Assembly (NCBI GenBank): GCA_902794895.1
Contig: CADBIY010000005.1
Location: 64,001-99,001 of the forward strand
DNA from: Candidatus Avelusimicrobium vaccinum
GTDB taxonomy: Bacteria; Elusimicrobiota; Elusimicrobia; Elusimicrobiales; Elusimicrobiaceae
Length of the DNA stretch: 35,001 bases
Direction of reading: 5' to 3'
Shown here: in pieces, positions 1 through 35,001 of the stretch
Numbering within the stretch: position 1 is the stretch's first letter
How the letters are laid out: every line of letters starts with the position of its first letter
Program-made: the position numbers and the translations under genes
The notes under the pieces: model-generated
Databases searched by the model: none
What the model saw: only the letters and a program-made list of their open reading frames with translations
What the model was told of the DNA's origin: nothing

Positions 1-1
1 G

Positions 2-139
2 GAACCGGAACATTTAGCCACCATCCAAGGTATTGGTGAAAAAACCGCCGTTAAAATTATTGAAGGTGCTAAAAAACAGGTAGCCCTAAAACAAGGGCAC
101 GAGCAGGAGGAAGCGCATGACAACCAAGAAAACAACTAA
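2..139 (+). CDS. nusA: Transcription termination/antitermination protein NusA, C-terminal end (partial)
   Basis: The frame is open from base 2 and stops at 137-139, giving 45 residues of a protein whose start lies outside the window. The visible part contains a helix-hairpin-helix core (LATIQGIGEKTAVKII) followed by a charged, disordered Gln/Glu/Asn tail. NusA binds RNA polymerase and nascent RNA and modulates pausing and termination; many NusA proteins end in such helix-hairpin-helix repeats. The assignment rests mainly on context, because nusA directly precedes infB in most bacteria and here overlaps it by 23 bases, implying one operon with translational coupling. The motif alone would also fit other DNA-binding or RNA-binding proteins. 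Confidence 0.75.
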   Translation, partial: EPEHLATIQGIGEKTAVKIIEGAKKQVALKQGHEQEEAHDNQENN

Positions 140-2357
140 AGACGAAGAAGCCGCTTCCACCAAAAAACCGGCTACTAAAAAAACAACAACGAAAAAGGCA
201 ACGACTAAAAAAGCCGCTGATAAAACCGAGACAAAAAAAACGGCAACCAAAAAAACAACCGCCAAAACCGCGGTCAAAAAAACAGTAACTAAAAAAACAA
301 CGGCTAAAAAAATAGAAAAATCCGTTGAAAAAGCAGCTGTCATACAACCGGTTGAATCGCCCAAACCACAATCCGCTCCAAAACCGGTGGTTACGGCGGC
401 CCCCAAACCGACGGCTCCGGCTATGCCGGACGTTGCACCTAAACCCGTAGCCGAAAAACCAGCTCCGGTTCAACCCGCGCAACCGGCTCCAGCCTCCGTT
501 GTTACCAAACCTGCCCCACAACCGCAACCGGCCCATACGGACCGGCACGGTCATGCTAAACCGGTGGAACAAACCGTTCCTAAAAAAGATGAAAAAATCA
601 TCCGCATTGTGGGTACACCAACCGTCAAAGAACTAGCCGAAAAAATGAATATTCCCACCAACGAGTTTATAAAAAAACTCATGATGATGGGCATTTTTGC
701 AACGATCAACCAACGTATTGAAAAAGATATGTTGGAACTGATTGTAGACGAATGCGGATTTAAGGCCGAACTGGCTGAAGAAGATTTAACCGAAGAAGCA
801 CGCGAACTGATGGACTCGCAAGATGATCCCAAAGATCTCAAGCCGCGCAGTCCGGTAATTACGATCATGGGCCACGTAGACCATGGTAAGACCAGTTTGT
901 TAGATGCTATCCGTAAATCCAATGTAGTTGCCGGAGAAGCCGGGGCTATCACCCAGCATATTGGTGCGTACCGTGTCAAAACGCCGCGCGGTGTATTGAC
1001 CTTTTTAGACACGCCCGGCCACGAAGCATTTACAGCCATGCGTGCACGCGGGGCGCAAGCCACCGACATTGTGGTATTAGTGGTTTCCGCTACAGACGGT
1101 ATCATGCCGCAGACAATTGAAGCCATGGAACACGCAAAAGCAGCCGGTGCCCCTATTATTGTAGCCGTTAATAAAATTGATTTACCCGGGGCCAATGTAG
1201 ACCGTGTTAAACAAGATTTAGCGGCCCGTGGCCTTGTGCCAGAAGAATGGCAAGGAAACACCATTTTCGTGGAAATTTCCGCCAAAAAACATATCAATAT
1301 TGATAAGTTGCTGGAAATGATTGCCTTGCAAGCGGAAATGATGGAACTCAAAGCCAATCCGGACCGTCCCGGCGTTGGGGTTATTTTGGAAAGTAAGCGC
1401 GATAACAAACGCGGCGTTGTAGCCACTGTGCTTGTACAAAAAGGGACTATGAAAGTAGGCGATCCGTTTATCGTGGGCACAAACTATGGCCGTATCCGCG
1501 CGTTAATTGATGAAAATTCCCAACGTTACCAAAAAATCGGCCCGAGCGTGCCCGCGGAAATTCTGGGTATTAACGGCGAACCTCCGCAAGTGGGCGATAC
1601 GCTCTACATCATGACGAGCGAAAAAGAGGCCCGTTATGCGGCAGAAAAACGCAAATTGGCGCAAAAGGAAGACTCCCAAGCACACCGCAAACAAGCGTCC
1701 CTGATGAATCTGGCGAAAAATGACGAAAACGGAAACTCTGTCAAGAAACTCAGCCTCATCCTAAAGGCAGACGTGCAGGGCTCTATTGAAGCCATTAAAG
1801 ATGCCTTATTGCGCATTCCGTCTGACGAAGTGGAAGTGGATATTGTACTTTCCGCGCCGGGAAACATCAATGAAACGGATATTTTGCTAGCCAAAGCCAG
1901 TAATGCCGTTGTAATCGGTTTCCATGTGTCTACGGAAAACAAAGCACAAGCCGAAGCCGAACGCGAAGGTATTGAAATTCGCAACTACACGATTATCTTT
2001 GAACTCTTGGAAGATATTAAAGCCGCCATGGAAGGGTTATTGGAACCTGACGTGGTAGAAACCGTAGTCGGTACCGCCACCATCAAAAAAGTGATGAAAT
2101 TAAGTTCCGGGATTATTTCCGGTTCTTTCGTGGAAAGCGGAACGATTTACCGCGGTTATGAAGTACGCGTAAAACGCAACGGCGAAGAAGTGGGCCACGG
2201 AAAAGTAGGCGGCTTAAAACGCTTCAAAGATGACGTCAAAGAAGTAGAAAAAGGTTATGAATGCGGTATCTTGGTAGAAGGATTCAAAGGAGTTGCTGAA
2301 GGCGACACCATTGAATGTATCAAGAAAGAAACCGTAACTCGCAGAATTAAGATGTAA
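117..2357 (+). CDS. infB: Translation initiation factor IF-2
   Basis: This 746-residue GTPase brings initiator fMet-tRNA to the 30S subunit and promotes subunit joining. Residues 1-150 are a low-complexity linker, first Lys/Thr/Ala repeats (TKKxTxKK) and then a Pro/Ala stretch. An IF2-N fold follows (about 163-215), then the G domain with GHVDHGKTS near residue 251 (P loop), DTPGHE near 298 and NKID near 353, then domains II, III and IV ending RRIKM. The start is the ATG at 117, preceded by AGGAGG at good spacing. It overlaps the nusA end. The last 28 codons are repeated twice more downstream (see repeat entry), so the true ancestral 3' end may be the third copy. Confidence 0.98.
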   Translation: MTTKKTTKDEEAASTKKPATKKTTTKKATTKKAADKTETKKTATKKTTAKTAVKKTVTKKTTAKKIEKSVEKAAVIQPVESPKPQSAPKPVVTAAPKPTAPAMPDVAPKPVAEKPAPVQPAQPAPASVVTKPAPQPQPAHTDRHGHAKPVEQTVPKKDEKIIRIVGTPTVKELAEKMNIPTNEFIKKLMMMGIFATINQRIEKDMLELIVDECGFKAELAEEDLTEEARELMDSQDDPKDLKPRSPVITIMGHVDHGKTSLLDAIRKSNVVAGEAGAITQHIGAYRVKTPRGVLTFLDTPGHEAFTAMRARGAQATDIVVLVVSATDGIMPQTIEAMEHAKAAGAPIIVAVNKIDLPGANVDRVKQDLAARGLVPEEWQGNTIFVEISAKKHINIDKLLEMIALQAEMMELKANPDRPGVGVILESKRDNKRGVVATVLVQKGTMKVGDPFIVGTNYGRIRALIDENSQRYQKIGPSVPAEILGINGEPPQVGDTLYIMTSEKEARYAAEKRKLAQKEDSQAHRKQASLMNLAKNDENGNSVKKLSLILKADVQGSIEAIKDALLRIPSDEVEVDIVLSAPGNINETDILLAKASNAVVIGFHVSTENKAQAEAEREGIEIRNYTIIFELLEDIKAAMEGLLEPDVVETVVGTATIKKVMKLSSGIISGSFVESGTIYRGYEVRVKRNGEEVGHGKVGGLKRFKDDVKEVEKGYECGILVEGFKGVAEGDTIECIKKETVTRRIKM

Positions 2358-2375
2358 TTTTAATTCTTACGCATG

Positions 2376-2405
2376 AAAACCCCGAAGCGAACGCCGAGGG
2401 GTTTT
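2376..2405 (+). terminator. Intrinsic terminator of infB, repeat copy 1
   Basis: The arms AAAACCCC (2376-2383) and GGGGTTTT (2398-2405) pair around a 14-base loop that has a small inner GCG/CGC stem. The run of T at the end of the right arm completes the terminator. It lies 18 bases after the infB stop codon. Confidence 0.85.
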
Positions 2406-2520
2406 CTTATGCCCAACAGTAGAAGGATTCAAAGGAGTTGCTGAAGGCGACATCATTGAATGTATCAAGAAAGAAACCGTTACTCGCAGAATTAAGATGT
2501 AATTTTAATTCTTACGCATG

Positions 2521-2550
2521 AAAACCCCGAAGCGAACGCCGAGGGGTTTT
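2521..2550 (+). terminator. Intrinsic terminator, repeat copy 2
   Basis: This is an exact copy of the 2376-2405 hairpin, 145 bases downstream, carried by the second repeat unit. The two terminators in series should make read-through from infB toward rbfA low. Confidence 0.8.
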
Positions 2551-2710
2551 CTTATGCCCAACAGCAGAAGGATTCAAAGGAATTGCTGAAGGCGACATCA
2601 TTGAATGTATCAAGAAAGAAACCGTTACACGCCGAATTAAAATGTAACCCCTCCGGGGCCGGCAAACAGCCTCCAAACGCAAACAAAAGTTTACACTTCG
2701 CTAAATGGAA

Positions 2711-2735
2711 AGCCCCGGTAAAAACCGGGGCTTTT
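2711..2735. terminator. Intrinsic terminator between infB repeats and the convergent pilin gene
   Basis: AGCCCCGGT (2711-2719) pairs perfectly with ACCGGGGCT (2724-2732) around a 4-base loop. T follows on the plus strand and a T-rich stretch follows on the minus strand. It can serve infB transcripts and the minus-strand pilin gene that ends at 2761. Confidence 0.85.
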
Positions 2736-2760
2736 GGCTAACAATTAAACGCAACTAAAT

Positions 2761-3279
2761 TTATTCTGTAAAACATACCTCTCCGGTAAGGCAAAAATCT
2801 GTGGCATTTTTGGCATCCGACAAGATTGTTTTACATAATTTCGTATCTCCTCCACCAGTATCACTTCCCCAACCGGTACAATACTTTTTCCCATTGACTA
2901 CATACAAGGCGACATCACCGTTACCGAGACCCAAATCCCCATAATACACAACTGCAGGTTCGTATTTGGATATATTATTAATCTGTTCCGATTCATAAAC
3001 GGTAACATACATAGATGGATTCTCGGAAAATATCCAATTGTCAAACGAAAGTGCCAGTTCTTCCAACGGATAAACAACCCCATCCGTATCTTCTTCCATA
3101 TTCTTAATTTTTTCAGCATCGTTAACCGCTTTGATGGCTGTCCACGCTTGTACGATGCGGGACTTCGTAACAGCCTTTTGATATTGCGGCAGCGCAACAC
3201 TGGCCAAAATACCGATAATTAACACCACTACTAATAATTCTATTAGCGTAAAACCTGCGTTAAGTTGTTTTGTTTTCAT
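2761..3279 (-). CDS. Type IV pilin-like protein (prepilin N-terminal motif)
   Basis: This is a 172-residue prepilin. The short basic leader (MKTKQLNAG) ends in the Gly cleaved by prepilin peptidase PilD, and is followed by FTLIELLVVVLIIGILAS with the conserved Glu5. It then reads ALPQYQKAVTKSR and a variable soluble domain that contains several Cys. The mature protein would sit in the inner membrane and assemble into a pilus or pseudopilus. The ATG at 3279 is chosen because it gives a normal leader and has GGGAG 8 bases upstream; an earlier in-frame start would give an atypical leader. It lies on the opposite strand between infB and rbfA, normally adjacent genes. Major pilin, minor pilin and type II secretion pseudopilin cannot be told apart here. 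Confidence 0.9.
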   Translation of the reverse strand: MKTKQLNAGFTLIELLVVVLIIGILASVALPQYQKAVTKSRIVQAWTAIKAVNDAEKIKNMEEDTDGVVYPLEELALSFDNWIFSENPSMYVTVYESEQINNISKYEPAVVYYGDLGLGNGDVALYVVNGKKYCTGWGSDTGGGDTKLCKTILSDAKNATDFCLTGEVCFTE

Positions 3280-3310
3280 TCCACATACTCCCGTATTTAT
3301 ATAGTACTGC

Positions 3311-3341
3311 AAATTTAAATTTACCAAAAAAAAGAAGTCAA
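3311..3341 (-). promoter_or_regulatory. Candidate promoter of the pilin gene
   Basis: On the minus strand a TTGACT box (3341-3336) is followed by a run of T and then TAAATTTAAATTTG, within which TTAAAT lies 17 bases from the -35. The arrangement TTGAC, T-run, GRTAAATTT, ATTTG is repeated upstream of the pilin at 24080-24646, which supports a shared pilin promoter. The exact -10 is uncertain. Confidence 0.45.
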
Positions 3342-3393
3342 GCCCTTTTTGTTTAGAAGGAATAATAACTTTATTATAGCAGATAAATTCAAA

Positions 3394-3765
3394 ATGCTAA
3401 AAAACATGATAGATAGAATTAAACGGTTAGAAACCCTTTTATTAGAAGAAATTAATACGCTTATTACCAAAATGGCCGCCAATGGCGATTTTGGCGGTTT
3501 TGTGACAATTACGGCAGTACATCTTTCCAAAGATTTAACCCACGCAAAAGTTTTTTTCTCCGTCTTTGGAAGTCCGGATGACCGCAAAAAAACGCAAGAA
3601 GCCCTTGATCTGTTGCGAAAAGAAATCGGGGCGCAACTACGCGGACGGCTCCACTTAAAACGAATTCCTTCTTTTACCTTTGAATATGACGACACGCCTG
3701 AAAAAGCCTCCCGTGTTGAAGCCATTTTTCAAGTGATTGAAAAGGAACACGAACATGGAAAATAA
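3394..3765 (+). CDS. rbfA: Ribosome-binding factor A
   Basis: RbfA is a small KH-fold protein needed for late maturation of the 30S subunit and 16S rRNA 5' end processing. The 123 residues match the family layout: an N-terminal helix (MIDRIKRLETLLLEEIN), then VTITAVHLSKDLTHAKVFFSV, a helix with multiple Lys/Arg, and LRGRLHLKRIPSFTFEYDD. The start is uncertain. ATGs at 3394 and 3406 both fit the family length but neither has a clear Shine-Dalgarno; a TTG at 3349 is possible but lies in likely promoter sequence (TTGTTT at 3349, TATTAT at 3372, 17-base spacer). Its stop overlaps the next gene by 11 bases. The upstream pilin insertion and terminators imply that it has its own promoter. Confidence 0.93.
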   Translation: MLKNMIDRIKRLETLLLEEINTLITKMAANGDFGGFVTITAVHLSKDLTHAKVFFSVFGSPDDRKKTQEALDLLRKEIGAQLRGRLHLKRIPSFTFEYDDTPEKASRVEAIFQVIEKEHEHGK

Positions 3766-4753
3766 ACACGCCAGTTTACAAGCCATTTGGCAGGCAATCC
3801 ATGCCGGGAAAAAATTTTTTATTGCCGGGCATCTTAACCCGGATGGGGATTCTTTAGGTTGCACACTGGCCATGACGTCTCTTTTGGAACGGTTGGGTAA
3901 AACGGTCTACGCTTACGCGGCCCCTGCCATTGGCAATGATCTAAAATTTTTACCGGGTCTGGAAAAAGTACATGTCGGCGTATTACCTGAAAAAGCAGAT
4001 TTTGATACCGTTATTTTACTGGAATGTTCCGATCGGCAGCGCGGAGGCGATTTGGAATTTGTTCTTCAGCCGGCCAAAACGCTTGTGAATATAGACCACC
4101 ATTTAGTCAGTGATGCCTACGGACACGTCAATCATATTGATTCCAAAGCCTCTTCTACCGCAGAAATTATTTTTCAATTATTTGAAGCGTATAATGAAGA
4201 ACATACTTTATTGCCGACCGAGCAAGAAGCAACGTGCCTGTATACCGGGTTGGTAACCGATACCGGCCGTTTTGTGCATTCTAACACAACCGCAGAAGCG
4301 TTACGCGTGGCTTCGGCCTTAGTAGCATTAGGGGCCAACGTTCATCAAATTAACCAAGTGATTTACTTCACCAAATCGTATATTGAATTAAAATTATTAG
4401 GCAGAGCGTTGGAAAAAATGGAAATGCGCTTTGACAATAAATACAGTCAAATTATTTTAACCCGCCGGGATTTTGAATCCTTTGGGGCCACCCCTGCCCA
4501 AACGCAGGGTATCGTCAGCCAACCCACTATGATTCCCGGCGTAGAAGTTTCCGCCTTGATCAAAGAAGAGCCGGACAAAGTATCCGTCAATTTGCGTTCT
4601 CGCGGAAGCGCAGATGTGAGCGCAATTGCCCAGCAGTTTGGCGGTGGCGGTCATGCGCGCGCGGCCGGATTTAAAGTAACCGGAAAATCAGTCAGCGAAG
4701 TGGCGGATGCCTTAGCCGAAGTGGTACATCATGTCGTTAAAGACATTCACTGA
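3755..4753 (+). CDS. nrnA: DHH-family phosphoesterase, NrnA-like (oligoribonuclease / pAp phosphatase)
   Basis: The 332-residue protein has a DHH domain with HLNPDGDSLG near residue 26, an aspartate-rich second motif, the signature DHH in NIDHHLVSD, and a C-terminal DHHA1 domain with GGGGHARAAGF. NrnA-type enzymes degrade short RNA oligonucleotides and dephosphorylate 3'-phosphoadenosine 5'-phosphate using Mn in the cytoplasm. The gene commonly sits between rbfA and truB, as here. The ATG at 3755 is chosen because AAGGA lies 8 bases upstream and it overlaps the rbfA stop; an in-frame start at 3737 lacks this. It overlaps truB by 23 bases, so translation is probably coupled. Confidence 0.9.
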   Translation: MENKHASLQAIWQAIHAGKKFFIAGHLNPDGDSLGCTLAMTSLLERLGKTVYAYAAPAIGNDLKFLPGLEKVHVGVLPEKADFDTVILLECSDRQRGGDLEFVLQPAKTLVNIDHHLVSDAYGHVNHIDSKASSTAEIIFQLFEAYNEEHTLLPTEQEATCLYTGLVTDTGRFVHSNTTAEALRVASALVALGANVHQINQVIYFTKSYIELKLLGRALEKMEMRFDNKYSQIILTRRDFESFGATPAQTQGIVSQPTMIPGVEVSALIKEEPDKVSVNLRSRGSADVSAIAQQFGGGGHARAAGFKVTGKSVSEVADALAEVVHHVVKDIH

Positions 4754-5438
4754 ACCCCTGAAAAGCGGTCTATTACTAATTGATAAGCCGAAAGATTTTT
4801 CGTCTCATGACATAATTGCGGTTTGCCGCCGCGAATTAAAAACTAAAAAAATCGGGCACAGCGGCACTTTGGACCCTATGGCTACCGGACTGTTAATTTT
4901 ATTAGTCGGACGAAAAGCCACCAAGCAACAACCTTCTTTCTTGCAACTTTCTAAGCGCTACCGGGCCACGTTATCCTTAGGGCAAGAAACGGATTCTTGG
5001 GATGCTTACGGAACCCTAACACAAGAGCAACCAATTCCTCCTCTTACCCAACACCAGGTAGAAGTTGCTACCCAAAAATTAAGCGGACTTATTGAGCAAC
5101 CGATCCCGTTTTTTAGTGCAAAACGTATCCAAGGTAAACATATGTACGAACTCGCCCGCAAAGGCAAAGAGATAGAACGGAAATATAATCAGGTGTCTGT
5201 TGAATGGGCACAAGTTACATTAAATTCCCCCACCACGATTGAATTTACCGTAGATTGTTCGTGTGGTACCTATGTCCGTTCGTTGGGTTATTTACTGGCC
5301 CGTGCACTGGGAACCGTAGGCCATTTAACCCAATTACGGCGTGAAAAAATTGGTTCTTATGAGGTAACTCATGCCTTGGACGGAAATTTATTAAAAGGAA
5401 TTGGACCAGCACTGTACCAATATGTAAAAGAATTATGA
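4731..5438 (+). CDS. truB: tRNA pseudouridine(55) synthase TruB
   Basis: TruB converts U55 in the T loop of tRNAs to pseudouridine. The 235-residue protein shows the motif I stretch GLLLIDKPKDFSSHD, the catalytic-Asp motif GHSGTLDPMATGLL near residue 47, KRYRATLSLG, and the DCSCGTYVRSLGYLLA motif. It is a little shorter than E. coli TruB, lacking much of the C-terminal extension. It starts inside nrnA and ends with an ATGA overlap with ribF, so it is in the same operon. Confidence 0.96.
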   Translation: MSLKTFTEPLKSGLLLIDKPKDFSSHDIIAVCRRELKTKKIGHSGTLDPMATGLLILLVGRKATKQQPSFLQLSKRYRATLSLGQETDSWDAYGTLTQEQPIPPLTQHQVEVATQKLSGLIEQPIPFFSAKRIQGKHMYELARKGKEIERKYNQVSVEWAQVTLNSPTTIEFTVDCSCGTYVRSLGYLLARALGTVGHLTQLRREKIGSYEVTHALDGNLLKGIGPALYQYVKEL

Positions 5439-6337
5439 ATTTAAAAAACTTTATTACCATTGGCACCTTTGACGGAGTTCATACCGGGCATCAAGCGTTG
5501 TTTAGACGGTTGGAAACCCTAGCCGTTCAATTCCGTCAAAAACCACTCGTTTTATATTTTCCTTTTCCCCCAAAAACATTGCTTAGTATTGCACCGGAAA
5601 TGACGGTTTTAACAACACCGGAAGAAAAAAAACACGTATTAAAAGAAATCGGTACCCCTGCTAAGCCGCTGGATTTCTTCCAGTATCAGGGATATTCCCC
5701 CGCTGATTTTTTTAACTTACTGCTTACCAAGTATCATCTGGGCGGATTTTTGGCAGGGGCAGATTTTGCTTTTGGTAAAAACCGCCAAGGCGATATTGAG
5801 TTATTACGCACCTTATGCCGGGAAAACAATATTCCCTTTTTGGTGGCTCAATTCCAAAAAACCGGAACCGAAAAGATTTCTTCTTCTTTAATTCGTAAGA
5901 TACTTGCTTCCGGCGATATTATGCGGGCAAACACCTTATTAGGCCGTCCGTATGAGTTGAGCGGTCGCGTCATCAAAGGGCACCAATTAGGCCGGAAATT
6001 GGGGTTTCCAACCGCCAATTTAGATACCGGAATTTACAAAATTTTACCCTTAGGTGTATTTGCCGTTAAAGTACGTGTCGGCCGGAAATTTTATAATGGG
6101 TTTTGCAATATCGGGTTTCGGCCTACCGTCAACACCTTAAATACTAAATTGCCCCTGGTAGAGGTTAATATTTTCGATTTTAAACAAAGCATCTATGGAC
6201 GAAAAATTACGATTTGGTTTGTAGAAAAATTGCGAAATGAAACAAAATTTGAGGGGCTTGCGGCATTAACCGCCCAATTACAAAAAGACCGGGAAAACGC
6301 AAAAAAAATACTCAAAAATTTGTACTGGAAGAAATAG
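5435..6337 (+). CDS. ribF: Bifunctional riboflavin kinase / FAD synthetase
   Basis: This 300-residue enzyme phosphorylates riboflavin to FMN and then adenylates it to FAD. The N-terminal nucleotidyltransferase half has ITIGTFDGVHTGHQALF, and the middle has GADFAFGKNRQG and ISSSLIRKILASG. The C-terminal flavokinase half begins GRVIKGHQLGRKLGFPTANL and contains the GVFAVKVR and NIGFRPTV segments. It starts on the truB stop (ATGA) and is the last gene of the operon, followed by a strong terminator. Confidence 0.96.
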   Translation: MNLKNFITIGTFDGVHTGHQALFRRLETLAVQFRQKPLVLYFPFPPKTLLSIAPEMTVLTTPEEKKHVLKEIGTPAKPLDFFQYQGYSPADFFNLLLTKYHLGGFLAGADFAFGKNRQGDIELLRTLCRENNIPFLVAQFQKTGTEKISSSLIRKILASGDIMRANTLLGRPYELSGRVIKGHQLGRKLGFPTANLDTGIYKILPLGVFAVKVRVGRKFYNGFCNIGFRPTVNTLNTKLPLVEVNIFDFKQSIYGRKITIWFVEKLRNETKFEGLAALTAQLQKDRENAKKILKNLYWKK

Positions 6338-6341
6338 TAAA

Positions 6342-6370
6342 AAAAGGAGCAATTTCTAATTGCTCCTTTT
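6342..6370. terminator. Intrinsic terminator between ribF and queH (convergent)
   Basis: A 12-bp stem (6342-6353 with 6359-6370, core GGAGCAAT) has a 5-base loop and runs of A and T on both sides. It can act in both directions, for ribF on the plus strand and queH on the minus strand. Confidence 0.85.
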
Positions 6371-6456
6371 ATTTCTTAGTAAGATAAGTTATGTATGCAC
6401 CGGTATATCTTGATTTTCTTTTTTTCAAAAAGAAAGAGCCCCTAACACAAGCGAAA

Positions 6457-6999
6457 TTAATTATTTTTTAAACTGTACTTACAGCCACAATAGGTCTGTT
6501 GGTATAATTGAAATTCTTGAATAAGTGCCCGGCGTAAATCTTCCAGTCCGTCTTTACGCCAATTTTTGGCCCAATAAGGCTTTCCTACCTCGCACCAAGC
6601 CTGTTGGGCCGCCCGGTTAACCTGGTCTAAATCTTTATAGCGCGATACCCCTAACACAGACGTTACCGCCTCAAAATGATGTTCTTTGGCATATTCTTCT
6701 GCCTTTTTTAGCCGCATATAAAAGCAACGGGAACAACGTTTACCGCGTTCTGGCTCTTGCTCTAATCCGCGAACGGCTTTATCCCATACTTCAGGCTCGT
6801 AGGGTAAATCTACAAAAGAGGCACCCATAGCCGCACAAAGACGTTGTTGTTCATCCCGTCGTTTTTCGTATTCTTCCTTAGGAAAAATATTTGGATTATA
6901 AAATAGAACTGTAATTTTAATGCCGTCATCCACTAATTTTTTGATCACGGCACACGAACAGGGTGCACAGCAGGAAAGGACTAAAAGATTCTTATACAT
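6457..6999 (-). CDS. queH: Epoxyqueuosine reductase QueH
   Basis: QueH carries out the last step of queuosine synthesis, reducing epoxyqueuosine in tRNA to queuosine; it is the non-orthologous replacement of QueG. The 180 residues show the family cysteines: SCCAPCSC near residue 9, GKRCSRCFYMR near 87, and YCGCKYS close to the C-terminus. These bind a [4Fe-4S] cluster and a second metal in studied members. HEVLYNPNIFP-type residues appear as LFYNPNIFPKEEYEKR. The ATG is only 6 bases from a -10-like box and has no Shine-Dalgarno, so the transcript may be leaderless. No other queuosine genes are in the window. Confidence 0.92.
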   Translation of the reverse strand: MYKNLLVLSCCAPCSCAVIKKLVDDGIKITVLFYNPNIFPKEEYEKRRDEQQRLCAAMGASFVDLPYEPEVWDKAVRGLEQEPERGKRCSRCFYMRLKKAEEYAKEHHFEAVTSVLGVSRYKDLDQVNRAAQQAWCEVGKPYWAKNWRKDGLEDLRRALIQEFQLYQQTYCGCKYSLKNN

Positions 7000-7005
7000 A
7001 TTTAT

Positions 7006-7014
7006 AGTGTAGCA
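7006..7014 (-). promoter_or_regulatory. Extended -10 promoter of queH, leaderless spacing
   Basis: Minus strand TGC (7014-7012) is followed by TACACT (7011-7006), then 6 bases, then the queH ATG. The TGC starts 3 bases after the rpsA terminator hairpin ends. Transcription would begin at or next to the start codon. Confidence 0.6.
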
Positions 7015-7017
7015 GAT

Positions 7018-7046
7018 AAAAAGTCCCGGATAAACCGGGACTTTTT
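7018..7046 (-). terminator. Intrinsic terminator of rpsA
   Basis: A 12-bp stem (7018-7029 with 7035-7046, core GTCCCGG/CCGGGAC) has a 5-base loop and T runs on the minus strand. It lies 24 bases beyond the rpsA stop and abuts the queH promoter. Confidence 0.9.
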
Positions 7047-7070
7047 AACAGACGCATTCAAACTAACGGA

Positions 7071-8267
7071 TTATTTTTCTTCTTCCGCTGCGGACTCTTC
7101 CGTTTGGAAGGAATCTTGCAAGAGTTGTCCCAACGTCGGGCGCGGAGCCTGCTTTAAGTATTGGGCGACTACTTTACGGTTTTGAACTTGATCGTATTTT
7201 TTTACGGATAAATTAACCGTAAAGGTTTCCGGATTAACCCCCACCACCAGAGCAGTAATTGTATCTCCCTCTTTAGCGGTAAAATCGCGACCCATTTCAA
7301 ACGGACTGATATACGCTTTGGTATTGTTCTTGCCAATCGTACATTCAACGCCTTCTTCTTCGGACACTTTCGTAACCGTGGCTTTAACAGAACTCTTATA
7401 CGGATAACGGCGTTTTAACGCATCGGCCGGATTTAAGAAAAGTTGTTTCAGCCCAAACTCCAAACGCGGGGTTTCTTTATCTAATTTCAAGAGTTTTGCT
7501 TTTAAGCGTTGGCCACGGCGGAAATTAGTAATGGCTGTTTCGGGTTCTTTCCAAGCCACGTTTTCCAAGTTTACAATTCCTTCAATTCCATGGAAGCGTA
7601 AAAATAATTTTTCTTTATCCACTTTCGAAACTACCACACGCAATACATCCCCTTCTTTAATTTCGCTAAGAACTTGTTCGCGGCGGACAGATTCATCTTC
7701 TTCCAATACTTGTTTGCGGGAAATAATCAGTTTTTGTTTTTCCTTGGTAAATTCCACAATTTGCGCTTTAATTTTGGCACCTACCGGCAAATAGTGTTTA
7801 TAAGCCGTATGTAATTCGGAAAGAGAAAGCGGCATAAATCCGTTTACCCCAAACACTTCTACAATGTAACCGCCTTTTACACATTCCACAATAGTACCTT
7901 TTACTCGTTCTTTTGCCTCAAACGCTTTCTTACAGATGTCCCAACCTAAAAATTCCAACGCTTTTTTATGGGATAAAATAGCAGGACGTTCATCGCTGCC
8001 GCGTTTCACGAGTACTGCGGAAATAGTATCCCCTACAGCCGGTATCGTTTTGCCTGCAAATTCAGAAATAGCAATGGCACCTTCTTTTTTAGCACCGGTA
8101 TCTACTAAAATATAATCTTGGTTAATTTGTACAACAGGTACTTCTACAATTTCCTTCTTATATAACTTCTCCGATAAAGACTCTTGCTGCGCAATTAACT
8201 GCTCCATCGTCATCTCTTGCTCGTTAATTGTGTCTTCGGTGTGTTTAATTTCTTCGTTTGTTGTCAT
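7071..8267 (-). CDS. rpsA: 30S ribosomal protein S1 (four S1 domains)
   Basis: S1 helps the 30S subunit bind and unfold mRNA. The 398 residues contain about four S1/OB domains: one starting near residue 35 (VPVVQINQDYILVDTGAKKEGAI), one near 120 (GTIVECVKGGYIVEVFGVNGFMP), one near 205 (GDVLRVVVSKVDKEKLFLRFHGIEGIV) and one near 290 (VKATVTKVSEEEGVECTIG). That is shorter than the six-domain E. coli protein but normal for many phyla. The Gln/Glu-rich N-terminus is probably flexible. The ATG at 8267 has AAGGA only 3-4 bases upstream, an unusually tight spacing. It is last in the ftsQAZ-pilT-cmk-plsC-rpsA run, and cmk near rpsA is a common arrangement. A hairpin precedes its start. Confidence 0.92.
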   Translation of the reverse strand: MTTNEEIKHTEDTINEQEMTMEQLIAQQESLSEKLYKKEIVEVPVVQINQDYILVDTGAKKEGAIAISEFAGKTIPAVGDTISAVLVKRGSDERPAILSHKKALEFLGWDICKKAFEAKERVKGTIVECVKGGYIVEVFGVNGFMPLSLSELHTAYKHYLPVGAKIKAQIVEFTKEKQKLIISRKQVLEEDESVRREQVLSEIKEGDVLRVVVSKVDKEKLFLRFHGIEGIVNLENVAWKEPETAITNFRRGQRLKAKLLKLDKETPRLEFGLKQLFLNPADALKRRYPYKSSVKATVTKVSEEEGVECTIGKNNTKAYISPFEMGRDFTAKEGDTITALVVGVNPETFTVNLSVKKYDQVQNRKVVAQYLKQAPRPTLGQLLQDSFQTEESAAEEEK

Positions 8268-8280
8268 AAGTCCTTATTTA

Positions 8281-8306
8281 CAGTTTTCCCAACTTTGGAA
8301 AAACTG
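8281..8306 (-). promoter_or_regulatory. Hairpin in the rpsA leader
   Basis: Between the plsC stop and the rpsA ribosome site, 8281-8290 pairs with 8297-8306 (CAGTTTTCCC with GGAAAAACTG, one G-U pair) around a 6-base loop. It is not followed by a T run on the minus strand, so it is not a classic terminator. S1 is known to repress its own translation in E. coli through a structured leader; a similar role here is only an inference. Confidence 0.45.
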
Positions 8307-8317
8307 CGTAACCTCCG

Positions 8318-8911
8318 TTAGTTGTGAATTGAATTTATTGCGTCCATAATTTGGTTTGCAAATTGTTTATACTGCATACGAGGTTCCAGCTCCTCGTTTT
8401 TTTTCAGGTGCATCACGGTACCGAACCGAACCCGGATTTTCCGTACCCACGGCCATCCAAAAGTACCTTCAATTTTTACAGGAAGCACCGGTGCTCCCGT
8501 CTTATATACTAAAAATCCGATTCCGCTTTTCGGCTTTTGCGGTTTGCCCGTTTTACTACGAGTTCCTTCCGGGAACATAATGACACTTTCCTGATTTTCC
8601 AAGGCATGTACAACTTCTTTTAAAGCGCCAAAATCCCCAATCTGCCGTGCCCGGTCAACCGGAATATAATTACAGTGGCGGAAAAACCACCCTAACCCCG
8701 GAACGGCAAAAAGTTCTTTTTTTGCTACAAAACGTGAATCGCGTATTAAGCCGGCAAAAGCCCCAATGGCGGGCGGATCTGCATTGGATAGATGGTTCCC
8801 GGCAATTAAAAGAGCTCCCTTCTTGGGAATATTTTCCAACCCCTCTACTTTAAAATCATAGCAGGTCCGAAAATAAATCCTTGCAATAAATTTTACCAAA
8901 TTAAGAAGCAT
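8318..8911 (-). CDS. plsC: 1-acyl-sn-glycerol-3-phosphate acyltransferase
   Basis: PlsC acylates lysophosphatidic acid to phosphatidic acid at the inner membrane. The protein (197 residues from this start) has the acyltransferase motif HLSNAD (HX4D) in GNHLSNADPP, FRHCNYIPVDR, FPEGTRSKTG and an APVLPVKIEG block, in the right order and spacing. The N-terminus is hydrophobic. The ATG at 8911 was preferred, with GGAG 13 bases upstream; a TTG at 8941 would add ten residues. It overlaps the end of cmk by 11 bases, so it is in the same operon. Confidence 0.93.
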   Translation of the reverse strand: MLLNLVKFIARIYFRTCYDFKVEGLENIPKKGALLIAGNHLSNADPPAIGAFAGLIRDSRFVAKKELFAVPGLGWFFRHCNYIPVDRARQIGDFGALKEVVHALENQESVIMFPEGTRSKTGKPQKPKSGIGFLVYKTGAPVLPVKIEGTFGWPWVRKIRVRFGTVMHLKKNEELEPRMQYKQFANQIMDAINSIHN

Positions 8912-9581
8912 GATGCCCAATTTTCTCCAAAACGAGATCAATTACCTGTTGCATAGACAAAACAGAAGTATCAATAACCAACGCATCTTCCGCGGGTCTG
9001 AGCGGGCTGGCAGCCCGGTGGGAATCACGGTAATCGCGTTCTTGGATAGAACTCAAAATTTGAGCATAATCTGCCGGCTGCCCTGCTTCCCGCAGTTGTT
9101 TAACACGACGGTTTGCGCGTTCCTGGGCAGAAGCATCTAAATAAAACTTAATATCCGCATCCGGAAATACAACAGTCCCCACATCACGGCCTTCCATCAC
9201 AATACCGCCATTTTGACCGACTTCACGCATCTTATCGGTAAGAACTTGACGTGCCTGTGCATTCGTAGATACCCGGCTTGCCACATTTCCCACTTCTTCT
9301 AAATGCAATTTTGGACCTAAGAATTCCCCATCTACAAACATTTTTAACGAAGCATCCGGCTGGCGTTGAAAAGTAAAAGACAAAGCACGCGCCGCGTCCA
9401 GCACGGCAGTTGCATTTTCCGGTTCAATGTGTTTAGCAAATACGTTATAAGCAAGAGCACGATACATTTCCCCGGTACTTAAAAATCCGTATCCGAGTTT
9501 TAAAGCAAGCGCCTTGCCCACCGAGGTTTTACCGGTCCCAGCCGGGCCATCCATTGCAATTAAAAGTCCGTTTTTCCGCAT
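8901..9581 (-). CDS. cmk: Cytidylate kinase
   Basis: Cmk phosphorylates CMP and dCMP with ATP. The 226-residue protein begins with the P loop in AMDGPAGTGKTSVGKAL, followed by the STGEMYRALA substrate segment, VMEGRDVGTVVFPDADIKFYLDAS, and the RDYRDSHRAASPL motif with the C-terminal VIDTS. Length and motif order match the bacterial family. Its ATG overlaps the pilT stop by one base (TAATG). Confidence 0.96.
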   Translation of the reverse strand: MRKNGLLIAMDGPAGTGKTSVGKALALKLGYGFLSTGEMYRALAYNVFAKHIEPENATAVLDAARALSFTFQRQPDASLKMFVDGEFLGPKLHLEEVGNVASRVSTNAQARQVLTDKMREVGQNGGIVMEGRDVGTVVFPDADIKFYLDASAQERANRRVKQLREAGQPADYAQILSSIQERDYRDSHRAASPLRPAEDALVIDTSVLSMQQVIDLVLEKIGHHAS

Positions 9582-10669
9582 TATTGCACCGCCGACATAG
9601 AATCTGTTACTCCTCGAATAGCGAGCATAATCGCATCCGGACTGGTTGCCGCAGATTGAGCCGTTTCTAAATCAATGGCTCCTTCCCGGTATAAATGGGC
9701 TAACGATTGGTCAAAGGTAGTCATCCCGTAGAAATCCCCGTTTTGCATGGCTTTTACCAAATCTCCGGGTTTGTTCTCCATGATTAATTTACGAATCTGC
9801 GGGGTGGATACTAAAATTTCCATAGCAGGGCGCATACCCGGTTTAATGGTAGGTAACAAACGTTGGCACACAATCCCTTTCACCAGGTCCGACAGTTGTA
9901 ATTGGATTTGTTCGTGTTGTTCCACCGGATAAGCCTCTACAATACGGGCCAACGTCTGCACCACGTTTACCGTATGCATGGTTCCTAATACCAACTGACC
10001 GGTTTCCGCCGCTGCAATAGCAGCATGCATTACTTCCGCATCGCGCAATTCCCCAATTAAAATAACATCCGGATCCTGACGCATGGCCGCACGCAGGGCT
10101 CCCGTGTAAGAAGGAGTATCTATCCCTAATTCCAACTGGCTGATGATACAACGGTTATCCGTATGGATAAATTCGATCGGGTCTTCAATCGTTAAAATAT
10201 GCCCGGCTCGGGTTTGGTTAATATGGTCAATCATGGCAGCCAATGTAGATGTTTTGCCGGATCCGGTCATCCCGGTTACCAAAATCAGACCTCGGCGGCT
10301 TTCGGCCATTTTACGTAAAATATCACCCGGCAAATGGAATTCCTCAAAGGTAGGGATTTTAAGGGGAATATGGCGAATTGCCATACAAATTTTTCCCATT
10401 TGACGAAACACGTTAAAACGGAAACGCCCATAGGATTTGGCATCTAATGAAAAATCAACCGTGCTGTATTGTTCAAAAATTTTTCGTTCGCGCTCACCCA
10501 TACACGCATAGGCCATTTTTTTAGCATCGTCATTTGACACAAACGAATCGTCAATCGGTTTCATTTGCCCGTTCAAACGTACATACGCATTGGAATTTCC
10601 ACGGATATGTAATCCGCTGGCTTTATTATCAACCACTGTTCTGAGTAAACTTTGCAACCCTACCGCCAT
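9581..10669 (-). CDS. pilT: Type IV pilus retraction ATPase PilT
   Basis: This 362-residue AAA+ hexamer subunit powers pilus retraction and twitching motility. An N-terminal PAS-like domain (ASGLHIRGNSNAYVRLNG) precedes the Walker A GMTGSGKTS near residue 133. The Asp box IEDPIEFIH, Walker B DVILIGELRD, and His box GTMHT follow. The AIRGV near the C-terminus resembles the conserved AIRNLIRE/AIRG end of PilT-type proteins. PilU cannot be fully excluded. GGAGGG lies upstream of the ATG, and the gap to ftsZ is 11 bases. A pilus motor inside the fts/cmk/rpsA operon is unusual, but it fits a window with four pilin genes. Confidence 0.92.
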   Translation of the reverse strand: MAVGLQSLLRTVVDNKASGLHIRGNSNAYVRLNGQMKPIDDSFVSNDDAKKMAYACMGERERKIFEQYSTVDFSLDAKSYGRFRFNVFRQMGKICMAIRHIPLKIPTFEEFHLPGDILRKMAESRRGLILVTGMTGSGKTSTLAAMIDHINQTRAGHILTIEDPIEFIHTDNRCIISQLELGIDTPSYTGALRAAMRQDPDVILIGELRDAEVMHAAIAAAETGQLVLGTMHTVNVVQTLARIVEAYPVEQHEQIQLQLSDLVKGIVCQRLLPTIKPGMRPAMEILVSTPQIRKLIMENKPGDLVKAMQNGDFYGMTTFDQSLAHLYREGAIDLETAQSAATSPDAIMLAIRGVTDSMSAVQ

Positions 10670-10680
10670 ATTACACCCTC

Positions 10681-11841
10681 CTATAGTCGATTATTTTTTT
10701 TACGCCGTAAATACGCCGGAATCATCATTGCATCTTCTGTTTCAGATGTGCGCGTTTTGTCAAAGGTAGCAAAAACATTAGCGCCCGCCGGTTTAGGAGC
10801 CGACACCGGGATTGAAGTACTTCCCCCTAACGTCGGACGCCGCACATATATATTGCTTTTGTCGGTGCTAATTCCAGTCGCAATGACGGTTACTTTGAAA
10901 TTGCCGTTTAAGGTAGAATCATAGGTATAGCCAAACATAATAATGGAATCGTTACTGGCGTATTGACGAATCAAATTCATTACTTCGCCTTGTTCCAACA
11001 GGGTTAAATTTTCTTCTGCAGAAAAATGAACGATAAATCCCTTAGCCCCGCGGATATCGGCATTTTCCAATAACGGCGAAGAAATTGCTTTTTTCACAGC
11101 GGCTAAATGACGCCCTGCCCCACTGGCTTCCCCAATTCCGATTAACGCCTTATGCGAACGACACATCACTTTACGCACATCATTAAAATCGATATTTACT
11201 TCTCCGGGTTGTGTAATTACTTCCGAAATACCTTTTACTGCCTGCAACAACACTTCATCCACCATTTGGAAAGCATCCCGGGAAGACGTTTCCGGGTCGA
11301 TATTCGCAAACAATTTTTCATTCGGCACGATAATCATAGAATCCACATACTTAGACATTTCTTTAATGCCTTCATCGGCCTGTTTTTCGCGCACATACCC
11401 TTCAAAATTAAACGGCCGGGTTACTACCCCTAATACCAACAGGTCATCCCCGTAAATTTCTTTGGCTAACTTAGCCAAGTAAGGGGCCACCCCCGTTCCG
11501 GTGCCGCCCCCCATTCCGGCAGTAATAAACAATAAATCACACTGACCGATAATTAATTTTAATTTTTCTTTGGATTCTTCCGCAGCGCGTTTTCCTTTTT
11601 CCGGGTCTCCGCCGACACCTAAACCTTTGGTAATTTTTTCACCTACCTGTACCAGATAAGGGGCTTGGTTGCGGCGCAAATCCTGGGCATCCGTATTCAC
11701 GGCAATAAAATCTACATCTTTCAAGCCGGAGTTGACCATATGGTTAATGGCGTTTCCCCCGCCACCGCCAACGCCGATTACTTTGATTTTGGCTTTTTTC
11801 GTTTCAAACGATGCCGCCGGCATAAACAAATCTCTATTCAT
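10681..11841 (-). CDS. ftsZ: Cell division protein FtsZ
   Basis: FtsZ is the tubulin-like GTPase that forms the division ring. The protein (386 residues from this start) shows KVIGVGGGGGNAIN near residue 20, the signature GMGGGTGTGVAPY, the T7 loop segment NIDFNDVRKVM, a short variable linker, and the C-terminal peptide MIPAYLRRKK that binds FtsA. The ATG at 11841 is preferred over an in-frame ATG at 11859, because GAGGA sits 5 bases before it and overlaps the ftsA stop. It lies directly after ftsA. Confidence 0.98.
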   Translation of the reverse strand: MNRDLFMPAASFETKKAKIKVIGVGGGGGNAINHMVNSGLKDVDFIAVNTDAQDLRRNQAPYLVQVGEKITKGLGVGGDPEKGKRAAEESKEKLKLIIGQCDLLFITAGMGGGTGTGVAPYLAKLAKEIYGDDLLVLGVVTRPFNFEGYVREKQADEGIKEMSKYVDSMIIVPNEKLFANIDPETSSRDAFQMVDEVLLQAVKGISEVITQPGEVNIDFNDVRKVMCRSHKALIGIGEASGAGRHLAAVKKAISSPLLENADIRGAKGFIVHFSAEENLTLLEQGEVMNLIRQYASNDSIIMFGYTYDSTLNGNFKVTVIATGISTDKSNIYVRRPTLGGSTSIPVSAPKPAGANVFATFDKTRTSETEDAMMIPAYLRRKKNNRL

Positions 11842-11848
11842 AAAATCC

Positions 11849-13099
11849 TCAGCCCCCAAAGATATCTACGCCTTTCATCCATTTTCCCAATTTCCCGAAA
11901 AATGAACTGCGCTTTTCATAATTTCCGCCACCATATTCTTCATAATTAGCCCCATCTAACGCATACAGGGTCAGGGCCATGGCCGTGCTATATTGGGGAT
12001 CAAAAAATTCATCATCACTGGTGATTAAATCACGTTGGACAATTCCGCGGCGGACTTCTTTAAGCCCTAAAATATTCACACAATGATCCGTAATTCCGGG
12101 CATTAACGATCCTCCTCCGGTAACCACCCCTACAACCGGAAAATCTTTATAGCCGGAATTTTCCACACAACGGGCAACCTGTTCAATCAGTTCTTCCACA
12201 CGGGGTTGAATAATATCTAATACATAACTTTTTTTAATATTATGGGTGCTTCGGCCATCCAAAGAAGGTACCGGTATTTCCCCTTCTTCATCTAAAAAAG
12301 TAGGAAAAGAAACGCCGTATTTTTCTTTAATCTCTTTTGCATTTTGGCGGGAAGTATGCAATAACCGGGATAAATCGCTGGTAATTAAATCACAACCATA
12401 CGGAATATCGCGCGAAAATTTTAAGATACCGTCAATATAAATACCCACCGACATAGTTTCCCCGCCCAAATCTAAAATCAAGGCGCCGATTTCTTTTTCT
12501 TCTTGTGTTAAAACCGTATCTGCAAGCGGTACTAATCCGTAAAAGGTGCCGTCTATTTTATAACCGGGCCGTTGAATGGCTTTGGCCAAATTATTGATAT
12601 GCGTAGAAGACCCCGTAGTAATATGCACATCCACTTCTAGCAAAGATCCTTCCATTCCTTCCGGGTTGGTAATACCGCGTTGTTTATCAATCGAAAATCC
12701 TTGGGTAAGCACATTAATAATTTCGTTATCATTTTTGATAGGCATGGCTTTGGCATTCTCAATGGCCAAATTCATATCGGCTTGCGTAATTTCTTTATCC
12801 ATCCGCGAGATATTGTAGGTTCCGTGGTTACTAAACGATTCTAAATGTGCTCCACGTACTCCAACGAATAAACTGCTTATTTCCTGGTTACATTCCCGTT
12901 CAATACTGCCTAAAATATGCCTGACGGCGGAAGAAGTTTCTTGAATATCCGACACCATTCCCCCGCGTAAACCTTTACACGGAACACTCCGGCCCGCACG
13001 CACCTGTAAGGTATTTGTTTCTGCGTCATGGGAAGCAGCGATACAGGTCATTTTTCCGCTGCCGATGTCAAGTCCTGCGATTAAATTTGTTTTTGCCAT
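11849..13099 (-). CDS. ftsA: Cell division protein FtsA
   Basis: FtsA is an actin-like ATPase that anchors FtsZ to the membrane. The 416-residue protein begins IAGLDIGSGKMTCIAA (phosphate 1) and contains the SHS2 1C domain region. It also has LILDLGGETMSVGIYIDG (phosphate 2), VVGVVTGGGSLMPGI (adenosine motif), and a C-terminal amphipathic tail KLGKWMKGVDIFGG suited to membrane binding. The ATG at 13099 has AGGTGG 5 bases upstream; a GTG three codons earlier overlaps that site. Confidence 0.96.
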   Translation of the reverse strand: MAKTNLIAGLDIGSGKMTCIAASHDAETNTLQVRAGRSVPCKGLRGGMVSDIQETSSAVRHILGSIERECNQEISSLFVGVRGAHLESFSNHGTYNISRMDKEITQADMNLAIENAKAMPIKNDNEIINVLTQGFSIDKQRGITNPEGMEGSLLEVDVHITTGSSTHINNLAKAIQRPGYKIDGTFYGLVPLADTVLTQEEKEIGALILDLGGETMSVGIYIDGILKFSRDIPYGCDLITSDLSRLLHTSRQNAKEIKEKYGVSFPTFLDEEGEIPVPSLDGRSTHNIKKSYVLDIIQPRVEELIEQVARCVENSGYKDFPVVGVVTGGGSLMPGITDHCVNILGLKEVRRGIVQRDLITSDDEFFDPQYSTAMALTLYALDGANYEEYGGGNYEKRSSFFGKLGKWMKGVDIFGG

Positions 13100-13128
13100 A
13101 AAAACCACCTGATAAAATCTATGTATGT

Positions 13129-13134
13129 ATTATA
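13129..13134 (-). promoter_or_regulatory. Possible -10 box upstream of ftsA
   Basis: A perfect TATAAT lies on the minus strand 29 bases before the ftsA ATG, in the 91-base gap between ftsQ and ftsA. No good -35 or TGn extension is visible, so this is a weak promoter call. Confidence 0.3.
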
Positions 13135-13190
13135 AAATTTAATGAGCGTTTATGCTAGTTCTTTTTGCGTTTTTGTAATCCCCTATTTTA

Positions 13191-14012
13191 TTATGACTTT
13201 TTAGAAGATAGAAACACTTTTCCATTTTCAAAAAATTCAAAATTCAATTCAAAGGGTCGTTGTTGTTTATCCCGGGCCAAGGCCATAATTTGTGCCGCGC
13301 GAATTGCTTTGGCTTTTAAATCTACCGCCTGGCCAAAATCTACCAGGCAACCGTCGGGGGTAATTAATTTAATGGTGTTATTGGTTAAATTCATTTGTAA
13401 AGCGGAAAATTCAAGATCACGTTTTAATTTTAAGGTGCTTTCCACCAAATCCACCAATTCGGGGCTCAGCCTTTCCGGAATATTTCCTTCCAATTGAATG
13501 GAAGGAACCGGACGCAAGGTATCCGGATTGGGATCGGTGTAAATCATACTGTCCCCGTCAATAAATTTAAGTGTTTGATCCGGCATCACAAATTTTGCCA
13601 CCGGAACACGGCGCACAACCGCCACGGTTAACACCCTTTTGACCAGTCCCCGCTTCACCGATACATTTTTAAGCATTGGATATTTAGTAAGAATCGTATC
13701 CCGCAAAGCAACCGCATCTTTGACGGTAAACGGTTTCCCTTGATACGGTTGTGCAAGTTTTAAAATATGTTTATAAAAATCTCCGGTAATTCCGGTAACC
13801 ACGACCTCTTTAGGGGTCCAATTCGTTAACGAAGAATGGGTCAATAACCGATATCCCTTCGAGAAAGCCAATCCCATCCCGACAAGTAAGGCTAAACCCA
13901 TGACTAGAACAACTAAGCGTAAAAAAAAGGATGACCCTTTTTGACGGCGAACAACGCGCCTTTTTTTACCCAAGGACGCCGTTGACGGTCGATAATAGTC
14001 ATACCTTTTCAT
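13191..14012 (-). CDS. ftsQ: Cell division protein FtsQ (POTRA domain)
   Basis: FtsQ/DivIB is a bitopic membrane protein linking early and late division proteins. The 273 residues show a basic cytoplasmic start (KRYDYYRPS, KKRRVVRRQK), one membrane segment at about residues 30-52, a POTRA domain (PKEVVVTGITGDFYKHIL) and the FtsQ beta domain (YPMLKNVSVKRGLVKRVLTV). Sequence identity in this family is always low, but the position before ftsA is decisive. The ATG at 14012 is used; it has only a weak GTGG upstream. A TTG five codons earlier is possible. It starts 23 bases after the 3' end of a tRNA gene and may be co-transcribed with it. Confidence 0.88.
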   Translation of the reverse strand: MKRYDYYRPSTASLGKKRRVVRRQKGSSFFLRLVVLVMGLALLVGMGLAFSKGYRLLTHSSLTNWTPKEVVVTGITGDFYKHILKLAQPYQGKPFTVKDAVALRDTILTKYPMLKNVSVKRGLVKRVLTVAVVRRVPVAKFVMPDQTLKFIDGDSMIYTDPNPDTLRPVPSIQLEGNIPERLSPELVDLVESTLKLKRDLEFSALQMNLTNNTIKLITPDGCLVDFGQAVDLKAKAIRAAQIMALARDKQQRPFELNFEFFENGKVFLSSKKS

Positions 14013-14035
14013 GCGTGTAAACCACAAAAAAGAAA

Positions 14036-14119
14036 TGGGCGGAAAGGGACTTGAACCCTTAAGGACTTTCGTCCATACGGTCCTGAGCCGTACGCGTCTG
14101 CCAATTCCGCCACCCGCCC
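14036..14119 (-). tRNA. tRNA-Leu (anticodon CAG)
   Basis: Read on the minus strand, the acceptor GGGCGGG pairs with TCCGCCC (one G-U), followed by discriminator A. T8, A14, G18G19 and the T loop TTCAAGT are all in place. The anticodon stem ACGG/CCGT encloses the loop CTCAGGA, giving anticodon CAG, which reads CUG. The variable arm is long, as expected for class II leucine tRNA. CCA is not encoded (TTT follows). The gene sits between smpB and ftsQ. Confidence 0.95.
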
Positions 14120-14124
14120 AAGTA

Positions 14125-14135
14125 ATTATATTGTA
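14125..14135 (-). promoter_or_regulatory. -10 box(es) of the tRNA-Leu gene
   Basis: Minus strand TACAAT (14135-14130) and the adjoining TATAAT (14130-14125) lie 10 and 5 bases before the mature tRNA 5' end. The precursor leader would be very short. No clear -35 is seen. Confidence 0.45.
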
Positions 14136-14185
14136 GAAAATTCCAGATTAAAAATCCAGCATTTTTTAATTCTTACCAACGTCTG

Positions 14186-14656
14186 TTAAAAACGAATTTT
14201 ATTGCGAAAATTTTGCTCCATTTCACGGTTTAAATCCCGTTTTTTAAGGGTTTCCCGTTTATCGGCCATGTGTTTACCTTTGGCAAGGGCCACTTTTAAT
14301 TTTGCCCAGCCGTCTTTAAAATATACTTCCACCGGCACTAGCGCATAACCCTTAATTTCCGCTTTTGCGGCTAATTTACGCAGTTCTTTTTTATTAAGTA
14401 AAAGTTGCCGCACCCGCGTTGGATCCGGTTCTGTCATCGAATTAAATTTATACGGCTTTACGTGCATATGATACACGTACCCTTGCCCATTTTCGATACG
14501 GACAAAACTACCTTCCAGGCTTAGTTCTTTTTGACGGATTGACTTAACTTCCGCCCCTAAAAGCACTAAACCCGCTTCGTACGTATCTTCAATAAAATAA
14601 TCATGATAGGCTTTTCGATTGGTACAAACCACCAACACAGCATTCTTTTTCGTCAT
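14186..14656 (-). CDS. smpB: SsrA-binding protein SmpB
   Basis: SmpB binds tmRNA and brings it to stalled ribosomes for trans-translation. The 156 residues cover the OB-fold core: NRKAYHDYFIEDTYEAGLVLLGAEVKSIR, GSFVRIENGQGYVYHMHVKPY, and the basic tail KRETLKKRDLNREM. The ATG at 14656 fits the family start exactly. It lies 6 bases after a TATAAT box with no Shine-Dalgarno, so a leaderless mRNA is likely; a start at 14689 would lie upstream of the promoter. The tmRNA gene is not in the window. Confidence 0.95.
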   Translation of the reverse strand: MTKKNAVLVVCTNRKAYHDYFIEDTYEAGLVLLGAEVKSIRQKELSLEGSFVRIENGQGYVYHMHVKPYKFNSMTEPDPTRVRQLLLNKKELRKLAAKAEIKGYALVPVEVYFKDGWAKLKVALAKGKHMADKRETLKKRDLNREMEQNFRNKIRF

Positions 14657-14662
14657 AGAGAT

Positions 14663-14671
14663 ATTATAGCA
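14663..14671 (-). promoter_or_regulatory. Extended -10 promoter of smpB, leaderless spacing
   Basis: Minus strand TGC (14671-14669) plus a perfect TATAAT (14668-14663) is followed by exactly 6 bases and the smpB ATG. The box begins 3 bases beyond the terminator hairpin of the upstream pilin gene. Confidence 0.75.
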
Positions 14672-14674
14672 AAC

Positions 14675-14709
14675 CAAACGCCCGGCCACACCAAACAGCC
14701 GGGCGTTTG
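14675..14709 (-). terminator. Intrinsic terminator of the dapF-dapL-pilin transcript
   Basis: A perfect 12-bp stem (14675-14686 with 14698-14709, core CGCCCGGC/GCCGGGCG) has an 11-base loop. It lies 13 bases past the pilin stop and is followed on the minus strand by a T-rich stretch that runs into the smpB promoter. Confidence 0.8.
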
Positions 14710-14722
14710 AATTGTTTTTAAA

Positions 14723-15220
14723 TTAATAAGGAGTGGAAGAAGTATAAATTTGGAGTGATTCGCAAATTTCCTTTCCTTTTCCTACCGAACCCGTACAGGC
14801 TAATGAAACACTTTTCCCGGTAGAGCCGGAGGTATATGGATTCCACAACTTATAATCAAATCTTCCGTTTGCTTCCCGGCTTGCCACAACTCCGGCACAA
14901 TTTGTACCTGGAATTTTAGCATGGGTTGCTTTATTTAATTCATATTTAAAATCTTTCGATTTCAACGTGTCCCGGTTTGTGAGAGAGCCCGGCACAGAAA
15001 CTACCAATTTTTTAAAACTATCCGGGCACGCAGTATTGCCTACACGTCCGGCCGCATAGGCATAAACGGCATCATTAATTGCTTTAATTGCCACCATGGC
15101 TTCCGTGGCACGGGAACGTTCCACCGAGCGCATGTATTGAGGCAAAGCCAAGGAGGATAAAACCCCCACAATTAATACAACCGTTAATAATTCAATCAAA
15201 GTAAAACCTTTGTTCATCAT
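14723..15220 (-). CDS. Type IV pilin-like protein (prepilin N-terminal motif)
   Basis: This 165-residue prepilin has a very short leader (MMNKG), then FTLIELLTVVLIVGVLSSLALPQYMRSVERSRATEAM, with Glu5 and the usual single hydrophobic helix. The small soluble domain has several Cys (CPDS, NCAG, ACTG, KICES) that could form disulfides. AGGAG lies 5 bases before the ATG at 15220. It starts 13 bases after dapL on the same strand, so it is in an operon with two lysine/peptidoglycan genes, an odd place for a pilin. Major or minor pilin role is unknown. Confidence 0.9.
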   Translation of the reverse strand: MMNKGFTLIELLTVVLIVGVLSSLALPQYMRSVERSRATEAMVAIKAINDAVYAYAAGRVGNTACPDSFKKLVVSVPGSLTNRDTLKSKDFKYELNKATHAKIPGTNCAGVVASREANGRFDYKLWNPYTSGSTGKSVSLACTGSVGKGKEICESLQIYTSSTPY

Positions 15221-15233
15221 TTCATCTCCTTTT

Positions 15234-16463
15234 TTAAAATTTTAATGCAGCCACCCGGGCAGCCGCTTCCTGCGTAAGCGATAACGTATTAAATGCAGTT
15301 AAACGGAAAAATCCTTCCCCACAGTCCCCGAAACCAACCCCCGGGGTTCCTACAACTTGCGCTTCTGTTAATAGTTTATCAAAAAATGACCAAGAATCCA
15401 GTCCCTGCGGAGTTTTAAGCCAAATATAAGGTGCATTTTCCCCTCCGTAAGCCGTAATTCCGGCCGCATGCAAAGAGTCCAAAATCACCGTTGCATTTTG
15501 CTGGTATCCGGCAATTACCTGTTTAATTTGGCTTTGGCCTTGCGGCGTATACACGGCTTCAGCCGCCCGTTGCACAATATAAGGAACTCCATTAAATTTA
15601 GTAGTTTGCCGGCGCAACCATAATCCATTCAAGGAATGTGCATTTCCCTGTTCGTCGTTGACCTGTACCGCTTTAGGCACCACCGTATACGCACAGCGCG
15701 TGCCTGTAAAACCAGCCGTTTTAGAGAAAGAACGGAATTCTACCGCTACTTTTTCGGCACCGGGAATTTCATAAATAGAGTGGGGAATATCATCCTGCGT
15801 AATATACGCTTCGTAAGCAGAATCAAACAGGATAATAGATTGATGCTCTATCGCATAATCCACCCATTTTTTCAGTTGTTCTTTAGATAATGCCGTTCCC
15901 GTCGGGTTATTGGGGGAACATAAATAAATAATATCCGCATGTTCTTTGGGAAGTTGCGGTACAAAATCAGTTTCTTCGGTGCATGGCAAATAAATAATAC
16001 CGCCAAAACGCCCTTGTTCAAAAATACCGCTGCGGCCCGCCATCACATTCGTATCCAAATAGACCGGATAGACCGGGTTTTGCAATGCTACTTTACAAGA
16101 AGGCGAAAACAATTCTTGAAAATTTGCCACGTCGCTTTTGGCGCCGTCACTTACGAAAATTTCGTCGGCAGACAAATCAATATCACGGGCCTGATAATCA
16201 TGTTTTAAAATGGCCTCGCGTAAAAAGGCATACCCTTGTTCCGGGCCATAACCGCGAAAAGTTTCTGCGCGCCCCATTTCCTCACTAGCCCGGTGCAAGG
16301 CCTCTATTACCGCCGGGACCAACGGTTGTGAAACGTCGCCTATTCCTAAACTAATTACCTTTTTATCCGGATGGGCGGCTTTATAAGCGGCTACTTTTTT
16401 ACCAATCGTAGAAAATAAATAACTGCCGGGAAGTTTTAAATAATTTTCATTCATTAAAGTCAT
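15234..16463 (-). CDS. dapL: LL-diaminopimelate aminotransferase
   Basis: DapL is a PLP enzyme that converts tetrahydrodipicolinate directly to LL-2,6-diaminopimelate with glutamate as amino donor, bypassing the succinylase or acetylase steps. The 409-residue protein has [15 protein letters not shown], the [18 protein letters not shown] and [16 protein letters not shown] segments typical of Dap[15 protein letters not shown], and the PLP lysine in [15 protein letters not shown]. The ATG at 16463 overlaps the dapF stop as ATGA; a further ATG at 16454 is possible. With dapF it supplies meso-diaminopimelate for peptidoglycan and lysine. Confidence 0.93.
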
Positions 16464-17290
16464 AAAATATAATCTCCTGTAAACACGCGGCGGGCCGGAC
16501 CGGTCATAAATACATGGTCTTGTTGCGGCCATGCAATATGTAAATCTCCGCCATCTAATTTGACGGTAATCTCCGGGGCCGTTTTTTTATTTAACACGCA
16601 CGCTACTGCCGTTGCACACGAGCCGGTCCCACAGGCTTGTGTTATCCCGGCGCCGCGCTCCCATACGCGCATGCGGACCGTATTGTTATCTAAAATCTGC
16701 ACAAATTCAACATTTGTTTTTTTGGGAAAATCAGCACAAGTTTCTAACGCAGGCCCCCAGGTTTGGACCGGGGTTTTATCCATATCGTCCACAAAAACTA
16801 CAAAATGCGGATTTCCCATCGAAACGGCCGTTCCGGTGAAGAGCCTTCCCCCGGTTTCCACTTGCGTTGAAATGGCCCGTTCGTCAGGGTTGCCCGTCAT
16901 GGGAATTTGCCCTCGCATTAACCGAGGGGCCCCCATGTCCACGCGCACCAGTCCGCTTTTTTCATCTACAATTTCGGTAATAATCGGGCCGGCCAACGTA
17001 TCCAGCGTAATCTTTTTTTGAGTTGTAAATCCGTTTTGTAGCCAATGCAAAGCCACACAACGCGAGGCGTTGCCGCACATCTCTGCTTCACTGCCGTCGC
17101 TATTGATAATGCGCATGCGCACATCCCCTTTATCCGTCGGTAAAAGCAACACGAGTCCATCGGCCCCGATTCCGGTCCTCCGGTTACACATCTTAATAGC
17201 CAAGGATGCGGGATCTTTTACCGATAATGCGGTTTGCCCGTCCAAAAAAACAAAATCGTTTCCTAACCCATTATATTTGGTAAATTTCAT
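16460..17290 (-). CDS. dapF: Diaminopimelate epimerase
   Basis: DapF epimerises LL- to meso-diaminopimelate by a PLP-independent two-cysteine mechanism. The 276 residues show [14 protein letters not shown] at the start, the first catalytic Cys in [23 protein letters not shown], and the second Cys in [16 protein letters not shown]. Length and motif spacing are normal. It is the first gene of the dapF-dapL-pilin unit. The ATG at 17290 has no Shine-Dalgarno and lies 6 bases after a TAAAAT box, so a leaderless start is possible. Confidence 0.97.
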
Positions 17291-17296
17291 GAAATT

Positions 17297-17302
17297 ATTT
17301 TA
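17297..17302 (-). promoter_or_regulatory. -10 box of dapF, leaderless spacing
   Basis: Minus strand TAAAAT (17302-17297) is followed by 6 bases and the dapF ATG. There is no TGn extension. An overlapping TATAAA two bases upstream is an alternative. Confidence 0.5.
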
Positions 17303-17310
17303 TAAAATTT

Positions 17311-17319
17311 TGCTACCAT
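17311..17319 (+). promoter_or_regulatory. Extended -10 promoter of the nitroreductase gene
   Basis: TGC (17311-17313) plus TACCAT (17314-17319) lies 28 bases before the ATG at 17348, leaving room for the AGGAG ribosome site. It is back to back with the dapF promoter. Confidence 0.4.
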
Positions 17320-17347
17320 ATTTTAAATAAGTTTTAGGAGAATTAAA

Positions 17348-17887
17348 ATGGAATTAGACCGTGTGATTAAAGAACGGCGCAGTATCCGCAAATTTTTAGA
17401 TAAACCCGTAGAGCGTGAAAAAATCAACGCTTGCTTGGAAGCGGCGCGGCTTGCGCCGTCAGCGTGCAATTCGCAACCGTGGCATTACATTGTGATCGAT
17501 GATCCGCAACTCAAAGCGGATTTTTGCCAAGAAGCGTTTGGCGGTGTATATAAGATGAGTGCGTGGGTTGAAAAAGCACCCGTGATTGTGGCGGTCGTTT
17601 CTGACCGGGGAAATTTTACCAGTCGGATTGGAAATTTCTTTAGAAGTACGGAATTTTTCCTGGTGGACCAGGGGATTTCCGGTGAACACTTTGTCTTGCG
17701 CGCGCACGATTTGGGATTAGGTACCTGTTGGATTGGGTGGTTAGATTCCAAAAAAGCGGGGAAGTTTTTCAATCTGCCTTCCGGTAAAAAAATAGAACAT
17801 TTGTTTGCGGTTGGTTATCCGGCTGAAAATCCGGCTCCGCGCCCGCGTGCCAAACTGGAAGAGATTGTCAGTTATAATAAGTTTTAA
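17348..17887 (+). CDS. Nitroreductase-family FMN oxidoreductase
   Basis: The 179-residue protein belongs to the nitroreductase fold, FMN-dependent homodimers that use NAD(P)H or other donors. The start ERRSIRKFLDKPVEREKI carries the FMN-phosphate-binding RRSIR. It continues with ARLAPSACNSQPWHYIV, the central DQGISGEHFVLRAHDLGLGTCWIGW, and the C-terminal FAVGYPAENPAPRPR. AGGAG lies 7-8 bases before the ATG. It stands alone between divergent dapF and a convergent glycosyltransferase. The physiological substrate cannot be told from sequence. Confidence 0.9.
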   Translation: MELDRVIKERRSIRKFLDKPVEREKINACLEAARLAPSACNSQPWHYIVIDDPQLKADFCQEAFGGVYKMSAWVEKAPVIVAVVSDRGNFTSRIGNFFRSTEFFLVDQGISGEHFVLRAHDLGLGTCWIGWLDSKKAGKFFNLPSGKKIEHLFAVGYPAENPAPRPRAKLEEIVSYNKF

Positions 17888-17917
17888 AAAGTCCCGGTTC
17901 TTATGCCGGGACTTTTT
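17886..17917. terminator. Bidirectional intrinsic terminator
   Basis: A 12-bp stem (17886-17897 with 17906-17917, core GTCCCGG/CCGGGAC) has an 8-base loop and A and T runs on both sides. It overlaps the nitroreductase stop codon and ends at the stop of the convergent glycosyltransferase, so both genes share it. Confidence 0.9.
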
Positions 17918-19120
17918 TTATTTTTCAAATTTTTCCACAAACCACTTAATAACCCACTCGGGTTTATAGTCAATGATTTTCCGATTATGCGGAGTGTAAC
18001 TTTCCGGCGGGGCAAAAATTTGTTTTTCGCGCGGCAAGAGCGGATAGAGATAATCCGTTACCACTTCAATATTAGGATACCACAAATTATGTACTTTTTT
18101 ATCAATCCAATGCTGCAATCCCAAATTGGGTAAATTAAGCCCGGCTGAGGCCGCCCAAAAAACCGAATTAACCGCAATGACGTACAACGGAAATTCTTGC
18201 TTAAGCAGGGAAAGTAAATGCCACGTTTGATTAATCGTAAATTTTTTAATATCAATTTCCAAATAATCCGCGTTTTCCGTCGGACCGCCCTTGGTTACGC
18301 TCATCACATAGTAGCCCCTTGCAATTAACCCCTCCGCTAATTCACGCATCTGCGGATACACATAATTGGATCCGCGGGAATCCAGTTGCAAAAACACGAT
18401 GCCTTTTTTTCCATTGGCTTTTTCTTGCACCTGTTGTAAATGCTCCGCCACTACGGGAGCCGGTTCTTGCGGAAAATACATCACCGGACGGGGCGGCTTT
18501 TGCGGGACAGGCAGGCCAAATGTTTCAAACACACTGCTTACACGGTGCGAAATTTGCAAACCATATTCATAATATACAGGTATCGCCAGGAAACCTTCGG
18601 GGATTTGGGAAAGGGCTTCTTCGTAATCGTAATTTTTCCAAATGAGCGGATGACGGGAGCCGTTAAAATAAAAAATTTTATCAAAGTGAGGGTTTTCGGA
18701 AAGCAATTTTCCTACTAGCGGTGAATTATTGCGGTCAAACTGTGCGCCCACATATCCGTAAAAAGGGATATGGGGAAATTTCTTCTTTAGTTCCCCCCAT
18801 ACCGGAGTGGTATATAGGTAATCGCCAATTCCCATAAAAAAGATAAAGGCAAAACCTTTGACGTGTGGATTGGTTTTCAAAGCATTTTGCAAATTATAAA
18901 ATACGTGTTCGTGGCGGTAAAGCGGACGTGCGATATGATACCAATTTTTATCCATAGGTTGTGATTCGCTATCCGTATCCGTTGGATACTGATCAAATTG
19001 GTACCAAACCGGAGTTGGTTGATGCCCCCACCCCAGTATTTTATGTCCGGCATAACGTAATGCTTCGTAAGCGACACAAAGCGGACGGTGCTTGCGTAAA
19101 AAAGTTTGAAAACGGTTCAT
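17918..19120 (-). CDS. GT9-like glycosyltransferase (heptosyltransferase superfamily)
   Basis: The 400-residue protein has no signal peptide. Its FIFFMGIGDYLYTTPVWGELKKKFP segment near residue 100 resembles the nucleotide-sugar transferase start of ADP-heptose:LPS heptosyltransferases (GDVLLATP type). Near residue 325 it has AVNSVFWAASAGLNLPNLGL, which matches the second-domain donor-binding end of that fold. An N-terminal extension of about 90 residues precedes the fold. The likely role is transfer of a sugar onto a cell-surface glycan; donor and acceptor are unknown. The ATG at 19120 is chosen because it lies 7 bases after an extended -10 box with no ribosome site; an upstream start at 19150 would fall in the terminator. 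Confidence 0.65.
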   Translation of the reverse strand: MNRFQTFLRKHRPLCVAYEALRYAGHKILGWGHQPTPVWYQFDQYPTDTDSESQPMDKNWYHIARPLYRHEHVFYNLQNALKTNPHVKGFAFIFFMGIGDYLYTTPVWGELKKKFPHIPFYGYVGAQFDRNNSPLVGKLLSENPHFDKIFYFNGSRHPLIWKNYDYEEALSQIPEGFLAIPVYYEYGLQISHRVSSVFETFGLPVPQKPPRPVMYFPQEPAPVVAEHLQQVQEKANGKKGIVFLQLDSRGSNYVYPQMRELAEGLIARGYYVMSVTKGGPTENADYLEIDIKKFTINQTWHLLSLLKQEFPLYVIAVNSVFWAASAGLNLPNLGLQHWIDKKVHNLWYPNIEVVTDYLYPLLPREKQIFAPPESYTPHNRKIIDYKPEWVIKWFVEKFEK

Positions 19121-19127
19121 ATATATC

Positions 19128-19136
19128 AGTATAGCA
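19128..19136 (-). promoter_or_regulatory. Extended -10 promoter of the glycosyltransferase, leaderless spacing
   Basis: Minus strand TGC (19136-19134) plus TATACT (19133-19128) is followed by 7 bases and the ATG. It directly follows the T run of the upstream terminator. Confidence 0.65.
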
Positions 19137-19138
19137 AA

Positions 19139-19167
19139 AACACGCCGCATACTAAATGCGGCGTGTT
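19139..19167 (-). terminator. Intrinsic terminator of the DUF362 lipoprotein gene
   Basis: A perfect stem (19139-19150 with 19156-19167, core CACGCCGCAT/ATGCGGCGTG) has a 5-base loop and five T on the minus strand. It lies 16 bases after the stop at 19184 and overlaps the next gene's promoter region. Confidence 0.9.
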
Positions 19168-19183
19168 GCGAAGAAATGTAAAT

Positions 19184-20176
19184 TTATTTATCCAAATCTA
19201 CTAATTGGTATTCGCCCGTTCCCATTCCCAATTCCTTCATATAGGAAAGTTGGCGCAATCCTTCGCGCGATGTAATCCGTTCATGCAAGTCATGTTTTTC
19301 TTCTTCAGGCAGTGCTTCTACCTGATCAATCGAAGCCTGATCAACAGCCACTAAATCGGTAGATGCCAAAATGCCGATGTCACGTGCTTTAGGTTCCGCA
19401 GCCGCTGTTCCGGCACAATCGCAATCTACCGACATATTACGAAGTACATTGATATAAACAATATGCGGTGCAAAATGGTCCACCGTCGCTTTTGCCGATT
19501 CTGCCATATTTTCCTGAAACCGTGCCCCGGTAGTTTCCCACATGTTTCCTTCATGGGAACCATGGAGCATAGCCTTGCCGATTTTACCATCCGCAATCCC
19601 GATAGCGATATTTTTCATACTGCCGCCGTAGCCGCCCATGGCATGTCCTTTAAAGTGAGTAAGCACCACTAAAGAATCATAGTTAACAATATGGCTGCCC
19701 ATAGACATTTCTTTAAAATGATGACCGCCTTTTACCGGTAGCAGAACGGTTCCTTCTTCATCTAAAATATCCACATCAGCAAATTCGGTCCAGCCGTTAA
19801 TTTTTAAAGTTTCGCGGTGTTTTTCCGTGGTGTCCCGACCGCCGGCATAAAGAGTGTTCGTTTCCACCAACCGGCTATTGGGGATATGCTCTAAAAGTGC
19901 TTTAACCATGGGACGCGGCAAAATGTTCGGGCCATGCGGCTCGCCGGTATGCAATTTAATAGCCACTTTTCCTTCAATGTTCTGGTTAATTTTATCGTAA
20001 ATCTTTACGAGGCCTTCCGGGCTGATGTCCCGGGTAAAATACACTACCGGTTTAACAGGTTGTTCTTCTGGTGTAACGGGCTCCGTGGGAGCCGGTATTT
20101 GCGAAGTGTTATTCGGTTGGTTGCAAGCCGTGCCTAACAAAACGGCCGCTAACAAAAATCCTACTGTTTTTTTCAT
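19184..20176 (-). CDS. DUF362 domain lipoprotein
   Basis: The 330-residue protein begins MKKTVGFLLAAVLLGTAC, a signal peptide with lipobox LGTAC, so it should be lipid-anchored after export. A Pro/Thr/Glu linker (residues 19-45) follows. The rest matches the DUF362 layout: VAIKLHTGEPHGPNILPRPMVKALLE, a region with GGYGGSMKNIAIGIAD, then ISVD-type VYINVLRNMSVDCDCAG and DLVAVDQASID. DUF362 domains are found fused to or beside ferredoxins and are thought to handle Fe-S or redox centres, but no biochemical role is firm. AAAGGAG precedes the ATG. Confidence 0.85.
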   Translation of the reverse strand: MKKTVGFLLAAVLLGTACNQPNNTSQIPAPTEPVTPEEQPVKPVVYFTRDISPEGLVKIYDKINQNIEGKVAIKLHTGEPHGPNILPRPMVKALLEHIPNSRLVETNTLYAGGRDTTEKHRETLKINGWTEFADVDILDEEGTVLLPVKGGHHFKEMSMGSHIVNYDSLVVLTHFKGHAMGGYGGSMKNIAIGIADGKIGKAMLHGSHEGNMWETTGARFQENMAESAKATVDHFAPHIVYINVLRNMSVDCDCAGTAAAEPKARDIGILASTDLVAVDQASIDQVEALPEEEKHDLHERITSREGLRQLSYMKELGMGTGEYQLVDLDK

Positions 20177-20202
20177 ACATACTCCTTTGATAAAGATAAT
20201 TT

Positions 20203-20233
20203 ATTATATCAGTTGGAGCAAACTCTAAGTCAA
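20203..20233 (-). promoter_or_regulatory. Promoter of the DUF362 lipoprotein gene
   Basis: Minus strand TTGACT (20233-20228) and the extended -10 TGA+TATAAT (20211-20203) are separated by 19 bases between the hexamers. The leader includes the AAAGGAG ribosome site. Confidence 0.6.
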
Positions 20234-20247
20234 GCAGACTTTTTCGT

Positions 20248-20276
20248 TTGCGCAAAAAAGGCCAAAGTTCTATAAT
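20248..20276 (+). promoter_or_regulatory. Promoter of nifJ
   Basis: TTGCGC (20248-20253) and a perfect TATAAT (20271-20276) are separated by exactly 17 bases. This sigma-70-like promoter is 90 bases upstream of the nifJ ATG and is back to back with the DUF362 promoter. Confidence 0.7.
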
Positions 20277-20282
20277 ATAAAG

Positions 20283-20365
20283 GTCCGGGATTTCCCGGGT
20301 TTTGTGCGCGCGCCCAAAGCGCATGGCACAATATCGTTTTAAATTACACAAGGAGACTTTCTACT
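20283..20365 (+). other. Structured 5' leader of nifJ
   Basis: The predicted leader of about 80 bases holds two inverted repeats. CCGGGA/TCCCGG (20285-20298) is followed by GTTTTG and resembles a short attenuator hairpin with a tight loop. TGCGC/GCGCA (20304-20308 with 20320-20324) lies beyond it. The ribosome site AAGGAG and the ATG come after. No known riboswitch family was recognised. Confidence 0.35.
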
Positions 20366-23300
20366 ATGGCTAAATTAGTTGCTATGGACGGCAACGGAGC
20401 AGTATCCCATGTCGCTCATGCTACCAACGAAGTAATCGCTATTTATCCGATTACCCCGTCCTCCACAATGGGCGAAATCTGCGACGCTAAAAGCGCCAAA
20501 GGTGAAACCAACATTTGGGGCAATGTTCCTTCCGTAAGCGAACTTCAATCCGAAGGCGGTGCCTCCGGTGCTGTACACGGCTCGCTCGTAGCCGGTGCCC
20601 TTACCACCACATTTACGGCTTCTCAAGGTTTACTCTTGATGATTCCGAACATGTACAAAATTGCGGGTGAATTAACACCTACCGTTTTCCATGTATCTGC
20701 CCGCGCCATTGCCACCACGGCTTTGTCTATTTTCGGAGACCATTCCGACGTAATGGCCGTACGCCAAACCGGCTGGGCCATGCTTTGCTCCGATAACCCA
20801 CAAGAAGCCATGGATATGGCCTTGGTAGCCCAAGCCTCCACCTTGCGCGCCCGCGTGCCGTTTGTGCACTTCTTTGACGGTTTCCGCACCAGCCACGAAC
20901 TTAACATGGTTGAACCGCTCACCAAAGAACAAATGAAGGAAATGATTAACGACGAACTCGTCGCTGCGCACAAATCCCGCGGTTTAAACCCGGAACACCC
21001 CACCGTGCGCGGTACTGCCGCCAACCCGGACGTGTACTTCCAAGCGCGCGAAGCTGTCAACAAATTTTATAATGCTGTTCCCGGTATCGTAAAAGAAGAA
21101 ATGGCCAAGTTGGAAAAATTAACCGGTCGCCATTATGATTTGTTCCAATATATCGGGGATGCCGATGCCGAACGCTTAGTAGTCATCATGGGTTCCGGCG
21201 CGGACGTAGCCCAAAACGCCGTAGAAGCTATGAAAGGCGAAAAAGTGGGCGTACTCAAAGTAAAATTATTCCGTCCGTTCAGCATTGCCGACTTTATTAA
21301 AGTAATCCCGAACACCATTAAAAAAGTAGCCGTGTTGGACCGCACCAAAGAACCCGGTTCTTTGGGCGAACCGCTCTTCCAAGATGTATGCGCGGCTTTC
21401 TTAACAGCCGAAGCCAAAGCCAAATTTGCCGCCACCCCGCTTATTATCGGCGGACGCTACGGTATCGGCTCTAAAGACTTTACCCCCTCCGATATCAAAG
21501 CCGTATTTGATAACTTAGCCGCTAAAGAACCGGTGAAAGATTTTGTAGTCGGCATCAATGACGACCTGACCCATAAATCTCTCCCGGCCACTACCTTAGC
21601 GCGCAAAGCCAATAGCGATATTTTCGCCGCGTTGTTCTACGGTCTCGGTTCTGACGGTACCGTCGGTGCGAACAAAAACACGATGAAAATCATCAGCGCC
21701 AACGGGTTCTTTGCCCAAGGGTACTTCGTCTATGACTCCAAGAAATCCGGTTCTATGACGACTTCCCACATCCGCTTCGGCAAAAACTATATCCGCGCTC
21801 CGTACCTCATCCAAGAAGCAGACTTTATCGGCGTACACATGTTTGACTTCTTAGATAAATACGACGTGCTCGGTAAAGCCAAAAAAGGCGCCACCATCCT
21901 TATCAACGCGCCGTACAGTGCCGACGAAGTATGGAACCATTTAACCGCGGAAGTACAACAACTCATCATTGACCGCCAACTCAAGGTCTATGTAATTGAC
22001 GCTTCCGAAATTGCTTTAAAAACCGGTATGGGCAGCCGCACCAACACGATTATGCAAACCGCTTTCTTCGGTATTGCGGGCGTAATCCCGGCCGAAAAAG
22101 CCATTGAAGATATTAAACACGCCATTGAAAAAACGTATTCCAAGAAAGGGGAAGAAGTCGTTCAGAAGAACTACAAAGCCGTAGATGCCGCTTTAGCGGG
22201 TCTGCACGAAGTAAAATATCCGGCCAAAGTTTCCTCCACCTTGCACACCAAAGCCCCGGTACCGGCTACGGCTCCGGCCTTTGTCAAAGACGTGTTAGGC
22301 GAAATGATTGCCGGCCGCGGGGACGCGTTACCGACCTCTGCCATGCCGGAAGGCGGCGTATATCCGACGGGTACCACCCAATACGAAAAACGCAATATTG
22401 CCATCATGGTTCCGCAATGGGATCCGAACACGTGTATCCAATGCGGTTTCTGCTCTATGGTCTGCCCGCACGCGGCTATCCGCATTAAAGCCTACGACGC
22501 TGATGCGTTAGCCAAAGCCCCGAAAACCTTTAAATCCGCTGACGGCAAAGCCGACTTGGCCGGTAAAAAATTTACCGTTCAAGTAGCGGTGGAAGACTGC
22601 ACCGGCTGCGGCGCGTGTGTATTTAACTGCCCGGCTAAAAACAAAGAAAACCCGGACAAAAAAGCCCTTAGCATGGTACACCAACTTTCCGTACGCGAAA
22701 ATGAAATTGACAACTATGCTTTCTTCTTGGGCCTCAAACAAGCCGACGTAAAAACAAAGAAAGAAACCGTCAAAGGTTCCCAAATGAAACAACCGTTATT
22801 TGAGTTCTCCGGTGCTTGCGCCGGCTGCGGTGAAACTCCGTACGTAAAACTCTTAACGCAATTATTTGGCGACCGCTTGGCCGTTGCCAACGCCACGGGT
22901 TGTTCGTCCATTTACGGCGGCAACTTGCCGACTACGCCTTATTGCAAACGCGAAGACGGTAAAGGGCCGGCCTGGGCTAACTCCTTGTTTGAAGACAACG
23001 CCGAATTTGGTTTAGGTTTACGCTTAGCGTTTGACCAATTAAATAAAGACGCCAAAGCGTTACTCGTACAAGCAAAAGAAGACGAAAACTTCAAAGCGCA
23101 CACGGCTTTAATTGACGCCATTTTAAACGCCGACCAAACCACGGACGCTGGTGTAGAAGAACAACGCGCCCGCATTGCCGAGCTCAAAGGCATCTTGGAA
23201 AAAGGAGCCAAAGCCGGTTGCGAAACCTGCAAACGTCTGTTAAGCTTGGCCGACTACCTGATCCGCAAATCGGTGTGGATCTTGGGTGGTGACGGCTGGG

Positions 23301-23938
23301 CCTATGATATTGGTTACGGCGGTTTGGACCATGTGTTAGCCTCCGGTAAAAACATCAAAATCTTGGTGCTTGATACCGAAGTGTACTCCAACACCGGCGG
23401 ACAAATGTCCAAAGCCACGCCGCTGGGTGCCAAAGCCTTGTTCGCCGCCGGCGGCAAAACCATGCCGAAGAAAGACCTCGGTATGATTGCCATGACCTAC
23501 GGCAACATTTATGTAGCGCAAGTAGCCATGGGTGCCAACATGAACCAGACCATCCAAGCCTTGGCGGAAGCCGATGCTTACGACGGTCCGGCACTCGTAA
23601 TTGCCTACTCGCACTGTATTGCTCACGGGATTGATATGTCCAAAGGTATGGGCGAAGCCAAACGTGCCGTACAAGCCGGCCGCTGGATCCTATACCGCTT
23701 CAACCCGGAAGCCCGCTACGAAGGCAAAAACCCGCTCCATGTGGATTCTCCGCTCGGCGCGCCGACCTTGCCTCTGGCCGACTATATGAGTGGTGAAAAC
23801 CGCTTCAAAGGCTTAATGCGCGACAATCCGGAACTTGCTAAAGAGCTCATTAAACGTGCCGAAGCCGAATATGCGTGGAGACGCGATTTGTACAAACAAC
23901 TCGCGGCCATTCAACCCGGCGAGAAAGTGATTAAATAG
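20366..23938 (+). CDS. nifJ: Pyruvate:ferredoxin (flavodoxin) oxidoreductase, single-chain
   Basis: This 1190-residue enzyme oxidatively decarboxylates pyruvate to acetyl-CoA and CO2, passing electrons to ferredoxin, which can feed hydrogenases in fermenting anaerobes. Domains appear in the usual order. The N-terminal PP-like domain has IAIYPITPSSTMGE, followed by the transketolase C-like and gamma domains. Two [4Fe-4S] ferredoxin motifs follow, CIQCGFCSMVCP near residue 689 and CTGCGACVFNCP near 745. The TPP domain comes last with CAGCGETPYVKLL, GDGWAYDIGYGG near 975, and NTGGQMSKATP. AAGGAG precedes the ATG. Codon third positions are visibly richer in C than in neighbouring genes, suggesting high expression. 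It is monocistronic. Confidence 0.97.
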   Translation: MAKLVAMDGNGAVSHVAHATNEVIAIYPITPSSTMGEICDAKSAKGETNIWGNVPSVSELQSEGGASGAVHGSLVAGALTTTFTASQGLLLMIPNMYKIAGELTPTVFHVSARAIATTALSIFGDHSDVMAVRQTGWAMLCSDNPQEAMDMALVAQASTLRARVPFVHFFDGFRTSHELNMVEPLTKEQMKEMINDELVAAHKSRGLNPEHPTVRGTAANPDVYFQAREAVNKFYNAVPGIVKEEMAKLEKLTGRHYDLFQYIGDADAERLVVIMGSGADVAQNAVEAMKGEKVGVLKVKLFRPFSIADFIKVIPNTIKKVAVLDRTKEPGSLGEPLFQDVCAAFLTAEAKAKFAATPLIIGGRYGIGSKDFTPSDIKAVFDNLAAKEPVKDFVVGINDDLTHKSLPATTLARKANSDIFAALFYGLGSDGTVGANKNTMKIISANGFFAQGYFVYDSKKSGSMTTSHIRFGKNYIRAPYLIQEADFIGVHMFDFLDKYDVLGKAKKGATILINAPYSADEVWNHLTAEVQQLIIDRQLKVYVIDASEIALKTGMGSRTNTIMQTAFFGIAGVIPAEKAIEDIKHAIEKTYSKKGEEVVQKNYKAVDAALAGLHEVKYPAKVSSTLHTKAPVPATAPAFVKDVLGEMIAGRGDALPTSAMPEGGVYPTGTTQYEKRNIAIMVPQWDPNTCIQCGFCSMVCPHAAIRIKAYDADALAKAPKTFKSADGKADLAGKKFTVQVAVEDCTGCGACVFNCPAKNKENPDKKALSMVHQLSVRENEIDNYAFFLGLKQADVKTKKETVKGSQMKQPLFEFSGACAGCGETPYVKLLTQLFGDRLAVANATGCSSIYGGNLPTTPYCKREDGKGPAWANSLFEDNAEFGLGLRLAFDQLNKDAKALLVQAKEDENFKAHTALIDAILNADQTTDAGVEEQRARIAELKGILEKGAKAGCETCKRLLSLADYLIRKSVWILGGDGWAYDIGYGGLDHVLASGKNIKILVLDTEVYSNTGGQMSKATPLGAKALFAAGGKTMPKKDLGMIAMTYGNIYVAQVAMGANMNQTIQALAEADAYDGPALVIAYSHCIAHGIDMSKGMGEAKRAVQAGRWILYRFNPEARYEGKNPLHVDSPLGAPTLPLADYMSGENRFKGLMRDNPELAKELIKRAEAEYAWRRDLYKQLAAIQPGEKVIK

Positions 23939-23979
23939 TGCTCTTGCCGCACAGGCAAATAAATGCCCGGATAACAATT

Positions 23980-24016
23980 AGAGAGGCACCTTGTTAAAAC
24001 TGGGTGCCTCTCTTTT
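23980..24016 (+). terminator. Intrinsic terminator of nifJ
   Basis: AGAGAGGCACC (23980-23990) pairs with GGTGCCTCTCT (24003-24013) around a 12-base loop, followed by T. It lies 41 bases past the nifJ stop. On the other strand it may also help end the convergent pilin transcript. Confidence 0.88.
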
Positions 24017-24079
24017 GCCAAATATCCCGAACTTAATAAACAAAAACCAGAAAGTCTTATAAAGTCCCCATCACACTAA

Positions 24080-24646
24080 TCATTGTGACAACGAATAAAT
24101 ATGTGCATAAGTACCTTCGCCACCATACACTTGTTTACCTCCAAAAATTTTGATGCAATAATCGCCTCGTTCGCTCGCCAAAGCAACTCCATGATTATTT
24201 CTCTCTAAACAAACAATTTCTTTTTTGGGAACCTCCCCGTATACATGATGTTCATATATTCCAAAACCGCTACCCCGATATGCCCCGTCTAAACGACCAA
24301 TTTCCACTCCATTTACCGAATTACTTTGAATGAGTTGTAAAGACCATTCCTGATTTGAAATTGTATCCGCCACCTGTGGAAAATATGTATTCCACGGCGT
24401 ATTTCCTGGAAACGGAAAAGAAACCGACAATTCTTCCAATGACCTCGGCCACTCCCCATGTTCCATTTGATACATCTGCGCCGCTTGATAAACTGCTTTC
24501 AACAAAATAATTCCTTGTGTAGCGCGTGATTTTTCCACCACTTTTTGATATTGCGGTAAAGCCACACTTGCTAAGATACCAATAATTAACACCACTACCA
24601 GCAGTTCTATTAAGGTAAAACCGCTTAAATTTTGATTTGTATTCAT
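24080..24646 (-). CDS. Type IV pilin-like protein (prepilin N-terminal motif)
   Basis: This 188-residue prepilin has leader MNTNQNLSG, then FTLIELLVVVLIIGILAS and VALPQYQKVVEKSRATQG, nearly identical in that region to the pilin at 2761-3279. The soluble part differs, with an aromatic-rich middle and a Cys pair (IVCLERNN, GDYCIKIF). The ATG at 24646 gives a standard leader and has GGAGGG upstream; a GTG nine codons earlier overlaps the ribosome site. It is monocistronic and convergent with nifJ. The shared N-terminus and divergent C-terminus suggest a family expanded by duplication; its role in the pilus or pseudopilus is unknown. Confidence 0.9.
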   Translation of the reverse strand: MNTNQNLSGFTLIELLVVVLIIGILASVALPQYQKVVEKSRATQGIILLKAVYQAAQMYQMEHGEWPRSLEELSVSFPFPGNTPWNTYFPQVADTISNQEWSLQLIQSNSVNGVEIGRLDGAYRGSGFGIYEHHVYGEVPKKEIVCLERNNHGVALASERGDYCIKIFGGKQVYGGEGTYAHIYSLSQ

Positions 24647-24683
24647 GGGATGTATCCCTCCTTTTATATTCACTACAAATCAA

Positions 24684-24710
24684 AATTTATCAAAAAAAAA
24701 AACCTGTCAA
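24684..24710 (-). promoter_or_regulatory. Pilin promoter whose -35 lies in a terminator arm
   Basis: On the minus strand TTGACA (24710-24705) is the 3' arm of the preceding terminator hairpin. The terminator T run then serves as spacer to TGATAAATT, with TAAATT at 24689-24684 (spacer 15 bases). The same layout, TTGAC, T run, GRTAAATTT, ATTTG, occurs before the pilin at 3279. The exact -10 is not certain. Confidence 0.5.
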
Positions 24711-24730
24711 CCGTTTTTACGTTTGACAGG
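24703..24730 (-). terminator. Intrinsic terminator of the HEMLGH membrane protein gene
   Basis: CCTGTCAA (24703-24710) pairs with TTGACAGG (24723-24730), with a small inner CG/CG pair. On the minus strand about ten T follow. It ends the gene at 24755-25402 and overlaps the next pilin's promoter. Confidence 0.85.
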
Positions 24731-24754
24731 ATTTTTTATCTAATAACCTATGAA

Positions 24755-25402
24755 CTAACCTTCCGTTAAATACTGCTCACTATGTGTCCAATAATAATAT
24801 AAACTATACAAAGCAATCACTACACTAAAAACACCTAAGCAAATAAATAAGTCTCCAATGAGCGTGTCGTAATTTAATAAATGAAGTCCTTTTAAAATTC
24901 GGTGCCAATCGTGTGCATCCGTGCAAATTCCGCCGGATATATTGGTTACCATATCTGAAGAAGTAAGTTTCAAAGCACAAGCACTTGCATCAGCGGCATA
25001 AATACCAGCCGCGTATAAAGTAGTTCCCAACCAATACCAAAGAAGCGGCAAAAGCCACCGGCCGCCATTAAGCTGTAAACTAAGTAATATCAACCCCACG
25101 GGAAGCAAAGTTTCGGCTCCGTTTCCCATAGCCGCCATCCATAAATCTCCTACAGCAGGGCACGCGGACGAGCAAATACGCCAACCGATTTGGCCTATTA
25201 AATTATGCCCTAACATTTCGTGCGTAAGATAATTGGGAAGATATACGAAAATATTATCTAGGATACTTTTCATCAGCGGGCTATCCCAATGTATAAAACC
25301 CCATATTCCTAAGCCTATTACAAAAAGCAGACTCCAGAACCCCCATTGGAAATAAAGGGGGCTTTGATGATAGGGATCTAACCAATTAAAAAACTTTTTC
25401 AT
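24755..25402 (-). CDS. Integral membrane protein with HEMLGH, YAADA and HDW motifs (putative metallopeptidase-like)
   Basis: The 215-residue protein has no signal peptide and about five hydrophobic segments (roughly residues 22-38, 48-58, 95-112, 116-134 and 186-206). It carries YLTHEMLGHNLIGQIG near residue 60, YAADASACAL near 136 and DAHDWHRILKGLHLLNYD near 164. The order His-Glu-His, then YxxDA, then HDW matches what I recall of a broad family of uncharacterised bacterial membrane proteins that look like intramembrane zinc peptidases. Here the first motif has one extra residue (HExxGH rather than HExGH). Metal binding and protease activity are inferred only. The ATG lies 6 bases after TATAAT with no ribosome site. 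Confidence 0.6.
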   Translation of the reverse strand: MKKFFNWLDPYHQSPLYFQWGFWSLLFVIGLGIWGFIHWDSPLMKSILDNIFVYLPNYLTHEMLGHNLIGQIGWRICSSACPAVGDLWMAAMGNGAETLLPVGLILLSLQLNGGRWLLPLLWYWLGTTLYAAGIYAADASACALKLTSSDMVTNISGGICTDAHDWHRILKGLHLLNYDTLIGDLFICLGVFSVVIALYSLYYYWTHSEQYLTEG

Positions 25403-25408
25403 GGAATT

Positions 25409-25414
25409 ATTATA
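25409..25414 (-). promoter_or_regulatory. -10 box of the HEMLGH gene, leaderless spacing
   Basis: Minus strand TATAAT (25414-25409) is followed by exactly 6 bases and the ATG at 25402. The preceding bases are TAG rather than TGn. Confidence 0.65.
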
Positions 25415-25438
25415 CTACTTTTTTTATCGTGTTTTTTT

Positions 25439-25447
25439 TGTTAGAAT
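25439..25447 (+). promoter_or_regulatory. Extended -10 promoter of the ankyrin gene
   Basis: TGT (25439-25441) plus TAGAAT (25442-25447) lies 17 bases before the ATG at 25465. This gives a leader of about 11 bases that just holds the GGGAG ribosome site. Confidence 0.55.
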
Positions 25448-25464
25448 AAACGTCGGGAGTTCCT

Positions 25465-26175
25465 ATGAAAAAACTATTTATTTTCGGTGTCATTGTTTTG
25501 GTAAGTTGGCTAAGCATCACTTATTTTATCCTGAACCGGGAAGAAAAAGGGCGCCAATTAGTTACGGATGCTTATTATGGTGATTTATTAGCGGTTAAAA
25601 GTGATGTGGAAGAAGGAGCCCCGCTAGATTTCGAATTTTATTTTCAAGATGACAAACGACAATACAACGGCATATGGTTTAATGCCTTACATGCGGCTGC
25701 TTCCGGCGGGAACGAAGATATTATTAACTTTTTATTGGAACAAGGCTTTAATATCAATACCCAAACACCAAATGGCTGGACGCCTTTGTTTATCGCGGCT
25801 AGAGACGGGCAAGCCGAGGCCGCCAAACTGCTGATTTTCCGGGGAGCAAATTTAAATATACAAACAGATCAAGGGGCTACCCCTTTGTTGATGGTACTGA
25901 CACAACCTTTTGAAAATGAAAAAGCACGTACCGATTTGTTGTGGTATCTACTGCGGCGCGGAGCAGATGCCAATCTGCCTGATTTTAACGGTTTCCCGCC
26001 AATTTATTATGCCGTGTTATCCCAAAAACCGGAACTGGTAGAAGCACTCCTGGAATATGATGCAATACCGCCTAGGCCGATGTTAGAACAACTTTTTTCT
26101 TTCTTGGAAAAACAATCTGCTTTGCCAGCAAAAAAAATAACCGCCCTTCTCAAAAAGCGGTTATCTGAAAAGTAA
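25465..26175 (+). CDS. Membrane-anchored ankyrin-repeat protein
   Basis: The 236-residue protein has one N-terminal hydrophobic segment (residues 4-23), then a region of ankyrin repeats. The recognisable ones are NALHAAASGGNEDIINFLLEQG, WTPLFIAARDGQAEAAKLLI, ATPLLMVLTQPFENEKARTDLLWYLLRRGADAN and PPIYYAVLSQKPELVEALLE. Ankyrin repeats mediate protein binding; the partner is unknown. The anchor suggests the repeats face the periplasm, or the outside if the anchor acts as a signal. GGGAG precedes the ATG. Its last codons contain a hairpin that functions on the other strand. It is divergent from the HEMLGH gene and convergent with the protease gene. Confidence 0.88.
   Translation: MKKLFIFGVIVLVSWLSITYFILNREEKGRQLVTDAYYGDLLAVKSDVEEGAPLDFEFYFQDDKRQYNGIWFNALHAAASGGNEDIINFLLEQGFNINTQTPNGWTPLFIAARDGQAEAAKLLIFRGANLNIQTDQGATPLLMVLTQPFENEKARTDLLWYLLRRGADANLPDFNGFPPIYYAVLSQKPELVEALLEYDAIPPRPMLEQLFSFLEKQSALPAKKITALLKKRLSEK
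26130..26164 (-). terminator. Terminator of the protease gene, encoded inside the ankyrin gene
   Basis: ATAACCGC (26137-26144) pairs with GCGGTTAT (26157-26164) around a 12-base loop. On the minus strand it is followed by seven T, giving a good intrinsic terminator 22 bases after the protease stop at 26187. It lies within the last codons of the plus-strand ankyrin gene, where it is followed by CTGAAAA and does not resemble a terminator. Confidence 0.75.
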
Positions 26176-26186
26176 ATCAATTCTTT

Positions 26187-27317
26187 CTAAGGCATAATGA
26201 ACGTTTTAGTATATATGTAGCGGTTGGGTTTAATTTGCTGGCGGCGAACAATCTTAAAAACCAGTTCATCCCCCCTGAACACCTCATCATCTTCAAAAGC
26301 CAACTCTGCGTGTGCGTCCGAGTAAGGATGCGGAAATTTTTGGATATTTTTTGTCCATACTTCTTGTCCATTACGCTTTAACGTAATTTCCGACACGCGT
26401 TCATTATCTTGAAGGGAGGTTACTTGAAATCCGCGCACGTATAATCTCCGGGCAGGAACTTTTACCGACGGATTATAGTGTGCATCCAGCAAATAGGGAA
26501 CTGCTACCGACAAATTCACTCCGCTTCCGCGGCTTAAATGCGGATTATCTAAATCCAACAAATGTCCGTTATGCAAACCGACCACCTGCCATTGCTGCGT
26601 TCCCGGAATACGCTGTACAATAGGGGACCCACACTGTCCATTCCCTGTTACCGGGTTTTCCCACGTAGACCCATTAATATGATAGGGGCCATATAAATTA
26701 ATTCCTTCGGCATTTGTAAATTCACGCTGTACCGGTAAAAAATCATTCATAGAATAATTTCCGGTCGTGTACCCTACGGAATAGGCAGGGGCATTTAAAT
26801 CCGGCTCGCCCAATTCTAAAGGTTCCATTCCTTCCGGAATATCTTCCGGTTTAATAGGGGCTAAAGAAAGATCCGGCTCGTGCCAACCGGAAGTACCGTT
26901 TACTTCTACCTTAACTACCACCTCTTTTTCCTGGCCATCCCGTCCGCGAAAACGAACGACCCGTGTGTGGCCGGCTTCGCCCATAACATGATAGGCACTG
27001 GCAACCCACGTTCGTCCATAAGCAGAAAGTAAAAAGCCGGAAGCATAGGTCGGTAAATTTTCCTGCAAAACGCCCTCCGTATACCGAGGAAGAGAAATTT
27101 GCACAATACTGCGTTGCATACGAGGCAACAAAGAAGCAGGTGCTTTAAAATTTACACGGGCCTGACGGAAAATTTGACGTGTTACCTCTGTACTGACTTT
27201 GGGTAAATCTGCCGGAGCCCCTTTAATTAAAAAAGCAACACTCTTCGAAAGGTTTTGAGCATCCGCCGGAACAAACACCCATACAAATAAACTCAACAGA
27301 ATGAGAAAATGTTTCAT
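26187..27317 (-). CDS. Secreted chymotrypsin-fold protease homologue with Cys at the nucleophile position
   Basis: The 376-residue protein starts with a signal peptide (MKHFLILLSLFVWVFVPADA, cut near residue 20). A region typical of trypsin-like peptidases follows: ASGFLLSAYGRTWVASAYHVMG with the likely catalytic His near residue 109, EPDLSLAPI with the Asp near 150, and NGQCGSPIV near 229. Trypsin-like enzymes have GNSGSP at the last site, and here the nucleophile position is Cys (codon TGT at 26631-26633). The arrangement GxCGx is that of viral 3C-type cysteine proteases. A C-terminal beta-rich domain of about 90 residues follows. Whether it is active is unknown. The ATG has no clear ribosome site. 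Confidence 0.65.
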   Translation of the reverse strand: MKHFLILLSLFVWVFVPADAQNLSKSVAFLIKGAPADLPKVSTEVTRQIFRQARVNFKAPASLLPRMQRSIVQISLPRYTEGVLQENLPTYASGFLLSAYGRTWVASAYHVMGEAGHTRVVRFRGRDGQEKEVVVKVEVNGTSGWHEPDLSLAPIKPEDIPEGMEPLELGEPDLNAPAYSVGYTTGNYSMNDFLPVQREFTNAEGINLYGPYHINGSTWENPVTGNGQCGSPIVQRIPGTQQWQVVGLHNGHLLDLDNPHLSRGSGVNLSVAVPYLLDAHYNPSVKVPARRLYVRGFQVTSLQDNERVSEITLKRNGQEVWTKNIQKFPHPYSDAHAELAFEDDEVFRGDELVFKIVRRQQIKPNRYIYTKTFIMP

Positions 27318-27325
27318 ATATAATT

Positions 27326-27331
27326 AGTTTA
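27326..27331 (-). promoter_or_regulatory. Possible -10 box of the protease gene
   Basis: Minus strand TAAACT (27331-27326) ends 8 bases before the ATG at 27317. It is a weaker example of the short-leader pattern seen in other genes of the window; no TGn is present. Confidence 0.3.
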
Positions 27332-27334
27332 CCC

Positions 27335-27749
27335 TTTCATGCCCCCCAGAACAAGGGTCCAAAGGCCCATATCAGTACTAGGTCTAAATGGTGCAATAAC
27401 CCATCCCCCCGCATAGCTGGGGCTTTTCACAGGCGGGTAAAACCGAAGCAAAGCGGAGTCCTGAAAATGTCTTTATTCAGGACCTATTTCCCCTAAGGGC
27501 TAAAAACCCTTCTTAACTGCCTGCCTCGCGTGACTTTCCACGCTCTGTCCTTGCTGTTTTGTTGTTTATAAATAAAATGTCATTCCAAACTTGATTTGGA
27601 ATCTTCCACGCTTGTCGTTTTAAACGGCAACAATCACAAACTGCGTTGAAGATCCTGAATCAAGTTCAGGATGACTTTCTGATTTATCTTAACAACCTGT
27701 TCATCAGTAAAACCTTAACAGAAACCCAGCGCGGGGTTTTCAAGCATAA
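27335..27749. other. Gene-free stretch with many hairpins
   Basis: No credible reading frame is present. Several inverted repeats occur in a row: CCCC/GGGG near 27407; GTCCTGAA/TTCAGGAC (27458-27465 with 27476-27483); AAGGG/CCCTT near 27497; GCGTG/CACGC near 27530; the REP-like element at 27579-27675; and AAACCC/GGGTTT near 27722-27739. I looked for RNase P RNA, tmRNA, 6S and SRP landmarks and found none convincing. A small RNA is possible but unsupported. Confidence 0.5.
27579..27675. repeat. Palindromic REP/BIME-like intergenic element
   Basis: The 97-bp element begins GTCATTCC and ends GGATGAC. Its left half is a hairpin, ATTCCAAA-CTTGA-TTTGGAAT, and its right half is a second hairpin, ATCCTGAA-TCAAG-TTCAGGAT. 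The two halves are inverted copies of each other over about 33 bases (GTCAT, then AACTTGATT, GATCTTC). Similar GTCATCCTGAACTTG palindromes are scattered between genes in several bacterial phyla. Confidence 0.75.
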
Positions 27750-27782
27750 AAAGCCCCGCTTTACACTTGAAAGCGGGGCTTT
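27750..27782. terminator. Intrinsic terminator of the secreted-protein gene
   Basis: A perfect 13-bp stem (27750-27762 with 27770-27782, core AAAGCCCCGC/GCGGGGCTTT) has a 7-base loop and T runs on the minus strand. It lies 18 bases after the stop at 27801. Confidence 0.9.
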
Positions 27783-27800
27783 GTCATGTTCAAAAAATAC

Positions 27801-28316
27801 TTAGTTAGCAACCTGTGATAAAACATCCCGGTTAAATGCATCCAATTCATCCGCCGGTTCACTGACAAACCAATGATTATATGCTTCTGGCAAATGATCG
27901 GCAATATAGGACCCCAACACAATGGTTTTATCTTCGGCCCAACCTACCTGAATCGGTTTTTGCATTTCTTTAGCCAACATTTTAACTAATTCCGGATTTT
28001 TGGCTTCAAAAGCACGGTCAATATCTTCATTAGCGGCAAAATCATAAGCAAACCCTTCATAAAAACCAACCAAATGTTGCATATGCATCAATGCGTTTTC
28101 TTCTTTTTGCTCTGCAAAATATTTACGAAGGTTATTTATTGATTCTAATGCTTTCTTAACTGCCGCCTTCTCTTCGGGCGTTGTCTGGACTTTAGATATG
28201 TTTACATTGCGTGTAATTTTCATCTCCAGCCGTTTTTGTTGGTCGCTATTCACTTGGGCCAATACACAGGGCGCTGCAACTGCCAGCACGAGAATCATCA
28301 TCCAAATTTTTTTCAT
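27801..28316 (-). CDS. Secreted protein of unknown function
   Basis: The 171-residue protein has a clear signal peptide (MKKIWMMILVLAVAAPCVLA, cut near residue 20) and a mature part that looks mostly helical and acidic. No family is recognised. The mature sequence has KRLEMKITRNVNISKVQTTPEEKAAVKKALESIN and an aromatic-rich middle (HLVGFYEGFAYDFAA). The mature region has no cysteine. AAGGAG lies upstream of the ATG. It is a single-gene unit with a strong terminator, flanked by a 13-bp inverted repeat. The likely location is the periplasm or outside the cell. Confidence 0.85.
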   Translation of the reverse strand: MKKIWMMILVLAVAAPCVLAQVNSDQQKRLEMKITRNVNISKVQTTPEEKAAVKKALESINNLRKYFAEQKEENALMHMQHLVGFYEGFAYDFAANEDIDRAFEAKNPELVKMLAKEMQKPIQVGWAEDKTIVLGSYIADHLPEAYNHWFVSEPADELDAFNRDVLSQVAN

Positions 28317-28428
28317 ATTCTTTCTCCTTAGGTTAATTTAGTTTTCCTTCTTACTTATAATATATCCGTTCTTTTACTATAAAACAAGGGCCTTTGGACC
28401 TAGAATGTCCTTAGGCCTTAGGCCTAGA

Positions 28429-29631
28429 TTAATAGGCAAATTCGCCTTTTTCGTAGACGGTCACTTCCGTCCCGTTTTTCAATTTCGCCCTGACACGTTT
28501 ATTTTCGGTATTAATCAAATCCCAATGCAAAGACGATTCATTAAAACCAAGCGATTTTTTTGCATCTTTGGTTAGTTCCGTTTGCGGCCCGTTATAGGTA
28601 TCAGCATAACTGGCCCCTACGGCCACGTGACAATTACCATACTTGCCGCCAAAGTTTTCATCAAATAAAATGTCGGCCATGAATTTGTTAATTTTAGAAA
28701 AGCGCCGATCTGTTAGGGAAAATTCCCCAATTTGAGCAGCGCCCCGGTCCATGGCTAACATTTTGCGTACAAATTCTGCCCCCTGTTGGGCATCTGCTTT
28801 AATCGCACGTCCATTCTTAAATTCCAAACGCACTCCTTTCACATAATTACCGCTCCGGTACGAGGATAGATCTGCGAAATAAACCCCTTTCGTTCCTCGC
28901 CAGTCGGGGGAAGTGAAAATTTCAAAAGACGGCACATTACATCCGCCACCGGCAATAAATTTGCGTTTTTCACCCAATAATACGGTAAAATCCATATGGG
29001 CGGATTCAATATGTAACGTTTCAATCGGTAAAGAAGAAAGCCATGCCCCAATTTCATTAATTTGTTGCGTAACTTCTTGCCATTTTTTGACAGGATTCTT
29101 TTCATTTAAAAAGCACGCCCGCGCAATTTGATGGGCATACTCTTTGGGAGAAAGCCCTGCCCGCTTGGCCAGTTCTTCCGTAGGATAATTACACAACGTC
29201 CAGGAAAATAAACCCTTCTGTTCCCGTATATCTAAAATTTCACGCACCGGCTTACGGGCAACGGCACTTTTCCCGATTCGGACCGGATCAATTTGTTTGA
29301 GATAAGTTAAATCTTGCGGCGCATGCAACGCAATCAGGCCATTAATTCCCCCTTGAAATTCTTTTTCTCCGGGAGCCAAAAAAGCCAATTGTTTATTGTC
29401 GGCCAATTCAAAAAATTTTTTAGAAAATTCTTCCGGAGATTGAATACGAAGAATCGGGTGCAGACGTTCTTCCAATAATTTTTGATAAATTTGTTCGGCA
29501 AGCGGTAAGGCGGCAATATCCGTCCGTAACAACACGCTATCGTATTTTTTAAACTTTCCATTCCGCCGCGCTGCTTTCAGGGCCCATACCATTACATTGG
29601 CATATTTTTCTAATTGTAGTTTTGTAAACAT
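28429..29631 (-). CDS. M29-family aminopeptidase
   Basis: The 400-residue protein matches the M29 family (AmpS / aminopeptidase T), cytoplasmic metal-dependent enzymes that remove N-terminal residues from peptides. The metal-binding motifs are all visible: NVPSFEIFTSPDWRGTKGV (first Glu), GEFSLTD (second Glu), NCHVAVG (His), and ESSLHWDLI (His and Asp). The N-terminal half holds the usual sugar-like domain with LLRTDIAALPLAEQIYQ. The ATG at 29631 has AGGAG 11 bases upstream; an ORF start at 29667 gives an atypical N-terminus. It may serve amino acid fermentation together with nifJ, which is inference. It is divergent from the membrane protein at 29692. Confidence 0.9.
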   Translation of the reverse strand: MFTKLQLEKYANVMVWALKAARRNGKFKKYDSVLLRTDIAALPLAEQIYQKLLEERLHPILRIQSPEEFSKKFFELADNKQLAFLAPGEKEFQGGINGLIALHAPQDLTYLKQIDPVRIGKSAVARKPVREILDIREQKGLFSWTLCNYPTEELAKRAGLSPKEYAHQIARACFLNEKNPVKKWQEVTQQINEIGAWLSSLPIETLHIESAHMDFTVLLGEKRKFIAGGGCNVPSFEIFTSPDWRGTKGVYFADLSSYRSGNYVKGVRLEFKNGRAIKADAQQGAEFVRKMLAMDRGAAQIGEFSLTDRRFSKINKFMADILFDENFGGKYGNCHVAVGASYADTYNGPQTELTKDAKKSLGFNESSLHWDLINTENKRVRAKLKNGTEVTVYEKGEFAY

Positions 29632-29654
29632 TTTGTCTTTCTCTCCTCTTATAA

Positions 29655-29663
29655 TGTTATAAT
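29655..29663 (+). promoter_or_regulatory. Extended -10 promoter of the membrane protein gene
   Basis: TGT (29655-29657) plus TATAAT (29658-29663) lies 28 bases before the ATG at 29692, with AGAGG between. A second TATAAT sits at 29650-29655. The M29 gene is transcribed the other way from the same 60-base gap. Confidence 0.6.
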
Positions 29664-29691
29664 ACAAAATAAAGAGGAAAACGTTAAATTT

Positions 29692-30450
29692 ATGAAAAAA
29701 TTTTTATTTGCAATTTTATGCGTTGCTTTTTTTACTCCGGCATGGGCAGATGTCTCCCCAAAACCGGAAATGGAATTTTCGTTTATTTACGAAACTTCTA
29801 ACAAACCACTCATTGATCCCGCCCATAGCGAGCAAGTCCAATGTACGGATAACCAATGTTTAGAAAGCAAACCGTTGGGGCATTACGGAATCCAAAAACT
29901 CTATTGTTCGGCTGGGAACTGTTTTTCAGTGGCTTACGAATATACCGATTACCAAAAACTGATTATTTCGTTCGCAGACGGTTCCGTGCGGGAAAGTAAT
30001 ATTTTTATTGCTCCGCGCAAGTTGCGCGCACGTTTTAATGTGCACGTCTATGATAAAGCATTAACCGTTGAACCTACCGATATTACCCCCGATGCTAGTG
30101 GTTGGACCCGCTTGGATGCGTGGGTTTCGCTATTTATTATTTTAATTCTCGAACTGCTCGCTGCGGCAGCCTATGCCATTTATACGAAAAAAAGTTTTCG
30201 GATTTTGTATAGTGTGGCGTTAGCCAATTTAATCACTACCGGTATTTCCTGGTTTTATTTAGCGTGGTATGTACCAGAAAGCATGTTGCTCTGGCTATTC
30301 TGTTTGATTGCGGAAACGTTGATCATTCGCTATATGAACTTAAAAAGGATGTCACTCTCCCAATCCTTCATGCTTAGTTTAGCCATGAACGTAACCAGCT
30401 ATTCCTTGGGCATGATGTTATCTTTTGTATTAGCGCCCGTACTTTTCTAG
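29692..30450 (+). CDS. Exported membrane protein of unknown function
   Basis: The 252-residue protein begins with a signal peptide (MKKFLFAILCVAFFTPAWA, cut near residue 19). About 120 outer residues with four cysteines follow (VQCTDNQCLES, LYCSAGNCFSV), probably forming disulfides. Four hydrophobic helices come next, at about residues 145-167, 172-192, 198-216 and 230-250. The end FMLSLAMNVTSYSLGMMLSF resembles membrane segments seen in other uncharacterised proteins, but no family is recognised. An extended -10 and AGAGG precede the ATG. It is monocistronic with a terminator after it. Confidence 0.82.
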   Translation: MKKFLFAILCVAFFTPAWADVSPKPEMEFSFIYETSNKPLIDPAHSEQVQCTDNQCLESKPLGHYGIQKLYCSAGNCFSVAYEYTDYQKLIISFADGSVRESNIFIAPRKLRARFNVHVYDKALTVEPTDITPDASGWTRLDAWVSLFIILILELLAAAAYAIYTKKSFRILYSVALANLITTGISWFYLAWYVPESMLLWLFCLIAETLIIRYMNLKRMSLSQSFMLSLAMNVTSYSLGMMLSFVLAPVLF

Positions 30451-30484
30451 AAGATAGATTCTTTAAACCGTGGACATAGATTTA

Positions 30485-30517
30485 ATCCCCTGCGTGTAGC
30501 CCAGCAGGGGATATCAT
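30485..30517 (+). terminator. Intrinsic terminator of the membrane protein gene
   Basis: ATCCCCTGC (30485-30493) pairs with GCAGGGGAT (30504-30512) around a 10-base loop, then ATCATTTTT. It lies 34 bases past the stop, in the convergent gap before the ZIP gene end. Confidence 0.8.
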
Positions 30518-30572
30518 TTTTCCCCCACAGGAGAACCATATTTTTCCTGATAAAATTAGTACAGAAAAAATA

Positions 30573-31343
30573 TTAAAAGATAAGTAGCGAAACTGCCATC
30601 ACTGCCATTCCGCCCACAACTCCCCAAATGACACGGTGTCCTTCCCCATATTCGTGTGCAGTAGGTAATAGTTCATCCAAAGCAATATACACCATAATCC
30701 CGGCAACCAAAGCAAAAAGGATCCCAAATACACTTTCATGTAAAAAATGACGCAGTACCACAAAACCTGCCAATGCCCCCACCGGTTCTGCCAAACCGGA
30801 TAACGCACTATACGCAAAAGCCTTGAGCCGGTTATTAGTGGCATGATATACCGGCAATGCAACGGCTATACCTTCCGGAATATTGTGTATACCCACCGCT
30901 ACCGCCACCGAAATTCCTAATGAGGGTTCTTGTAAGGTAGCCATAAAAGTGGCTAGTCCCTCCGGAAAATTATGAATGGCTAAGGCCCAAGCCGTAAATA
31001 AACCTAAATGTTTTAATTTAGTCTGCGGATCCAGGGTGTGTGTTTCCACATGGTGCGACGGAAGCAGGGTGTCAATCAGCCAGGCGGTAACTATCCCGCC
31101 AAAAAAAATACCCGTTACTAATCCGTTACCGCCAGAACCATATATTTTTTGTAATGAATCCGTGGCTTGCGGAAGTAGTTCCATAAAAGACACATAAATC
31201 ATTACCCCCGCTGAAAAACCTAACCCTAACGATAATAGGGTCAAATTTTGTTTTTTAATCACAAAGGCTAGCGCGCCGCCAATCATAGTAGCAGCACCGG
31301 CTAAAAAACTGAGCAGTAATGCGATTTGCAAGGAAGATTCCAT
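30573..31343 (-). CDS. zupT: ZIP-family metal transporter (ZupT-like)
   Basis: This 256-residue protein has eight likely membrane segments and imports divalent metals such as zinc. The family metal-site motifs are present: HNFPEGLATF in helix IV and HNIPEGIAVALP in helix V, together with the EP in GLAEPVGAL and a His-containing cytoplasmic loop (SHHVETH). Length equals ZupT. The ATG at 31343 is chosen because it sits 6 bases after TGT-TATAAT and gives the normal start. The longer open frame upstream overlaps the divergent helicase gene and is not real. Confidence 0.93.
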   Translation of the reverse strand: MESSLQIALLLSFLAGAATMIGGALAFVIKKQNLTLLSLGLGFSAGVMIYVSFMELLPQATDSLQKIYGSGGNGLVTGIFFGGIVTAWLIDTLLPSHHVETHTLDPQTKLKHLGLFTAWALAIHNFPEGLATFMATLQEPSLGISVAVAVGIHNIPEGIAVALPVYHATNNRLKAFAYSALSGLAEPVGALAGFVVLRHFLHESVFGILFALVAGIMVYIALDELLPTAHEYGEGHRVIWGVVGGMAVMAVSLLIF

Positions 31344-31349
31344 GCACTT

Positions 31350-31358
31350 ATTATAACA
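31350..31358 (-). promoter_or_regulatory. Extended -10 promoter of the ZIP gene, leaderless spacing
   Basis: Minus strand TGT (31358-31356) plus perfect TATAAT (31355-31350) is followed by 6 bases and the ATG. It is divergent from the helicase promoter. Confidence 0.75.
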
Positions 31359-31404
31359 AAATCCATTTGTTTCTCTTTCCCAAAAACAGATTAAATAAAA
31401 CAAT

Positions 31405-31413
31405 TGGTATAAT
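31405..31413 (+). promoter_or_regulatory. Extended -10 promoter of the helicase gene, leaderless spacing
   Basis: TGG (31405-31407) plus perfect TATAAT (31408-31413) is followed by 6 bases and the ATG at 31420. No ribosome site could fit. Confidence 0.75.
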
Positions 31414-31419
31414 ATCAAT

Positions 31420-32724
31420 ATGGATGCCCCTTTTTCTCCCATTTTAACAGATGAATTTAAAGATGCGCTTGCCTTACTGGAAAACAAACCCCTTGTCCGT
31501 CCCTTAATTTTTATTACCGGTCGTGCCGGTACCGGCAAAACCACGCTACTCAAATACTTTGCCACGCACACGGCTCAAAATACCGTAGTTTTAGCCACTA
31601 CCGGATTGGCCGCAATTCATGTACACGGACAAACCGTTCATTCGTTTTTTCATTTAAAACCGGGTAATTTATTAGACTTGAGCAATTTGAAACGTTTACC
31701 CCGCCGCACCGTGGATGCAATTGATACCATCATTATTGACGAAGCCTCCATGCTAAGGGCGGATTTATTGGATGCAATAGACTATATTTTGCAGATTTCC
31801 ACGCATACTGACGAGCCTTTCGGCGGAAAACAAATTATTTTATTTGGTGATTTATTCCAACTCCCCCCGGTGGAAGAACCGTCTTCTGGCGGACTTTTTG
31901 ACCTGTTTCAACAAACGTATGCAAGTCCCTATTTTTTTGATGCACAAGTTTTAAAACGTATCCCTTTGGAAGTGTTTGAACTGAAACGCATTTTCCGGCA
32001 AAAGGCAGATCCTGATTTTGCACATCTATTGAATTTAATCCGGGAAGGAAAAGTTTCACAACCGCAATTGGATGCCCTTCTAAACACCCATATTACGTTT
32101 GATTTACCCGAACAATTTGAAAACTGCATCATTTTAGCCCCTACCAATCGGGAAGCCTCCCAACGGAATCTGCATTATTTATCCCAACTTCCCGGCGAAG
32201 AATATATATACAATGCAGAAATAAGCGAAGGTTTTAAACAAAAAAATACCCCTGCGGAACCTTCTTTACGTCTCAAAAAAGGGGCAAAAATTATGATGCT
32301 TATGAATGATGATAACTGGGTAAACGGGGATATTGGCACCGTGTATGACTTAGGACCGGACTTTATTAAAGTAGAATTAAAAGGATGCATCTACCAAGTT
32401 GAACCACAAGTATGGGAAGATGTCCGCTATGAAGTAAACGCACTTACCCAAAAGTTGGAACCGCGCGTACAAGGATTTTTTAAACAATACCCACTCAAAT
32501 TGGCTTGGGCGATTACCATCCATAAATCACAAGGACTCACTTTTGATAATATTTATTTGGATATGGGCCGCGGCGCTTTTGCCACCGGTCAAACGTATGT
32601 CGCACTCAGCCGCTGCCGCACACTGGCAGGAGTCCATTTGAAGAAGGATATTTTTGTTAAAGATGTTCTATGTGATAAACGCGTGCAACGTTTTTTTGAA
32701 CAAGTACGCGGAAGTTCTTCTTGA
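31420..32724 (+). CDS. Pif1/RecD-like superfamily 1B DNA helicase
   Basis: The 434-residue protein shows the SF1B helicase motifs in order: Walker A in GRAGTGKTT near residue 35, motif Ia VVLATTGLAAIHVHGQTVHSFF, Walker B IIIDEASMLRADLL, and motif III GDLFQLPPV. FELKRIFRQ and ILAPTN follow, then a nucleic acid-binding insert, motif V ITIHKSQGLTFD and motif VI YVALSRCRTLAGV. Pif1-like enzymes unwind DNA 5' to 3', often at G-quadruplexes or R-loops. It is the compact core form without N- or C-terminal extra domains. The start codon lies 6 bases from TATAAT, consistent with a leaderless mRNA. It stands alone; a specific role is not evident. Confidence 0.92.
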   Translation: MDAPFSPILTDEFKDALALLENKPLVRPLIFITGRAGTGKTTLLKYFATHTAQNTVVLATTGLAAIHVHGQTVHSFFHLKPGNLLDLSNLKRLPRRTVDAIDTIIIDEASMLRADLLDAIDYILQISTHTDEPFGGKQIILFGDLFQLPPVEEPSSGGLFDLFQQTYASPYFFDAQVLKRIPLEVFELKRIFRQKADPDFAHLLNLIREGKVSQPQLDALLNTHITFDLPEQFENCIILAPTNREASQRNLHYLSQLPGEEYIYNAEISEGFKQKNTPAEPSLRLKKGAKIMMLMNDDNWVNGDIGTVYDLGPDFIKVELKGCIYQVEPQVWEDVRYEVNALTQKLEPRVQGFFKQYPLKLAWAITIHKSQGLTFDNIYLDMGRGAFATGQTYVALSRCRTLAGVHLKKDIFVKDVLCDKRVQRFFEQVRGSSS

Positions 32725-32732
32725 TAAAATTG

Positions 32733-32738
32733 TATAAT
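32733..32738 (+). promoter_or_regulatory. -10 box of the aquaporin gene
   Basis: TATAAT (32733-32738) lies 46 bases before the ATG, leaving a leader of about 40 bases that holds TTAGGAG. No good -35 is seen. Confidence 0.5.
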
Positions 32739-32784
32739 AGAGACGTAAGTTATTTCCCACTAAAACGGGATATTAGGAGAAAAA

Positions 32785-33456
32785 ATGAAAAAATATTCTG
32801 CTGAATTGTTAGGAACTTTTGTCCTGACCTTATTCGGTTGCGGTTCTGCTGCAATCGCCGGAGCCACCTTAGGCACCTTAGGAATTGCCTTTGCGTTTGG
32901 TCTCTCTATTGTTGCAATGGCTTATGCTATTGGAAATGTATCCGGATGCCACATCAATCCGGCGGTTTCCTTAGGCGTATTTTTAAGTGGAAAAATGAGC
33001 GGTAAAGATTTTTTCGGCTACGTTGTTGCCCAATTTGTAGGGGCTATTTTGGCTGCCTTCACTTTAGCCACCATTATCAATGCTTCCAATTTAGGCGGAA
33101 TTGCCGCAACCGGTTTAGGGGCTAATGGTTATGGGGCTGCTTCTGCGGTCGGTTTATCTGCTTGTGCGGCTTTTGCGGTAGAAGTTATTTTAACCGCTGT
33201 GTTTGTTTGGACCATTTTAGGTGTAACGGACGGTGAAAAAACCAGTGCGATCGCCGGGCTTGTAATCGGCTTAACATTGACTTTTGTGCATATTATGGGC
33301 ATTCCGTTAACGGGTACTTCCGTGAACCCGGCCCGCAGTTTTGGACCGGCCCTCGTTTTGGGTGGGCAAGCCTTGTGCCAAGTTTGGTTGTTTATTGTCG
33401 CTCCGTTAGTGGGTGCCACAGTAGCCGCCATTCTTTGGAAAGTATTCAAAAAATAA
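32785..33456 (+). CDS. aqpZ: Aquaporin (AqpZ-like water channel)
   Basis: The 223-residue MIP-family channel has six membrane helices and the two half-helix NPA boxes, GCHINPAVSLG near residue 52 and GTSVNPARSFGPAL near 178. The HIMGIPLTGTSVNPARS stretch places His and Arg at the selectivity filter as in E. coli AqpZ, favouring water over glycerol. TTAGGAG lies 6-7 bases before the ATG. It is monocistronic and followed by a strong terminator. Confidence 0.94.
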   Translation: MKKYSAELLGTFVLTLFGCGSAAIAGATLGTLGIAFAFGLSIVAMAYAIGNVSGCHINPAVSLGVFLSGKMSGKDFFGYVVAQFVGAILAAFTLATIINASNLGGIAATGLGANGYGAASAVGLSACAAFAVEVILTAVFVWTILGVTDGEKTSAIAGLVIGLTLTFVHIMGIPLTGTSVNPARSFGPALVLGGQALCQVWLFIVAPLVGATVAAILWKVFKK

Positions 33457-33474
33457 CTACTAAAATTGATAAGG

Positions 33475-33505
33475 AATCCCCCGGTTAAACCGGGGGATTT
33501 CTTAT
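33475..33505. terminator. Intrinsic terminator between aquaporin and the giant pilin gene
   Basis: AATCCCCCGGT (33475-33485) pairs with ACCGGGGGATT (33489-33499) around a 3-base loop, followed by TCTTATTTT. It may act in both directions for the convergent pilin gene ending at 33507. Confidence 0.85.
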
Positions 33506-33506
33506 T

Positions 33507-35001
33507 TTAATTATTGACTACACATTCATAAGCACCCACTGCCTGATATCTTGGATAAACGCATGCAGTCACCGTATCCCATCCCTGGCTGTGACATCCA
33601 TGCTGCGGATCTGCTGTCCATCGAAATGCATAGTTTTGAGCCCTAGATTTATTTCTACATCCACCAGGGCATGTTGCTTGGAATGAACAGCAATTGTTTC
33701 CGGTTCCTGTATAGCCGCCCATCCAAACACTATAATGTGCAGAACGCGGCACAGGTGTACACTCTCCAGCATCGTTAACACCCATCTCCGGAATATATTG
33801 AATTGCTACCGTCTTTGCTGCATCGAGGCTTTGTTGGATATAACATTTTATGGAACATGTGTCCGTTGTCGCATCACAGTTGCGGCAAATATTGTCCGGG
33901 TTCTCATCACATGCCCACATGTTTCGTTCAGTTCCGGTATAATCAAATGCACAACCATCGTTGTTGGTTACTTTGAAATCCTCATATAAAGTATATCCCC
34001 CACCCTGGTCAGCAACTAATTCTATTGAAATTTGCGACGGTACAAACTTAGCTTTACAATCTTTAGTTTCAGAATCGTAATAGTAATTGTCACCTTCTAC
34101 TTCCTTACAAGGAAGACAGCGACCTAACGAATATACCGTTCCCTCCGGGCACGCAAAACAACAACGTTCCCCAAACTCTGCCCAGGTAGCATCTTTAGAA
34201 AGGAAAATACTCTCTGCCTGTTCAGAAGGTAAAAAATGTTCCCCGCTAGGGCAATAATCATCAAAATCAAAATCACTCGAACTTCCTTCCGGATTATCCT
34301 CTATAAATCTGAGTTCTCCCCAGTCTACGCAGTTTCGCATTTGATCCGCAGGAACACATCCACTAGTATCCCACGAGGTCCATTCCCATTGGCCTATGGC
34401 ATTACAAAATTGGCTACGCGATTTAGCACCTACCCCTTCATTTTCTTCACAGGGAGCAGTTTCCTCCTGTGCCGCCTGACATGCTCCGTTCCAGTCCCCA
34501 TATACCCAGGATCCGTTTTCGCAGGTTGCAGTGCGGGTTTGCTGCCCGCAACCTGTATCACAAGGACGGCTGGTTTCAGCCTCCTCACTACAGGTTACCG
34601 GTTCCACAGGTGTTGGGATAAGGGCTGCACATGCGGTGGCTTGTTGATAATCCGCTTGCTGCACTAAATCATTACACGTGGGATAATCTTTATTCAGTTT
34701 TCCGCAATCCGCCCCTTCACAACATACACGTCCGTCCGCATACGACGGCATCTTTAACTCATACGACATCCCTTTACTGCTTGCCAACATCCCCGTACTT
34801 TCTAAACGGTATCTGTAATTCTTCGTCTCCGTCTGCGGCAATACTTCCGCCGTTACTAACTTATTAATATTCCCTATGTACGGTTTATCTAACGCACATC
34901 TGCGTTCCTGTTCCGTACGTACCGCGGCCATTACTTCTTCCGCTTCCGTCGTCTTGCGCGTTTCTATCACTTTGTTAAACTTTGGCAGTACCACTGCCGC
35001 T
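33507..35001 (-). CDS. Large cysteine-rich pilin-like protein (5' end outside window)
   Basis: The frame is open to the window edge, giving about 497 residues with the true start beyond base 35001. The first visible residues, AAVVLPKFNKVIETRKTTEAEEVMAAV, match the end of the hydrophobic helix and next helix of the other pilins here (ALPQYQKAVEKSRATEAM), so the missing part is probably the prepilin leader. The pilin-like domain ends near residue 110. A long Cys-rich extension follows, with about 36 Cys in all. It includes a thrombospondin-like segment (PCDTGCGQQTRTATC) and EGF-like or tumour-necrosis-receptor-like spacing (CPEGTVYSLGRCLPC). This suggests a pilus-tip or adhesive minor pilin, which is inference. 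Confidence 0.8.
   Translation of the reverse strand, partial: AAVVLPKFNKVIETRKTTEAEEVMAAVRTEQERRCALDKPYIGNINKLVTAEVLPQTETKNYRYRLESTGMLASSKGMSYELKMPSYADGRVCCEGADCGKLNKDYPTCNDLVQQADYQQATACAALIPTPVEPVTCSEEAETSRPCDTGCGQQTRTATCENGSWVYGDWNGACQAAQEETAPCEENEGVGAKSRSQFCNAIGQWEWTSWDTSGCVPADQMRNCVDWGELRFIEDNPEGSSSDFDFDDYCPSGEHFLPSEQAESIFLSKDATWAEFGERCCFACPEGTVYSLGRCLPCKEVEGDNYYYDSETKDCKAKFVPSQISIELVADQGGGYTLYEDFKVTNNDGCAFDYTGTERNMWACDENPDNICRNCDATTDTCSIKCYIQQSLDAAKTVAIQYIPEMGVNDAGECTPVPRSAHYSVWMGGYTGTGNNCCSFQATCPGGCRNKSRAQNYAFRWTADPQHGCHSQGWDTVTACVYPRYQAVGAYECVVNN

Follow-up and report, generated by a model that had tools for sequence, protein, structure and literature searches.

An exported trypsin-fold protein family of Elusimicrobiaceae with cysteine in place of the catalytic serine: a predicted cysteine endopeptidase

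A gene on the minus strand of the window (the whole 35,001-nucleotide stretch analyzed here, from an Elusimicrobiaceae (Elusimicrobiota) genome of 1.45 Mb and 98.9% completeness) encodes a trypsin-fold protein with a cysteine at the position of the nucleophilic serine. The product is probably exported and active as a cysteine endopeptidase with the PA fold; the family would have arisen from a serine-type ancestor and multiplied into paralogues. According to a 2019 study, all nine PA-clan cysteine families are proteases of positive-strand RNA viruses (PMC6524800), and no report of a bacterial PA-clan cysteine protease was found in the literature searched, most subscription papers being outside its scope.

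The first-pass annotation of this DNA had described a chymotrypsin-fold protease with Cys for Ser and suggested that it may represent a new lineage. Its reading of the nucleophile codon is borne out by the DNA, as the plus-strand letters ACA correspond to TGT (Cys) on the coding strand (Table 1). Both the assignment and the suggestion gain support from a cysteine kept family-wide, a confident fold model and alignment with solved HtrA and Spl proteases.

Gene and protein layout

The only confident Pfam match of the window protein is to Trypsin_2 (PF13365; residues 92-235, 27.9 bits, E 4.5e-6), barely above the cut-off of 27.6 bits for that family. Residues 1-20 are the probable signal peptide, and a signal-peptide-like layout, as read from the sequences, is repeated across 26 aligned family members.

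Table 1. Features of the protease gene and its upstream region (window coordinates)
Feature	Position	Strand	Basis
Whole gene, exported trypsin-fold protein with Cys nucleophile	26187..27317	minus	ORF, ATG start, 376 aa; Trypsin_2 E 4.5e-6
Putative signal peptide, residues 1-20 (MKHFLILLSLFVWVFVPADA)	27258..27317	minus	basic start, hydrophobic stretch, ADA/Q end
Protease domain, residues 68-283, HtrA-like double beta-barrel	26469..27116	minus	AlphaFold2 model, HtrA1 match
Catalytic His110, codon CAT	26988..26990	minus	invariant in 26-member alignment A1; aligned to DegP catalytic His
Catalytic Asp149, codon GAT	26871..26873	minus	invariant in A1; aligned to DegP catalytic Asp
Nucleophile Cys229, codon TGT, within GNGQCGSP	26631..26633	minus	DNA; invariant in A1; Cys in 118/119 domains
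C-terminal beta-rich domain, residues 284-376	26190..26468	minus	domain-alone model
Promoter-proximal element GGGCCTTTGGACCCTTG	27352..27368	minus	upstream alignment; genome pattern counts; 34 bases before ATG
Possible -10 box TAAACT, 8 bases before ATG	27326..27331	minus	upstream alignment; tentative

Conservation of the cysteine nucleophile

The window protein was found in 16 of the 61 genomes searched (its own and 60 relatives), all 16 belonging to one genus. The nearest relative found, L029 from the uncultured Elusimicrobium sp. isolate RUG12698 (Elusimicrobiaceae), is 64% identical and carries the cysteine, as do all 30 family proteins whose sequence spans the nucleophile site. The homologue search thus ruled out homologues with serine only, the outcome that the first-pass annotation had named as contrary to its reading. 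In the alignment A1 the 26 members are mostly 16-33% identical to the window protein, and the invariant columns are M1, H110, D149, G182, G227, C229, G230, and G251. Since the triad columns are invariant in 26 members so divergent, their conservation is far beyond chance.

Once tandem arrays and further genomes had been added, a larger count was made with a protease-core profile and a threshold of 60 bits. Of the 119 non-redundant domains that reached this score, 118 have Cys at the nucleophile position and none has Ser. The profile derives from Cys members; Ser proteins nevertheless scored against it, up to 49.6 bits, and they make up most of the matches under 60 bits, the remainder being degenerate copies and a number of Cys domains from giant proteins. 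The sole exception among the 119, L024, has His at the nucleophile position and Ser at the position of the catalytic His. Asn replaces Asp in four domains of the set, a change that, by analogy, may be tolerable in cysteine proteases of the chymotrypsin fold; a His-Cys dyad suffices in the hepatitis A virus 3C and coronavirus 3C-like proteases (PMC6524800).

Predicted fold

The AlphaFold2 model obtained from 26 sequences has a mean pLDDT of 87.3 and a pTM of 0.84. Its nearest solved folds are HtrA proteases, with HtrA1 (3tjo) matched over 186 residues at Z 18.3 and 3.3 A. In profile alignments with DegP, Deg2, and SplB, the three catalytic residues of those enzymes, His, Asp, and Ser, coincide with His110, Asp149, and Cys229 of the window protein. 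The model and the alignments thus give the window protein the double beta-barrel and the His, Asp, nucleophile order of the PA clan. The aligned catalytic positions speak against a cysteine lying away from the other two residues, the second outcome that the first-pass annotation had named as contrary to its reading.

Modelled alone, the C-terminal domain is predicted with a pLDDT of 92.2. In the fold comparison its top match is a PDZ domain, from a carboxy-terminal protease of Vibrio, but at Z 4.6 this scores level with Ig-like and other folds, so that a PDZ-like identity is possible and no clear solved fold emerges at this best score. The earlier description of this domain as of unknown type agrees with a confident model that lacks a clear solved-fold match.

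Comparison with known protease systems

The HtrA/Deg proteases (S1C; DegP, Deg2, HtrA1) share with the window family the protease fold, the order of the triad, export, and an extra C-terminal domain, and DegP aligns with the family at E 7e-7. The window family differs from them in many divergent copies, in a C-terminal domain that is not clearly PDZ, and in the nucleophile, as the serine that characterizes S1C is Cys in the window protein and in 118 of the 119 domains. The Spl/V8-type enzymes (S1B) are likewise exported trypsin-fold proteases, and SplB matches the family profile at E 2e-9; here too the serine is replaced by Cys, and the window family has extra N-terminal and C-terminal regions.

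The viral 3C/3C-like and NIa proteases (C3, C30, C4) likewise have the chymotrypsin fold, on which His and Asp/Glu accompany a nucleophilic Cys (PMC6524800). The window protein has the trait by which the viral PA-clan cysteine peptidases (C3, C4, C30, C37) are recognized, a cysteine on this fold, but its gene is not part of a positive-strand RNA virus polyprotein: it is a bacterial chromosomal gene that has a start codon and an upstream element of its own and encodes a signal peptide. By both sequence and fold, the window family is closest to Ser proteases of bacteria and not to the Cys proteases of viruses. TEV NIa matches the family profile weakly (E 2e-4), and PF00548 is detected in three of the 26 members (best E 0.0055), versus 21 of 26 for Trypsin_2 (best E 1.9e-10).

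Trypsin-like domains also occur in bacterial conflict and defence systems (Trypco-linked, RT-Protease, Lamassu LmuA), and PADLOC models match 12-13 of the 26 members with E down to 4e-10, which we read as a reflection of the shared fold. Unlike these systems, the window family is exported, and no partner genes were noticed in neighbourhoods that were viewed unsystematically.

Family extent and alternative activities

In a profile search across the phylum Elusimicrobiota, the strong matches were concentrated in the genus g1, and those from other parts of the phylum were weaker. Six genomes were scanned in full (E <1e-20, plus a known dead copy), which gave 13 copies in G094, 12 in G031, 11 in G011, four in G076, three in the window genome, and one in G028. 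Tandem arrays of family genes are common, with seven neighbouring genes in L109 and four in L110.

In the sister genus g12 the Cys-protease domain recurs inside large proteins of 1,000-5,700 aa. The largest of these, L095 (490-17691; 5,734 aa), has five Cys domains and a start that reads like a response-regulator receiver domain; L096 (2-10660; 3,968 aa) has four domains, one of them with Ala, and the C-terminal end of L097 (1,371 aa) is of the same type as the C-terminal domain of the window protein. Giant proteins of 3,400-5,700 aa with one to five Cys-type trypsin-like domains each are represented by L095, L096, and, from a distant lineage of the phylum, L099:3-10355, and they are possibly self-processing. 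In L102:2-3322, another protein of the sister genus, one trypsin-like domain is of the Cys type and one of the Ser type.

Given that HtrA is the nearest fold, the protein might be an HtrA-like protease of envelope quality control that happens to use Cys and does not work on external proteins, and the other S1C-like protein of the genome, L030, is a short Ser protein with no obvious PDZ domain. However, tandem expansion, identities of about 20%, and copy numbers ranging from 1 to 13 are unlike a housekeeping protease, and we regard this explanation as unlikely. It appears improbable that the Cys acyl-enzyme serves the protein as an acyltransferase or transpeptidase that joins or cross-links exported proteins. 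Sortase-type transpeptidases also apply Cys-nucleophile chemistry in an exported protein, and a second substrate might be held by the additional conserved domain at the C terminus; nevertheless, the fold is that of HtrA endopeptidases rather than of sortases, and neither a partner substrate nor a sorting motif was found.

Cysteine content and degenerate copies

Cys229 is the sole cysteine of the window protein, 19 of the 26 aligned members have no further Cys past residue 30, and the nucleophiles account for five of the six cysteines in the relative of 5,734 aa. A structural disulphide role for Cys229 is unlikely, as the window protein has no other Cys. The first-pass annotation had also raised redox control. 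Cys229 might serve as a thiol switch that activates the enzyme under reducing conditions, as any catalytic thiol can be oxidised and the protein has a single Cys, but there is no second Cys in the window protein for a regulatory disulphide, and the probability of such a switch is low.

Family copies that have lost the cysteine (L024, L145, and L033/L132) have also lost the catalytic His, as would be expected if both residues were needed. One of them, L033:1087-2556 (minus strand, contig C4 of the window genome), is a paralogue that lacks all three catalytic residues and retains an open frame, that is, a dead protease. Dead copies exist both in the window genome (L033/L132) and in other genomes (L145 and L024), and the window protein might itself be a binding protein that keeps the fold without catalysis. 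This is very unlikely, since it has lost none of its three catalytic residues and the aligned family shows no variation at these positions, whereas in the dead copies Cys and His are lost together.

A sequencing error or a recoded Ser is refuted to near certainty by the Cys of L029 and of paralogues in many assemblies, and TGT encodes Cys. A genome-wide bias from Ser to Cys is also ruled out, because four trypsin-like proteins of the window genome (L030, L031, L032, and L034) keep Ser.

Evolution of the nucleophile

The IQ-TREE phylogeny of 89 domains, built with the nucleophile masked, requires a total of only two Ser/Cys changes. One separates the main Cys set from the Ser domains; the other falls on L068, a lone Cys domain amid Ser domains of genus g15. 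In the FastTree phylogeny, 127 Cys domains and three dead copies fall into one clade with a support of about 0.90, although the underlying alignment was derived from the family profile and may favour this grouping. The nearest Ser domains in that tree are those in the giant proteins of g15. Outside g1 and the sister genus g12, the matches found in the phylum are nearly all Ser; the Cys exceptions are L068/L103 (g15) and L069/L099 (a distant lineage of the phylum), and L093 has Ala. The tree is unrooted, and we infer a change from Ser to Cys, within Elusimicrobiaceae and from a serine-type trypsin-like ancestor, because Ser is widespread in the PA clan.

A viral or mobile origin is unsupported by searches of phages, plasmids, and viral contigs: nothing in phages or plasmids matched the window protein, no relative of it was confirmed among viral contigs, and two other family members compared with viral and mobile sequences yielded solely a Ser-type haloarchaeal trypsin.

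Upstream element

In the alignment of upstream regions, GGGCCTTTGGACCCTTG is common to family genes that stand alone or come first in an array, and is absent from genes inside arrays. The 17-base element (RGGYCYTTKKRCYCTNG) has 6, 7, and 21 sites in three genomes of the genus and none in the reversed control. It lies about 32-80 bases before the start codon, and an ORF start judged by eye to be signal-peptide-like follows 29 of the 30 sites examined (L162-L191). Because the element precedes such ORFs and is missing from the reversed control, the protease genes seem to be switched together with genes of other exported proteins, and the element looks like a putative operator or activator site of an export regulon. 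The short distance from the element to ATG suggests nearly leaderless mRNAs.

Next to the protease gene, positions 27801-28316 (minus strand) encode a small exported-looking protein of no known family, and a related element, TAGGTCCAAAGGCCC, is located at 28388-28402, upstream of this neighbour.

Proposed mechanism and role

The proposed chain would exit the cytoplasm via its signal peptide and fold into the HtrA-like double beta-barrel, where Asp149 would orient His110 in the cleft and His110 would activate the thiol of Cys229. The thiol would then attack the peptide bond and form a thioester acyl-enzyme, and the C-terminal beta domain probably aids the binding of a substrate or partner. In evolutionary terms, the replacement of Ser by Cys would have occurred in a trypsin-like domain of Elusimicrobiaceae and been followed by multiplication into many exported paralogues.

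Such an endopeptidase would most likely serve to cut extracytoplasmic proteins in a gut free of oxygen, a habitat that we infer because the RUG names presumably denote rumen genomes. The anoxic gut would keep the Cys229 thiol reduced, which we offer as a rationale and not as a result. Possible roles include protein feeding, envelope maintenance, and attack on neighbours.

A bolder reading, which we put forward tentatively as plausible rather than probable, is that these proteins form the first family of PA-clan cysteine peptidases from cellular life, independent of the 3C lineage of RNA viruses, and that it has spread, within the Elusimicrobiota covered by the profile search, into large sets of exported enzymes and into the giant multi-Cys-domain proteins of the sister genus, which possibly process themselves like viral polyproteins.

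Significance

It has long been asked why, on a shared fold, cells use Ser and many RNA viruses use Cys. A bacterial lineage that has both versions provides natural pairs for testing what a switch of nucleophile requires, and the same pairs allow testing whether an anoxic habitat permits it. For the gut Elusimicrobiaceae, the family would add an uncharacterised set of exported proteases.
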